From: an uncultured Caulobacterales bacterium
GTDB taxonomy: Bacteria; Pseudomonadota; Alphaproteobacteria; Caulobacterales; Maricaulaceae
Direction of reading: 5' to 3'
NCBI GenBank assembly: GCA_937929915.1
Contig: CALFUN010000003.1
Location: 115,882 to 179,881 of the forward strand
Length of the DNA stretch: 64,000 nt
Shown: in pieces, positions 1-64,000 of the stretch
Position numbering within the stretch: the stretch's first letter is position 1
Layout of the letters: every line of letters begins with the position of its first letter
Notes under the pieces: model-generated
Told to the model about the DNA's origin: nothing
Database searches by the model: none
The model's input: only the letters and a program-made list of their open reading frames with translations
Position numbers and translations under genes: made by a program

Positions 1-94
1 GCGCACACGCCAAGTGCGGCCATCATACCAGATATGACAAAGGTATTACGTGTCATGATAACTCCCACATAATTATTTATTGAAAGCTTGGAGA

Positions 95-2926
95 CTATTT
101 AAACTTAGCCCGCAAACGCACACCATATGTGCGCGGCGGAGAGAAGAAGCGTGTATTATCAAACTGCGTGATAATAATCGCTTGTTCACGCTCAATCCCT
201 GTCAAATTATTGACATAGGCTTCGATACGCCATTTATCATCAGAGCCGTGAGAATACCCCAATCCAGCATCCAAGGTAAAATACCCATCGACTGTATCGT
301 CCAAACGGGCAGAGACGTCGTCTTCAAGATTGAAATCAATGCTATTGAAAATCGTCATAAATTGCGAAGAGCGGTAACCTGCCGATATAATCCCATCAAC
401 AGATCCAGATGGAACGTCAACAGCCTTTGAAATCGACCCGTTAAGTTGCCATTCTGGCGTTCGGACAAGACGATTGCCTTCAATCGATCTGTTAACAGCG
501 TTAACAGGATCAACATCGGCTTGGAAACGGAAGTCTTGAATGTCTTGTGAATTCACAACACGCGCTTCTGGAAGCCAAAGAATTGTGCCGTCAAAAGATA
601 AATTCCCCGGAAAGTCTAGCCCGCCATCAATTTGTCCGCCGTAAATTTCAGCATCAGACGCATTAAAAGTAAAGGCATTTATCTGTCCGCCAAAATTCGC
701 TAAAACTTGCGGATCTATTGTTGAGACATCAATATCTTGCGTATCAAGAATTTGTGCCGTGGATGTTAATGTCGTTAATTGTAGATCATCATAGTCATAA
801 TAAAAGGCTGACAGATTAAAACGGCCACTTATATCATTATTAATCTCAAAGGTATTTTTAGACCCAAGCTCAAATAAGGTAAGAGTTTCAGGGCCATATG
901 TTGGCGCTAATGTCGTTGTATCAAAATCAACAGGCGCGTTGGATGCCAAACCGATCGCAAATCCATCTGTGCCTGCAATATTATCATTAAACCCGCCAGA
1001 TTTATTACCCGTAGAGATCAATCCATATACGAGATTATCCTCTGTGAGATCATATTCAGCGCGAACCCGCCAATCTACAAAATCATTTTCCAAACGCCCA
1101 TTTTGTAAAGCAAATGACGAATTAAACGGCGCAAGTGAGAAATCAACACGCCCGTTAAAATCAGGTACAAAATTGTCACAACTTCCAACAAATGCGAAGT
1201 CTGTGCAGAGCGGGCGATCCGCAGCATTCGGGAAAACATCTTGAATTTGCATGCCGTTCGGGAAAATATCATCAAACCCATCGCGGGCACCAAATTGGGC
1301 AATTCCGTCAAATAAGAAAGCGATAGATTCATTTGCGTCTACCTGACCGTCGCCATCTGTATCGGGATTAATAATTTGACGATCCAGACCTGCAAATTCA
1401 AACCCTTCCGTACCAGAGGCTACACCATTTATGAAACAGCACGAAAAGTCAGGGCCGCCAAAGCCAAAGGCATAGCGCGCATTAATCCCAAACCGGCTCT
1501 TATCATCATTCGTATAGCGCACACCGCCGCTAAGGCGGGCTTTGTCGCCAGGCAGATGAAAGGTGAAATCTCCATAAGCGGAGAAGCTTTCTGTGTCCGT
1601 TGTCTGATTAAATTCAACACCTTGGAAGAAGGGGTTACGATCACCCGTTGTTCCTAAAAATGTGCGCTGGCTTTCGTCAAAGTAAAATCCGCCCACTGTC
1701 CAATCTAACCTGCCCGGGCCAAAGGCTTGGTCATCTTTGTAAAGCCGTAATTCCTGCACGATAGATTCAGAATCTGTAATGAAACGAATACGATTGAAAT
1801 TATCAAAATCCAACGGCCCTAGCGTGTCAAGAACGCCGTCATAAAATGGCGCAGCAGGTGTGGTAAATTCATAATCATAAACAAGGTCACGATAAGAGCC
1901 TATATATTCAATATTAAACCAATCCCCCTCGTAATCAATCTGCCCTTTAATACCGTAATGCTCTGTATCTTCATCGGGTGTTATACCTCGGCCAATCACA
2001 TCTCGTGGATTGTCGATGTCATCGGGGTTAATGCCATTACCGAGCGGATTAGCGAAGTTAATACCCGTATAGCCCGTGCCTTTTTGCTCAATGTAATCAC
2101 CCGTAAGGGTAAAGGTAAGGTTTTCTGTCGCGTCAATCTTATAGGCTGCGCGGATACCAAAATCATCGGTTTGCTCCGCCACATCAATCCCTTCACTCTC
2201 AGATGTTGGTACATTTACATCCTCAAGAGTTGAGCTATCGGGCGAGACATTATTAAAATAGCTGTCATGCCCGCCCGCAAATGCGGATAAACGAAAAGCC
2301 GAGTTCTTTGTGACGGGAATATTGACAACGCCTTCAATGCGGTAATCATCAAAATTACCATATGAGGCTTCAATAGCTGCATCGGTTTGGCCGATACCGG
2401 GTGCCCACGGGATGATATTCACGGAGCCTGCTGTTGCGTTGCGTCCTCGCAATGTGCCTTGCGGGCCAACATTCACTTCAACGCGTTCAATATCGAAAAA
2501 AGCCGCCCCAAACCCAGATGGGCGCGGGACATAAACACCGTTTAAATGTGTTGCGGCGGCTGGATCGCCAAGCTCTGTATTATTAGATGACCCAACCCCG
2601 CGTATGTAAATTTCAATATTACCTTGATTATTGGCAATGGACAGCCCGGGAATTTTGCCATCCAGCTCATTAATATTACCAATGCCCAGCAATTTAAGCT
2701 CTTCGCCGCTAATGGCCGCGGCTGTCCCCGCATAATCTTGCAAAGATTGTGAACGGCGCTCAACAGTTACAATCACCTCGGATGAACCATCTTCATTATC
2801 TATGATTTCGCTATTTTGTATTTGCGCGCTCGCAGCCGATGCACTTGCCAAAGCGGTTAACATGGCAAATCCAGATATGGTGGTGAATTTTAGATAGTTT
2901 TTGGGTGTGTTTACAGCCTGCGTCAT
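95..2926 (-). CDS. TonB-dependent outer membrane receptor
   Basis: 943 aa; signal peptide, plug-like region (DIERVEVNVGPQGTLRGRNATAGSVNI), C-terminal beta-barrel ending in F-K-F-K; SD AAGGGGAAG upstream of ATG. Confidence 0.93.
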   Translation of the reverse strand: MTQAVNTPKNYLKFTTISGFAMLTALASASAASAQIQNSEIIDNEDGSSEVIVTVERRSQSLQDYAGTAAAISGEELKLLGIGNINELDGKIPGLSIANNQGNIEIYIRGVGSSNNTELGDPAAATHLNGVYVPRPSGFGAAFFDIERVEVNVGPQGTLRGRNATAGSVNIIPWAPGIGQTDAAIEASYGNFDDYRIEGVVNIPVTKNSAFRLSAFAGGHDSYFNNVSPDSSTLEDVNVPTSESEGIDVAEQTDDFGIRAAYKIDATENLTFTLTGDYIEQKGTGYTGINFANPLGNGINPDDIDNPRDVIGRGITPDEDTEHYGIKGQIDYEGDWFNIEYIGSYRDLVYDYEFTTPAAPFYDGVLDTLGPLDFDNFNRIRFITDSESIVQELRLYKDDQAFGPGRLDWTVGGFYFDESQRTFLGTTGDRNPFFQGVEFNQTTDTESFSAYGDFTFHLPGDKARLSGGVRYTNDDKSRFGINARYAFGFGGPDFSCCFINGVASGTEGFEFAGLDRQIINPDTDGDGQVDANESIAFLFDGIAQFGARDGFDDIFPNGMQIQDVFPNAADRPLCTDFAFVGSCDNFVPDFNGRVDFSLAPFNSSFALQNGRLENDFVDWRVRAEYDLTEDNLVYGLISTGNKSGGFNDNIAGTDGFAIGLASNAPVDFDTTTLAPTYGPETLTLFELGSKNTFEINNDISGRFNLSAFYYDYDDLQLTTLTSTAQILDTQDIDVSTIDPQVLANFGGQINAFTFNASDAEIYGGQIDGGLDFPGNLSFDGTILWLPEARVVNSQDIQDFRFQADVDPVNAVNRSIEGNRLVRTPEWQLNGSISKAVDVPSGSVDGIISAGYRSSQFMTIFNSIDFNLEDDVSARLDDTVDGYFTLDAGLGYSHGSDDKWRIEAYVNNLTGIEREQAIIITQFDNTRFFSPPRTYGVRLRAKFK

Positions 2927-3051
2927 AGTCTTCCCCTTAATTAAGCTTTACGCTTTTTGTTATTATCAAATAAGGCAGGAGATATTTTCAAAAACAAGAT
3001 AAAAGCGGTGAAGTGGACTTTTCATGCGGTGAATGGGACTACAGAGCGTAT

Positions 3052-3813
3052 TTATCTGAGTTTATTGCGCAAAATAGCTCCGTAACGGCGACTCACTTTT
3101 AAGCGCTGACCCGTCTTTGTGATAATAATTGCCTCGCCTTTTTGGGCTGGAACAATCTCATCTATCTTATCTAAATTGATAATGGTTGAGCGGTGGATCC
3201 GCAGAAAATTTTCTGGCGAAAGCTGGGCTTCAACAGATTTTAATGTCGCCCTTATAAGGTGAGTTTTATGCCCCAAATGAATACAAACATAATCCCCATC
3301 GGCTTCAATCCAATCAATATCGCTCTTGCCTAGAAATGCAAATTTATCGCTATCTTTGACCACCAAAGCCCTGTCATTATGAGCTTTATCAGGCCTATCT
3401 AAAGCCGATAAAAGGGCTGATTTAGAGGGCTTTGCGTCACCTGTCCCATAAGATAGTTTGACGCGCTCAATACTCTCTCTGATTTTCTCATCATCTAGGG
3501 GTTTTAAAACATAGTTAAGCGCCTTAACGCGAAAGGCTTCGACAGCATATTGCGCATAGGCCGTGGTAAAAATAACTTTCGGAAGCATATCACTTTGAAT
3601 GGATTTGATAACATCAAAACCATTCATCTCTGGCATTTCTATATCTAGAAACATCACATCAGGCTTATATTTCATGACGGCATCAATCGCTTCAAACCCA
3701 TTTTGGCATTGCGCCGTAACCTCTACGCCGCCAATATCATCTAATATAACGGCTAGCAGATTACGCGCCAAAGGTTCATCGTCAACGATAATGGCTGTTA
3801 AAGTCTGGCTCAT
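3052..3813 (-). CDS. LytTR-family response regulator
   Basis: N-terminal receiver (IIVDDEPLAR, MFLDIEMPEMNGFDV, K at VLKPLDDE), C-terminal LytTR (FLRIHRSTIINLDKI). Confidence 0.93.
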   Translation of the reverse strand: MSQTLTAIIVDDEPLARNLLAVILDDIGGVEVTAQCQNGFEAIDAVMKYKPDVMFLDIEMPEMNGFDVIKSIQSDMLPKVIFTTAYAQYAVEAFRVKALNYVLKPLDDEKIRESIERVKLSYGTGDAKPSKSALLSALDRPDKAHNDRALVVKDSDKFAFLGKSDIDWIEADGDYVCIHLGHKTHLIRATLKSVEAQLSPENFLRIHRSTIINLDKIDEIVPAQKGEAIIITKTGQRLKVSRRYGAILRNKLR

Positions 3814-4865
3814 TTTTGCGAGCTTATAGACACAGGCATATAAGGAAATGAGAGATTGATTTCTAATCCGCCTATATCTGAGAGCTGATACTCAACACGG
3901 CCCGATAGGCCATAATGAGCTTGAATGCGCCCTTCTATATTTTGCAGCCCTACACCTTTTTCAAGCTTTGTAATATCGTCTTGACTCAGAGAGTTTTGTT
4001 TTCCCGTATCCGCGACAGATAAAAAGACATGGTCTTTTTCCTTGCGTCCAATCAGGCGGATAGTGCCGCCTTTTACGCGCCCCGCAACGGCATATTTTAA
4101 AGCATTTTCAAAAAGCGGCTGTAAAATAAGTGCGGGTATCTGGGCATCTAAAATAGCCTCATCAACATCAAACTCTGTTGTCAGACGATCTGCATATCTG
4201 ACTTTTTCAATATCAAGATACAGTTTTAAAGCCTCTAGCTCATCAGCTAGGCTCATATCTACCCATTCATCATTTTCTAATGAGAGCCGTAAAAAGTGAC
4301 TGAGCTGCGAAATCATGGTTCTGGCTTGGTCGGAGCGTTGTGTCTTCACGAGAGCCGAAATCGAATTTAGCGTATTAAAGAGAAAATGCGGGTTGAGTTG
4401 ATAACGCAACATTTTCATCTGTGCCTCACGGGAGAGGTTTTCAGCTTCCACCCGCCTTAAGCGCTCCATTTGCGCTTGTTTACGTTCCGCAGCAACAGCG
4501 GTATAAGCCTGAACTATATAATAAAGCGCAGCCCATAACCCAAATATCAAAAGCGCCGTAAAATACCATCCGCCAAAATCTTGCCAAATGTCAGGCGCGG
4601 TAATCATGGCATCAAATGTTGCCATACGAAAAACATTCCAAAGAAAAGCAATAACTCCGACAACAATAAGGTGTGACAATACACGCCGCAAAATCCCGCC
4701 TTTATTTGCGAAAGGCAAAAGAAATGTCAGCGGCCAAGTCATCGCCGCACCGCTTATAGCTTGCAATGCAATATGAACAACATGCATCCAGCGCGGATCA
4801 CCATACCAAAGGGTTAGGGATAAAAAGGACAACACGCAGAATAAAAGCCACGCAATAATCTGCAC
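3810..4865 (-). CDS. LytS/YehU-type sensor histidine kinase (His_kinase family)
   Basis: LRYQLNPHFLFNTLNSISALV motif, PALILQPLFENALKYAV N-box; overlaps the response regulator by 4 bp. Confidence 0.93.
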   Translation of the reverse strand: MQIIAWLLFCVLSFLSLTLWYGDPRWMHVVHIALQAISGAAMTWPLTFLLPFANKGGILRRVLSHLIVVGVIAFLWNVFRMATFDAMITAPDIWQDFGGWYFTALLIFGLWAALYYIVQAYTAVAAERKQAQMERLRRVEAENLSREAQMKMLRYQLNPHFLFNTLNSISALVKTQRSDQARTMISQLSHFLRLSLENDEWVDMSLADELEALKLYLDIEKVRYADRLTTEFDVDEAILDAQIPALILQPLFENALKYAVAGRVKGGTIRLIGRKEKDHVFLSVADTGKQNSLSQDDITKLEKGVGLQNIEGRIQAHYGLSGRVEYQLSDIGGLEINLSFPYMPVSISSQK

Positions 4866-5236
4866 GCCCCACCATGGCAGTGAGATCGCGGCCGTTTGTT
4901 CATCGCGGTGTAAATTCGTATAAGTCAGAAATTTATAGCCCTATTATCATAGAATCCCATAGTGTTATGACATTCATAATCTCTTTATCAGGCTTATTGC
5001 AATCTGACTATGCCGCTAAATCATCACGAAAATACTGATTTTTCTGCAATCATCAGGAGTTTTTATCCAGACCTTATCACCGCCTATCATAGACATATAT
5101 ACATCACATATAGGGGAAATCTATCAAGCGGTTCGAGATTACCAATTTCACGGACACAGTAATCTTCACTACATGCGGCGGCCGGCGGTTATACCCGCCT
5201 CATAATTGTAAATGATATTAGGATTAAGGACGCATC

Positions 5237-6790
5237 ATGTTTAAACGTTTGGCCCTTGCCACCACTATTAGCCTCTGCACACTTGGCGCTGCACATGCCC
5301 AGCCCCCTGCCCAGACACAAGATTCAGGTGCCCCGGTTACAGATAATCAAAACTCTATCACCGCAGGTGAATGGGGCGGTGTTTTGCTGGAAGATTTTCA
5401 TCTGATTGAAAAGCTAGCCCGCTTTGACCGCGAGCGCATTCCAGAGCGCGTTGTTCATGCGCGCGGCACAGGCGCACATGGCAAATTCACTGTGACGAAT
5501 AATGATATTGCCAAATATAGCTCGGCGTCTTTATTTTCAGATATTGGCGAAGAGACACCTGTTTTCGTAAGATTTTCCACAGTGGTACACCCGAAAGGTT
5601 CTCCAGAAGGTTTACGCGACCCACGCGGTTTTGCGATCAAGTTTTATACAGATGAAGGAAATTGGGATTTAGTTGGGAATAATCTACCTGTCTTTTTCAT
5701 TCGTGATGCCATCAAGTTTCCAGACATGGTGCATTCTCTCAAACCCTCCCCTGTCACCAATCAACAAGACCCCAATCGGTTCTTTGACTTTTTTAGCCAT
5801 ATCCCAGAATCCACACATATGTTGACTCAAGTTTACACAGATTTGGGTACCCCTGAAGGCTATCAATATATGGATGGCAATTCTGTCCACGCACTGCGCC
5901 TTATCAATGCAAAAGGCGAGAGCGTATTTGCAAAATTCCGGTGGACAACAGATCAAGGCGTCAGAACTCTGAGCGCGAAAGAGGCCGAAGCGCGTCCCTT
6001 TAACTATGCCACTCAGTCTCTCTATGATGATTTAAACGCAGGTAAAACTGCGAGTTGGACATTAAAAGCGATTATTTTGAAACCAGAAAATATTGAAAAA
6101 CTCGATTTCAACCCGTTTGACGCTACGAAAGATTGGCCCGATGCAGGTCAGCATTTCGAGACAATCGAAATTGGCAAGATGGAATTAAATAAAGTCCCAG
6201 ATAATTTCTTTGCCTCTACAGAACAATCCGCGTTTTCGCCAGGTGTTCTTGTGCCAGGTATTCAGCCTTCACCAGACCGCTTATTGCAAGGCCGCTTATT
6301 TTCTTATGCAGATACACAGCGTTATCGTGTTGGAACAAATTATCAAGCCTTGCCTGTCAATGCGCCGCGTGTGAGCGTTAAAAATGGCTCTCAAGACGGA
6401 ACACTAAACGCATCTGGCCGCACAGGTGATGTCAATTACCAACCAAGCCGCCAACCTGCCGCAAATGGTGCATATGCAGACAGCTCAAATGCGGTCTCTG
6501 GCACATATGATGTTTCAGGCATAGCCCAGCGCGCGGCCATCAGCAAAAAAGCGCCGTTCAAGCAAGCGGGGCAATTCTACAATCAACTTAGCCGCGCCCA
6601 GCAACGTGCTTTAATTAGTAATCTGGCAGGTGATCTTGGTAAGGTCAAAAGCGATGAGGTGCGCGAAATCATGGTCACGCATTTCTATATGGCAGATGAA
6701 AATTATGGCCGCGAGCTAGCTCGTAAAGTCAATGTTAAAATGACCAAGGTTGAGGCACGCGCAGCCGCGTTTAAACCCGCAGTCAATTAA
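5237..6790 (+). CDS. Catalase (clade-3-like, with signal peptide)
   Basis: FDRERIPERVVHARGTGAHGKF, FVRFSTV, RDPRGFAIKFYTDEGNWDLVGNN, RLFSYADTQRYRVGTNYQALPVN. Confidence 0.96.
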   Translation: MFKRLALATTISLCTLGAAHAQPPAQTQDSGAPVTDNQNSITAGEWGGVLLEDFHLIEKLARFDRERIPERVVHARGTGAHGKFTVTNNDIAKYSSASLFSDIGEETPVFVRFSTVVHPKGSPEGLRDPRGFAIKFYTDEGNWDLVGNNLPVFFIRDAIKFPDMVHSLKPSPVTNQQDPNRFFDFFSHIPESTHMLTQVYTDLGTPEGYQYMDGNSVHALRLINAKGESVFAKFRWTTDQGVRTLSAKEAEARPFNYATQSLYDDLNAGKTASWTLKAIILKPENIEKLDFNPFDATKDWPDAGQHFETIEIGKMELNKVPDNFFASTEQSAFSPGVLVPGIQPSPDRLLQGRLFSYADTQRYRVGTNYQALPVNAPRVSVKNGSQDGTLNASGRTGDVNYQPSRQPAANGAYADSSNAVSGTYDVSGIAQRAAISKKAPFKQAGQFYNQLSRAQQRALISNLAGDLGKVKSDEVREIMVTHFYMADENYGRELARKVNVKMTKVEARAAAFKPAVN

Positions 6791-6810
6791 TTAACATACA
6801 TCCTATCTGC

Positions 6811-6893
6811 GAAAGGCAGCCCACCCCTTAACTGTCTTTCCATTTGGTAGGACGCAAATCTTCCTCCCCCTTATATTTGCGTCCTACCTTTTT
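6811..6893 (+). ncRNA. Catalase 3' UTR double hairpin with C-rich (anti-SD-like) loops; second hairpin is an intrinsic terminator
   Basis: Hairpin 1: GAAAGGCAG(6811-6819)/CTGTCTTTC(6832-6840), loop CCCACCCCTTAA. Hairpin 2: GGTAGGACGCAAAT(6846-6859)/ATTTGCGTCCTACC(6875-6888), loop CTTCCTCCCCCTTAT, followed by TTTTT. Confidence 0.65.
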
Positions 6894-6916
6894 ACACCCG
6901 CCTAGTTTCATATCCA

Positions 6917-7528
6917 ATGCGTCTTTTGCGAACGCGCAATCTCAAAGGTTTTGTCATGCGTCATTTTTTAGCTCTACTCCTTCTCTTTCTCCTTACCGCC
7001 GCGCCTGTTATGGCTCAGGAGACAGCGCAACCTTATCCGCCTGAACAGATCGCAAAGATATTTTACGACGCAGCTCGTAAGGGAGATACAGATATTTTAA
7101 GCGCTTTAATTGATGCAAATGCACCGCTAAATGCACCGAATAAACGCGGTTTTACAGCTTTGATTTTAGCCGCCTATAACAATCAATCAGATGCCGTAAA
7201 TTTACTCGTAGAAAAAGGTGCTAATCCTTGTGCTGGTGATAAAAGAGGGAATACGGCGCTTATGGGTGTTGCGTTTCAAGGTCATGATGCGATGGCGAGG
7301 CAGTTGTTGACATATGATTGTTTCGTGGATCAAACGAACACAACCGGACAGACAGCTCTGATGCTCGCCGCTATTTTTGCACGCGAGGATCAAATTATCG
7401 CCTTATTAGAGGCTGGCGCGGACCCATATCTTGCCGATATGAACGGCAATACCGCCATCTCAGTCGCAAAGATACAAGGCAGCACACACATAATCGACAT
7501 TATGGAAAAAGCCAAAAAGGACAGCTAA
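6917..7528 (+). CDS. Ankyrin-repeat protein (catalase-associated AnkB type)
   Basis: Signal peptide followed by ankyrin repeats (NKRGFTALILAAYNNQSDAVNLLVEKGA, TTGQTALMLAAIF); sits directly downstream of catalase. Confidence 0.9.
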   Translation: MRLLRTRNLKGFVMRHFLALLLLFLLTAAPVMAQETAQPYPPEQIAKIFYDAARKGDTDILSALIDANAPLNAPNKRGFTALILAAYNNQSDAVNLLVEKGANPCAGDKRGNTALMGVAFQGHDAMARQLLTYDCFVDQTNTTGQTALMLAAIFAREDQIIALLEAGADPYLADMNGNTAISVAKIQGSTHIIDIMEKAKKDS

Positions 7529-7681
7529 CCCAACGCCTTGTAAAGACAATCGCGCATCAAGACTTGCCATCATATAAAGTTGTCGCTTAATGTCCCTTAA
7601 AAAAAGGCAGGGCAAGCGGGGCTTAACCCAAACCTAAATCTGAGACATTTTATATGACAACAGGCAGTATTGGGATTCGAA

Positions 7682-8146
7682 ATGCGCTTAACAAATTTTA
7701 CGGACTACGCGTTACGCATCCTTATTTATGCAGGGTCAAATCCTGATCGCCTGATTACAATCGATGAAGTCAAAGACTTATACGGCCTATCCCGCGGGCA
7801 TTTGATGAAGATTGTTAATCTCTTGACCCAAAACCATATTCTTATTGCAACGCGGGGTCGGTCTGGAGGATTCAAATTGGCCAGTGACCCCAGTACAATT
7901 TCGATTGGCGACATCATACGCATCACAGAGCCTAACTTTAAACTTGTCGAATGTTTCAGTTCACAAAATGAATGTCTCATCAGTCAATATTGCAAAATGC
8001 CTGACCCTTTTAACGAAGCCCTTAACGCGTTTTTAGCCGCCTTAGATAAGTATAAATTATCTGATATGATGTTGACCAAAAATAAATTCCAACTTTCCTA
8101 TAAAACACGATACCCTCAACGCGGCCCTGTCTTTGAGGATCATTAA
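7682..8146 (+). CDS. Rrf2-family regulator, NsrR-like
   Basis: MRLTNFTDYALRILIYA; GRSGGFKLA wing; three-Cys cluster ECFSSQNECLISQYCKM. ORF listed from 7670; ATG at 7682 matches family start. Confidence 0.85.
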   Translation: MRLTNFTDYALRILIYAGSNPDRLITIDEVKDLYGLSRGHLMKIVNLLTQNHILIATRGRSGGFKLASDPSTISIGDIIRITEPNFKLVECFSSQNECLISQYCKMPDPFNEALNAFLAALDKYKLSDMMLTKNKFQLSYKTRYPQRGPVFEDH

Positions 8147-8529
8147 GCTTCAGCCTGCTCTAATGTCGCCTGCATATAATCCCTTAAGACAAGCGCATGG
8201 TTTTGCGTCTCGCTTTTGGCGGCATATAAAAGGGTGAGTTTTTGTTGTTTTGATATGGATATGAGACGGTGAATATCAGGCTGCAATGCTTCTGTGTTTA
8301 AATGCTCTGTATAGAGATGCCGAAACTCCTCCCAATGCTGCGCTTTATGACCGAACCATTTGCGTAGCTCTGTGGTTGGCGTAATTGACACAGCCCATTC
8401 ATCCAATGCGGCCCGCACTTTGGATATACCGCGCGGCCAAATACGATCGACTAAAACACGATGACCATCATCCAAGCAAGCCTCTTCATAGATACGTTTT
8501 ATCACAATCATAAAGCCCCCTGACATCAA
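8143..8529 (-). CDS. DUF488-family protein (YeaO-like)
   Basis: KRIYEEACLDDGHRVLVDRIWPRGISK, LRKWFGH. Confidence 0.9.
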   Translation of the reverse strand: MMSGGFMIVIKRIYEEACLDDGHRVLVDRIWPRGISKVRAALDEWAVSITPTTELRKWFGHKAQHWEEFRHLYTEHLNTEALQPDIHRLISISKQQKLTLLYAAKSETQNHALVLRDYMQATLEQAEA

Positions 8530-8541
8530 ACCATTCGCGCA

Positions 8542-8763
8542 TTACTTCCAATAATCATTAGCCTTCGCGACCGTTTGAAAATGCGTAGCCACCACATGAG
8601 AGGCCATTGTCAAGCTATCAGCATTACGTTCATATTCTGTGCGCAATGTATCTCTGATCGCGGCATCGGGCTGTGTATATTTCACGGCCATACGCGCAAG
8701 CTTTAGCGCAAGCTCAAAGCCCTCTTCTGGAGTCTTTGTTTGCAGACTTGGTAACCAACTCAT
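8542..8763 (-). CDS. Conserved hypothetical small protein (73 aa)
   Basis: ORF in operon-like arrangement with DUF488 gene. Confidence 0.5.
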   Translation of the reverse strand: MSWLPSLQTKTPEEGFELALKLARMAVKYTQPDAAIRDTLRTEYERNADSLTMASHVVATHFQTVAKANDYWK

Positions 8764-8840
8764 AATTTTTCCTTCCTTAAATACCCGTCTTGCCTATCAT
8801 GAATATGCAGGCTGACTATCAGTTTCTAACACTATAAATA

Positions 8841-9026
8841 TTAGGTGCGCTTTTCCGCTTCATGATTGACCGTCTCTTCTACCTCTATGTCCTCATCATA
8901 TAATATCCGCTCGGCCGCGCCTTCCAAATCTTCATATTGGCCATTTCCAAGCGACCAAATAAACGCGGTTAAGGCAACTGCGCCAATCAATAATGATACG
9001 AAAATTAATAAAAACAGTATGTTCAT
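8841..9026 (-). CDS. ccoS: cbb3-type cytochrome oxidase assembly protein CcoS
   Basis: Small single-TM protein, FIWSLGNGQYEDLEGAAERILYDED; immediately downstream of ccoI. Confidence 0.92.
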   Translation of the reverse strand: MNILFLLIFVSLLIGAVALTAFIWSLGNGQYEDLEGAAERILYDEDIEVEETVNHEAEKRT

Positions 9027-11204
9027 TTAGCTATGGCCCCGTTTAAGTCTGAGCGCATTTATCACAACAATCAAAGATGAAGACGACATGGCCAATGCTG
9101 CAAGGATAGGCGTTACAAGCCCCATAAATGCAAGAGGTACGGCGAATATATTATATAATAAAGCCAAATAAATATTCTGCCGCATCAAACTATCAGACCG
9201 CTTGGCAATATTAAGCGCCGTTTCAATCGACATAAGGTCACGGCGCAACAGAACGAAATCAGCCGCATTTCGGCCAATATCTACCGCATTTTCTGGCGCT
9301 ATTGACACATTGGCCGCAGATAAGGCGGGCACATCATTTAAACCATCCCCGACCATAAGCACAGTTTTACCCGCCGCTTTGAGGTCTAAAATATAAGACA
9401 GCTTACCTTCGGGTTTGACCTGAGAGGCATAAGTTTTAACCCCAAGGTTCCGCGCGATTGTTTCCACTTTATCCCGCGCATCCCCTGATAAAATATGTAT
9501 GTCATAACCACCCGCGCTTAAAGCTTGCATCAAAGCTTTTGCCCCAGGTTTAAGTGCATCATCAAATTCAAAGATGTGCATCAAAACACCATTTCTTGAC
9601 AGGGCTGTGCCTACCATTTTGTCTGGCAAGGCGCCGTCTTGCACCGCAGCCCAATTTAACGCGCCTAAACGGTAAATATCTTGTCCCAACACACCCTCAA
9701 CACCGCAGCCCGGCACCTCTTTTACATTATCAAATGTCAGCTCGGAAGATGCCGCGTAATATCCTTGCGCTTTGCCAGCTTTAGCTATGGCTTGCGAATA
9801 AGGATGATGCGAGTTTTGCGCCAGCGCGCAGGCATATGCCATGGCATCGGCGCTCACGGCCTTGGCGTTTGAAATTGCGGGCTGGCCTAGAGTCAGGCTT
9901 CCTGTCTTATCAAATACAACTGTATCCACCTCTTTTAAACGCTCCAGCGCGCCGCCCTCTTTCATCAAAACCCCAGCGTCCAATAAACGCCGCGCGGCCA
10001 TGACTTGAACGATCGGAACAGCAAGTCCCAAAGCGCATGGACAGGTAATAATTAAAACACTCACCGCAATCGTAAGCGCTTGATGTACGTCTTGGCTAAA
10101 AAATAGCCAAAGGCAAAATGCGGCCAAAGCCGCCCCATGCACAAAAGGCGTGTAGATTTTAACAACTCGGTCACTTAACCGCCGATACACATTTTGACTG
10201 GCTTCGGTTTGCTCCATCAAACGAATTAACTCTGACAAAAATGAGCTATCAGCTGTTGCGCTCGCCTCAATCACAAGCGGCCCCGTCAGGTTTAACGCAC
10301 TTGCCACAAGCTGCGTACCCGCCTGCGCCTTTATTGGCAGGCTCTCCCCTGTCACAAGCGACATGTCAATGTCAGACACACCAGAGCGCACAATCCCGTC
10401 AACAGGTATACGGTCCCCCGCAAGTACGCGCAGCCGCATAGAGGGCTTAACATCTTCCAAAGGAATGAAGCGCACCGTCTCATCTATATCAACTAAACAC
10501 GCGCTTTGCGGGATAAGCTTTTGCAAGCCATTCATCGCTTGGCTAGCGCGTTTGCGCATAATATGATCTAGCGTTCGCCCGATTAAGAGGAAAAATAATA
10601 AGGATACCGAAGCGTCAAAATACACATGTTCCTTGCCGGCAATCGTATCAAACATACTCATGGCAAAGGTTAAAATCAGGCCAACAGAAATCGGCACATC
10701 CATATTTGTTTGCCTGTTTTTTAAGGCCAAAAAGGCTGGAACGAAAAAAACACGCCCTGCATATATCAAAGCGGGACATGCTATAAAAGCCGAGACCCAA
10801 TGCAAGGCAGATCTCAAGCTTTCATGGCTCCCTGACCATACTGCAATAGAGAGCATCATAATATTACCTGCCGCAAAAGCCGATACAGCCAAAGCGCGTA
10901 GCAGGTATTTAAGCCTTTCATCCGTTTCAGTCTCGGCCGCGCGGAAGATATGCGCTTCAAAGCCCAAGCTTTCCAGCGTATCAATCAAGGCTGGCGTATC
11001 GCCCGCCTCTTGCCAGTCAATCGTCACCCGTTTTGTGGACAGATTAACCCGCGCTTGCGTAACCCCGCCGAGCTTTAACAAACCTTGCTCAATCTTTTGG
11101 ATACACCCGCCGCAATGCATACCGGGTACAGATAAAACCGAGCGCAGACCACCATCGCCGCCAGCGCGGCTCGCAAGGCGCAGTTCATTATCTTGAAAGC
11201 GCAT
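9027..11204 (-). CDS. ccoI: Copper-translocating P-type ATPase CcoI/FixI
   Basis: HMA motif MHCGGC, CPC motif (ITCPCALGLAVP), DKTGSLT, MVGDGLNDVPAL; in cco locus. Confidence 0.95.
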   Translation of the reverse strand: MRFQDNELRLASRAGGDGGLRSVLSVPGMHCGGCIQKIEQGLLKLGGVTQARVNLSTKRVTIDWQEAGDTPALIDTLESLGFEAHIFRAAETETDERLKYLLRALAVSAFAAGNIMMLSIAVWSGSHESLRSALHWVSAFIACPALIYAGRVFFVPAFLALKNRQTNMDVPISVGLILTFAMSMFDTIAGKEHVYFDASVSLLFFLLIGRTLDHIMRKRASQAMNGLQKLIPQSACLVDIDETVRFIPLEDVKPSMRLRVLAGDRIPVDGIVRSGVSDIDMSLVTGESLPIKAQAGTQLVASALNLTGPLVIEASATADSSFLSELIRLMEQTEASQNVYRRLSDRVVKIYTPFVHGAALAAFCLWLFFSQDVHQALTIAVSVLIITCPCALGLAVPIVQVMAARRLLDAGVLMKEGGALERLKEVDTVVFDKTGSLTLGQPAISNAKAVSADAMAYACALAQNSHHPYSQAIAKAGKAQGYYAASSELTFDNVKEVPGCGVEGVLGQDIYRLGALNWAAVQDGALPDKMVGTALSRNGVLMHIFEFDDALKPGAKALMQALSAGGYDIHILSGDARDKVETIARNLGVKTYASQVKPEGKLSYILDLKAAGKTVLMVGDGLNDVPALSAANVSIAPENAVDIGRNAADFVLLRRDLMSIETALNIAKRSDSLMRQNIYLALLYNIFAVPLAFMGLVTPILAALAMSSSSLIVVINALRLKRGHS

Positions 11205-11209
11205 GCGAT

Positions 11210-12022
11210 TTACGGCGTTAAGTTAGCTTTATCCGAACCCACAGAAACTGCGCGGTAAGCATGCCATGTGCCATGTCCCAGAAGCGGGAAAATAAAAATT
11301 AATCCCAATAGCCCTGTCAACAGACAGAGTATAAATAGCGAGATAACAATGCCGCCCCAAACAATCGCCACACCTTTATTATTCCATGCCAAAGCCCAAC
11401 TCGTCCCCATCGCTGTAAAGGCGTCAAGGCGTTCATTGAGCAGCATCGGGATAGAATAGGCGCTAATGGCGAAAGAAAAAGCCGCAAAAAATCCGCCAAC
11501 GATACCGCCAACCGCCAACAACCCCCAACCGCGCGGCGTCGTCATAACAGTCGAGATAATCGTATCAAAGCCTGCAAAGGGTAACATCCCAAAAAACAAG
11601 GCATAGAGTAAAAACGCAGCCCGCAACCACAACATCGCGACCAACATAAGAATAACGCCAATAAATAAAATTTGGCCCGCAGATTTAGCTTCTACAAATA
11701 TCATATCTTTGAGCGTAAACGTTTCGCCAGCTTCAATCAGACGGCTTTTCTCGTAAAGACCTGCCGCAAGAGCTGGCCCCATCACCATGAAACCGGCAAG
11801 GGCTGGTAAGATGATATAAAATATATTATAATAATACATGCCCAGCATCATGGCGGCAGACACACCAAAAACACCCAGACCATATAATAGGCTTGTGACA
11901 GGCTGGACAAAAAAGTCTGAAATGGCCGCTTTTAACCACCCAAAAGGCGCCGTCCAAGGCAGATGGCGCGCATAATTAGTTTGCAGCGGCGGAATAAATG
12001 TATTTTGAGAGTTTTCAATCAC
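11210..12022 (-). CDS. DUF2189 integral membrane protein
   Basis: Multi-TM protein with RHLPWTAPFGWLKAAISDF start and LAGFMVMGPALAAGLYEKSR; cco-associated position. Confidence 0.8.
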   Translation of the reverse strand: MIENSQNTFIPPLQTNYARHLPWTAPFGWLKAAISDFFVQPVTSLLYGLGVFGVSAAMMLGMYYYNIFYIILPALAGFMVMGPALAAGLYEKSRLIEAGETFTLKDMIFVEAKSAGQILFIGVILMLVAMLWLRAAFLLYALFFGMLPFAGFDTIISTVMTTPRGWGLLAVGGIVGGFFAAFSFAISAYSIPMLLNERLDAFTAMGTSWALAWNNKGVAIVWGGIVISLFILCLLTGLLGLIFIFPLLGHGTWHAYRAVSVGSDKANLTP

Positions 12023-12038
12023 ATTCTTATCCTTGATT

Positions 12039-12248
12039 TTAACAACTCGGTTTTGCAGCGCGAAATGTGCCGTCTACCGTATCAATATTTTTATGATGAG
12101 GCACACAGCCGGGCTGTGATGTGACCGCAACATATATTAAGTGAGCATTCGCCCCCGCAAAAAGCATAATCGCGCCGACAATACAGCCTATCCAGACGGG
12201 CCGTGTTATATGGCGGACGGGCGCATATGTATGAAGCTCATTTCTCAT
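12039..12248 (-). CDS. Small single-TM protein at the ccoH/FixH position (possible minimal FixH-like protein)
   Basis: 69 aa; AGANAHLIYVAVTSQPGCV resembles the TM-end motif of FixH; located between ccoP and DUF2189/ccoI. Confidence 0.45.
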   Translation of the reverse strand: MRNELHTYAPVRHITRPVWIGCIVGAIMLFAGANAHLIYVAVTSQPGCVPHHKNIDTVDGTFRAAKPSC

Positions 12249-13128
12249 TCACAGCCGCCTCTAACTTTAAAATATAAAGCGTGAGAAGTTTGCGCTCAGC
12301 AAGCGTTAAACGTTTATCCCAGCTTGGCATAACGCCCTGACGCCCATTTTGCAAAGTTTGGTAAATGGAAGTTTTGTCACCGCCATATAACCAGAAATCA
12401 TCTGTTAAATTTGGCGCGCCTACAGATGTCATACCCTTCGCATCTTCCCCGTGGCAGAACGAACAATTTGCTTGAAATAAAGCCGCGCCCGCAGCCAGAC
12501 CGGTTTGCTTCGTCTCATCAGCTTTGAGTGCTGCATGCGATAAAGACTGAATATAAACAACAAGGTTATTGATGTCATCACGCGATAGAAGCTCATCGCG
12601 CCCATAAGCTTGCATAACAGAATAGCGCGTGTCTTCATGAATGTGATTAATACCAACGCGCAAGGTTTCCATGATTTGCTCGGGCGCTCCGCCCCAAAGC
12701 CATTGATCGTCCGTTAAGTTTGGAAAGTTTATCCCGCCCTGTCCTGTTGCTCCGTGACACATTGCGCAATTATCTAAAAATAACCGCTTCCCAGTCTTTT
12801 CGACATAAGTGCTCATCTTTGGGTCTGCGGCTAATACGCTGAAATCTGTGACTTCAATATGCTGCACCCAATCTTCTCGGCGCTTTTGCGCAGCAATCAG
12901 ATTAACGGCAAGGCTTTGCGTCTCATCTGCGCCTAATAACCCCTTTGTATAGCTCTTACCTGTTGGGATGGCTGGCAATAACACCCACATGATAAGAGAA
13001 CATATCAGGGTCGCAATTAGAAACATCCACACCAAACGCGGGATGGGGGTGCTTAATTCCTTAATACCATTCCACTCATGGCCTGTTGTCATGCGTCCAG
13101 TATGCGGGTCACGTTCTTGCTTGGCCAT
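12238..13128 (-). CDS. ccoP: cbb3-type cytochrome c oxidase subunit III (CcoP), diheme
   Basis: Two CXXCH motifs (CAMCH, CSFCH); DGIKELSTPIPRLVWMF-type N-terminus. Confidence 0.96.
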   Translation of the reverse strand: MAKQERDPHTGRMTTGHEWNGIKELSTPIPRLVWMFLIATLICSLIMWVLLPAIPTGKSYTKGLLGADETQSLAVNLIAAQKRREDWVQHIEVTDFSVLAADPKMSTYVEKTGKRLFLDNCAMCHGATGQGGINFPNLTDDQWLWGGAPEQIMETLRVGINHIHEDTRYSVMQAYGRDELLSRDDINNLVVYIQSLSHAALKADETKQTGLAAGAALFQANCSFCHGEDAKGMTSVGAPNLTDDFWLYGGDKTSIYQTLQNGRQGVMPSWDKRLTLAERKLLTLYILKLEAAVNEK

Positions 13129-13295
13129 TACTCTTGCTCGTCTTCCAATATGCGAGATGCAGCTTTATCAAACTTGTCTTTATTAGACGGCCAATAGGCA
13201 TAAATCACAACGATCGCAAAAAAGCCCATCATATAAAACAAGCCGTAAGATTTGGAAAATGCGACAAGCGTTTCATGGTCAAATGTCATACTCAT
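13128..13295 (-). CDS. ccoQ: cbb3-type cytochrome oxidase subunit CcoQ (55 aa)
   Basis: Manual translation MSMTFDHETLVAFSKSYGLFYMMGFFAIVVIYAYWPSNKDKFDKAASRILEDEQE; overlaps ccoO stop and ccoP start; below the size cutoff of the ORF track. Confidence 0.88.
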   Translation of the reverse strand: MSMTFDHETLVAFSKSYGLFYMMGFFAIVVIYAYWPSNKDKFDKAASRILEDEQE

Positions 13296-14047
13296 TCTCC
13301 CGATATATTTTTAGTAACCGTGTTTACATCATCGGTTTGCACTTGCGATATATCTGTTAACCCGCCCATAATTTGAAGATAAGCAACAAGCGCGTCCATT
13401 TCAGTGAGCTTGCGTCGGTCACCATCAAATGCCCGCACATTCGTATCATCACCATAACGTTCAAAAACGCCGCTCGCTTGATCGGACTCTGGATCGGATT
13501 GGCCATAAGCATCTGCAACGGCATTGTCTATCATGTCATCCGTATAAGGCACGCCCACTTTTTTAAGCGCGGCCAGATGACGATCCAAATCATCATATTT
13601 AAGTTCTGTGCGCAATAACCACCCATAAGACGGCATAACAGATTGCGGCACAACATCGCGTGGATTGTTAAGATGGGTCACATGCCATTGATCGGAATAT
13701 TTATTCCCAACTCGTGCCAAATCGGGGCCAGTGCGCTTTGAGCCCCATAGCATCGGGTGATCATATTTTGATTCAACCGCCAAAGAATACGGCCCGTAAC
13801 GCTCGACTTCATCTTGAAGCGTTCGTACCATTTGAGAATGACATGCATAGCATCCTTCTCGAATATAGATATTACGGCCCGCAAGTTCTAAGGGCGTATA
13901 TTGCCGCATATCTGGAACATCTTCGACGGTTTCATCAATGGTGAATAAGGGGATAATTTCAATAATTCCGCCAATGGAAGCTGCAATCATAATCGCAACT
14001 GCAAATCCTATTGTACTACGTTCTAACTTTTCATGTGTTTTAAACAT
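13292..14047 (-). CDS. ccoO: cbb3-type cytochrome c oxidase subunit II (CcoO)
   Basis: CYACHSQMVRTLQDEVERYG; RTGPDLARVGNKYSDQWH. Confidence 0.97.
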   Translation of the reverse strand: MFKTHEKLERSTIGFAVAIMIAASIGGIIEIIPLFTIDETVEDVPDMRQYTPLELAGRNIYIREGCYACHSQMVRTLQDEVERYGPYSLAVESKYDHPMLWGSKRTGPDLARVGNKYSDQWHVTHLNNPRDVVPQSVMPSYGWLLRTELKYDDLDRHLAALKKVGVPYTDDMIDNAVADAYGQSDPESDQASGVFERYGDDTNVRAFDGDRRKLTEMDALVAYLQIMGGLTDISQVQTDDVNTVTKNISGE

Positions 14048-14053
14048 AATGCG

Positions 14054-15712
14054 TTACTCTGCAGTCTGAAGGGTTAAGGCATCCGAGCTATGGACGATAG
14101 GCTCCTTATCGGGAGGCGCAGCCAGTTCTAAATCGGTTGATTTGATTGTCTTCACAATATTGTACAGTCCGATAACCGTTCCCAAGAAGAAACAAAACCC
14201 GCCAAAGGCACGCGCTACGTAATAAGGCTTCATGGCCTCAACAGATTCAATGAAAGAATAGGCCAATGTCCCCTCGCCATTATAGGCCCGCCACATCAAG
14301 CCTTGAATGATACCAGAGTTCCACATGGCAAAGACGTAAATAATCGTCCCGGCCAGTGCGAGCCAGAAATGTACTTCAATTAACTTTTTAGAATACATCT
14401 CTTTTTTACCCCAGAGCCAAGGCACAAGCGTATAAATAGACCCAAAGGTAATCATGGCAACCCAACCTAATGCGCCTGAATGCACATGGCCTACCGTCCA
14501 ATCGGTGTAATGGGACAAGGCATTCACAGGACGAATGGCTAGAAATGAGCCTTCAAATGTGGATAGGCCATAAAAAATGGCTGCGACCATCATGAAACGC
14601 AATGTCGGGTCATCTCGTACTTTATCCCACGCCCCGTTTAAGGTCAGTAGCGCATTGCCCGCGGATGCCCAAGACGGCACCAATAAGATGATAGAAAAAC
14701 TCATACCCAAGGTCTGCACCCATTGCGGTAAAGCCGTATAGTGTAAGTGATGTGAGCCAACCCACATGTAAAGGAAGGTAATTCCCCAAAAACTGATGAT
14801 GGACAGGCGATAGGAAAAAATCGGCCGCTGCGCGCGCATGGGCAAATAATAGTATAGCATCCCCAAAAACCCTGCGGTCAAAAAGAACGCGACAGCATTA
14901 TGGCCATACCACCACTGCACCATCGCATCTTGCACGCCCGAGAAAAGTGAATAGCTTTTTGCATGGCCAAGAGAAACAGGCACAGCCAGCCCGTTAAACA
15001 CATGCAAAATTGCCATGACGATAATAAACGCCATAAAGTACCAGTTGGCGACATAAATATGCGGCTCTTTTCGGCGCTTTAATGTGCGTAAATATAGCAG
15101 CAAATACAGCACCCAGACGACTGTCAAAAATATATCTGCATACCATTCAGGCTCAGCATATTCTTTGGATGATGTAACCCCCATCAAATAACCCGTCGCA
15201 GCGATTAAACAAAAAAGATTATAGCCGATAATAATCACCCAAGGCGTGAGTTGATCTGGCAGACGCGCGCGCGAGGTTCTTTGCAGAACATGAAAAGAGG
15301 TAGCAATCAGAGCATTACCGCCAAATCCAAATATAACCCCCGACGTATGCACGGGCCGCAACCGTCCAAAACTTGACCACCCTGCATCAAAAGTAGCTTC
15401 GGGAAAAACCAGCAACCAAGCAATCCAGTCACCAACAAAGGTGGCAATAATCACCCATAACATTGCCAGAATAATACCGGCCTTGGTTGGATCATCAAAA
15501 TATCGAGTCACCCGCTTTGGACTAGGATTGGGTGAATAGAAACTATGGACAATAAGGAAAAGCAGCAAATATCCAACAAAAGCAATCAAATAACCATGCA
15601 CCCCGATAGGGTCGCCTTGTCCGATGACACCTAAAAAGAAACCACCAAATCCCAAGCATAAAGCCAAAAACATGGCCATCACTCGCTCGTCTCTCGTCAG
15701 GTTATTTATCAT
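14054..15712 (-). CDS. ccoN: cbb3-type cytochrome c oxidase subunit I (CcoN)
   Basis: 552 aa; VQWWYGHNAVAFFLTAGFLGMLYYYLP, SHYTDWTVGHVHSGALGW. Confidence 0.97.
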   Translation of the reverse strand: MINNLTRDERVMAMFLALCLGFGGFFLGVIGQGDPIGVHGYLIAFVGYLLLFLIVHSFYSPNPSPKRVTRYFDDPTKAGIILAMLWVIIATFVGDWIAWLLVFPEATFDAGWSSFGRLRPVHTSGVIFGFGGNALIATSFHVLQRTSRARLPDQLTPWVIIIGYNLFCLIAATGYLMGVTSSKEYAEPEWYADIFLTVVWVLYLLLYLRTLKRRKEPHIYVANWYFMAFIIVMAILHVFNGLAVPVSLGHAKSYSLFSGVQDAMVQWWYGHNAVAFFLTAGFLGMLYYYLPMRAQRPIFSYRLSIISFWGITFLYMWVGSHHLHYTALPQWVQTLGMSFSIILLVPSWASAGNALLTLNGAWDKVRDDPTLRFMMVAAIFYGLSTFEGSFLAIRPVNALSHYTDWTVGHVHSGALGWVAMITFGSIYTLVPWLWGKKEMYSKKLIEVHFWLALAGTIIYVFAMWNSGIIQGLMWRAYNGEGTLAYSFIESVEAMKPYYVARAFGGFCFFLGTVIGLYNIVKTIKSTDLELAAPPDKEPIVHSSDALTLQTAE

Positions 15713-15981
15713 ATTTTTTCACATTCGAAATTTGCGAGACATTGCCTAACTTAAGTAGGCAAAATAAATGAAAGGCCTTCATATATATGAATAGGCGCGT
15801 AATTTAACATATGTCAATTTCAATCTAATTTTGAAATAAAAATACCTAAAATCTTGTAATATCATATTTACAAAACGGGTCTTTCAAACAATCAATCTTA
15901 TTAAAATCTAGTCTTCCAAAATCGTCGACGCCATCACATCTCTATCTATGAGATCATTCGGCATACGTTTCACGACTCGTC

Positions 15982-16332
15982 TCAATGAAAAAACTCAACA
16001 AAGAAAATGGCATCATCTGATACATTTATGAAATGGCTCTCTTCAGGTAAAATCACCAAGGGAGACTCTGGTAATACTGTGGCAAGGGGCACGGTTTGCC
16101 CTTCCAAGAAATAATCAACTGAGCCGTTTATCACCGTTAATCGCCCCCAAGTTCCCGCCTTGATGTCATGGTCATTTAAAAGCTTTTCAGGCACTTCGCG
16201 ATATTTATGCGTGCCTGTCGCCATTTTATGCTTTTCAAGCAAGGTTTGAGGAATTGACTTTGCTGTAAAGATCGGCGTTTGCGCATAACTCTCTACATTG
16301 CTTGGTAAAACTCGGCTTAGTTTTTGTGTCAT
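15982..16332 (-). CDS. DUF1971-family small cupin-like protein (TehB/YeaR-like)
   Basis: ETWGRLTV-like AGTWGRLTVINGSVDYF, SPLVILPEESHFINVSDDAIFFVEFF; SD GGAGAG before ATG. Confidence 0.82.
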   Translation of the reverse strand: MTQKLSRVLPSNVESYAQTPIFTAKSIPQTLLEKHKMATGTHKYREVPEKLLNDHDIKAGTWGRLTVINGSVDYFLEGQTVPLATVLPESPLVILPEESHFINVSDDAIFFVEFFH

Positions 16333-16460
16333 AGTCTCTCCAAATTTATAGATCTTTGAATAAATTTTTGCGGGTCCGATAAAAGCTCCTACACCTACAT
16401 AGATCGCCCTTTACCCGTTTTGATATTACACGTAATCAAATCATTTATCTCCTAAAATAT

Positions 16461-16844
16461 TTATGCTTGAGAGAAATCAGACTTTCCGCCGTAATAAAAT
16501 ATCTCTTTAATAATTTTACCGTCTTTCCATGTCCGCATAGACACTTGCGTAAAACATTGCGAGCCATAGACTTTGTGGTCAAAATCCATATTCCATTGAC
16601 TAAATGAACATATATCGCCTGCCCCATTTGTCGTCACACTAAAATCGCGTACTTTCTCAACACCTGCGAAAAATTCTTTTTCGCGAGCAATATTCGCCGC
16701 TTTTCCAACCGTTGGAGGTTGATCATTTTCGCCCATAGACGCATCATCATGATAGAATTTATCCAAAGCTGTCATGGACTCTCCGGCCATTATCATTGCG
16801 TTTAATTCAGTATCAAGTTCCAATAAAGTTTTCGGCTGCGCCAT
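16461..16844 (-). CDS. SnoaL/NTF2-like domain protein
   Basis: MAQPKTLLELDTELNAMIMAGESMTALDKFYHDDASMGEN; GGGAGAC SD before ATG at 16844 favours this start over 16892. Confidence 0.75.
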   Translation of the reverse strand: MAQPKTLLELDTELNAMIMAGESMTALDKFYHDDASMGENDQPPTVGKAANIAREKEFFAGVEKVRDFSVTTNGAGDICSFSQWNMDFDHKVYGSQCFTQVSMRTWKDGKIIKEIFYYGGKSDFSQA

Positions 16845-17018
16845 GATAGTCTCCCATGAATTGACAACCACGAAGGGCCGTTTTGATTTCAAAATATAGA
16901 TATATATAATATATATATTATTGCATCATGCAAATGATTTATGCTATATCCTGTAAATAATTTAGATCTTTCACCCACTCAATAGAGTGCTAAAAAGGCT
17001 AATAGAGGGGGAGTTATA

Positions 17019-19346
17019 ATGGGATCATATCAGTCAACATTTACAATTAAACGTCTTTGGATATTCCTTGCGCTAAGTGTCGTCATTATGTTTTCAACGC
17101 TTCTTTGGATGGGGCGCGAGATATATCAAGTTGCCCCGCCCATACCCAATGCTGTGGTAACATCGTCAGGCGATTCATTATACACCAAAGACAATATCCA
17201 AAACGGTCAAAATATCTGGCAATCTACAGGCGGGATGCAACAAGGTTCCATATGGGGACATGGCAGCTATGTCGCACCTGATTGGAGTGCTGATTGGCTC
17301 CAACGCGAATCCTTAATTTTATTAGATGAAATACGCCGCAATATGCGTCTTCCTAATCTGGAAAAAGAGATAGCAGAACAAGCACACCTCGCCGCGCTGC
17401 GCAGTGAAATGCGTAGCAATACATATAATCCAGACACGGGCATCATCACCGTAAGCCTTGGCAGAGCTTTAGCGATTCGCGGCGTACAATCCCATTATGA
17501 TAAATTATTCAGAGCCCAAGGTGAGGAATATTTAAAGTTAAGACAAGACTACGCCATGCCCCTCCATGCTGTTTTAACACCAGAAGAAACGCATGATTTA
17601 TCAGCCTTTATCTTTTGGACATCGTGGAGTGCTTCAACACAGCGCCCCGGCAAGAACATTACCTATACAAGTAATTGGCCGCACGAGCCTCTGGTTGGAA
17701 ATACACCAACACCCTCCACATTACTCTGGAGCATTGTATCTTTTATTCTATTGCTCGCGGGCATTGGTGCGATTGTTTGGTATTATGCCAAGCAATATGA
17801 TATTTGGCGTGACGATATAGAACCTGAAAACGGCCTTGCGAAAACTGACTTTATTGACACGGCGACGATCACCCCATCAATGAAAGCTGTTGCAAAATAT
17901 TTTTGGCTCATTACGGCCCTATTTTGTGCGCAAGTTTTGTTAGGTATATTGACAGCACATTACGCCGTTGAAGGCCAAGGTCTTTATGGATTACCATTTG
18001 TAGATTATTTGCCATATTCCGTATCCCGAACTTGACACACGCAACTTGCCGTATATTGGATTGCGACCACATGGCTTGCGACAGGCCTATATATCGCACC
18101 ACTTATTTCGGGCAAAGATCCAAAATTCCAAGTTTTCGGAGTGAACTTTATTTTTGGCAGCCTGTTTCTCATCGTTATAGGCTCATTCATCGGAGAATGG
18201 AGCGCCATTCATAGATTCATAGAAAATATGCAGGTGAATTTCTGGTTCGGACATCAAGGCTATGAATATGTTGACCTTGGGCGTTTCTGGCAAATCTTTC
18301 TGCTTATTGGACTGCTTCTATGGGTTATTTTGGTGCTGCGGGCTTTATATCCTGCCCTGACGGAAAAAGTGCTGGGAACATCTATGTTTTCGCCCAATTC
18401 TCGTAAACATTTATTGCTGCTATTGGCTATAGCTACAATCTGTATTGGGTTATTATATGGTGCAGGATTAATGTGGGGGCAACACACCCATATTTCCGTC
18501 ATGAATTATTGGAGATGGTGGATTGTCCATCTTTGGGTTGAAGGCGTCTTTGAAGTTTTCGCTACAACATTGTTATCTGTGCTGTTTATTCATATGGGGT
18601 TGCTGCGTGTGCGCACGGCAATTACAATGATCCTATTTGCCACAATTATCTTTTTAATTGGCGGAGTTCTGGGAACCTTTCACCATTTATATTTTAGCGG
18701 AACGCCCACATCCGTTATTGCAATCGGCGCAACTTTTTCAGCTCTAGAGGTCGTCCCGCTCGTAGTTATTGGTTTCGAAGTCTATAATCACTCAAAAATC
18801 GAGCAACAAACGGAGTGGGAGAAAAACTATCACTGGCCCTTTATGTTTTTCGGAGCCGTGATGTTTTGGAACCTTGTCGGCGCAGGCATATTTGGCTTTA
18901 TGGTAAATCCGCCTATTGCGCTTTATTATATGCAAGGCATGAACCTAACAGCTAACCACGCCCATACATCTTTATTCGGTGTTTATGGCATGTTAGCGAT
19001 TGGCCTTATCCTTTATTGTATGAGAGGGCTGACGGATTTGGAAAATTGGAATAATAAATTACTCAAAATAAGTTTTTGGACGTTAAATATTGGCCTTGGC
19101 ATGATGGCCTTTTTATCCTTATTGCCCCAAGGAATTTTGCAAACAATCGCTAGCGTTAATCACAGCTATGCCTATGCGCGCTCGGCTGAATTTATCCATT
19201 CACCAATTATGGAGGGATTAGTTTGGATGCGCGTTCCGGGTGATGTTGTATTTAGTGTCGGCGTCTTTAGTTTTGCAGCTTTTGTGTATCAAGCTTTTCG
19301 CAAGAGCGCGGCAAAATCTAAGGCACTCCGTAAGGTAGACGTTTAA
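17019..19346 (+). pseudogene. norB: Quinol-type nitric oxide reductase NorB (qNOR) with a single in-frame UGA at 18033-18035
   Basis: 17019-18035 encodes the N-terminal part ending ...LPYSVSRT*, and the same frame continues HTQLAVYWIATTWLATGLYIAPLISGKDPKF... through the ORF at 18141-19346. 2328 nt = 776 codons, one internal TGA where the family has Trp (SRT-W-HTQLA). Confidence 0.9.
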
Positions 19347-19619
19347 ACATCCCGTTTCTGTTGTACGGGGGCGGCGTCTTTAGCAACATCCATTACTTAA
19401 GTCTTGAACCTGAAAATCTCTGTTCATTACTGAGCAGCCCATGATTTTTCTAAAAAACCACTCTGCCGCAAAGATCGTTGGAGCCGTCTGTGTTCAGACA
19501 AGATTATGATACCCGACGCTTCATTATATAGTTTGAGGCTTCTTTATTATAAAACTCGTTTAAATTGCCTGTCTGATTCATAATATCTGCAACAGGCCGA
19601 AGGCCTATTTACGAATAAA

Positions 19620-20318
19620 ATGCGAGTCACCATGAAAAAAAATGCTGAATTTGACCTACGCGCGAGCGTTATGAATCAAGATAATGAATGGCTGCCCTCA
19701 CCAATGCCGGGCGTGCATAGAAAAATGCTAGACCGTATTGGCGATGAAGTCGCGCGCGCGACAACGATTGTTCGCTATGCCCCCGGCAGTCAGTTTTCTG
19801 CACACACACATACAGGCGGCGAAGAATTTATTGTCTTAGAGGGCGTATTTCAAGATCAATCTGGAGACTTCCCAGTCGGCAGTTATGTGCGCAATCCGCC
19901 AGAATCCTCTCATACCCCCAGCTCAAAACCCGGCTGCGTTATCTTTGTCAAGCTCTGGCAATTTGATATGGAAGACAGAACATCTGTTCACTTAAATATG
20001 AATGACCTTGAGCTATCACCTGACACAACGCGCCCTGGTGTTAAAACGGGAGCTATATATTCTGACCATAGAGAAGATGTGCGTCTTGAAGCTTGGGACT
20101 CTGGCACAACAACAACGATTGAGACAGATGGCGGAGCAGAGATTTTAATTTTATCTGGTTCATTATCTGAAAACGGCGAAACATTACAGCAGCATGATTG
20201 GTTACGCCTGCCCGATGGTTACACAGCCGTACTGAAAGCTGGCGAAGCCGGCGTTAAAATCTGGGTAAAAACAGGACACTTAAAATATGTGATCGACCCT
20301 GCTGATTTACTCCATTAG
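19620..20318 (+). CDS. ChrR-like cupin-domain protein
   Basis: MPGVHRKMLDRIGDEVARATTIVRYAPGSQFSAHTHTGGEEFIVLEGVF. Confidence 0.82.
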   Translation: MRVTMKKNAEFDLRASVMNQDNEWLPSPMPGVHRKMLDRIGDEVARATTIVRYAPGSQFSAHTHTGGEEFIVLEGVFQDQSGDFPVGSYVRNPPESSHTPSSKPGCVIFVKLWQFDMEDRTSVHLNMNDLELSPDTTRPGVKTGAIYSDHREDVRLEAWDSGTTTTIETDGGAEILILSGSLSENGETLQQHDWLRLPDGYTAVLKAGEAGVKIWVKTGHLKYVIDPADLLH

Positions 20319-20320
20319 GC

Positions 20321-21388
20321 ATGTCATCTGATGTCCTCATTATTGGCGCTGGCATAAGTGGTTTGTCAGCAGCAAAATATTTACACGCCCAAAACCGAAG
20401 TTTTAAAATCATTGAAGCTCGCGAGCGTATAGGCGGCCGAATTTATAGTATTCAATGCGGGCAAGCTTACCTTGATGCGGGGCCAGCTTGGGTCTGGCCA
20501 CGTTATCAACCTGAAATCCGCAAGCTGATAACGCAGTATAAAATCGACACGCTTGCGCAATATGAAGATGGCGATTTTCTCCTCGAACGCGCCCATGAAA
20601 CACGGCGCGGTGCATTTCCTAACCGTTATGATGATGCCTTACGGCTCAAAGACGGCATGCAAGCGCTCACCACGGCAATCGCAGCTGATCTGCCCGAAGA
20701 TAGTCTTGAGCTAAAACAGGCTGTAAATTCCGTCAAAATTGCCGAGGATATTACACTCAAGACAACCGCAAATACCTCATTTTCGGCAAAAGCGCTTGTC
20801 TCTACTATCCCCGGGCCATTGCTACAGAATTGTAAATTCACGCCTGCTTTGCCAAATACGTTGACAGAAGCTTTAGAATGTTGGCCCACATGGATGGCCG
20901 CCCACGCCAAAGTCCTTATATGTTATGAGCGCCCCTTTTGGCGTGATGACGGCCTGTCTGGGTCTGCGGTTAGCCATGTCGGGCCGCTGCTTGAAATTGC
21001 AGATCAAAGTGATGATGCGAAAGGTCTATACGCATTATTCGCCTTTATAGCCTGGCCATGTACAGTTCGCCAAGCTCGCGCAGATAATTTGGAACAAGAC
21101 TGCATAGATCATCTGGTCAGGCTATTTGGCCCAGACGCCGCAACCCCGAAACATGTGCATATACAGGATTGGGCGCAAGAAAAATTCACGGCCGCGGAAA
21201 ATGACCTTATCGAAACACGCTCTCACCCCCCTTATGGCGAACCGCTTCTTAGCCAAGGTTGGTTTGACAATCGTGTATTTTTTGCAGGCACTGAAACAAG
21301 CGCCGAGCATGGCGGCCTTATAGAAGGCGCCATTGTCGCGGGCCAACGCGCAGCCAGACAAGCGATTAATAGCTTAGAGGAACGATAG
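20321..21388 (+). CDS. Flavin-dependent amine oxidase family protein
   Basis: VLIIGAGISGLSAAKYL FAD-binding motif; C-terminal FFAGTETSAEHGGLIEGAIVAGQRAA. Confidence 0.9.
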   Translation: MSSDVLIIGAGISGLSAAKYLHAQNRSFKIIEARERIGGRIYSIQCGQAYLDAGPAWVWPRYQPEIRKLITQYKIDTLAQYEDGDFLLERAHETRRGAFPNRYDDALRLKDGMQALTTAIAADLPEDSLELKQAVNSVKIAEDITLKTTANTSFSAKALVSTIPGPLLQNCKFTPALPNTLTEALECWPTWMAAHAKVLICYERPFWRDDGLSGSAVSHVGPLLEIADQSDDAKGLYALFAFIAWPCTVRQARADNLEQDCIDHLVRLFGPDAATPKHVHIQDWAQEKFTAAENDLIETRSHPPYGEPLLSQGWFDNRVFFAGTETSAEHGGLIEGAIVAGQRAARQAINSLEER

Positions 21389-21462
21389 CGCCGTAGCCTC
21401 TTTATTTTATTTACGCCGTTCTACGAATAGCTCGAACAAATCTCGCCTTACACTCCCAAAAT

Positions 21463-21495
21463 AAAAGCCATGACCGAAATTCGGCCATGACTTTT
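21463..21495. terminator. Bidirectional intrinsic terminator between convergent genes
   Basis: AAAAGCCATGACCGAA-ATTCGGCCATGACTTTT hairpin with A/T tails on both sides. Confidence 0.75.
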
Positions 21496-21514
21496 ATGCG
21501 CCCATTAAACGAAT

Positions 21515-22465
21515 TTATTTTTTCACGCGCTTGGATAGGAAACTATCAATCTTATCTGCAATAAGCTCGACATCCTCTTCGAGCGCAAAATGCCCCGTAT
21601 CCAGAATATTATAATCTAAATCTTTCACATCACGCTTAAATGGCTCGGCGCCAGATTCTGGGAAAAACGCGTCATTTTTTGCCCAAACGAGTAAGACAGG
21701 CGGCTGATATGTTTTTAAGTAATTCTGCCATTGAGGATATTGAGCGACATTATTACGGTAATCATAAAACAGCCCCAGTTGCATGTCATATTGTCCTGGT
21801 CGCGATAAAGCCTGATAATCTAGCAGCCAATTATCTGGCAAGATAGCCTCTGAATTACGTGTGCCGTGCGTATATTGCCATTTAAGCCCCCCCAGTCCAA
21901 ACACATTACTGGCTATGGTTTGTTCTAATGCCTTATTACCTCGCCCAGTTTCCCAGAGCTTCATAATCGGCGCCCATGTCTCTTTATTTAACCCCGCTTC
22001 GTAAAGATTGCCATTTTGAATAATGAGCGATTCTACGCGTTTTGGATGTTTGGTCGCAATTCGCATACCCACAGGGGCGCCATAATCATGTAAGAAAAGG
22101 GAGTATTTTTTAATACCCTTTTGCTTGAGGAATTTATCGATCGTACCCGCAATTTTATCAAAGGAATATTCATAAGCCTCTGGAGATGGAAAATCACTTG
22201 CACCGAAACCTGGGTAATCAGGTGCAATCAAATGATATTCGTCACTTAATTCCGCAATTAGCTCCCGGTATTGATGCGATGAACTTGGAAAGCCATGCAG
22301 TAAAACCAATGTCGGATTATCTGGATTACCCGCCTCGCGGTAGAATATCTTAACATCATCGACCTTTTCATACCCATATATAGGCGGGGCGGCGGTAGCG
22401 ATACTATTAACCGAAACGGTCATAAGTAAAGCACAACATGCCATTTTCAAACTCGATTTAAACAT
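21515..22465 (-). CDS. Alpha/beta hydrolase with signal peptide (epoxide hydrolase/haloalkane dehalogenase-like)
   Basis: LVLLHGFPSSSHQYRELI, FLHDYGAPVGMRIA, GHFALEE. Confidence 0.9.
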   Translation of the reverse strand: MFKSSLKMACCALLMTVSVNSIATAAPPIYGYEKVDDVKIFYREAGNPDNPTLVLLHGFPSSSHQYRELIAELSDEYHLIAPDYPGFGASDFPSPEAYEYSFDKIAGTIDKFLKQKGIKKYSLFLHDYGAPVGMRIATKHPKRVESLIIQNGNLYEAGLNKETWAPIMKLWETGRGNKALEQTIASNVFGLGGLKWQYTHGTRNSEAILPDNWLLDYQALSRPGQYDMQLGLFYDYRNNVAQYPQWQNYLKTYQPPVLLVWAKNDAFFPESGAEPFKRDVKDLDYNILDTGHFALEEDVELIADKIDSFLSKRVKK

Positions 22466-22766
22466 AGACCCGCTCCGTGGTTATGGGGTGTTTTTTTGAA
22501 AGGCTAACATCATAACCATTACTTTGCCTTAGAATGAATAGGCTTTGGGATGAATATGTTGCGCCATGCTAAAACTCTATACGCAGCCTAACTTAGATAT
22601 ATTCCAAACAATCGGGCTTATCATCTTTTTGCGAATATCATGAGGACTGAGCGCCTCGTATCGAGCTAAGGTTTTAGAGATAATTTTGCCTGCAGCCAAT
22701 TTTAACGTGGGCGGACGTCAGCACGCACATAGCAACGCTTTAAACCTTAAAAAACAAATAGAACGG

Positions 22767-25025
22767 TTATTCTTCGTCCAATAGAAAATCTGGCACATCG
22801 GAATAACGTGCCCGCAAGATTTTTGCACGTGCATCCATGCGTTGATACTCTTTCGTATATTCAGGATGGTCTTTCAGGGCTAAAAACACAGGTGTTTTGA
22901 GAATATCTATAAAAATCAATTCCTCATCATTCGCCTGCTTTAACAATGACATAGCCCCATCCATATCACCTTGCAGGATATGGAATCCTATTCCGCCAAT
23001 ATATTCTGGAGACACCTGATAGTCGGTGTCTTTATAACCTTCAAAAAATGTGATAAGTTTATCTAGAGTTTTTTCAGCAAGCGGATCATTATGCTTCCGT
23101 AAAACATCGACCTCAACAATAACTCTAATAAGATCTGTCAAAGCTATTTTGTAGTCATCTTGATATAAGTTTGTCGTAGTTTGACGTTTTTTGATATAAT
23201 TATATAAAGGCTCACTCTCCCCCATAACGTAATGCACTTGTAGAGTCGCATAATATTCAGGTAAAGTCGCTGTATATCGCTTAATTAATGCTTCATCTCC
23301 ATCAAGTGCGGCAGCATAGGCCCGCAGCGTATCAATAGGGGCATATTGTAAAGCAATTTTATAATTCCCTAAACGTTTGTGAAATTGAAAAAGGTTATAC
23401 TTTGCCGAATAACTACCAGGCTGCTCCGCTAAAACATCATTTAAAAGAATAACCGCTTGCTCCATATCCATTGAATAAAGCAGGATACGCGCTAAGGCCG
23501 TTTTGGCAATGACACTATCTGGGTTCCAACGGACATTACGGTTGGCGATCGTATTGGCAGAAGCTATATCGTTTGACTGAAAATGAGCCCAGCTTAAACC
23601 CGCCATAATTTCAGGAGAAACAGGATCAATTTTCAAAGCATCTTCATAGGCCGCAATTTCTGCTTCCGGAAGCCCTGAATCAATAAATGCATAGGCCCGT
23701 TCTTTATAGGCGAGTGCGTAATTTGGATTGGCTGCGATTGCACGGTCAAATAAACTAACGGCTTGCTCAAAATTATAATCTTCCCCGTCAACAGGCAATA
23801 ACATTCCTTCGGCCGTTAAGGCTTCAGGCGTGTTTGGGCCTAGAACTTTCATTTGCCGTACAATTTTTTTCATTTCAGGCACGCTAACATCAATAGAAAA
23901 CCCCGCATATATCCAGCCTGCCCAATAGCTATCAAACAAGCGCGCATAGCCGGGCATATATTCGGGTTCATTCGCAATCACATCTCGGAACAATTTTATC
24001 GCTTGTTCAATGTCTTTTTTGCTGCCTTTTTCTAGAAGTTCTTGACCTTCAGAAAACCGCGCATATGATTCAGCCGAAATTATTGTCGGTGAAAAAGAAC
24101 TGGCCGACGCCCCCATAACATTGGCGACATTTAATGAGACATTTTTTGCAACATTAATCTGTGCTTGCCGAATATCCGTTGTTAAAACAGGGACATCATA
24201 GCGCTTGGCCCATAGCACATTTTCATTCTCGGATTCGATAAGTTGAACCGATACTGATAATACGCCGTCATGCAATTCACATATATTCTCAACGCGGTAA
24301 TCAATCTGTAACGCCTCTATCAATTCAGACGAAGAGAGGTCTTTTCGGCCCAGTGAAAAAGACGCTTGGCGCGAAACAACATTCATACCTTGCACAGCCC
24401 CCAAGAAAGAAATCGTTTCTTCCGCAACACCCACAGAAAACTTGGTCGTATCCAATGTTGGATCTTCAAATTTTGCGGGAAAAACAGCGATGGAGCGCCG
24501 GTTAATAGGCCTTTCGCTATCAGTGACATCGTTTGAAACCACTTTTGGTGGGTTCACAGAAGTCGTTTGATTAAAATGGTAGCCAATGAGAAATACGCTC
24601 ACTGCCCCAATAAATAAGATAGCGATTAAGCTTTTATTATGAAGGCCATATTTTGCGGCCTCAACATTATCGTCAGCTTTATCCTCATTTTTTTCAACTA
24701 GAAGCGGGCAAACTTCCATTGTTTCAACGGCCCCAACAAATTTGAAGCCTTGATGAGTATAGGTTTTGATAAATTTTTGGCGTTTTCCATCATCGCCAAT
24801 GACTTTACGCGCAGAGCGAATACGGCTGTCGACCGCGCTTTGAGAAATGTTGCGTCCCTGCCAGACATATTCGACAATATCGTCGCGTGACACCATTTCT
24901 CCGTGGCGGCTAACGAGCAATTCAAGTAAAGATAAAACCTGAGGCTCAACCTTTACTCTTACACCGTTATTGCGAAGTACAGCACGCTGAATATCGAGCT
25001 GATATGTGTCAAATTCAAATATCAT
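22767..25025 (-). CDS. CadC/ToxR-like winged-helix transmembrane regulator with TPR region
   Basis: N-terminal OmpR-like wHTH (VKVEPQVLSLLELLVSRHGEMVSRDDIVEYVWQG), central TM, C-terminal TPR-like repeats. Confidence 0.88.
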   Translation of the reverse strand: MIFEFDTYQLDIQRAVLRNNGVRVKVEPQVLSLLELLVSRHGEMVSRDDIVEYVWQGRNISQSAVDSRIRSARKVIGDDGKRQKFIKTYTHQGFKFVGAVETMEVCPLLVEKNEDKADDNVEAAKYGLHNKSLIAILFIGAVSVFLIGYHFNQTTSVNPPKVVSNDVTDSERPINRRSIAVFPAKFEDPTLDTTKFSVGVAEETISFLGAVQGMNVVSRQASFSLGRKDLSSSELIEALQIDYRVENICELHDGVLSVSVQLIESENENVLWAKRYDVPVLTTDIRQAQINVAKNVSLNVANVMGASASSFSPTIISAESYARFSEGQELLEKGSKKDIEQAIKLFRDVIANEPEYMPGYARLFDSYWAGWIYAGFSIDVSVPEMKKIVRQMKVLGPNTPEALTAEGMLLPVDGEDYNFEQAVSLFDRAIAANPNYALAYKERAYAFIDSGLPEAEIAAYEDALKIDPVSPEIMAGLSWAHFQSNDIASANTIANRNVRWNPDSVIAKTALARILLYSMDMEQAVILLNDVLAEQPGSYSAKYNLFQFHKRLGNYKIALQYAPIDTLRAYAAALDGDEALIKRYTATLPEYYATLQVHYVMGESEPLYNYIKKRQTTTNLYQDDYKIALTDLIRVIVEVDVLRKHNDPLAEKTLDKLITFFEGYKDTDYQVSPEYIGGIGFHILQGDMDGAMSLLKQANDEELIFIDILKTPVFLALKDHPEYTKEYQRMDARAKILRARYSDVPDFLLDEE

Positions 25026-25504
25026 AAATCAACTGATACTCACGCAACACCGTAGATAACTCTGTTTTTCCATATACATTAAAAACACCCATAAGAATCA
25101 TGTAACACAGTTACCTGTATAGTTTTTACATAATCTTGCACTATTTCATAAAACATGTCGATTCTTTACACGATAACACAAAAATACCCCCTCAGACACA
25201 TATATAGCTCTATTTTGACCTGTAGAATAGGACATTTTGTCTTGTTTTTCCAAGGAATATGACTGCAGTCAAAAATAAATACTTAAAATATTTATATAAA
25301 AATTATTAAATAACAGTGTCTTAACACCTGTAGAATTCTGCAGAACACTGCATGCAGCATTCTGGACTATTCTAGGTTTGAAATAGCAATTAAATAAGCG
25401 GTAGTTTCCATCAACAACAAAAAAATTCATGTGCAGACTAGGAACGGCTCACAAACAGACAAGAGCTATCATATCAAACAGCACAGAACACGGAGACTAT
25501 AAAA

Positions 25505-26347
25505 TTGACCAACACTAATAAAATACAAAGTAGCAAAATTGGATTGGCCGCAATTATAGCCTTCACCTTATCTACATCTGCATGTGCCGAAAATCAAACA
25601 CCTAAAACAGCGGCCACGACTGCAAAAAACAACATCCAAGTCGCCGCCGCCATGACACCACCTCTTAATGATGGCCTTCCCAATCCAGGCATGCAAATAG
25701 AGCCAGGCAATACAGCCGTTGTTATCACAGACCCCCAGAATGACTTTCTATCTCCAGAGGGTGTAACATGGGGCGTTGTTGGCAAAAGCGTTACAACGAA
25801 CGGAACCGTTAAAAATCTTGAAGCTCTTTTCAAAACGGCCGGTGAATTGGATATGCCCGTTTTCGTATCCCCTCATTACTATTTCGCGCATGATCACCGC
25901 TGGAAATTTGAAGGCGCGCTTGAAACCCTTATGCATTCAATCAATATGTTTGACCGCAATGGTCAGTTAAATTTGGCCAATTTTGAAGGATCAGGTGCCG
26001 ATTGGTTAGACCTTTACAAGCCTTATATTACGAACGGTAAAACAGTCGTAACAAGCCCGCACAAGGTCTATGGCCCAGAGACAAATGACCTTGTGTTGCA
26101 GCTACGCAAAGCTGGAATTTCAAAAGTTATTCTCGCTGGCATGTCATCTAACCTTTGCACCGAATCGCATATGCGCGAGCTCATTGAGCAAGGCTTCGAA
26201 GTTCAAGTTGTGACGGATGCCACTGCAGGCGCGATTACAGAACATTATGATGGCTACGCATCTTCCTTAGTGAATTTTCGTTTCATAGCCAGTCAAATTG
26301 ACACGACCCAAAACACTGTCGCTGCCATGAGGCTTGCCTATAAATAA
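25505..26347 (+). CDS. Isochorismatase-like cysteine hydrolase, exported (copy 1)
   Basis: TAVVITDPQNDFLSPEGVTWG, ILAGMSSNLCTESHMRELIEQGFEV, lipoprotein-like N-terminus. Confidence 0.9.
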   Translation: MTNTNKIQSSKIGLAAIIAFTLSTSACAENQTPKTAATTAKNNIQVAAAMTPPLNDGLPNPGMQIEPGNTAVVITDPQNDFLSPEGVTWGVVGKSVTTNGTVKNLEALFKTAGELDMPVFVSPHYYFAHDHRWKFEGALETLMHSINMFDRNGQLNLANFEGSGADWLDLYKPYITNGKTVVTSPHKVYGPETNDLVLQLRKAGISKVILAGMSSNLCTESHMRELIEQGFEVQVVTDATAGAITEHYDGYASSLVNFRFIASQIDTTQNTVAAMRLAYK

Positions 26348-26422
26348 CATAACAGACCTACCGTGTTTAACGGCCACCTTCCCCCCCACTAGCCCGCCTA
26401 CCAACCCCTATGGAGAGACATT

Positions 26423-27358
26423 ATGCAGCCCGTCATTATCAGTAATTTAGATGTAGAGCCGTCGTCATTTTCAACGCCGCCCGTCAAAAGAATCCCTATG
26501 CTAAAAGCAGTCCCCCCTGTCTCTTTGGTGAACAATATTTCAAATTTAAAACGCGAAACACAAAAAGTGATGATCCGTGTCTTTGAAGGGGATAAAGAAC
26601 CCGATCAAAAATTCTTCACAGATGGATATGACAAGCTTATCATTCCATTTTCACAACTCGAGCTTATATATTCTACGCTTGGGAACCCAGCCAAACTCAA
26701 ACTGTCTCCAGGTCAAGCCTTCTTTATTCCAGCAACAGATGCCAATATCGTTCTAAGTTTAATTTCAGGAGATGAATATTTAATTGTCGATATTTGCAGC
26801 AAGTTGAGACATTCACTTTGCGACGTAAATGATACCGCCATGCTACGTATGATGGCGCGCGCAACATTGCTCTGCAATACGCAACATCTATTATCCTTTG
26901 CCCAAACAGCTCGGCGGTTGATGATGTCTTCAATGCCAAAACAAGAGCGCACCGTAGAAGCTCTGGGCATTATCGCCGTAACAGAAGCGCTTATCGGCAT
27001 CAAAGATCGCGCCAAGCAAAGCGCAACATTAACAGCCGCGAAGATAGAAAAAGTCGATAATTACGTGCGTGACAATATCGAAAGAAATTTATGCTTACAG
27101 GAATTGGCCGAGATTTGCGGATTATCAACGCATTACTTTGCACGCTCGTTCAAATCCGCGACAGGGAAAACACCTTACCAGTATATCCTTGATCGGCGCA
27201 TAGCCCTGGCTCGGCGTCTATTGGCAGATACGCAAGCCTCGATTGCGAGCATAGCTTATGATGTTGGATTTTCCTCACAGTCTCATATGACCGATTTATT
27301 TCGTAAAATCTTAGGCACCACACCAGGTCGTTACAGAACGGACAGAAAAAAAGCCTAA
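26423..27358 (+). CDS. AraC-family transcriptional regulator
   Basis: C-terminal double HTH: LCLQELAEICGLSTHYFARSFKSATGKTPYQYIL...IASIAYDVGFSSQSHMTDLFRKILGTTPGRYR. Confidence 0.93.
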   Translation: MQPVIISNLDVEPSSFSTPPVKRIPMLKAVPPVSLVNNISNLKRETQKVMIRVFEGDKEPDQKFFTDGYDKLIIPFSQLELIYSTLGNPAKLKLSPGQAFFIPATDANIVLSLISGDEYLIVDICSKLRHSLCDVNDTAMLRMMARATLLCNTQHLLSFAQTARRLMMSSMPKQERTVEALGIIAVTEALIGIKDRAKQSATLTAAKIEKVDNYVRDNIERNLCLQELAEICGLSTHYFARSFKSATGKTPYQYILDRRIALARRLLADTQASIASIAYDVGFSSQSHMTDLFRKILGTTPGRYRTDRKKA

Positions 27359-27382
27359 AGCCCGCAAAACATTATACATCAT

Positions 27383-27429
27383 ACGCGCAGTCTCTAACTT
27401 TAGCCCCCCAAAAAAAAGAGACTGCGCGT
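27383..27429 (+). other. Perfect 13-bp stem hairpin with C-rich loop upstream of dps
   Basis: ACGCGCAGTCTCT (27383-27395) / AGAGACTGCGCGT (27417-27429), loop AACTTTAGCCCCCCAAAAAAA. Confidence 0.7.
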
Positions 27430-27480
27430 TAAACAATGTGTTTTTCATAAACCTCATTAGGTAATTTTAAGAGCCCTTCA

Positions 27481-27960
27481 ATGCTGTACACAAAAAATAC
27501 ATTGCCCGACAATACGCGTCTCGCCAGCATTGCAGTTTTGCAGCAGAGCCTTGTCAATGCCATTGATTTGGCCGCGCAAACGAAACAAGCCCATTGGACA
27601 GTCTCTGGGCCAAATTTTATAGCCCTGCATGAGCTATTTGATCAATTACATACGGATGCAGATGGGTTTTCTGATCTACTGGCGGAACGTATCTCCATGT
27701 TAGGCGGGCAGCCCCAAGGGACGATACAATCCGTCGAACATCAAAGCCAGCTTGAAGCCTACCCAACTGATATTCGTGACCAAGCCCAACATATTGAACA
27801 TTTAAGCACAGCATTTGCAAAATTTAGCGACGTCTTACGCAGCGCGATTAGCGAAGCCAGCGGTTTTGGCGATGAAGTGACAGCCGACATTTTCACAGAA
27901 GTCACGCGCGGCGCAGATAAAGCGCTTTGGTTCATCGAAGCCCACGCTCATAAAAATTAA
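27481..27960 (+). CDS. dps: Dps-family ferritin-like DNA protection protein
   Basis: TKQAHWTVSGPNFIALHELFDQLHTDADGFSDLLAERISMLGGQPQGT. Confidence 0.94.
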   Translation: MLYTKNTLPDNTRLASIAVLQQSLVNAIDLAAQTKQAHWTVSGPNFIALHELFDQLHTDADGFSDLLAERISMLGGQPQGTIQSVEHQSQLEAYPTDIRDQAQHIEHLSTAFAKFSDVLRSAISEASGFGDEVTADIFTEVTRGADKALWFIEAHAHKN

Positions 27961-28063
27961 CGCCGCGATAAACGCAATACCCCACAAGCGCAATCAACCC
28001 AACCTTTGCCTGCTGCTATGGATTCGCAGCAAAGCATGAGCGCTAAAAGCTGTTCAAATATAA

Positions 28064-28099
28064 AAAAACCTCGAAGGACATTTACGTCTTCGAGGTTTT
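28064..28099. terminator. Bidirectional intrinsic terminator between dps and the CMD-family gene
   Basis: AAAACCTCGAAGGACATTTACGTCTTCGAGGTTTT; long U tract on the minus-strand side. Confidence 0.85.
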
Positions 28100-28133
28100 G
28101 AGATTAACCTAACTTACGTCAGCGCATAGTACA

Positions 28134-28670
28134 TCATTGTGTGCGGACAACTGGAAAATCAATATCCGTCTCAGCAATATGATTTATGTAATTTGTCAAA
28201 ATATTCGCGGCAACATGCCCGATCGCTTCAACAATTACAGCGTCGCTTATGCCAGAGTCTCGAGCATTGCGCAGATCATCATCTGTTAAAAGACCTTGCT
28301 TTTGCACAATCACGTTCGTCAGTTTTAAAATAGCATCAAGTTCAGGATCTGCTGAATTCCCTTTAAGCCGCGTTTCAATTTCTGCATCATCAACCTTCAA
28401 AGATTTTGAAATAGCGCTATGTGCAGAGGCGCAATAATCGCAATGATTTGCACCAGCGATTGTCAAAGCAAGAGCTTCGCGAACCTTTGGCCCGAAGCTG
28501 CCTTTTGACAAAGCATCACCCATAGCAAAATACATGTTTAATATAGCGGGTTGGTTTGCCATAACCCGCATAAGATTAGGGACTGTCCCCATTTTTTTCG
28601 CTACGCTCTCAAGACCTTCTTTTGCAGCGCCTTCAGCTTCTGCATCTTGAACAAGATGAATACGAGACAT
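28134..28670 (-). CDS. Carboxymuconolactone decarboxylase/AhpD-like peroxidase-related protein
   Basis: ALTIAGANHCDYCASAHSAIS CXXC motif. Confidence 0.92.
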   Translation of the reverse strand: MSRIHLVQDAEAEGAAKEGLESVAKKMGTVPNLMRVMANQPAILNMYFAMGDALSKGSFGPKVREALALTIAGANHCDYCASAHSAISKSLKVDDAEIETRLKGNSADPELDAILKLTNVIVQKQGLLTDDDLRNARDSGISDAVIVEAIGHVAANILTNYINHIAETDIDFPVVRTQ

Positions 28671-28945
28671 AATAAATTCCTATAAAAGTTTGAGTAGATC
28701 AACACAAAATTGGTAAGAATCTATTGCTCCCCAAAATCACGTTCCTTTGGATGTACAGGCCGCTGACACAGGCGTCTTTTAGGATAGGAAACTATTAGAT
28801 TCTTGCGCAAAGCAATATGTCTCACGCAAGATGCTGAAACTCAATGGCTTGAGCAGTTTAGCCGCCTCTAGCTGCGGCAGCATTTCATTTCCGAAACTTG
28901 ATCCTTTTAAGCGACCTTCTGCAAGGGCGAAAGCACGCCGCAGTC

Positions 28946-29263
28946 TCATGCAGCGACTAAATGCGCCCATTGGGTATTTTTTTTAAGGTAATGTTTTATA
29001 TACCCACATTCTGGAACGATCTTAAATCCGTCATCTTCAATATGTTTTAATACATAATCCATCAGAGTTTTCCCGCAACCTTTACCTCTAACGGCTTGCG
29101 GCACTTCTGAATGTGTTAACCGCAATATGTCACCTTGTTGAATATAGCGCACCAATCCAAATTGGGCATCCCCAAGATTCATTGTAAAATACTCAAAATC
29201 CAAATCATGATGCACATGTGGCTTATTCACTTCATCACATAATTTACAACCAGACCCGCGCAT
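28946..29263 (-). CDS. GNAT-like N-acetyltransferase (YidJ/Gcn5-related small type)
   Basis: LTHSEVPQAVRGKGCGKTLMDYVLKHIEDDGFKIVPECGYIKHYL. Confidence 0.82.
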   Translation of the reverse strand: MRGSGCKLCDEVNKPHVHHDLDFEYFTMNLGDAQFGLVRYIQQGDILRLTHSEVPQAVRGKGCGKTLMDYVLKHIEDDGFKIVPECGYIKHYLKKNTQWAHLVAA

Positions 29264-29495
29264 TATGACATCTCCTAAAACAATTTCACTATAAGCATAA
29301 TATAGACCGGGGCTTTCAAAATATGCACCCTATTAATATCCCGCCAATCAGGCCTATAATTCAATCGCAGCACGGATACATCTTAGCCGAAATCTACAAA
29401 AATTCAGAATCTAAAATATTTCTAATCCTATAAGGTCTTAAAGCGGCAACATCACAAATAATAATATTTGAAAATAATTCAGCGGAGAGATTAAA

Positions 29496-29939
29496 ATGGC
29501 ATTTACAAAACATGAAATACACCCGGCCGATATTCCAACAGGTGCCATTCATATCAGCCCTGACGATTCTGGCCCTTTGGCCCTAACCATGAAAACCGAA
29601 AAGCATGAAATCTTTGCAGATGAACCAAAGCGTTTAGGCGGCAATGACATAGCGCCTAATCCTTATGATTTCTTACATGCGGGCCTTGGTAGCTGCACGG
29701 CCATCACACTTCGCTTCTATGCTAAAAAGCATAAAATAGTCTTAGAAGACTTTCATGTTGTTGTTTCATCAAGACGTGACGCAGAAGGGCAACTCATCAT
29801 TGATAAAGAGCTTATTTTTCATGATAATTATAGTGAAGAAGATTTAGATTACTTAGTCAAAGCCTCTAAAAAATGCCCCATGCATAAGGATTTACTGCGT
29901 TCAATGGAAATTAACACGACCGTCAAACACGGCGCATAA
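29496..29939 (+). CDS. OsmC/Ohr-family peroxidase-like protein
   Basis: GGNDIAPNPYDFLHAGLGSCTAITLRFYAKKH; KKCPMHKDL. Confidence 0.9.
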   Translation: MAFTKHEIHPADIPTGAIHISPDDSGPLALTMKTEKHEIFADEPKRLGGNDIAPNPYDFLHAGLGSCTAITLRFYAKKHKIVLEDFHVVVSSRRDAEGQLIIDKELIFHDNYSEEDLDYLVKASKKCPMHKDLLRSMEINTTVKHGA

Positions 29940-29957
29940 AATAAAATACTTAATTTC

Positions 29958-29990
29958 GCGATGATCGCGCCAATAGATCATCGCAGTTTT
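29958..29990 (+). terminator. Probable terminator downstream of osmC-like gene
   Basis: GCGATGATC-gcgccaata-GATCATCGC followed by AGTTTT. Confidence 0.55.
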
Positions 29991-30076
29991 CACATGAGCT
30001 TATTTTTACGATGCGCGCAATAGAGACACGCAGCCGAGATTAGCGTAATAATTAATGACGCCCGCATATATCAAAC

Positions 30077-31234
30077 TTAAGAGCAGCCCTCTAAGATAGA
30101 TTTCTTTTCCCAAATCTGCACATCACCTGTCTCTAATCCAATCACAACAGCCCCATTTTTAAAAGATGGCCCAAATGTCGATGTCGTCGCAGCGATCGCA
30201 GTGGGCCGCGTTTTGAGTTTTACAAATGAGTGTTCAAAGAGAATACCATTATCTTTAAATATAACTGGCCCCAACGAAGCAATGGAACTGCGCTGCAACG
30301 TTGTCGGAGCAATTTCAGATGGGCTTTCAATTTTCATCTCGCCCATTTGCCCATCAAGGCTAAGTTGCGTACGCTCAAGCACAGACGTTTCGCCCTCACC
30401 ACGGTACATCAATAAGGTATCCCCAAAAGACGATACAACATCTACTTTTTGTTCAATATGCCATAGGCGTTGCCCCGACATATCATAGAGTGAGGCTCCG
30501 TTATCGCCATGAGAGAACGCCAAAAACGCCGTATCTGGATTATCATTATAGGTAATAAACGCCGCGCCCGTAACAGGGTTATCAATGTCCAATGTCATGG
30601 CCGCGCAATTTTGACTAATGAATTTTTTCGAAACATGGCCGCTTCGCTGCATAGCTATAGGTTTACGGGCTGGAATTGTGTCCTGATATGCCGCAAGTTT
30701 CACCTCAGACCCTGGTAAATCTGTATAATTGGCCTGCCTAAAGATAGGTTCAGAGGTCTTTGGCCCAGATACCTCAGACAAAGGCATATCTTGATAAGAA
30801 GCGGTTTGCGCCTTAGCAGCTTCTAGGCCGTCCACTAATTCTTTGGGTTTGTAATTTTCATCATGTTTTGCAAGAATTGTACTAGCGTTAAAAATACGCG
30901 CTTCATCAAATTCACCTTGGGCAATAACGCCCTGCCCTTCCCGAAACAAATCAGGTAATATGCCTGTATAACGCACAGTTACATGTGCTGCGCCGTCCGT
31001 TACGCGAAACACCGTCTCTGTGCCTTTACCGCGGACAACCGACCCTTGCGCAACCAATCCGCCCAGCCGAAGGCGCGTTTGCGCATCGGCTTCACCATTT
31101 TCAATTTGGATAGGTGTAAAGAAATATGACACATTTTGACCTAAGGCCGAGAGTATCAAAAAAGCTCCCGATGAGAGCGATATGCCAATAAAAGCAAGAG
31201 AGAGCAGACGTTTATTTCTTTTTGGAGGTCTCAT
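30077..31234 (-). CDS. ccmE: CcmE heme chaperone with a long C-terminal extension
   Basis: N-terminal CcmE (LRLGGLVAQGSVVRG...LPDLFREGQGVIAQGEF, HDENY heme-binding motif), then about 230 extra residues with propeller-like strands. Confidence 0.87.
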   Translation of the reverse strand: MRPPKRNKRLLSLAFIGISLSSGAFLILSALGQNVSYFFTPIQIENGEADAQTRLRLGGLVAQGSVVRGKGTETVFRVTDGAAHVTVRYTGILPDLFREGQGVIAQGEFDEARIFNASTILAKHDENYKPKELVDGLEAAKAQTASYQDMPLSEVSGPKTSEPIFRQANYTDLPGSEVKLAAYQDTIPARKPIAMQRSGHVSKKFISQNCAAMTLDIDNPVTGAAFITYNDNPDTAFLAFSHGDNGASLYDMSGQRLWHIEQKVDVVSSFGDTLLMYRGEGETSVLERTQLSLDGQMGEMKIESPSEIAPTTLQRSSIASLGPVIFKDNGILFEHSFVKLKTRPTAIAATTSTFGPSFKNGAVVIGLETGDVQIWEKKSILEGCS

Positions 31235-31563
31235 GAAGGTAGTCCCTTTATATTAGCTATCAAAACAATCTGGAATTACGATCAAAGCCATAAATGCCAT
31301 ACTGACAACCCGTCTTAATTTCATAAAGGCACATATAATTTTATGATTCCAAGAAACCCCGCTTTTCTAATTGTTGTTTTATTGAAATATTTTAAAATGT
31401 CTGTCGGCCTATTTTTTCTCAATTTATGGCGAGTCAATTAATTAATTTCGGCAAAATTTCGTCACTGCCTAAAACAATAATCTATAATCCTATTATTATA
31501 GAATTAGTCAAAGTGAATATTGATTAGATATGTAGCAATTAAATCGTGAAAGGGTCTCTTAAT

Positions 31564-32841
31564 ATGAAAAAAATTGGTGCAAATGACCCACGACAAGCCT
31601 TGGCGGAATTAAAATTACGCGGTGAATATCGTAATTTTGCTATATTAAGACGCAAACCTGAATCCCCAACACAAGCCAGTCTTTATGGCTATGCTGGCCT
31701 GAGCGCAGAAGCCATTGGCGATAAAAGCGATGTAAATGCCGTGCCCGATCGCGGCGTATCTGTTTGGTGTTCCAATGATTATCTTGGCATGTCCAGACAT
31801 CCTGTTGTTATAAATGCCATGAAAGACGCTCTTGACCGAAGCGGAGCTGGCGCGGGCGGTACGCGCAATATTTCAGGTACAAATATTTATCATGTCGCAT
31901 TAGAGCAAGAACTCGCCGATCTACATAATAAAGAAGCCGCATTAATTTTCACATCTGGATATAATGCCAATCAAGCCGCGTTAAGCGTGCTGGGCTGCTA
32001 TCTTAAAAACTGTATCATTTATTCAGATAGATTAAATCACGCCTCTATGATTGCAGGCATTCGCGCATCGAAAACAACGTGTAAAATCTGGGAACATAAT
32101 AATGTAGACCAACTGCGTAAGATGTTAGAACAAGCCCCGAAAGACCATGCACGGCTCATTGCCCTCGAAAGCGTTTACTCCATGGACGCAGATATTGGCC
32201 CCATCAAAGAAGTCTGTGATTTAGCCGAAGAATTTGGCGCCCATGTTTATCTGGACGAAGTTCACGCCGTTGGCATGTATGGCACAGGCGGGGCAGGTGT
32301 TGCTTCGCAAATCGGCCAAGACAGCCGCATTGATATTATCCAAGGCACGCTGGGTAAAGCCTTTGGTATTCAAGGCGGCTACATTGCCGGCTCTCGCGTT
32401 CTCATTGATCTTGTCCGCAGCTTTGCACCTGATTTTATTTTCTCAACGGCACTATCACCCGTTCTTGCGGCAGGCGCCCTTGCCAGTATTCGCCATCTGA
32501 GAAAAAGCAATATTGAAAGAGAGGGCCAGCGCTCCTCTGTGGAATTTGTCAAAAATATACTCCGTCAAAAATCTATCCCCTTCTATGGCGACTCGACACA
32601 TATTGTCCCTGTTATTGTTCCAGGTGCAGCCGCCTGTGTGTCAGCGGCGCGCGCTCTGATGTCCGATTGGGATATTTACGTGCAGCCTATTGTTTATCCA
32701 ACTGTGCCCAGAGGTACGGAACGGCTTCGTCTCACACCATCTCCGCAACATAGTCCCGAAGCCGCGATTGCTCTGGGTCATGCTCTGGCCTCTGTGCTGA
32801 AAACCGATCAGGTTAAAGCGGTCAAATCGCATGTGGGCTGA
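31564..32841 (+). CDS. hemA: 5-aminolevulinate synthase
   Basis: VWCSNDYLGMSRHPVV, GAGAGGTRNISGTNIYHVALE, DEVHAVGMYG; ORF listed from GTG 31546, ATG at 31564. Confidence 0.95.
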   Translation: MKKIGANDPRQALAELKLRGEYRNFAILRRKPESPTQASLYGYAGLSAEAIGDKSDVNAVPDRGVSVWCSNDYLGMSRHPVVINAMKDALDRSGAGAGGTRNISGTNIYHVALEQELADLHNKEAALIFTSGYNANQAALSVLGCYLKNCIIYSDRLNHASMIAGIRASKTTCKIWEHNNVDQLRKMLEQAPKDHARLIALESVYSMDADIGPIKEVCDLAEEFGAHVYLDEVHAVGMYGTGGAGVASQIGQDSRIDIIQGTLGKAFGIQGGYIAGSRVLIDLVRSFAPDFIFSTALSPVLAAGALASIRHLRKSNIEREGQRSSVEFVKNILRQKSIPFYGDSTHIVPVIVPGAAACVSAARALMSDWDIYVQPIVYPTVPRGTERLRLTPSPQHSPEAAIALGHALASVLKTDQVKAVKSHVG

Positions 32842-34795
32842 ATACGGACAATTTTCTTTATGTCTGGCTTTCGCGGCTGCGCTTTTAACCGTTATCAGCA
32901 CATTTCGTAAGGACGCCCTGATCGCATCTGCAGGGGCCAGCGCCGCGTTAAAGGCGCAATTTATCGCTTTACTCTGCGCATTTATCTGTCTGGTCATGGC
33001 CTTTATAATATCCGACTTCTCCGTCACACTTGTCGCGTCGAATAGCCATTCTGAAAAACCACTTTTATATAAAATCGCAGGCACATGGGGCAATCATGAA
33101 GGCTCTATGTTGTTATGGATGCTATTACTAAGTGCCTATTGTGCAAGTTTTGCATATTTTAAAGTCTCAAAGGTTGAGACATCAAAGATTGAATATAGGG
33201 TCTTGGGATTAATTTGCATTGCAATTATTGTCTTTATCCTCGCAGCCTCCAATCCATTTTTGCGCATGGATACCGTACCTATCGAAGGTCGTGGTTTAAA
33301 TCCGCTATTGCAAGATTGGGGTTTAGCGATCCACCCGCCGATTTTATATGCTGGATATGTTGGGTTTGCCGTGCCTTATGCCATGGCTATAGGCACATTA
33401 TTCAGCGGCGCTGCAGATCGTCAATGGGCGCGCCAAATCTTGCCTTGGATTATGACGCCACTGGCTTTTCTAACACTCGGCGTAGGTCTGGGCTCTTGGT
33501 GGGCTTACCGCGAGCTAGGTTGGGGCGGATTTTGGTTTTGGGATCCCGTGGAAAATGCCAGCCTACTGCCATGGCTCTTTGGCGCGGCCATGGCGCATGG
33601 CGCTTTCATTCTCAAACGCACAGGTGCTTTGGGACAATCAACACTATTACTTGCTATTCTAACCTTTAGCCTGTCAATTCTAGGCACATTCTTAGTCCGG
33701 TCTGGTGTATTAACCTCCGTGCATTCTTTTGCGGTCGATCCGAAAAGAGGCCTGCTGATTTTCATATTCCTAATGATTGTTTTAGGCGGCGGATTAGGTG
33801 TGTTTTGGACAAAGCGTTCCGCCTCTGGGAAACCGATAACTTGGCCTCTAACCAGCCGCCTTGGATTTATGGCGGCAGGCATTGGCTTGCTGCTAACGAT
33901 TGCAGGCACAGTTTTGCTGGGCACGCTTTACCCTCTTGCCATCGACGCATTGGGCGCAGAGCCTATTACAGTCGGTGCGCCATATTTTAACGCGACAGCC
34001 CGCCCGCTCGGATGGCTAATGGTCGGAATTATGGTGCTGGCCCCTTTTGCCTTATGGACAACGCCTTTGACGTTAACAGGGATAATTCAAGACCATAAAG
34101 GCGGGCTCATCAGTGCTTTGGTTGGCGTGATAGCAGCCACGCTCACGCTGCAACATTTTCAAACTGATATATGGCAAGCCTTGCTATTTGGAGTATCTGT
34201 CTTCTTTTGCGGATTAGTTGTAACCTTCGCGATCTCCCATGCGCCAAAAACGCTCTCTGGCATGTCTATGATTTTTGCTCATGGCGGGATTGCCCTCGCC
34301 GCGCTTGGGATGACAGGCGCGGCCTTTTTCTCCTCTGAAACAATCGTGAGCGTAAAGCCCGGCGATCAATTCGAGACAGCGCAAAAAACTTTAGTCTTTG
34401 GCGGTGTGGAACGCGGCAAAGGTGCCAATTATTTTTACGACCGCGCAACTGTCAAAATTTTAGACGCGGCAGGTCATATCAAAAATGAACTCACGCCTGA
34501 ACGCAGATGGTATCCAGCGGGAAATATGACAACGAGCGAAGCCATGATTGACCGCACAGTCATTCGTGATTTTTATGTCACCTTAGGCGATTTACGCACG
34601 CCCGGTGCCGATGCCCCTGATTGGGCCTTACGGGTTTATGATAGGCCTTTCATATCATGGATATGGCTTGGTTGCATTTTAACATTTTTAGGCAGCGGCT
34701 TTAGCGCCATACATCATTTCCGTCGCCGCCGCGTAGCTTCATCTATGCCCGCCAAAGCCGCGCCAACTCACCTTATTTTAGGGCCAGCCGAATGA
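32831..34795 (+). CDS. ccmF: Cytochrome c maturation heme lyase CcmF
   Basis: WGNHEGSMLLWMLLLS, AIHPPILYAGYVGFAVPYA, WWAYRELGWGGFWFWDPVENASLLPWL. Confidence 0.97.
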   Translation: MWAEYGQFSLCLAFAAALLTVISTFRKDALIASAGASAALKAQFIALLCAFICLVMAFIISDFSVTLVASNSHSEKPLLYKIAGTWGNHEGSMLLWMLLLSAYCASFAYFKVSKVETSKIEYRVLGLICIAIIVFILAASNPFLRMDTVPIEGRGLNPLLQDWGLAIHPPILYAGYVGFAVPYAMAIGTLFSGAADRQWARQILPWIMTPLAFLTLGVGLGSWWAYRELGWGGFWFWDPVENASLLPWLFGAAMAHGAFILKRTGALGQSTLLLAILTFSLSILGTFLVRSGVLTSVHSFAVDPKRGLLIFIFLMIVLGGGLGVFWTKRSASGKPITWPLTSRLGFMAAGIGLLLTIAGTVLLGTLYPLAIDALGAEPITVGAPYFNATARPLGWLMVGIMVLAPFALWTTPLTLTGIIQDHKGGLISALVGVIAATLTLQHFQTDIWQALLFGVSVFFCGLVVTFAISHAPKTLSGMSMIFAHGGIALAALGMTGAAFFSSETIVSVKPGDQFETAQKTLVFGGVERGKGANYFYDRATVKILDAAGHIKNELTPERRWYPAGNMTTSEAMIDRTVIRDFYVTLGDLRTPGADAPDWALRVYDRPFISWIWLGCILTFLGSGFSAIHHFRRRRVASSMPAKAAPTHLILGPAE

Positions 34796-35244
34796 AGGCA
34801 TTTATTTATATAATTATTTTTATAACCCTTAGCATAACCCCGCCCTCTGCCTTTGGGGCAGACACTGCGCAAACTTCAGATGTAGTCAGCACAGCCATAT
34901 CAAAAAATGGCGCATTTGTTTCAGATACACTGGAAGCTCGCGCCACGAATTTATTTAGGGATATAAAATGCCCTATCTGCGTTGCGCAATCTGTGGCCGA
35001 AAGTGATGCCGAAATCTCAAAGTCTCTACGCGAGCATATTCGCAGAGAAATTGTAGCCGGTAAGACAGATAAAGATATTTTAGAGGATCTGACAGTCAGA
35101 TATGGAACGTCGATCCTTCTTAACCCGCCCGTCAAGGCTGCAACCTTACTGCTCTGGACCGCTCCGTGGCTTTTCCTGCTCGTGAGTGCCTTTATATGGC
35201 GGCATGCCCATAGAAGACCTCAACGCACGCCTGCCGCGTCGTGA
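34792..35244 (+). CDS. ccmH: Cytochrome c maturation thiol-disulfide protein CcmH/CcmL
   Basis: LFRDIKCPICVAQSVAESDAEISKSLREHIRREIVAGKTD. Confidence 0.92.
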   Translation: MKAFIYIIIFITLSITPPSAFGADTAQTSDVVSTAISKNGAFVSDTLEARATNLFRDIKCPICVAQSVAESDAEISKSLREHIRREIVAGKTDKDILEDLTVRYGTSILLNPPVKAATLLLWTAPWLFLLVSAFIWRHAHRRPQRTPAAS

Positions 35245-35864
35245 GCGCTTATTCGCAAACCATAAGCCTAGAGTTACGCAGCATTGATATTGCGCGCGGC
35301 GGACAGATCATTGCGAGCGGCATAAATTTATCCATGGTTCCTGGCGACATTATTCAGCTTTTTGGAAGTAATGGGAGCGGCAAAACCAGCCTTTTACAAA
35401 CCATTGCAGGACTAACACCGATTTATAGCGGGGATATATTTTGGCATGTGAATGAAACCCCCATGCAAACATCTCGGCCAGCTAGCTTAATGTCATTTAT
35501 CGGGCATCACGCTCCCGTCAAACTCGCATTAACAGGGACGGAAAACCTGAAATACTGGGCACAGCTTTACGGTTTTATGCCTGATAATGTGCCGCATTTA
35601 CTAGCCCATGTCGGGCTTAAGCCCGTTCAAAATTTGCCGGCTGGTCAATATTCAGCAGGGCAAAAACGCCGCCTTGATTTGGCAAGATGTTTGCTGGCCA
35701 AACGGCCCCTATGGCTATTGGATGAACCTACATCTTCACTTGATGATGATAGCCGCACACTTTGGGCGCAAGCCATTAACGCCCATCAAGAGAAAGGCGG
35801 CTGCGCCATCATAGGTACACATGATACACTAGATATTCATTCACGGGATATTCGCCTTGGATAA
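35241..35864 (+). CDS. ccmA: Heme exporter ATP-binding protein CcmA
   Basis: Walker A GSNGSGKTSLL, YSAGQKRRLDLARCLL, WLLDEPTSSLD. Confidence 0.94.
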   Translation: MSAYSQTISLELRSIDIARGGQIIASGINLSMVPGDIIQLFGSNGSGKTSLLQTIAGLTPIYSGDIFWHVNETPMQTSRPASLMSFIGHHAPVKLALTGTENLKYWAQLYGFMPDNVPHLLAHVGLKPVQNLPAGQYSAGQKRRLDLARCLLAKRPLWLLDEPTSSLDDDSRTLWAQAINAHQEKGGCAIIGTHDTLDIHSRDIRLG

Positions 35865-35898
35865 GTCACCCCAAAATATCTTAAGCCAAGAGGTCTCT

Positions 35899-36570
35899 AT
35901 GCTGGCGCTTATCAAGGCGCAACTGGCGCGCGACTTAAAAAGCGGGCTACGCTCTGGCGGGGGTTGGTTTCACGCTGTGTATTTTTTTGCTGTATTTGCA
36001 AGCTTTATGGCCTTTGCTGTTGGCCCAGATAGATCGCATCTTTCCTCTGTAGCGCCTGCTTTATTATGGCTTGGCGCGATGCTCGCTTTGCAGCTCTCTG
36101 CTACTGACCTTTTCGCCTCTGATTATCTTGACGATACGATAAGAGTTCTGCGTGTTGAGCAGCCAAGCCTCATGCCTTATATCGCTGCAAAATTAGGTCT
36201 TATCACGCTGACATCCGCTGGCCCTATCGCAATATTGTCCCCTTTATATTTTGTCATATTTGCCATCGAACCTGCCGATGCGTTTCGGGCAAGTTTTGTT
36301 TTTATTCTTGGCATTCCAACATTGATTTTAGCAGCCTCTGTGTCTGCGGCGCTTTCGACGGGCATGCGCTCTAGCGGTTTGCTAGGGGCTTGCTTATCCG
36401 TACCTGTCGCCATACCGGCCTTAATTTTTGGTGTTGGTTCGACCCGAAACACACTTGAAACCACATCGCTCTGGTCTCCAGAGTTACAGATTTTATGTGC
36501 GCTAACATTAATTTACCTCGTTATTGTTCCGCCATTTATCATGGCCGCTCTGCGGTTTGGGCTAGAGTAA
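35899..36570 (+). CDS. ccmB: Heme exporter membrane protein CcmB
   Basis: MLALIKAQLARDLKSGLRSGGGW; multi-TM. Listed ORF starts at TTG 35857. Confidence 0.93.
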   Translation: MLALIKAQLARDLKSGLRSGGGWFHAVYFFAVFASFMAFAVGPDRSHLSSVAPALLWLGAMLALQLSATDLFASDYLDDTIRVLRVEQPSLMPYIAAKLGLITLTSAGPIAILSPLYFVIFAIEPADAFRASFVFILGIPTLILAASVSAALSTGMRSSGLLGACLSVPVAIPALIFGVGSTRNTLETTSLWSPELQILCALTLIYLVIVPPFIMAALRFGLE

Positions 36571-36611
36571 ACAAGAATGAGACAGAAGACATATGCCGAA
36601 AAACAAGTGAG

Positions 36612-37376
36612 ATGAAAATGAATATATTTGATACATTCGCAAACCCCGCAAAATTTATAACGCTATCTAGGCGCCTAAGTCCGATCTTACTTGGCCTGGC
36701 TTGCCTATTGGCCTTTACGGGCCTCATATTAGGCTTATTCATATCCCCCGAAGATTACCAGCAAGGCCATTCCGTCAGAATAATGTATGTTCATGTTCCT
36801 GCCGCATGGATGGCAACTGTGAGCTATACATTCTTGGCGGTTATGAGTGCCATCGCATTTGTCTGGCGCCACTCTGTTGCCGATATGGCAGCCCGCGCCG
36901 CTGCGCCTGTTGGATTAATTATGACAGGGCTTGCCCTTTTCACAGGGGCATTATGGGGCAAACCGACATGGGGGGCTTGGTGGGTTTGGGATGCGCGCTT
37001 AACCTCCGTTTTGGTACTATTTTTTATCTATCTCGGATATATGGCGATTTGGGATAGCATTAGTGATAAAGCCAAAGCCGCAAAATTTGCGCGTATCGTT
37101 GCGCTGCTTGGCTTTGTCAATATTCCAATCATTAAATTTTCCGTAGATTGGTGGAATAGCCTGCATCAACCCGCAAGCCTCATTAAAGCTTCTGGCCCGT
37201 CTATAAGCGGATCTATGTTGGCCGCACTTTTGGTAATGATTGCTGCCTATATGGTTTTCTTTTTTTGGACCGTCTTAATTGGCACAGAAGGCCATATTTT
37301 GAGAACCCGTTTGTCTCGCCAAAATAAGAAAAAAGTAAGCTCAATTACAACCATCAAAAATGGAGTTATCGCATGA
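36612..37376 (+). CDS. ccmC: Heme exporter protein CcmC
   Basis: MYVHVPAAWMATVSYTFLAVMSA, WGKPTWGAWWVWDARLTSVLVLFFIYLGY; ATG 36612 preferred over 36495. Confidence 0.95.
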   Translation: MKMNIFDTFANPAKFITLSRRLSPILLGLACLLAFTGLILGLFISPEDYQQGHSVRIMYVHVPAAWMATVSYTFLAVMSAIAFVWRHSVADMAARAAAPVGLIMTGLALFTGALWGKPTWGAWWVWDARLTSVLVLFFIYLGYMAIWDSISDKAKAAKFARIVALLGFVNIPIIKFSVDWWNSLHQPASLIKASGPSISGSMLAALLVMIAAYMVFFFWTVLIGTEGHILRTRLSRQNKKKVSSITTIKNGVIA

Positions 37377-37540
37377 TTGAATATTTCGCAATGGGCGGTT
37401 ACGGTGTTTATATCTGGCCATGTTACTTTTTATCCTTTGTGCTTTTAATTGGCATTGGGCGTAACCGATATAAATCGGTGAAAGAGTTGCGGCATTTAGC
37501 CAATGCCAAAAAATCTAACCCTGCAGTAGACAGCCTTTAA
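37373..37540 (+). CDS. ccmD: Heme exporter protein CcmD (55 aa)
   Basis: Manual translation MIEYFAMGGYGVYIWPCYFLSFVLLIGIGRNRYKSVKELRHLANAKKSNPAVDSL; overlaps ccmC by ATGA. Confidence 0.9.
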   Translation: MIEYFAMGGYGVYIWPCYFLSFVLLIGIGRNRYKSVKELRHLANAKKSNPAVDSL

Positions 37541-37541
37541 T

Positions 37542-38465
37542 ATGCAGATACTTGGCTTCATTTGTCTGACGATTATTATATTAGCCGTCACATTGCGCAT
37601 GAAAGCCATGCCCAAAGCTTCTGCCATCATGGCACCCGTTTTAATTATCGCCGTTGCGGTGCCATCATATCTGATATTCGGACAACCAAATTACGGTCAG
37701 CAAAACAACACACCTCATATTTCATTTAATGCCGTATCCCCTGAACAAGACATGGCGCTGCGCAGTTTTGAAATTTTGAAACATGAAAAATCCCAAAGCG
37801 CAGCGCAATGGCATGATGTCGCGATAGCATTGCGATTGCAAAATGCACTCACGCGAAGCTCATATGCTTATAATCGAGCCGCGCAAATTACTACCAACCT
37901 AGAAGAAAAAGCTTCTTTTTACGGTGCTGCGGGCGAAGTTTTAGTTGAAAAAGATACAGGCATTGTGAGCCAAGAGGCGGCGCAATTATTTACAAAAGCC
38001 TTAGAGCATAATCCAAAAACACTTGGCGCACTCTACTATCTTGGCCTTTCCAATGAAACGGCCCAAAACAAAACAGCCGCCATGACATATTACCGTGATT
38101 TTTTACGCTACGCCGAAGATGGTCATCCGCGCCTAACAGATGTAAATGCCAGGCTCTTTACACTCTCTGGAAAGCTAGCTGAATCCCAGCCTGAAAAAAT
38201 TGCGCCTGTCTTGACAGCAGACGCGATGAACACATTTAAGTCTTTACCAGAAGACCAACAAAATAAATTTCTACAATCCATGATGATGCGGCGCTTTAAT
38301 ACACTTCAAACACAAGGCGGCAATGCAAATGAATGGCGAGATTTAGCGCGCTATTTCCAGCGGCTTGGCAATACAGAACAGGCACTTAAAACCTACGCGC
38401 AGGCCATCGCAATTTCGCCAGATAATACCTCATTAAAGCTTGAGCGTGATCAGCTGAAACATTAA
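37542..38465 (+). CDS. ccmI: CcmI/NrfG-like TPR protein
   Basis: N-terminal TM then TPR repeats (LGALYYLGLSNETAQNKTAAMTYYRDFL); last gene of ccm cluster. Confidence 0.8.
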   Translation: MQILGFICLTIIILAVTLRMKAMPKASAIMAPVLIIAVAVPSYLIFGQPNYGQQNNTPHISFNAVSPEQDMALRSFEILKHEKSQSAAQWHDVAIALRLQNALTRSSYAYNRAAQITTNLEEKASFYGAAGEVLVEKDTGIVSQEAAQLFTKALEHNPKTLGALYYLGLSNETAQNKTAAMTYYRDFLRYAEDGHPRLTDVNARLFTLSGKLAESQPEKIAPVLTADAMNTFKSLPEDQQNKFLQSMMMRRFNTLQTQGGNANEWRDLARYFQRLGNTEQALKTYAQAIAISPDNTSLKLERDQLKH

Positions 38466-38696
38466 TTGAATTAATTACAAAAAACCAACTTTATCATGAT
38501 CTTAACATTTTTTATTTTTTGAAAATATAGCCATATATTGCCCATTTTACCTATAAAATGAGCCCGCTGATTACCTTAAGTTATCAAGCCAATCACCACA
38601 TTCTATTGGAACAGCTTTAAAAATATGGTATGTTTAACGCCCCAGAGCCCTTTGCATCCCCCTATTGAGCGGCTCATATTTAAGGAGACTAAACAT

Positions 38697-39299
38697 ATGA
38701 CTATAATTAAAAATCTAATGTTGCCCGTCCTTGCCACTGGAGTCATATTAGCAGCTGGGACTCTAGCACCAACAGCGCATGCGGCCCCGGCAAAAGCTAA
38801 ATTCACATCTGACGGCGCTGTTAAAATGCCGGTAAATTGGCGTGAATGGGTTTATGTTGGCACACCCCTAACCCCTAATGCTTTAAATGGCGGCGCAGCC
38901 GCTTTCCCTGAATTTCACAATGTCTATGTCGAACCCAAAGCCTATAAGCATTTTGCGAAAACAGGTGAATGGGCCAATGGCACACAGATTGTTAAAGAAC
39001 TTGTGTCCGTGCGCGAAAACGACAATGATCCAAATACAGGCGCATCCATGGAAGTAAGCGGCCAAGGTTATTTTATGGGTGAATTTATCGGCCTCGAATT
39101 AACGATTAAAGACACGAAACGTTATAGTGATCAACCAGGTGGTTGGGCCTATTTTAGTTTTGGTCATCAACCACAGCCTTACAATGCCACAGCTGAAGCC
39201 TTCCCCGCAGAAGCCTGTAATGCTTGTCATGCCGCAAATGCAGAAGGCGATTTCGTCTTTACACAATTCTATCCGGTTCTACGGGCCGCAGGCAAGTAG
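38697..39299 (+). CDS. Cytochrome P460-family monoheme protein (copy 1)
   Basis: Signal peptide; EFHNVYVEPKAYKHFAKTGEWANGTQIVKEL; C-terminal CNACH. Confidence 0.85.
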   Translation: MTIIKNLMLPVLATGVILAAGTLAPTAHAAPAKAKFTSDGAVKMPVNWREWVYVGTPLTPNALNGGAAAFPEFHNVYVEPKAYKHFAKTGEWANGTQIVKELVSVRENDNDPNTGASMEVSGQGYFMGEFIGLELTIKDTKRYSDQPGGWAYFSFGHQPQPYNATAEAFPAEACNACHAANAEGDFVFTQFYPVLRAAGK

Positions 39300-39304
39300 T
39301 CGTG

Positions 39305-39943
39305 ATGGCAAAACCAACATATATTTTGATGGCGGCTATATCCGCCGCCATCTTTATGGGAGGGTGCGGTGATGGCCCGTCCGCCTCTCAATCATTGGCC
39401 TCCAAAGCCAACACGCCCGCCCCTGTAAAAACCCCTGTAAAAGCCGCCGTAACATCAGCTAAATTTTCGCCTTATGTTGATGCACAAGGCAATATTTCAC
39501 GTCCCACCGATTTTCTAACGGGACGCCAATGGACACATCTTGGCGCTTGGGCCGTTGTCAATGAAAATGGCGAAGGGAACGGCATGCACAATGTCTATAC
39601 AACACATGATGTTGTCAAAGCTTACCGAGATACAGGCAAATTCCCGGACGGGGCTGTTCTTGTAAAAGAAGTCAGAGGCGCATCTGCCACCACCCTTACA
39701 ACAGGCCGCGCACATTGGCCGGCTGAAAATGCTGTTTGGTTTGTATCCGTCAAAGACGCAACTAACCGATTCCCAGATAACCCGCTTTGGGGTCATGGAT
39801 GGGGATGGGCGCTTTTCGAAGCTGGCGCGCCAGCAAAGCAAGTCGCGAAAGATTATAAAGCAGATTGTCTAAGCTGCCATGTTCCCGTCAAAGATACAGA
39901 CTGGATTTACGCCCATGCTTATCCCGTCTTAAACGAAGATTAA
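39305..39943 (+). CDS. Cytochrome P460-family lipoprotein (copy 2)
   Basis: Lipobox-like FMGGCG; HLGAWAVVNENGEGNGMHNVYTTHDVVKAYRDTGKFPDGAVLVKEVR; CLSCH. Confidence 0.85.
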   Translation: MAKPTYILMAAISAAIFMGGCGDGPSASQSLASKANTPAPVKTPVKAAVTSAKFSPYVDAQGNISRPTDFLTGRQWTHLGAWAVVNENGEGNGMHNVYTTHDVVKAYRDTGKFPDGAVLVKEVRGASATTLTTGRAHWPAENAVWFVSVKDATNRFPDNPLWGHGWGWALFEAGAPAKQVAKDYKADCLSCHVPVKDTDWIYAHAYPVLNED

Positions 39944-39992
39944 TCCTTTAAACTTGTTAAATGTGACAGGTGCCAGAAAAGTAAGTCAGAAA

Positions 39993-40967
39993 ATGAGTCA
40001 GAAAATGAAAAAATTATTAGTCGGTATTACAGGCTTAACCTTAGCGATCAGCAGCTCAGCATTCGCCCAAGGTAGCGCATTTTCTCCCTTTGTTGACGCG
40101 AACGGCAATATATCGCGTCCTGTAGATTTTAAAACAAATCCAGATTGGGTACATTTGGGCGCTTGGGCCGTTGTGAATGAAAATAATGAAGGCAATGGTG
40201 TTCACAATGTCTATACGACGCATAGCGCGGCTGAAAGTTTCAGAAAAAATGGAGTCTTTCCTGACGGCGCGCCATTGGTCAAAGAGGTTCGCGCAGCCGC
40301 CGCGGATGCCTTGACCACAGGACGCGCGCATTGGGCCACGGATAAACAAGTTTGGTTTGTTTCAATAAAAGATAGTACAAACCGATTTCCAGATAATCCG
40401 CTCTGGGGCGATGGTTGGGGCTGGGCTTTATTCAAAGCTGACGCCCCAGCCACGCAAGTTGCCTCGGACTATCAGGCAGATTGCTTAAGCTGTCATGTCC
40501 CCGTTAAAAATAGTGACTGGATGTATGTGCATGCTTATGAGCCTGTTTTAGGGCCGAAAGCTTTGGTCAACCCGCCTGAATATATCAAAAATGCGAGCTT
40601 AAAAGCCCCTGCTGCTCAGGAAACATCCGCTGCGGCAGATAGCGGCGGAATTGATCTTGCCGCTGCGAAAAAGTCTTTTCAACAAACCTGTAAGAGTTGT
40701 CACTCTGATCAGGCTGGTAAGAACGGAATTGGGCCATCACTTGCAGGCGTTGTTGGCAGAAAAGCCGGGACAGGCGAAGGCTTTAGATACTCAGCTGCGA
40801 TGAAATCATCCGATGTTGTTTGGTCGGCCGACACATTGGACAAGCATCTGCTCGATGTAAAAAACTTTATTCCAAAAAACAGAATGGGATCCTTTTTTCC
40901 GCAAGGCGTAAAGGATGATAAGAAACGCGCAGAAATTATCGCCTATCTCGAAAGTATTTCAAAATAA
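39993..40967 (+). CDS. Cytochrome P460 fused to a C-terminal class I c-type cytochrome domain (copy 3)
   Basis: P460 domain with CLSCH then CKSCHSDQAGKNGIGPSLAGVVGRKAGT...MGSFFPQGVKDDKKRAEIIAYLE. Confidence 0.87.
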   Translation: MSQKMKKLLVGITGLTLAISSSAFAQGSAFSPFVDANGNISRPVDFKTNPDWVHLGAWAVVNENNEGNGVHNVYTTHSAAESFRKNGVFPDGAPLVKEVRAAAADALTTGRAHWATDKQVWFVSIKDSTNRFPDNPLWGDGWGWALFKADAPATQVASDYQADCLSCHVPVKNSDWMYVHAYEPVLGPKALVNPPEYIKNASLKAPAAQETSAAADSGGIDLAAAKKSFQQTCKSCHSDQAGKNGIGPSLAGVVGRKAGTGEGFRYSAAMKSSDVVWSADTLDKHLLDVKNFIPKNRMGSFFPQGVKDDKKRAEIIAYLESISK

Positions 40968-41151
40968 AATCTGGCGGCAAAGTCTAAGCCGCTAGACAGT
41001 CTCACGGCGTTCACATTTTTTATTAAAAAGCATATTTTAGATAACCGTCTGCCCTATCTTTGTAACAAAGCTGACGATATGCATTTATATGCCAACCCGT
41101 CATCAATTATTGTGCAAATATTATTGTTTCATTTGACTGATATATAAAAGA

Positions 41152-41640
41152 CTAGGCTTTTATATATGACGTATATTTCTGCCTTAGCAAGGCGAGTTTG
41201 GGATCAATGTAGGTTTTGCAAAACGGCCGCTCAGGGTTCTGGTGATAATAATCTTGATAGTGAGGCGGTGATGCTGAAAACTCAGAAAATGGCAGGATTT
41301 CAGTAATAAGAGATTTAGGAAAACCTGTTTGCAACTCTTGTAAAACCATCTGACAAGCACGGCTTTGAGGCTCAGAATGGGTATAAATGGCGCTACGGTA
41401 TTTTTGGCGCATGGAATGGGCAGACTGGCTCGCATGGGTTCGCAGATGAACTTCAAGCAGCACAGCCAGTGGTATATCAGACGGATCAAATTCAAGATTA
41501 ACAGCCTCAGAAAAACTATCATGTGGCGGCACAGATTTAATCCATCCTTGCGTGACCTTTTTAACGCCAGATAAAGATTGAAAGACAGCTTCCGTACACC
41601 AATGGCACCCTCCGCCAAGACCTATGTACTCAATCGTCAC
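41152..41640 (-). CDS. MsrA-like peptide methionine sulfoxide reductase, variant GCHW active site
   Basis: GLGGGCHWCTEAVFQSLSGVKKVTQGW; SPPHYQDYYHQNPERPFCKTYIDPKL. Confidence 0.82.
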   Translation of the reverse strand: MTIEYIGLGGGCHWCTEAVFQSLSGVKKVTQGWIKSVPPHDSFSEAVNLEFDPSDIPLAVLLEVHLRTHASQSAHSMRQKYRSAIYTHSEPQSRACQMVLQELQTGFPKSLITEILPFSEFSASPPHYQDYYHQNPERPFCKTYIDPKLALLRQKYTSYIKA

Positions 41641-41653
41641 GACATTCAGGCTT

Positions 41654-42169
41654 TCATGCGCCTAAACTTCGGCGCGGAAGTGTCCAGCCTGCACGCGGAA
41701 AATGGCAAGTATATCCATTGGGCCTATGTTCAAGATAATCTTGATGCTCTGGCTCCGCTTCCCAAAAATCTGACGCAGGACTAAGCCCCGTGACGACAGG
41801 GCCAGGCCATAACCCCGAAGCCTCTACATCTTTTATTGTATTGAGAGCCTCAATGCGCTGGGCCTCTGATGTATAAAAAATTTCTGACCTATATGATATG
41901 CCAACATCCCCGCCTTGGCGGTTTTTTGTTGTGGGGTCATGGATTTGAAAGAAAAATTCAAGAATATCGCGGAAACTAGTTTGCTTGGGATCAAATAGAA
42001 TCTCAATCGCTTCGGCATGCGTGCCGTGGTTTCTGTAAGTCGCATTGAGGACATCCCCGCCCGTATAACCAACGCGCGTTTTTATAACCCCTTTGCGTTT
42101 GCGTATAAGGTCTTGCATGCCCCAAAAGCATCCACCCGCAAGCACTGCATATTCCATCTCATCCGCCAT
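41654..42169 (-). CDS. msrA: Peptide-methionine (S)-S-oxide reductase MsrA
   Basis: [51 protein letters not shown]. Confidence 0.94.
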
Positions 42170-42578
42170 TATAATTACCCGCCAAACTGTATGATACGAG
42201 GTTGTTTGTCAGATAGTGTGTGAATCGATGCCACTATTTTCTCATATTTGGCAGATTTTGACATAAATAATCCTTATGATGCCGTTTCACGCCGTCCAGT
42301 ATTATAATAAAATCACGGAAAGGCGATTGCCAATAGCTATTAGTAATCGCCTTCATATATATTCCTCATAGCTTTCAAAGTTAGAATTTTATACAATTAA
42401 AACAGAGGCCTAACGTATATTTAGGTTGCAGGGCATTTCAAAATAAAACGAAAATACAGGTATTTATGTTACTTTTGGGCATATCAAAATACTAGAACCC
42501 GTATGAATCTGATATAGCCGTGCCTTTTTTTCACCGACAACATGACGGGCTATAATATTTTACAAGAGTTGGTTCAGC

Positions 42579-43466
42579 ATGGAGTTACGACAAATTGAAT
42601 ATTTTCTGGCTGTTTGCCAGGCCCGTAATTTTACCCGAGCGGCGCAAGCCTGTAATGTCACACAACCTGCCCTAACGAAATCTTTAAAATTACTGGAGTT
42701 TGAATTGGGCGGTGAATTGATTGACCGCCAAGCCAAGCCTATGCGGTTGACAGATCTTGGTGAACTATTGGTTGAGAAATTCCGTAAGCTTCATGATCTG
42801 AAGAATAATATTGCCGCCCAAGCCTCTTTATTTAGTAATATGGATAGCAGCACCCACACAATCGGCATTGTTAATACGATTGGCGAGGAGAAACTTTTTC
42901 AATTATCTCAATCCATTCAATTAAAATTTCCTTGTATTGCTCTTTCGATTTCTATGCTCCCCCAACAAGCTTTAGAGGAGAAAGTTTTAGAAGGATGTCT
43001 AGAGCTAGCGATATTTGTCGATAAACCTAACCAGTCTCGTTGGTGTAAAAAATCTCCGCTTTTTACCGAAACATTTGTTTTGGCATTACCCGAACATCAT
43101 GCGCTTTCTGATAAAAAAACTATCACAACCTCTGACTTACATAATGTAAATTATATTCGGCGCGACCATTGCGAAATGAATGACATTGTTGATGCTTATT
43201 TTGAACATCAAGGCATTAAGCTCAATACACAGCTCTCGACAGATCAAGAAGGTTTTGCCTCTCAAATGATAGAGGCCGGACTTGGCGTGTCGATAATGCC
43301 AAAGGCGCTTGGTAAAAAAATGTCGACCACGCGGGAGATTTCTGACTTCCCGTTCCAAAGAACACTCAGCCTATTTCGCTTATCTGACCGCATATTGACA
43401 AAGCCTGCCCAGCTCATTCAAGATCTCATCTTGCAGCAAGAAACCGCTATTCATGCCCCAGCTTAA
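42579..43466 (+). CDS. LysR-family transcriptional regulator
   Basis: MELRQIEYFLAVCQARNFTRAAQACNVTQPALTKSLKLLE. Confidence 0.95.
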   Translation: MELRQIEYFLAVCQARNFTRAAQACNVTQPALTKSLKLLEFELGGELIDRQAKPMRLTDLGELLVEKFRKLHDLKNNIAAQASLFSNMDSSTHTIGIVNTIGEEKLFQLSQSIQLKFPCIALSISMLPQQALEEKVLEGCLELAIFVDKPNQSRWCKKSPLFTETFVLALPEHHALSDKKTITTSDLHNVNYIRRDHCEMNDIVDAYFEHQGIKLNTQLSTDQEGFASQMIEAGLGVSIMPKALGKKMSTTREISDFPFQRTLSLFRLSDRILTKPAQLIQDLILQQETAIHAPA

Positions 43467-44415
43467 CCCGCGATCAGACATCGTCCCTGAGCTGAATCAT
43501 TCAGCCAATTTAAAAGCCTTTGCTTTACGTACGCCCGATCATTGTTTCGCAAATTTAGAAGATTGGGATTACCGTCCTCGCTATACATCCCAATTAACGG
43601 GGTTTGAAAATCTGCGCATGCACTATCTCGACGAAGGTAACAAAGATGCTCCCCAAACCATCATATGCTTACATGGGTACAATAGTTGGGGTTACACATT
43701 TCGGAAAGCTATCCCTTATTTTCTCGCCCAAAATTTTCGCGTCATCGTGCCTGACCTCTTCGGGTTTGGCCGCTCTGATAAACCTACAAATGAAGTCGAG
43801 TTCAGTTTCGAATATCACCGTAATTCCATTATACAATTCATCGAACATCTGGGCTTAGACACGGTTTACCTAGCAGGTTTTGATCTCGGCGGCTGGATTG
43901 CTGCAACATTACCCCTCGATTATCCAAATCGTATCAAAGGCTTAATGTTAGGCAATACCAGTATTTATAGTTCTGATAGTCAAATATGGCCAGGGTTTCA
44001 TTTGTGGAAATCCATTCAAAACACAAAGCAAAACCCAAATGTCATTGATTGTTTTTTTGAAAATGACAGCTATTTGACGCAGGCACAATTAGACGGCTTT
44101 AGAGCGCCATTTCCTGATTTTAGATATAAAGCCGGTTTAAGAAGCTTGCCCAACCTCATTCCAACAGCGCCCGATCATAGCGCCGCAATAATTTCTGACG
44201 CCAGTTTAGAGTATTTACGCACGGATTGGTCTGGGACGTGTGTTTGTATTGCGGGTTTGAAAGACCCCATATTTGGCGCGCGCACTATGGTGCCTCTCAA
44301 ATTAGCCATTCGTAACAGCGCTCCTCTGATTAAGCTCGAAAATTCAGGGCTGTTTATATTTGAACAGGCAAAGGATTTCCTGCCTGAGGCGATAGACCAT
44401 TTAAAGCTTATATGA
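43453..44415 (+). CDS. Alpha/beta hydrolase, haloalkane dehalogenase-like
   Basis: CLHGYNSWGYTFRKAIPYFL, VIVPDLFGFGRSDKP, LAGFDLGGWIAATLPLDYP. Confidence 0.87.
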   Translation: MPQLNPRSDIVPELNHSANLKAFALRTPDHCFANLEDWDYRPRYTSQLTGFENLRMHYLDEGNKDAPQTIICLHGYNSWGYTFRKAIPYFLAQNFRVIVPDLFGFGRSDKPTNEVEFSFEYHRNSIIQFIEHLGLDTVYLAGFDLGGWIAATLPLDYPNRIKGLMLGNTSIYSSDSQIWPGFHLWKSIQNTKQNPNVIDCFFENDSYLTQAQLDGFRAPFPDFRYKAGLRSLPNLIPTAPDHSAAIISDASLEYLRTDWSGTCVCIAGLKDPIFGARTMVPLKLAIRNSAPLIKLENSGLFIFEQAKDFLPEAIDHLKLI

Positions 44416-44452
44416 GCCGCAAAGCTAGCGCGGCCAATGTTATTTCACTCAA

Positions 44453-45295
44453 CTAACTTTGAATCGTTCGCCTGTAATAACCTGGCGTGACACCCATAAC
44501 TTTTGAAAATGCTTCGCTCATATGGCTTTGAGATGAAAAGCCTGCATCCAGAGCAATAATGGCAAGATCAGTCTTACTATTGACGAGTAAATTTTGCGCT
44601 TTTTTGATGCGGTGACGCAGAACATATTGATAGGGCGACAGACCTGTTTCTAGTTTAAACATACGCGTGAAATGAAATTTGCTGACACCAACCAAATTGG
44701 CGAGCATATCAACACTAATATTTTGATCCGTATGTTCATCAATAAATGAAATGACAAGTTTGAGCTTATGCGGGGCCAAGTGATGTTTCGTCGTGGTAAT
44801 AAGCTTATCGTCAAATTGTTTCATGACGGTCGACATGACAAGCGCCGCTAAAGCTTCACCTCTTAGGTTCCCGCCAAAACCATCGGATAAAAGAAAATCC
44901 ATTAACAGCGATGATAGCTCATCATAGCGGGCCAAGGCACGTCCATTCACAAGCGGGGCATCAAATGCTAATGATGGGTTTAGCTCTGTGATGAATTGCT
45001 TTCTTATGGAAGGGTCAAGCGCAATATATAAAAGCTCGCCAGATTCCTCTGTGCGGACATATTGATCGACGCCTTTGGGAACAAAGGAGAAATCCCCTCT
45101 ATTTCTTTCATATGTCATGAGTTTTTGGGAGCCAGTTCGCCCAACGCATTTATAGGGGCTGTGCTGTAAAACAATCATGTCTGCGACTGTTTTGCTATCG
45201 GTTTCTTGCCCGCCTTTATATGGGGACCAACCTATGACAATACCATTACCAGCCCATCTCTTTTGGACATTAGGCCAATATCTAGAGAAATTCAT
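44453..45295 (-). CDS. AraC-family transcriptional regulator
   Basis: ISVDMLANLVGVSKFHFTRMFKLETGLSPYQYVLRHRIKKAQNLL...AGFSSQSHMSEAFSKVMGVTPGYYRR. Confidence 0.94.
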   Translation of the reverse strand: MNFSRYWPNVQKRWAGNGIVIGWSPYKGGQETDSKTVADMIVLQHSPYKCVGRTGSQKLMTYERNRGDFSFVPKGVDQYVRTEESGELLYIALDPSIRKQFITELNPSLAFDAPLVNGRALARYDELSSLLMDFLLSDGFGGNLRGEALAALVMSTVMKQFDDKLITTTKHHLAPHKLKLVISFIDEHTDQNISVDMLANLVGVSKFHFTRMFKLETGLSPYQYVLRHRIKKAQNLLVNSKTDLAIIALDAGFSSQSHMSEAFSKVMGVTPGYYRRTIQS

Positions 45296-45517
45296 GGCTA
45301 TTCACCCGTAAGACTCACATGCAATTTCCTTGTGGAAAATTAAGATTCACTCCGCGAAAATGTTGGCATATATACTCATTGGATAAACCTATGCCCCAAA
45401 ATTATATGTCACATTCTATGTGGACTTATGGCTATTTCTGTCAAAAATCAAGATAATTAACCCTTTAAACAATAACTAAACTCAGTGTCTTCCAATTCAT
45501 GCACCTAGGCGTATCAT

Positions 45518-46396
45518 CTACAGCTCGTCTATTTTCTCATTTTTTTGTATGCTTTGACGATAGCGGCCGGGTGTATAGCCATAATATTGTTTAAACGTGG
45601 TGGTCAAATGTGACTGCGAAGAAAACCCGCAATCATAAGCAATATGAGATATGGGCGTATTTGTTTCCGCTAGCATCCTTTTGGCCCTCGCAAGACGACG
45701 ATTTTTTATATAATTATGCGGTGATAGGTGATATTTTGCTTTAAAGACACGTAAAAAATGCCAAGCGGATAGTCCCGCAATTTTTGCTAATTGGTTCAGC
45801 GTCAATCCATCATCAAGATTATCTTCTATCCACCTGACAGCCTTATGCATCCCAATATGCGCGTTTGGCCTGTTGGGATTAAGGCCTTGTATCGTTCTTT
45901 GGTCAATAATATCTAAGGTGATCATCAGCAAGGAGGCTGCCGTTTCCATTAGGTTCTCTGACATATTATCGCGAACCAAAGCCTCTTCATGTATACGAAG
46001 AATCGTCTCAAAAACCAAAATATCACGAAAGACCTGAATACCTATTCTATTCCAATTCGGTAACATTGCCCTATCGGTCTGTCCTTGGAAGTTAACGGCG
46101 ATAACTTTGCATGTTCTATCAAGCTCCATATGTGCTGTGCAGCCCCCGGGGGATGTAAATAAAGCTCCCCGAGACAAAGACGCTCTTATTTTGAAATCTT
46201 CCGTCCAGAGACGAGACTCGGCTGACCCAGATATAACAGCATAAAGCGTGAAACTACTCTCACAGGATAAATCATGGCATCCTGCGTCGAAATCCACCCG
46301 CTTTATTGTGATCTCATAAGGCTGAATTTGATCTTCTAAAATTTGTCCAGAACGAATCTGAGCTATGCTTTTCGCGGTCTGAAGAAGTTGGCTCAT
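45518..46396 (-). CDS. AraC-family transcriptional regulator
   Basis: LTLNQLAKIAGLSAWHFLRVFKAKYHLSPHNYI...CGFSSQSHLTTTFKQYYGYTPGRYRQ. Confidence 0.94.
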   Translation of the reverse strand: MSQLLQTAKSIAQIRSGQILEDQIQPYEITIKRVDFDAGCHDLSCESSFTLYAVISGSAESRLWTEDFKIRASLSRGALFTSPGGCTAHMELDRTCKVIAVNFQGQTDRAMLPNWNRIGIQVFRDILVFETILRIHEEALVRDNMSENLMETAASLLMITLDIIDQRTIQGLNPNRPNAHIGMHKAVRWIEDNLDDGLTLNQLAKIAGLSAWHFLRVFKAKYHLSPHNYIKNRRLARAKRMLAETNTPISHIAYDCGFSSQSHLTTTFKQYYGYTPGRYRQSIQKNEKIDEL

Positions 46397-46544
46397 GGCG
46401 GGCTTTCGGATTAAAGTGATCTTATCAACACTCTATCCATGTCAAAATAAGATGAATCTGTCTTAGCCCTTCGTGCGGCAAATTATGGATTATTGCGGAA
46501 ACTCTATACCAATTACATATGGCCGAAATTTGAGAAATTTATAT

Positions 46545-46690
46545 AAAAAAAGAGGTAGGTGGCGAGGGGACGCGCCACCTACCTTCTGAAACGGTTAGCC
46601 AAGGGGGAGGACTGAACCGTGACGGTTCGTCAAGGGGGGAAAGACGGAACCGTATATAATGTCAAGTAGCGAGGGGAGAGCTAGCTGACT
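46545..46690 (-). ncRNA. Candidate four-hairpin sRNA with C-rich anti-Shine-Dalgarno-like loops and intrinsic terminator
   Basis: Minus strand 5' to 3': GTCAGCTAGC-TCTCCCCTC-GCTACTTGAC; ACGGTTCCGTC-TTTCCCCCCTT-GACGAACCGT; ACGGTTCAG-TCCTCCCCCTTGG-CTAACCGT; AGGTAGGTGGCG-CGTCCCCT-CGCCACCTACCT, then CTTTTTTTATAT. Confidence 0.75.
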
Positions 46691-47120
46691 ATCAAATGCG
46701 ATTATCTAAAAATTATGCCAACCGCAGCAGGATGTCGAAATTATCCGAAACCCTTAAACAAGACTGTAGATTTCTTATGGGGACAAATCTTATGTCTGTT
46801 TATATATTAGTCTTAACAAGAGTTTTCACTTGTAGATTTCAGATTCCAGATTTTTTCAGATTACGAGTCATCTCACCTTAAGAAATATATATTTAAAATA
46901 GATATACTGCTCATAAACGCAACATATTACACCTTTAAATTTATTTTTCGTCAACTGCTTATCAATATTCCGATATTCTCTTAAATTGATTTAGATAGGT
47001 AAAGCTCATAGCTCACCATTAAGCCTTATCTTGAAACTAAAATTATCTGAAAGATAAATTGAGTCTCTAAGTCTTATATTGCGTCCATAGCATTTCGCTA
47101 ATTAACGCATTGAGGTCAAA

Positions 47121-47912
47121 ATGAAAAAAATTATAAAAATCGTCGCTGCAACAAGCTTATTAGCATCAGCCTACCCTAGCTTCGCACAATCAGCGAAAAA
47201 CAAACCCGCAAAACCTGCATATGCAGATCCCGCGCAGCCAATGCTCTCGGAAACACCTATGACATTAACGAAATCGGACACAGCCCTTGTAGTTATTGAT
47301 CCGCAAATTGATTTCCTCAGCCCAAAAGGTGTCTCATGGGGGGCCGTCGGGGAAAGCGTCACAGAAAATAATGTTGTTCCGCATCTCGAAGATCTTTTCT
47401 CAGCCGCGAATAAACGCGGTATGTTAACATTTGTCTCGCCCCATTATTATTACCCGCACGATCATGAATGGGAGTTTGAAGGGAAGCTGGAAAAACTCAT
47501 GCATGACATTAAAATGTTCGACCGCGCAGGACAGCTAGATGTAAAAGGGTTTAAAGGCTCTGGCGCAGACTGGATGCCGCAATATAAGCCATATATTAAC
47601 TCCAAAAACACAATCGTATCTGCGCCTCATAAAATCTACGGCCCAGAACAAAATGATCTCGTTTTGCAAATGCGCAAACGCGGGATTAATAAAGTGATTT
47701 TAGCAGGCATGTCCTCCAATCTGTGTGTGCAGGCACATATGCATGAACTCATAGAGCAAGGTTTCGAAGTCATGGTTGTACGCGATGCAACCGCAGGCGC
47801 AATTATCCCGGAAGGTGATGGATATTTGGCCGCGCTAGTCAATTTCCGCTTCATGGCCAGCGAAGTTGTCTACACAAGCGACGCCGTCAAGCGAATCAAA
47901 AAAGCCCGTTAA
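47121..47912 (+). CDS. Isochorismatase-like cysteine hydrolase, exported (copy 2)
   Basis: Close paralog of 25505-26347: ALVVIDPQIDFLSPKGVSWGAVGESVT, VILAGMSSNLCVQAHMHELIEQGFEVMVVRDATAGAI. Confidence 0.92.
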   Translation: MKKIIKIVAATSLLASAYPSFAQSAKNKPAKPAYADPAQPMLSETPMTLTKSDTALVVIDPQIDFLSPKGVSWGAVGESVTENNVVPHLEDLFSAANKRGMLTFVSPHYYYPHDHEWEFEGKLEKLMHDIKMFDRAGQLDVKGFKGSGADWMPQYKPYINSKNTIVSAPHKIYGPEQNDLVLQMRKRGINKVILAGMSSNLCVQAHMHELIEQGFEVMVVRDATAGAIIPEGDGYLAALVNFRFMASEVVYTSDAVKRIKKAR

Positions 47913-48077
47913 TTCGGTTTTATCTTAGAGTTTGGGCGCGAAATAATTGCGCCCAAGCTGACGCATTACCCTACCCGTATTATGTCTCATTTTAATAAGA
48001 ACAATAAGCCGTGCTGCGTGCGGCAGAGTTAGGCAAAAGCCAAAATAGTCATGATGCCCCTTCAAACCCTCCCCGCT

Positions 48078-48698
48078 TTACAGAGTCGTTTTTACACGCG
48101 CAATGTGCGGCCGCCACTCAGTGCCTCTTGTGATTTTATAAGTCCAAGGCAAACCAGAATTTCGCCATCCATTTTTATTCCGTTGCCCCGTAACGGCATC
48201 CACTGAACCTTCAAAACCTTCTATTTGGTTCCAGACAGTTTTATATCCCGCCGCATGAAGCAACCGAGCCGCTTTGGCGGAGCGTGCGCCCGAACGGCAA
48301 CTCACAATAATATAGCTTGATTTTGTCAATCCGCGGCGTGCCATAAAAGCCTCCACATCAAGAACAAAATTTTCATTATCCTGCATCTTATAATGACCCG
48401 TTAAAAGATCAAAATCACCTGTAATCCTTCTCACAGGAATATTCGCGCTCATAGGGCTTGGATGGCCAATAACATTTAACTCAACGGGATCACGCACATC
48501 TATCAACACGATTGAAGGATTACGCAATATGGCTGCATAAGCCTCTTCAGGATTCACATAGAGATGAAACGGCGTTTGCTTTGATTTTGCTACGGCGCTC
48601 ACATCAATAGTTTTGGGGATAACACCTGTATCAACAGCGCCTGAACAAGCCATAAGCCCGCAGATAGCCAATAAAGAGAGTGATAATTTTAAAGCCAT
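48078..48698 (-). CDS. Rhodanese-like domain protein (exported)
   Basis: VLIDVRDPVELNVIGHP; active-site loop CRSGARS; lipoprotein-like N-terminus LMACSG. Confidence 0.9.
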   Translation of the reverse strand: MALKLSLSLLAICGLMACSGAVDTGVIPKTIDVSAVAKSKQTPFHLYVNPEEAYAAILRNPSIVLIDVRDPVELNVIGHPSPMSANIPVRRITGDFDLLTGHYKMQDNENFVLDVEAFMARRGLTKSSYIIVSCRSGARSAKAARLLHAAGYKTVWNQIEGFEGSVDAVTGQRNKNGWRNSGLPWTYKITRGTEWRPHIARVKTTL

Positions 48699-48763
48699 TA
48701 AATTTGCCTTATCATTATGAAGCGTCGCTTAAATCCATGCTGGGTTTTAAAAACATAGATTGA

Positions 48764-49756
48764 TTATATTTTAGCAATCATACCGACTGCGATGGGTACA
48801 ACCTTATCACCATAAGCTTGCTCTAATTTATTGACCGCGCGCCAACCCGTACAATGGCCAGGCAAAATAAGGTCTAAATCAAATTGTCCTAAATCAGCGA
48901 CTGTCTGATCGATAATTTTTTCATTCCCGCCAGAGAGGTGATAACCGCCCATAAGGGCATGCAAAGGCACATTTGGGAAATCACGCCGCGCCGCGTGCAT
49001 GACATTGACAATACCTGCATGTGAGCAGGCAGAGAAAACAACCAAACCTTTACCGCGCACATTGACGGCCATGTAACGCTCATCCATCAATAAAGGGTCA
49101 GGTTCCCAATCTTTGCCATCTTCGGTGCGGCGCATATGGCCTGGAAACCCTTTTTCATAGTCTGTAATGCGCGGAATTTCGCCGCTAACGAAAAACATAT
49201 TATCCATGAAAGCCGTGGCTGCCTCGGTAATAACAGGATTGCCGCCATGCGCCTGAATATCGTCTGGACTTGGAATATCCTTAATCGGCAAGAGGCTATT
49301 ATCTGGCATCGGCAAAGCCCGCTGCCGAAACATGCCGGGATGTAAATAGACGGGCACAGCTGGCTTATTTTCAGGGGCTTGTATAAGGTCAAGCGCCTGC
49401 AATAACCCGCCAGCATGATCCCAATGCCCGTGAGACAATACAACAGCCTCAACCTGATCTAAGCCAGCGCCCAAACGCGTAGCATTATATTCGACCGCAA
49501 AATCCACAGGGCCAGCATCAAATAAGGCTGTATGGCACGTATCGCCAATCCAGGCTTTTACAACCAATGCAAGACCATGATTCGCGCAGCATTGGCAGCT
49601 CCCGCTAATCTGCTCCATGCCCGCTTTGTGTAGATTACTCCATTCAGACGTAAAGTTTTCTGGTGTGGATGATAAGCTATCTGTCTGATTATCAATCAGA
49701 ACAAGAATCTCAATCTTATCAACTTCTAAAACATCTTTTCCAGCAGGATGGGCCAT
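48764..49756 (-). CDS. MBL-fold metallohydrolase (dihydropterin-RFAP synthase-like family)
   Basis: LFDAGP, VLSHGHWDHAGGLLQAL, FSACSHAGIVN. Confidence 0.87.
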   Translation of the reverse strand: MAHPAGKDVLEVDKIEILVLIDNQTDSLSSTPENFTSEWSNLHKAGMEQISGSCQCCANHGLALVVKAWIGDTCHTALFDAGPVDFAVEYNATRLGAGLDQVEAVVLSHGHWDHAGGLLQALDLIQAPENKPAVPVYLHPGMFRQRALPMPDNSLLPIKDIPSPDDIQAHGGNPVITEAATAFMDNMFFVSGEIPRITDYEKGFPGHMRRTEDGKDWEPDPLLMDERYMAVNVRGKGLVVFSACSHAGIVNVMHAARRDFPNVPLHALMGGYHLSGGNEKIIDQTVADLGQFDLDLILPGHCTGWRAVNKLEQAYGDKVVPIAVGMIAKI

Positions 49757-49881
49757 AGCATATTCTCTCTTTAATCTTAGACATCACGAAGCATGGGATT
49801 ATGCCCGCTGACAATCGGCATTCATCAAATGACCGCGTGAAAAACACGCCGTCATAAGTATTTATCTAGATAGCTAGAGAG

Positions 49882-50610
49882 CTATTCCGCTGCAGCTAAA
49901 ACCTCAGTATCTGCCAGAAGGCGATCTCTTAACGCAATGGCAAGCGGCGCTGCAGATGCGGGGCTTTGTCCTGTCATCAACAATCCGTCTTCGACAACAT
50001 GAGGCTCCCAATTTGTTGTAGATGAATATTTTGCGCCGCGTAATTTAAGCTCATCTTCAAGCGAGAAAATAAGATGGTGAAGCAGCTCAATCTCACTATC
50101 TTCATCATTTTTAAATCCAGTGAGGTTCACGCCCTTCACTAAATATTCGCCGTTTGATTTTTTAACATCGCGCAAAATAGCAGGGCCGTGACACACCATA
50201 GCAATAGGCCGGTCGGATTCGTAAAAATCTCTAATTAATTTCACAACATGCGAGTCAGAGGCCAAATCCCAAAGGAGGCCATATCCGCCCGGGAAGAATA
50301 CGGAATCGAACGTATCATAATCAATACTGCGTAATTTGCGCGAATGGCTCACGGCATAATTTGCAATCGGGTCATTTACAAAACGTTCGGTATATTCAGT
50401 TGTAAATGGTTCTTTCATACTCAAAAGGTCAATCGGGGCATCACCGCCTTCTGGGGAGGCGAAGACAACCTCGAACCCTGCTTCTGTCAAAATATAATAA
50501 GGCGCAGCGACTTCTGTAAACCAAGTGCCTGTTTGTTTACCACTAATGCCCATCTCATCCACAGATGACATAATAAGAAGAACTCGTTTTTGTTTATTGC
50601 CAGTTTTCAT
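49882..50610 (-). CDS. DJ-1/PfpI-family (Hsp31-like) protein
   Basis: FDSVFFPGGYGLLWDLASD, PIAMVCHGPAILRD. Confidence 0.9.
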   Translation of the reverse strand: MKTGNKQKRVLLIMSSVDEMGISGKQTGTWFTEVAAPYYILTEAGFEVVFASPEGGDAPIDLLSMKEPFTTEYTERFVNDPIANYAVSHSRKLRSIDYDTFDSVFFPGGYGLLWDLASDSHVVKLIRDFYESDRPIAMVCHGPAILRDVKKSNGEYLVKGVNLTGFKNDEDSEIELLHHLIFSLEDELKLRGAKYSSTTNWEPHVVEDGLLMTGQSPASAAPLAIALRDRLLADTEVLAAAE

Positions 50611-50867
50611 AATACTCTCTTTTTTTTATTTATTACGTAATCATGCCGTTCCAAATGTGAACGCCAGCCGTCCCAGCTCACCAAGAAAAGCTTAAAAGAG
50701 AGATTTTAGATACCAAGAAGAGCTGCCTATCAGAAACTTGCACCGCGATATGCAGGCCGCAAAACTCTATAAGGTACAGGCATTATAATTATGATGAAGA
50801 CGCTTAAGGATAATCACCCAGAGAACAAAGCTGCCATATTTTATGACAGATGAAACGTCAAAGAGCT

Positions 50868-51680
50868 TTAGCGGCGCCCTGCCATAACGCCGCCATCGAC
50901 GACATGTATCGCACCGCTTGTCCAATTTGCTTTATCAGACAGTAAGAAAATAATATGATTTGCAATATCATTGGGCATACCAATGCGGCCTAATGGGTGC
51001 AGCGTATCAAAATTATCGGCCAAAGTATCATTGACTTTCCGTTCCTCAATGAATTCATTATAGATTGGTGTCACAACAACCGAAGGCGCAACGGCATTTA
51101 CACGAATGCCGTGTTGACCCAGTTCCATGGCGAGATGTTGCGTCATAGAATGGATACCCGCTTTGGCCATAGAACAAGCCGCTGACGGAATATTTTTCAT
51201 CGCTTGGAGAACACGGATGGATCCGATATTCACAATGGCCCCGCCCCCATTCATAATCATATTTCGCGCTACAGATTGAATGATAAAGAAAATGGCCCGG
51301 TTTAAATTTAAATATCTATCATAATCTTCCACGCTATGTTCGAGAAAGGACTTTGGGGCAAAGATACCCGCCGCATTCACAAATTGCTCGATATGTCGAG
51401 TCTCTATGTCAATACTGCCAATTAAAGCTTCGACATCAGAAAAATTTTGAAGATCAACAACGCGTGTTTCTACTGACCCAGCTTTAAATGTGCCAAGTTC
51501 CATCTTTGCGGCCTTTAACTTTTCAGCATTCCTGGAAAGGATTTTGACGGTTTTACCCTGCTGTAAAAGCTGCTTCGTCGTCGCCAAACCAATCCCGGAA
51601 GATCCGCCAACAACATAGCTGACTTTCTTTTCTGTCACATAACCCACAAATTCACCTTGTAAAGGGCCCTTAAACTTCAA
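50868..51680 (-). CDS. Short-chain dehydrogenase/reductase
   Basis: VVGGSSGIGLATTKQLL; C-terminal IIFLLSDKANWTSGAIHVVDGG; YxxxK position appears as CSMAK. Confidence 0.88.
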   Translation of the reverse strand: MKFKGPLQGEFVGYVTEKKVSYVVGGSSGIGLATTKQLLQQGKTVKILSRNAEKLKAAKMELGTFKAGSVETRVVDLQNFSDVEALIGSIDIETRHIEQFVNAAGIFAPKSFLEHSVEDYDRYLNLNRAIFFIIQSVARNMIMNGGGAIVNIGSIRVLQAMKNIPSAACSMAKAGIHSMTQHLAMELGQHGIRVNAVAPSVVVTPIYNEFIEERKVNDTLADNFDTLHPLGRIGMPNDIANHIIFLLSDKANWTSGAIHVVDGGVMAGRR

Positions 51681-51856
51681 AGGTTAAAGAGTTAAATTAC
51701 GCATTATATCAGATTATTGCGGTACAAATTATCGTCTTGCCGCAAATACCTATTTTCTCAAAAGTTAGGTATTTTCTTGGGTAAACGCCAATAAACTGCA
51801 TCATATAGAGGAATTTAGGCCTTATTTGTGCAGTTTTGGGCCGTTAATTACGGATT

Positions 51857-52615
51857 TTAGCAAGGCTTTATCTCTATCGCCAAACGAAAATGCGTACCTT
51901 GCGAGGTGGAGTCTAGCAAATCTAACGTGCCTGATTGTTCTTGGATCAACATATTGGCAATTAATATTCCAAGTCCGCCCTTCCAAGAGTTATCAGGGCG
52001 CTTGGATGTTAGAACTTTCTGAATATCTTTTGGTAAGCCCGGGCCATTATCTATAATGTCAATTTGTAATCTATCCGATATTTTAGCGGCACGGATTGTA
52101 ATCTGCGGGTTTTCTGTATCAGATATTGCCTTAAACGCGTTTGAAACAATATTATAAAGAATACGAAAAAGCGTCGCCCGGCACATATCAAGGCCAAGAT
52201 CAACATCGCAATCTACCTCAAATTTCACATTACTATTCGGCTCTTGAATGGATTTAATGACATCGGATATAGTGTCAGCAATCATAACCATAGGCGTAGC
52301 AGGCGCGTAATGGGGTTTGGCTCTATGTGAATTATTTGGCCCGCCAGCGGCTGTACAAATGGCCGTGATTTGGTCAACTTGATTTAAAATACGATCGCCT
52401 ATCTTATTTTGCTGTAAATGTTCAACATTGAGCAATTTTTCAGCATTAAGCGAAATGACCGTCAGAAGATTTCTAATATCATGAGTGACAAATGAGAGTG
52501 TTCTTGACACTGAGCGTTCCGCATAAGTCTGTTCAAAACTATTTTGCGCAATAGGCTGCGTGGTCGGGTTATGGGCGTCACTTGGGTTCATTGATAACAT
52601 ATTACATGGCCTCAC
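51857..52615 (-). CDS. Sensor histidine kinase (no obvious TM or receiver)
   Basis: FVTHDIRNLLTVISLNAEKLL H-box; ILYNIVSNAFKAI N-box; DIIDNGPGLP, KGGLGILIANML. Confidence 0.87.
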   Translation of the reverse strand: MRPCNMLSMNPSDAHNPTTQPIAQNSFEQTYAERSVSRTLSFVTHDIRNLLTVISLNAEKLLNVEHLQQNKIGDRILNQVDQITAICTAAGGPNNSHRAKPHYAPATPMVMIADTISDVIKSIQEPNSNVKFEVDCDVDLGLDMCRATLFRILYNIVSNAFKAISDTENPQITIRAAKISDRLQIDIIDNGPGLPKDIQKVLTSKRPDNSWKGGLGILIANMLIQEQSGTLDLLDSTSQGTHFRLAIEIKPC

Positions 52616-52963
52616 TATGTCCCGACATTACCAAATTTTTCACGCGAAAGATTACAGAAAACCCCTTCTTTCAACAAACCCACTTTTTTTTGATTAAGTG
52701 TGATTTTTCATATCATAATCCAGCTTTTATATCATAATACCGCATAAATTTACTTATATTACAGACATTTACATGGTTAACATATTAACCAACTTAAACA
52801 CACCTATGGGCTTTCAAGATAAAGTTAACGATCAAACCCCTAAAATAATGCGGCAATCTATCAAACTACGTTACCTGAAAGATACATTTTAATGAAGAAC
52901 GTAATAGCACCTTATCTTGGACAAATTGGTCACGCATTGGCCTCGTAACTTTAGGAGTTTTCC

Positions 52964-53461
52964 ATGACACGTCAAAAAATACATAGATATTTAATTGCAT
53001 TAACACTCACCGCAGGCATTCTATCCATCTCAAGCACAAGTTTCGCCGTAGATGAATATAATGTCTCAACGGGTTTATCAGCGGAATTATTACCCCTAGG
53101 TTTACATGGTGTAGACCCGGTTCGCCTCAAAAAACATGCTGACACAAGCAGAGGGTTTGCTGAGAACACGGTCAATATTGATGGCATTTCCTATTATTTT
53201 GCATCGGAAAAGACAAAACGAATATTTGAACAAGACCCTGATAAATATCTCCCGCAATATGGAGGATATTGTTTATATGGCATGTATAAAGGCAAAAAAT
53301 TTGACGGTGATCCACGCTATATGGAAATTATAGATGGAAAAACATATTTATTTCTCAACCAAGCGATTATCGACCTTTTCAATGCAGACCGCACAGGCGT
53401 GATTGAAATTGCAAATGAAAATTGGAAAAAATACCGCAGCACACCTGTGTCCGATTTATAA
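52964..53461 (+). CDS. Exported YHS-domain protein
   Basis: LPLGLHGVDPVRL...YYFASEKTKRIFEQDPDKYLPQYGGYCLYGM. Confidence 0.87.
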   Translation: MTRQKIHRYLIALTLTAGILSISSTSFAVDEYNVSTGLSAELLPLGLHGVDPVRLKKHADTSRGFAENTVNIDGISYYFASEKTKRIFEQDPDKYLPQYGGYCLYGMYKGKKFDGDPRYMEIIDGKTYLFLNQAIIDLFNADRTGVIEIANENWKKYRSTPVSDL

Positions 53462-53499
53462 AATTAATTAACTGTAAAGTTTCTTTTTAGCCCAATATG

Positions 53500-53530
53500 C
53501 GCCGAGACAATTATATCTCGGCGTTTATAT
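53500..53530 (+). terminator. Hairpin terminator downstream of YHS gene
   Basis: CGCCGAGA-CAATTATA-TCTCGGCG followed by TTTATA. Confidence 0.6.
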
Positions 53531-53632
53531 ACTCTGACACATGATGTGATATTTCATATCGAATAAAATAAAAAAGCGCGCAGAACATTTCATCTACCCT
53601 GTACCGCATACAGGCTTACTAGATAAAATCCA

Positions 53633-56143
53633 TCAATAACGATAGCGCAATGTTGCGCCGTAAGTTGCGGGAGGTTCAAAAAAAGCCGCCCTATTACCTG
53701 GATTGATCGGGACATCAAAGGTCAAGGTTTGTGTACGCTGATCGGTGATATTACGGCCCCAAATTTCCGCCGACCAATGCCCATTTTTTGAGAGAATACC
53801 TGCGCGCAGGTCAAGCTTGGCATGCCCATTTTGCAAACTATCCGTTAGCCGAACATCTGATTCAATTTCAGTGGCTTGAGTGGATGTACGGCGTGTCGAT
53901 TCATACCGTATATCTCCGCTTATAAAGCCTTTCAATCCCGTTTTTGGAATATTGCGCTTATAATCCCATCCTAATGTAAAAACCCATTCTGGCGCATTTG
54001 CTAGGCGCTCACCGCATAGATTAGATATGTTGACTTGGCTGGAAATACCAAGATCGCAATTATCTGGATAACGAGCATCCGTCCATGCCAAAGCTGGAAA
54101 AAGCGTTAGCCCTTCACGGATCAGAAACTCCCCTTCTATTTCTACGCCCGTTGATTTTACAATCGGCACATTAAAGGTTTCAAATTGTATGCCTGTAAAC
54201 TCTAAAACTTGAAAATCTTCAATATCTTGGTGAAACGCTGTTAGGTTTAACTGCCCGCGATTATTGTTAAATTTTGTCTTTAAGCCAATCTCATAAGCCT
54301 CTACCTTTTCCGAGTCAAAGCGCGGATCAGAAAATTGCGGAGCGCTGCCCGAGGCGACTTCAATAGGATTATTCAAAATAGCCGCCGTTGCATCCAGATT
54401 AAACCCACCAGATTTAAATCCTTTTGAATAGTTAAAATAGCTTATAATATTGGGCGTAAAAGAATAATTCGCGCCAAGCGTATAGGTAAACTCTTCATCT
54501 CTAAAAACATCGTCAAATGTGCGTGTCGTTGGAAAAGCCGATGACAAAGCCAGATCCGCCTCTGTCGTAAATGGAAAACATGACAAAGCAGATACGACAC
54601 CCACAAGCCCGGCGGGTATCTCTTGGGCCACGATATTATTTAAGACCACGTTGCAGCCTGGCGATTCTACATTAATTTGCTCAAAACGCCCCTCTTTTGT
54701 CTCGCGATTATAACGCGCGCCCAGACTGAAATTTAACCGATCTGAATATTTGAAAATATTATGTGTATACAGAGAGGTTGACGTCCCTTTTTGCGTGAAA
54801 AAATTATTGGCTCGCGTACCATCTGCGCTTATACCATCTGCAAAAACTTGCAAAGGATTTGGCCCGAATATTTCAAAAATACCCGGAATAGTCAGTAAGA
54901 CAGCCCCCGCATAAGCTTGATAATCGGCCCCTAATTCTAAGGATTGATGACTCTCAATATCTTCTTCCGAATGATATATACCTAAAAGCCAATCCAAGCG
55001 GCCTGATAGGCTAATACCCGCAAAATCAACTTCATGGGTTACAAGATTAATATTATCATTGGATGGAAAATCATCTGAATCTATAGGCGTTCCAAACACA
55101 TCAAGATTCACAAAATCTGCATCTTGAACGATCGAACCGTCATAATTTCGCCATGAGCCAATATAAGTGACTTCGCCAATGTCAAAATTAAGGTTCAGTG
55201 TCGCAGATACACCAACCTGATCGGTCGCATCTGAAACCCCTTCGCCATTTGTTGTATATGTCCTGATAGCCTCGGGGCCAACCGCTGGCGCGCCCCCATT
55301 TTCGGGTAGTCCCGCTAGCGTAAAGAACGGCCCTATATCAGAACTTTGGATATGAACTGGCGCACAACATTGCGAATTATCCTCGGAATAATCGGCAATA
55401 ACTCTCAGTTGGATCTGATCTGTGGGCTCATATAGCAGTTGCGCTCGAATTAATGCCCGATCGCGGACCTGACTCTCCGCGCCCAAAGTGCTTGTAAAAA
55501 ACCCATCTCTATCGCGTATCGCACCAGATATATTAAGACCAAGCTCATTTTTAATTAAAGGGAAATTTACGCCCGCTTGAAGGCTGACTAAATTCTCATT
55601 CCCAACCGTTAAATTTGAGAAGGCTTTAACATCTGTTAAAGACGGTTTATTCGTTTTTATGATAAGCGCGCCCGCCGATGTATTACGGCCAAATAACGTG
55701 CCCTGCGGGCCGCGTAAAATTTCTATTTGCTCAAGATCTATCAACTCCGTTAGTGCAACCCCCGGACGCGATAAATACACACCGTCCACAAAAACCCCGA
55801 CAGCCCCCTCCAAGCCGACATTATTCCCCGAAGTCCCCACCCCTCGAATTCGCAAAGTAGCCCCCCCTGTTTCAGAATTAGAGCCGCTAATCATAAAACT
55901 CGGCGTTAACGCAGGAAGGTTTTTAATATCTGCAAGACCAGCGGCCTCCAAACGCTCACCAGAGAGAACAGATATGGCGATTGGCACATCTTCTAAAGAG
56001 GCCTCCCGTTTAATGGCTGTCACCACAATCGTATCAAGATACCTATCACTATCATCTTGATCTTGAGCCGCAACGTCATAGCTATAAAAGAAACCATATG
56101 AAACAGCCGCAAGATATATTGGCAATCTAAACTTAAATAGCAT
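53633..56143 (-). CDS. TonB-dependent outer membrane receptor
   Basis: TIVVTAIKREASLEDVPIAISVLSGERLE plug, IEILRGPQGTLFGRNTSAGALI, C-terminal TLRYRY. GGGGAAGG SD precedes ATG at 56143 (listed ORF starts at 56209). Confidence 0.95.
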   Translation of the reverse strand: MLFKFRLPIYLAAVSYGFFYSYDVAAQDQDDSDRYLDTIVVTAIKREASLEDVPIAISVLSGERLEAAGLADIKNLPALTPSFMISGSNSETGGATLRIRGVGTSGNNVGLEGAVGVFVDGVYLSRPGVALTELIDLEQIEILRGPQGTLFGRNTSAGALIIKTNKPSLTDVKAFSNLTVGNENLVSLQAGVNFPLIKNELGLNISGAIRDRDGFFTSTLGAESQVRDRALIRAQLLYEPTDQIQLRVIADYSEDNSQCCAPVHIQSSDIGPFFTLAGLPENGGAPAVGPEAIRTYTTNGEGVSDATDQVGVSATLNLNFDIGEVTYIGSWRNYDGSIVQDADFVNLDVFGTPIDSDDFPSNDNINLVTHEVDFAGISLSGRLDWLLGIYHSEEDIESHQSLELGADYQAYAGAVLLTIPGIFEIFGPNPLQVFADGISADGTRANNFFTQKGTSTSLYTHNIFKYSDRLNFSLGARYNRETKEGRFEQINVESPGCNVVLNNIVAQEIPAGLVGVVSALSCFPFTTEADLALSSAFPTTRTFDDVFRDEEFTYTLGANYSFTPNIISYFNYSKGFKSGGFNLDATAAILNNPIEVASGSAPQFSDPRFDSEKVEAYEIGLKTKFNNNRGQLNLTAFHQDIEDFQVLEFTGIQFETFNVPIVKSTGVEIEGEFLIREGLTLFPALAWTDARYPDNCDLGISSQVNISNLCGERLANAPEWVFTLGWDYKRNIPKTGLKGFISGDIRYESTRRTSTQATEIESDVRLTDSLQNGHAKLDLRAGILSKNGHWSAEIWGRNITDQRTQTLTFDVPINPGNRAAFFEPPATYGATLRYRY

Positions 56144-56522
56144 AGCCTTCCCCATAAATGGCCATTCCAATATACGCGTAAAAGCTAGCATATACAAGCC
56201 ATCACGCAATTATAGACAATAACCACTCTAAATCGCCAATTTATCAAGTTATAAGGGAATGATTTATCAGAAAACATGAGTGATCAGCGTGTTTAAAAGA
56301 GGACTTGGGTGCGGCCGAGAAGGATAAGAAAACCCGATAAGTTAATGATTACAATAACTTAAAAAGGTGCGCAAGGCGTTTGTTATACAAAATTAGTCTT
56401 GATTTGTATAACAGCCCAAATGCTAGGCAATTCGGCTTTGACTTGAAACTGGATTATACTGAAAAGGTTCAACACTGCACCCCAAATTGTACGTTACTTT
56501 GTCTTAATATCAAATTATTCGA

Positions 56523-58391
56523 CTATTTATCCCACGGTACAAAACGAGGCTTTTCATCACGACGTCCTTCACCATAGTCTAATAAAGCTTTCATCCACAA
56601 AACACTACTTTCATATTGGTCGTCATCAAATTTTTCTGGGCTATGATGAGAAATCCAACCTGAGTATTGAGTTGTTACACAAGCAGGCGCTGAGCGAATC
56701 CGGTTATTTCGGTCTACTGGACACCATTGTTGCTTAGTGTCATCGGGCACCCACACCACACCACTACTGAAACAAGTAATCGCGCGATATTGAGGCGGAA
56801 TAAGGGCCTTACCCTTTTCATCAAAGATACCCCATAGTCCGTTTTTGGATTTACGGCGGTACTTCCCTTTACAATTTAGAACTCCGCTACGGTCTTCCGG
56901 TACGTCCGTAAACGGCATCTCCTTATATTTTCCATCGACGAAGCTAAGTCGGTAAGCCTCATCATTCTTAATGACCTTATAAGTTGTACTGGTTTCAATG
57001 ATTGGCAAATCATTGCGCTGTTGCGGATCTGCCTCAGAACTCACCGATGAATAAATCGGTTCAATAGAGAAACCCCCTTCTCTACCAACTAATCCCCACT
57101 TCCCTTCCACCCGAACCCATCGATGGGTGCCGAAAAAGCCCTTACTGTTTTCAAAGAATCCGCCAAAGATCTCCCCGTTTTCCAAAACGACCGCGTAATT
57201 ATCGTCTTTGACAAGCGTGGGCGGTTGTGTGCAATTCTGGTTGCTATATGAATATAGCGGCTTATCAAATGTTACCCTCGCCAGCTTGGGGTCTTTTGGG
57301 ACTAATGCATATCCTTGCGTATCATAAAAGATTGTAAAGAATTCACACTCTAGGAATTTCTGACCAACGCGTTGATCAGATAATAACATACCATCTTTTG
57401 TAAGAGTTTTCGATTCACCGGCATCTTTCACAGTATAAAAATCTTGTGGAGGATGGTTGGGGCCGATTATACGATTTGGCCGTTCGATTTCATCGAAGTA
57501 CTTACCTGCCAAAAGCTGTCCGTCGAAAGTAACCAGTCCCATCTTTCTATCAGGATATGAACCCAATCCTACTTGTAGAAACTGAGAGTCCCACTGTGTT
57601 AAATAATCAAAGATGAATGGGATTACTTCTCGGCCATCTTTATCGACGGCACCTGAAACACTTTCACCGTTTATTCTTTTTCGAACTACCGCCCGATTAT
57701 ACTTGAGTTCTTCGACATAGCTATATTCGGGCTCAATCAACCAACTACCATCCACCCTCATAAGACCGTATTCATCGTCCCACGTCCCGCGTTTACCCAA
57801 CGGAACCTGGGCCCAAATCAAACCAAGTTCAGAACCTCCAAATTTTTCAAAATTATAGTTTTGTTCTGTCACCCAACCGCTTGAAATACTGTAGAGTCCC
57901 GCCCCGTTAATAGCGTAGTCTCCAAACCCGATAGAACCGGTTTTAGCATTTTCAATCGAAACCCCGAAAACAATTTCATCGCTAAATATTTTGGCATGGG
58001 AGAATATTGGCTCTACTACATAATTCCCACTTTTATCTATAATTCCATAGGCGCCGGGTTTCCCTGCCACAGCCAAGCCTTTGTCAAAAGTTTCAACACG
58101 TTCAAATTGGGGGGCAATTACAATATTATCAGAAGCATCTATATACCCGTAAGTTCCACCTATTTGCACAGCGGCCAAGCCATTTGAAAACGGTTTTACA
58201 TGACCATATTTAGGTTCAATAACGAAAATTCGCTGTCCGTGATTTTTAAAGGCTTTTGCGTCTATGAAGCCACACAAATTGAAGTCCGTTTGGTAACAGC
58301 TCGGCAATAATTCGGGGGAGTCCTCAGCAATTGCAGTCGCTGAATAAATGAAGTTTAAGACTCCAAAGGAAATCGCCAAAAAATGTTTCAT
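56523..58391 (-). CDS. WG-repeat protein (exported)
   Basis: Repeated [YG]-[GY]-x-I-D-x(2)-G motifs (GGTYGYIDASDNIVIAPQFERVETFDKGLAVAGKPGAYGIIDKSGNYVVEPIF..., GLWGIFDEKGKALIPPQY). Confidence 0.88.
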   Translation of the reverse strand: MKHFLAISFGVLNFIYSATAIAEDSPELLPSCYQTDFNLCGFIDAKAFKNHGQRIFVIEPKYGHVKPFSNGLAAVQIGGTYGYIDASDNIVIAPQFERVETFDKGLAVAGKPGAYGIIDKSGNYVVEPIFSHAKIFSDEIVFGVSIENAKTGSIGFGDYAINGAGLYSISSGWVTEQNYNFEKFGGSELGLIWAQVPLGKRGTWDDEYGLMRVDGSWLIEPEYSYVEELKYNRAVVRKRINGESVSGAVDKDGREVIPFIFDYLTQWDSQFLQVGLGSYPDRKMGLVTFDGQLLAGKYFDEIERPNRIIGPNHPPQDFYTVKDAGESKTLTKDGMLLSDQRVGQKFLECEFFTIFYDTQGYALVPKDPKLARVTFDKPLYSYSNQNCTQPPTLVKDDNYAVVLENGEIFGGFFENSKGFFGTHRWVRVEGKWGLVGREGGFSIEPIYSSVSSEADPQQRNDLPIIETSTTYKVIKNDEAYRLSFVDGKYKEMPFTDVPEDRSGVLNCKGKYRRKSKNGLWGIFDEKGKALIPPQYRAITCFSSGVVWVPDDTKQQWCPVDRNNRIRSAPACVTTQYSGWISHHSPEKFDDDQYESSVLWMKALLDYGEGRRDEKPRFVPWDK

Positions 58392-58538
58392 AACTGACAG
58401 TCTAGGCCAAAGTCACCGAACCCGCAAATCGAAATCAGAATGGTAGTTTTAAACACCAACTTCGTTGCAGTATTTCAAGTCCGAGCATTCTAAAACCGTA
58501 GCAGAGTTTCAGACCACTTGGTAAGAACAAAATTAATT

Positions 58539-58920
58539 TCAAAAACCACTATTGCGCATATCTAAGTCACCATTGAGCTTCACAAAGTTAGCTACAGCGC
58601 GGCGCTTTACCTTTTCATATGTGGCCCGCTGTTCTGGTGATTTACCCGCGACTTCATCCAAGGCAATCTCGGTTAGATATATGTCTAGCGCTTTGGTGAT
58701 GGTCACCTTGTCGGGCTTCACTGTGCCGATAAGCACGGGCGCGGCGCGCTCTATATCGACCCTCTCGCGGGTCTGGAGCGCCTCTAAGTGTAAGAGCCGT
58801 TGCGCCAGCTCTTCGTAATTATGCGGCTCTGTTAGCTCTTCTACAGGCTTATACGCGAAGCCCATTGCACTTGCGTCCTTACGGGCTTGGCGTAGCGAGT
58901 GTTCTACGCTGGGGCGCTTA
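58539..58920 (-). pseudogene. Truncated tyrosine-recombinase/integrase remnant (N-terminal region only)
   Basis: Frame reads F-K-R-P-S-V-E-H-S-L-R-Q-A-R-K-D-A...KVTITKALDIYLTEIALDEVAGKSPEQRATYEKVKRRAVANFVKLNGDLD then stops; no catalytic domain. Confidence 0.7.
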
Positions 58921-59241
58921 AAGGCTGACGGTTCAAATCTTTATAAAGCACTCGGCCCTGAAATGGACGGGGAATACACAAAACACCGCGTTGTAAAACA
59001 TAATCAAGGCCAATACGTTGCCGAGGATAATGTTCACACAAATTCAATCGAAAGCGTCTGGGCGTTGTTTAAGCGTCAAGTAAACGGTACGCATCATTGG
59101 GTTTCCAAAAAGCATTTACAGTCCTATGTAAATGAAATGACATGGCGCTTTAATCGCCGTGATCAAGAGGAGGGTGAACGCGTGAACAACTTACTCAAAT
59201 ATGTTGAAGGTCGCTTGACTTATGCAGAGCTTACAGCGTGA
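58920..59241 (+). pseudogene. IS1595/ISXO2-like transposase, C-terminal remnant
   Basis: RVVKHNQGQYVAEDNVHTNSIESVWALFKRQVNGTHHWVSKKHLQSYVNEMTWRFNRRD; N-terminal portion absent. Confidence 0.85.
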
Positions 59242-59399
59242 GTCGCGCCCCGAACAAGCCGCCATTGGCACTAGATATGGAATTTGGCGAAGCGTTAACA
59301 CGCTTTGCTAAAGTTGATCCGAGTGACTTGCCAGAAAAACGACCTCGTAAAAGTACGAAACCCCGCCGAGGCGAGGTTAAGGACGTTGACAATATCTAG
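59238..59399 (+). CDS. Small ORF translationally coupled to the transposase remnant (GTG start)
   Basis: GTGA overlap; translation VSRAPNKPPLALDMEFGEALTRFAKVDPSDLPEKRPRKSTKPRRGEVKDVDNI. Confidence 0.5.
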   Translation: MSRAPNKPPLALDMEFGEALTRFAKVDPSDLPEKRPRKSTKPRRGEVKDVDNI

Positions 59400-59491
59400 G
59401 CTGCTCTGAATTTGTCATCATTCGGTGAACAACCTGCCTAGTGGTCTAGGTCTTAAAGCCTGACTAGCAGGAATGCTTCGCCGCTAGCATA

Positions 59492-59896
59492 TTATTCACT
59501 TGAAAGCAAGCTTTGCATTCCTAACCCGTACAGTATTCCTACCTTAACGGCGGCTAAATCTTCACCACTTGCGCTTGGCAACTCAAACTTTCTTCTGCCT
59601 ACTTTGAAGCCGCTTAGCCGAGACCGGCTAAGATTAAGTATCATATCACATTTAGCCCAACAGGGGTAATTGTCATCTTCATTTGGGTGGTAATTCCTTG
59701 AAAGTTGAACAATAAATGGCTTCGGGTATCTTGGTGATGTCGTGCTTATTGGCACGAAAGCAACTATTTCACCCCTATACTGCAATCGTGGAGACACAAC
59801 CATGACAGGACGAACCTTATTCATTTCAGGTTCCCTAAAGTCACTTAAATTGCAGACAAGTATCTGTCCCGCTCTCGGGTTAAAATTAATAGGCAT
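59492..59896 (-). CDS. PemK/MazF-family toxin-like protein (orphan)
   Basis: MPINFNPRAGQILVCNLSDFREPEMNKVRPVMVVSPRLQYRGEIVAFVPISTT; internal Met at 59896 preferred over 59950. Confidence 0.85.
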   Translation of the reverse strand: MPINFNPRAGQILVCNLSDFREPEMNKVRPVMVVSPRLQYRGEIVAFVPISTTSPRYPKPFIVQLSRNYHPNEDDNYPCWAKCDMILNLSRSRLSGFKVGRRKFELPSASGEDLAAVKVGILYGLGMQSLLSSE

Positions 59897-60113
59897 GAAA
59901 ATACAATCTTTGAGGGGTGTACAGAATCCAGTGATTCTGTTAATCAGCATATAAGGACACCCCTAACGGGATGTCCTCGGAGTTTTAATTTGTTTATCAA
60001 ATAAGCTTCGGTTTAAGCCAATAAAAGCCCGCACCGAAGCAAGCGTTCAAGTGTAGTAGCTGCATCGTTTTTACTCCTTTCCATCTAGCCGTCAGCGCGG
60101 CTTGGTTATTTGA

Positions 60114-60139
60114 GGCGGTGTTACAGCACCGCCTTTTTT
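60114..60139 (+). terminator. Strong plus-strand intrinsic terminator with no annotated upstream CDS
   Basis: GGCGGTG-TTACAG-CACCGCC followed by TTTTTTA. Confidence 0.8.
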
Positions 60140-60147
60140 AATTGGAG

Positions 60148-60438
60148 CTATAAAGCACCAAAAAACTCATATCCCTTGGGCAATATTTGATACCTTCCTC
60201 GAGAAATCTTCTCAACATAGCCTTGCCGTCTATATCGCTCAATTTTAACTCGAAGGCTCTCTCTCGCGATACTAATTCCTTGCTCTTCGGCTAAGGTCAA
60301 TATCTCTGAATATCCAAAACCTTTATTGAACTGATATGGCTTTAACTCGCAGGCTGCATTAAATACCGCCTGCCATTTTGGGGCAGCACGGCGCTTTCTC
60401 CGTGGGATAGTGATGGGGGGAATCAAATTCTCTTTCAT
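60148..60438 (-). CDS. Hypothetical winged-helix-like small protein
   Basis: 96 aa; GYSEILTLAEEQGISIARESLRVKIERYRRQGYVEKISRGRYQI resembles a wHTH. Confidence 0.5.
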   Translation of the reverse strand: MKENLIPPITIPRRKRRAAPKWQAVFNAACELKPYQFNKGFGYSEILTLAEEQGISIARESLRVKIERYRRQGYVEKISRGRYQILPKGYEFFGAL

Positions 60439-60477
60439 ACCTTAATATAACAATATTAAGATGAGGAGTCTCATATT

Positions 60478-60571
60478 TCTGCTACGCTTTTTGAGTTATC
60501 CACAGAAAATGAAATATTACACCGAAACAAAGGAAGAATATGCGCTCATTTTATGCATTAAGCGTAGCAGA
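60478..60571. repeat. 12-bp perfect inverted repeat flanking 70 bp, with a consensus DnaA box inside
   Basis: TCTGCTACGCTT (60478-60489) / AAGCGTAGCAGA (60560-60571); TTATCCACA at 60496-60504. Confidence 0.8.
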
Positions 60572-60589
60572 TAAGGGAGTTGTTACTTA

Positions 60590-61162
60590 ATGTGGGTTAC
60601 ACAAGTATATAATACCCATAAAAAAGACCTCGAAGCAGAAATCGTTAAGTCCCCGCATCATGGATCAGGTGATTTTGATTTTAAGGCTTTAAAAGCTATG
60701 AGCCCTGTCGTCGGTATCATATCCTCTGGTGATGAGAGCGCGAATAAGGAACATATTCATCCGCGGGCCACACTCTTAGCCGCCCCTGGAAAAGTCATGC
60801 GCCTTGATACCGGTATTATTCTCTCTACAGAACTCGCGGCCTTTTTTACGAAAAGAGATTACTCAAATACGCGCGAGACATTGAATAAATATTTCAAAGC
60901 GAGAAAAACGCAAAACTTTACGGGCGCCGAAGTTGCCAAGTTATTTGCGGGTAAACTTGATTCAGGCGATCCAGAACCAAGCTTCTACGCTTTTGAGAGG
61001 ACGAATTTTGGTATTATTCACGTTCGCACAGACGGGGAGCGCGTACTTGTTTTTACCCACTCTGGGAAAAAAGGGGTGAACGAAGCTTATAGCTTTACTG
61101 TCAAACTTAACGCCAATGGGGACCGCGTTATTAAGTTTAAAGATAAAACCACTCATAGATAA
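60590..61162 (+). pseudogene. N-terminally truncated MBL-fold (ComEC-like) hydrolase fragment
   Basis: EIVKSPHHGSGDFDFKALKAMSPVVGIISSGDESANKEHIHPRATLL; no HxHxDH region upstream, stop directly before ATG. Confidence 0.7.
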
Positions 61163-61423
61163 AAAAGTTCATCTTTTAGTGCCTGATGTTAGTGCCTGTA
61201 GAAGACCATTACTTTTCTTTCTTTTTAACAAATAAGGAGAGAACATTATGCCCCACTCTTCAGACGTTTTATTGTGCGAATCGGATATATAATGATGGAA
61301 AGAAGTAGCTCAGACATAACGTTATTTTAGAACATGCACCGTGCCATTATTTCTTAGCATTCTGTGCCATTTTTATTTTAACAAAATATTCAAGCTATTG
61401 TTTTTGTTAGATTTTAAGAAGTA

Positions 61424-61447
61424 GTTCGAGTCCTGCTTGCGGAGCCA
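61424..61447 (+). repeat. tRNA-Asn-like 3'-end fragment (putative att site)
   Basis: GTTCGAGTCCTGCTTGCGGAGCCA: T-loop + T-stem 3' strand + acceptor 3' strand + G discriminator + CCA; no D-arm or anticodon arm upstream. Confidence 0.75.
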
Positions 61448-61580
61448 TTCTAATACCTCTTCTTGATTGAAAAGGCCTACTCATTCAATAGCTTACGCCC
61501 TAGTTACGGCGCCTCCTTTTTAGGATGTACCCCGCACGGTGTAACATTTTGCCCTTCATTTAAGTTACAAGGAGGTCAAA

Positions 61581-62915
61581 ATGACGCGTGAAACACGATA
61601 TCTTCAGACAAAAAGAGGCATTTGGTACTATTGCAGGCGTGTCCCCATCGCATTTCGTCAATTTGACAACAGAAATTATTCAAGAACATCTTTAAAAACG
61701 AGATCCATTGTAGTCGCAAGAAGCAGGCGGGATGCTCACGAACGCGCCGATGAAAACTATTGGGCAGCCATGTTGGGACTATGTTCCGAGCCACAAGAAA
61801 ATCCTAGCCCCTTTTTAAACTTGATTACAAGGCGTTACGAAATGGAGAAACTTCAAGCGGTTCACAAGCCAGCAAACGAAGCGAATTCTCGTGACAGTCA
61901 TTTTTTACAATCAGCCTTAGAGGAAATGATTAAACTGGTTCAGCTTTCAAAAAGCTATTCACCCCATCATGAACCTCCACCAGCAAGGATATCAGAAGCC
62001 TTCGAGCTTTATTGTGAAAAAATTGCTTTCCGAGAACTTGTGAACAAATCTGAAAACCAAAAACGCCGCTGGTATTTATCCAGAAAAACATCTCTGAATA
62101 ACTTTATTAGTGTTGTCGGCGATAAATACTTGTCCGCCATATCCCGCGAGGACGCCTTAAAATTTTATGGTTGGTGGGCGAGCCGACTTTCTCCTAAACG
62201 CGGCGCTAAAATTTTCAGTTCCAATGCAGGCAATCGAGACTTGGGAGCTATGCGTAAGTTTTACGCTGAATATCATATTTATTTTGGGTTGGAGGATAAG
62301 CCAAATCCCTTTCGTTCCCTCTCATTTAGAGCGCCTATTGTAAAAGACAAAAGGCCTCCATTTGAAGATGAATGGGTTCGCGAGAAATTTCTTTCATCTG
62401 GATCGCTTAAATTTCTTCCAGAAGAGAGCCGATATATTCTTTATGCATTGATTGAAACAGGATGTCGGCCTAGTGAAATTACCAATCTAAGAAGATCAAA
62501 CATTATCATAAGTACCGAATCCCCTTTTTTAAAAATTCGCCCCGGACCGAGACGCGAGCTTAAATCTCCTTCATCAGTTAGAGATATCCCGTTGATAGGA
62601 ATCGCATTAGAGGTCTTCCTACGATATCCCGATGGCTTTCCTACATATCGAGATAAAAGCGAACGTGCATCTCAGCACCTTTTGAAAGCCCTACGAGCAC
62701 GTCAGCTTATGCCATCGCACCAACACGTAATCTATTCCTTTAGGCACTCATTTGAACGCCGAATGTTAGAAGCCGGATTGGATTATGACTTAAGGTGCCG
62801 ATTTATGGGCCATGCAATTGCACGTCCTGACTATGGCGGTGGCGGCGGGATAAGATTTAGAAGAGATCAACTGCTGAAAATTGCTCATCCATACTCTGAA
62901 GACCTATTTGAATAG
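61581..62915 (+). CDS. Tyrosine recombinase/phage-type integrase
   Basis: RYLQTKRGIWYYCRRVPIAFR N-terminus; catalytic core ALIETGCRPSEITNL...YSFRHSFERRMLEAGL...MGHAIARPDYGG. Confidence 0.9.
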   Translation: MTRETRYLQTKRGIWYYCRRVPIAFRQFDNRNYSRTSLKTRSIVVARSRRDAHERADENYWAAMLGLCSEPQENPSPFLNLITRRYEMEKLQAVHKPANEANSRDSHFLQSALEEMIKLVQLSKSYSPHHEPPPARISEAFELYCEKIAFRELVNKSENQKRRWYLSRKTSLNNFISVVGDKYLSAISREDALKFYGWWASRLSPKRGAKIFSSNAGNRDLGAMRKFYAEYHIYFGLEDKPNPFRSLSFRAPIVKDKRPPFEDEWVREKFLSSGSLKFLPEESRYILYALIETGCRPSEITNLRRSNIIISTESPFLKIRPGPRRELKSPSSVRDIPLIGIALEVFLRYPDGFPTYRDKSERASQHLLKALRARQLMPSHQHVIYSFRHSFERRMLEAGLDYDLRCRFMGHAIARPDYGGGGGIRFRRDQLLKIAHPYSEDLFE

Positions 62916-62983
62916 ATTGAGTCATCTGCATTGTAAAAGTTAGCCAGTGTCGTTTTGAGCTTATTTTATGGCGTTTATAAAGT

Positions 62984-63448
62984 TTACAGATTCGTTCCCT
63001 GTATCCGCTCTTTCGCTTTTTCGCAGATTTCAGCTTCAAACCTTTTAGGAAATCTTAGAACGAGTTTTTCGGCGGTCCTATCAGCCAAGCCATTCTCATC
63101 AAAACATTCAAAGGCCCAAGCTTGTTCGGCGTTTTCCACCCAATGGGTTAAGGCCTTGGCTTCATTTTCGCTTATTGCTGTTTCCCAAGCTTTCATGAGG
63201 CGCTTTGTTGGCCTGTTATTTGCCAATAAGAGGTTTTGATAAGCCGTGAGCATTTCCCAAAAGCCATGCTCAAAGCCGCCCTCCGTGTGGACGGGGCGAA
63301 GCGTATTCAGCCGTTCCAAAGCGGCAGTGCGAACTTCGGAGACATTCTTCTTCTGCGCATTCATCGCAAAGGCCATTAATTTTTTAGGGTCTTTGGACTC
63401 GCTAATTAAATTTAGAATATGCGAATAGTCAGGTAGGTCGTCTTCCAT
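62984..63448 (-). CDS. Hypothetical protein
   Basis: 154 aa ORF with acidic, helix-rich composition; no recognised motif. Confidence 0.5.
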   Translation of the reverse strand: MEDDLPDYSHILNLISESKDPKKLMAFAMNAQKKNVSEVRTAALERLNTLRPVHTEGGFEHGFWEMLTAYQNLLLANNRPTKRLMKAWETAISENEAKALTHWVENAEQAWAFECFDENGLADRTAEKLVLRFPKRFEAEICEKAKERIQGTNL

Positions 63449-63535
63449 TTGGGTCTCATTTGCGAACAGAGGAATATATCGCTGCCTAATACATGAAGGC
63501 AGCGGGAGATAAATTTGAGCTTTTATATTTAAGCT

Positions 63536-63718
63536 TTAATCATCGTAATAAGCGCGCTTATGGCTTTCGCGTTTTCGGCGGCCTTTGGGCTTTTTACCTT
63601 TGGGGGCCTCATACATCGACAGGTCATAATCAGCATGGGTATGACTATCTTCATCGCCGCCCTGAGAGCCAAATTTGAGTTTAGATTTTTTGTGACGCTT
63701 GGACATAATTGCCTCCAT
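63536..63718 (-). CDS. Small basic hypothetical protein
   Basis: Lys/Arg-rich ORF (MSKRHKKSKLKFGSQGG...KGKKPKGRRKRESHKRAYYDD); start uncertain. Confidence 0.4.
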   Translation of the reverse strand: MEAIMSKRHKKSKLKFGSQGGDEDSHTHADYDLSMYEAPKGKKPKGRRKRESHKRAYYDD

Positions 63719-63753
63719 CTACGCCGCGACCTTTCGGCCTATGAAGGACGCAC

Positions 63754-64000
63754 CTAAGCGCGTCCCAGTGAATAGTTTAATATTTTATAAGCAAGCTTGG
63801 AAGCCAGAAAATCAGGGCCGTGTAAATTTTCAATCGGGGCAAGTTCATTGATATCCGCACCGACAATTGTGCCTACTTCCGAGGCCGTTTTGATAATCGC
63901 CATGGCGTCTTCCCAAAATAGTCCGCCGGGTTCAGGCGTTCCTGTTGAGGGCATAAGCGAGCTGTCAAAACCATCTAAGTCAAAGGTCAAATAAATCGGG
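63754..64000 (-). CDS. Agmatinase/arginase-family protein, C-terminal part (runs off window)
   Basis: YLTFDLDGFDSSLMPSTGTPEPGGLFWEDAM matches the ureohydrolase D-x-D-x(3)-D-P...TGTPEPGG region. Confidence 0.88.
   Translation of the reverse strand, partial: PIYLTFDLDGFDSSLMPSTGTPEPGGLFWEDAMAIIKTASEVGTIVGADINELAPIENLHGPDFLASKLAYKILNYSLGRA

Follow-up and report, generated by a model that had tools for sequence, protein, structure and literature searches.

The question raised by this locus is whether four consecutive hairpins with C-rich loops, read from the minus strand at 46689-46543 of a 64,000-nt stretch of DNA (the whole stretch analyzed, here referred to as the window), form a regulatory RNA and, if so, of what kind. 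The window belongs to the genome of an uncultured Caulobacterales bacterium (2.49 Mb in 39 contigs, 92% complete), and the genus was sampled through 18 species. We read the element as encoding a stand-alone, terminator-ended small RNA (sRNA) that would repress mRNAs with G-rich ribosome-binding sites (RBSs) through redundant loops, and we give this reading a probability of roughly 70%. A preliminary description of the same DNA had claimed four successive minus-strand stem-loops, a C-rich motif in every loop, and a perfect 12-bp terminator stem followed by a U-tail; the predicted fold bears out all three.

46661-46689, minus strand: hairpin 1 (H1), loop UCUCCCCUC
46622-46653, minus strand: hairpin 2 (H2), loop UUUCCCCCCUU, outer stem ACGGTT/AACCGT as in H3
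46591-46620, minus strand: hairpin 3 (H3), loop UCCUCCCCCUUGG with CCUCC inside, also written UCCUCCCCCUU(GG)
46553-46584, minus strand: hairpin 4 (H4), the intrinsic terminator, perfect 12-bp stem AGGTAGGTGGCG/CGCCACCTACCT, loop CGUCCCCU
46543-46552, minus strand: U-tail CUUUUUUUAU (DNA CTTTTTTTAT), the predicted 3' end of the RNA

The H4 stem (12 bp, 8 of them G-C pairs) runs into CTTTTTTTAT, the combination of G+C-rich hairpin and U-run by which intrinsic terminators are recognized. No terminator-like hairpin in the 64 kb scored higher, and no other in that scan had a C-rich loop. C-runs of at least 4 nt occur four times in the element (4, 6, 5, and 4 C), each inside a hairpin loop, and they are unpaired with probability 1.0 except for the last C of H4. 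The RNAfold check that the preliminary description had proposed recovered the four hairpins with a minimum free energy of -55.6 kcal/mol for a 166-nt stretch, against a shuffled mean of -29.0 +/- 3.2 (z = -8.4); no shuffle in 200 folded as well. Among 2000 dinucleotide shuffles, which served as the null for loop counts, CCCC-containing loops numbered zero in 1363, one in 580, two in 55, three in 2, and four in none. Across 1704 tiles covering both strands of the unselected window, at least two CCCC loops were found at non-coding places only in the element and in the 3' untranslated region (UTR) of a catalase gene. The earlier claim that the stems differ holds in part, given that H2 and H3 have the same outer stem, ACGGTT/AACCGT, suggestive of a duplicated module. 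The arms of these two hairpins can also pair with each other as GAACCGT/ACGGTTC, and a longer fold with upstream sequence adopts this alternative.

Upstream and downstream of the element, the following features frame its possible expression.

45518-46396, minus strand: AraC-family regulator gene, downstream of the terminator, ~147 nt beyond the U-tail
46701-46706, minus strand: -10-like GATAAT without a suitable -35
46712-46738, minus strand: weak candidate promoter TCGACA-15 nt-CATAAT, 10 of 12 consensus bases, short spacer
47121-47912, plus strand: isochorismatase-family hydrolase gene, a divergent neighbor with an N-terminal signal-like sequence

The placement between an AraC gene and an isochorismatase-like hydrolase gene had been described before, as had the -10-like element at 46701-46706 without a convincing -35, and we agree on both. 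To these we add the candidate at 46738-46712, which may act as a promoter; matches like it are common, and the search upstream of the element found no convincing promoter. For the isochorismatase protein, the best matches on plasmids come from alphaproteobacteria.

The AraC gene follows the element on the same strand, and a strong terminator separates it from the promoter region. On this arrangement the element could be a cis-acting leader or attenuator whose terminator decides transcription of AraC ~150 nt downstream, and the alternative H2/H3 hairpin of the longer fold would suit such a switch. We consider this unlikely: no anti-terminator can be seen that would open the 12-bp stem, a promoter-like TTGACA-15 nt-TAAGAT belonging to the AraC gene itself starts at 46445, and a leader would leave the C-rich tips on all four hairpins unexplained. 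Furthermore, the other C-loop RNAs described below are 3' UTRs or lie between unrelated genes, and none was seen upstream of an AraC gene. The AraC gene itself has no match at E <= 1e-30 in 60 relatives, and a sample of 385 genomes from the class gave partial matches only. It was dropped as a syntenic anchor, being absent from the relatives and having three unrelated partial matches in GTDB genomes. Because it is absent from the relatives, they offer no orthologous site for comparison, and the stretch around the element looks species-specific.

Searches by sequence and by covariance model placed the element on its own. BLAST against the 60 relatives, plasmids, and phages returned no homologue, the best matches in relatives being short chance or coding matches. 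A covariance model built from the single sequence of the element (R1) and run against 137 family and 18 genus genomes found no homologue beyond one weak match, the only other one at E <= 1 in the 137 family genomes (G002, C1:296506-296595; 14.9 bits, E = 0.9). This match begins exactly at the end of a phasin gene (296089-296508) whose 3' UTR bears the C-loop terminator UCCCCCUUUU. The Rfam search that had been suggested was run and gave nothing at gathering threshold: no family was matched by the element, and nothing was found in the window or in 20 C-loop loci. The only Rfam match of the element at E <= 1 was between H2-H3 and 6C RNA (RF01066; 25.8 bits, E = 0.65, against a gathering score of 47).

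RNAs of the same design occur elsewhere in the genome. The genus was searched with a pattern of two C-runs followed by a T-run, matches being subsequently folded, and a broader, looser pattern was used for the source genome. The latter matched 17 distinct places, of which 4 are predicted to form hairpins with C-rich loops plus a terminator and 13 are not. One of the four is the window element; the other three, with a counterpart in a sister species, are as follows.

6811-6888 of the window, plus strand: second C-loop RNA of the window, a catalase 3' UTR with two hairpins, loops CCCACCCCUUAA and CUUCCUCCCCCUUAU, then U5
Contig C32 of the source genome (G000), ~34100-34540 (C32:34188 and 34473; L091 1903-2052 and 2192-2340): two tandem four-hairpin C-loop units, unit A among them, between an asparaginase-like ORF and uvrB
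Contig C76 of a sister species (G001; L079 1591-1700 and 1975-2075): tandem C-loop pair homologous to the C32 units

The catalase gene (5237-6790; PF00199, 529 bits) lies directly upstream of the RNA at 6811-6888. The two C32 units can be aligned as copies of one another, and among the C-loop loci of this genome common ancestry is supported for this pair only; the stems of the window element are unlike those of its siblings. Loop 2 of unit A contains an exact CCUCCUCCC, the motif of the cuckoo/alpha-r14 RNAs. Elsewhere in the window (60950-61150, minus strand), three C-run hairpins without a terminator lie antisense to the coding sequence 60590-61162 and are probably a by-product of coding.

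The tandem units of C32 and C76 allow stems and loops to be compared between species. They have the same terminator arm, GCAGGATTG...CAATCCTGC, and GCAGGATTG was found in no other of the 60 relatives. Across the four terminators, 44 of 44 stem cells pair (100%), with two pairs changed on both sides, and pairing falls to 23-48% when the partner is slid. The covariation score, from four sequences only, was reached by 18 of 500 shuffles; it supports the stems but is short of conclusive. The corresponding loops are CCCCCCUUA, UGCCCC, CUCCUCCC, and GUCCCCC. All four units also have a common upstream block (CTCACA..GTTTTAT..TGTGA..TTTAAGGT, spotted by eye; the G000 copies match it imperfectly), which suggests that the units possess a regulated promoter of their own.

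A second comparison came from the phasin-like genes (Pfam PF05597, E = 2e-5, slightly below the cut-off), for which orthologues at E <= 1e-20 were collected from 14 sister genomes (L127-L140). Their 3' UTRs vary in stem sequence and place CCCC within a predicted hairpin loop in 9 of 14 and a C-rich loop in 12 of 14, the other two having pyrimidine-only loops. Such loops were present in 0 of 13 paralogous loci adjoining phasin genes, a weak control in which the downstream stretches enter another gene. Loops of the (CU)n and CCCC types occur in the phasin 3' UTRs, and some species have a hairpin with UGUCCCCUUU within a larger stem. More C-loop 3' UTRs follow katG (G013 and G004, the identity read from sequence, not from a family search), an Hsp20 gene (G016), and a response-regulator gene (G001). 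In 288 stretches downstream of ORFs, among them many loci picked for C-runs, a CCCC loop was found 17 times and a GGGG loop 4 times. Counts of the TCCCCT/C-run plus T-run pattern were set aside as main evidence because enrichment was weak in the genus (102 versus 66 in the reversed control); outside the genus there was none (133 versus 133).

Among comparable relatives, stems change while C-rich loops are mostly retained. The preliminary description had expected drifting stems around kept loops, and this is what the C32/C76 units and phasin 3' UTRs display; for the element, no homologue was found in 60 relatives by BLAST or in 137 family genomes by the single-sequence model. Loop conservation holds for the relatives in design and not for the four-hairpin locus itself. 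A separate conserved RNA, downstream of a LysR gene in one locus (L090), was seen in at least 8 sister genomes (L057, L058, L090) and has no Rfam match. Its terminator, CCCCGATTG..GCGAAGACTTT..GGCCCCTGC (also written GGCCCCUGC..GCAG.GGGCC), holds the last C-run in the stem; the RNA also has a GUCCUCCCCU loop, CUCUCCCCGAUUG, and a C-rich loop separate from that stem.

These recurrences bear on another account of the element, in which it is no more than a strong terminator, the C-runs of the adjoining hairpins are due to chance, and there is no regulatory role. The failure to find a sequence homologue and the unproven promoter would both be expected of such a structure. We nevertheless hold it to be very improbable, given that four CCCC loops arose in 0 of 2000 shuffles, that three more C-loop RNAs exist in the same genome, and that 12 of 14 sister phasin 3' UTRs carry a C-rich loop.

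If the element is a regulatory RNA, the known systems nearest to it are the cuckoo/alpha-r14 RNAs (NfeR1, SmelA075 and SmelA099 of Sinorhizobium, and RSs0680a/CcsR of Rhodobacter), which have 2 to 4 hairpins, C-rich anti-RBS loops, divergent stems, and several copies per genome, and for which covariance models are of little use because the stems diverge (PMC3927594). SmelA099 of Sinorhizobium has already been described as a four-hairpin anti-Shine-Dalgarno (anti-SD) RNA (PMC3927594), so that four hairpins of this kind are not in themselves new. The element resembles these RNAs in its four C-rich-loop hairpins, with stems divergent from those of its siblings (the H2/H3 outer stem excepted), and in its several copies, with four loci of such design in its own genome. 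Some members also lie in 3' UTRs; CcsR1-4 derive from the 3' UTR of the ccaF1 mRNA (PMC8625941). It differs in that its core is UCCCC and best fits GGGG-type sites, its terminator hairpin itself has a C-rich loop, and its 3' UTR relatives belong to catalase, katG, Hsp20, and phasin genes. Unlike Rhodobacter CcsR, it has no DUF1127/ccaF1-type ORF upstream on the minus strand, its neighbor being the divergent isochorismatase gene. Membership among the CuckooRNA, CcsR, or alpha-r14 RNAs, which the preliminary description had proposed as one possibility beside a distinct class, is not supported, since the defining CCUCCUCCC appears in 0 of 4 loops (one loop has CCUCC), Rfam gives no match at threshold, and a DUF1127 gene is absent upstream.

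Within the alpha-r14 group, NfeR1 silences ntrB through three equivalent and redundant anti-SD loops that pair at its translation start, and it is Hfq independent (PMC10746234). In Xanthomonas, sX13 has three stable stems with C-rich (4C/5C) loops and represses mRNAs that carry a 4G motif close to the start codon (PMC3771888). The element would likewise set C-rich loops against G-rich sites, a resemblance of working principle for which homology is not claimed, whereas sX13 is gammaproteobacterial and has three loops to the element's four. The actinobacterial 6C RNA (RF01066) is similar in its consecutive hairpins with C-runs in the loops but has two hairpins and GC-rich stems, so that the likeness lies mainly in the C-runs; membership was rejected at 25.8 bits, far under the gathering score. 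Finally, the alpha-R8 sRNAs (MmgR and Caulobacter SisA-D) have an anti-SD-like C-rich core, UUUCCUCCCU (PMC12559287). They are alphaproteobacterial, C-rich in their core, and present in several copies in some genomes, but they have a single core 10-mer, placed after a weak hairpin. The element lacks the 10-mer and adjoins AraC and isochorismatase genes with no adjacent FGase gene, and alpha-R8 membership was rejected. On this comparison, the element is best read as a putative anti-RBS multi-loop sRNA in the style of cuckoo/alpha-r14/sX13 by working principle.

In Caulobacter, the G/A-rich loop of CrfA sequesters the C-rich SisA-D (PMC12559287), and the mirror image of this arrangement, an RNA sponge whose C-rich loops bind G-rich sRNAs or 3' UTR fragments and free the targets of other regulators, would also employ such loops. 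The case of CrfA and SisA-D shows that alphaproteobacteria have sRNA pairs of the C-rich/G-rich type (PMC12559287); for the element, no G-rich partner RNA was identified, and we rate a sponge as improbable.

Computed pairing points to mRNA start sites. The element loops pair with GGGG-type sites (AAGGGGAG, AGGGGGAG) at -9.8 to -15.6 kcal/mol and more poorly with the canonical AAGGAGGU (-4.6 to -8.7 kcal/mol), and this preference indicates antisense pairing with G-rich RBSs. The anti-SD idea of the preliminary description is well supported, by anatomy and recurrence, as to C-rich loops that would act as antisense to RBSs, and is amended as to the site, GGGG-type sites being the better fit than AAGGAGGU. 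The best-fitting start site in the window is that of norB (AGAGGGGGAG), with loop 3 at -17.8 kcal/mol (-20.5 with flanks), followed by that of a TonB-dependent receptor; as targets out of ~50 genes, the two are only a suggestion. The norB-like gene (17019-19346, plus strand; PF22085 and COX1) is split into two ORFs by a single in-frame TGA at codon 339, which may be a sequencing error, a pseudogene mutation, or recoding.

The mechanism we infer for the element, from its promoter and transcription through mRNA pairing and targets to any chaperone and stress regulation, would run as follows. An independent small RNA of ~150 nt would be made, with its 3' end at its own terminator, and its four short hairpins would present C-rich loops with a UCCCC core. 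By base pairing with G-rich sequence (AGGGGGAG, AAGGGGA) in or close to the RBS of a target mRNA, each loop could block ribosome entry, and several equivalent loops would provide redundancy or let one RNA regulate several messages. With it, the genome would have at least four C-loop RNAs, part of a genus-wide class also found in stress-gene 3' UTRs.

RNAs that titrate proteins, too, typically repeat the same loop motif on several hairpins. Like CsrB/RsmZ RNAs, the element might use its C-rich loops to sequester a C-run-binding protein, with no mRNA pairing, and stems that drift while loops persist would fit this. We think it an unlikely explanation. CsrB-type loops mimic RBSs (GGA), whereas those of the element are the complement of an RBS; the characterized C-rich-loop RNAs, sX13 and NfeR1, work by base pairing; and we know of no C-specific titrated protein in this group.

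If repression by mRNA pairing through redundant loops is correct, multi-loop anti-RBS RNAs would no longer be confined to the families known from Rhizobiales and Rhodobacter; those seen here would use another loop motif and would occupy 3' UTRs of oxidative-stress, heat-shock, and phasin genes. Features new in the element and its relatives would be loops built around UCCCC, a terminator hairpin with a C-rich tip of its own, and a link to stress-gene and phasin 3' UTRs in the genus. More tentatively, and at somewhat less than even odds, the genus may have a distributed C-loop layer in which stand-alone arrays of up to four hairpins, some of them in tandem behind a common upstream block, together with catalase, catalase-peroxidase, Hsp20, and phasin 3' UTRs, aim UCCCC-type tips at GGGG-type RBSs, not AAGGAGG, so that stress-gene expression would release RNAs that lower translation of a common set of G-rich-RBS mRNAs. 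Because stems diverge beyond recognition within one genus, BLAST and covariance models overlook such RNAs; they evade annotation, yet a plain search for C-loop hairpins before U-runs recovers them. Apart from these RNAs, the window encodes a PemK/MazF-like toxin-family protein (PF02452) at 59492-59950 on the minus strand.
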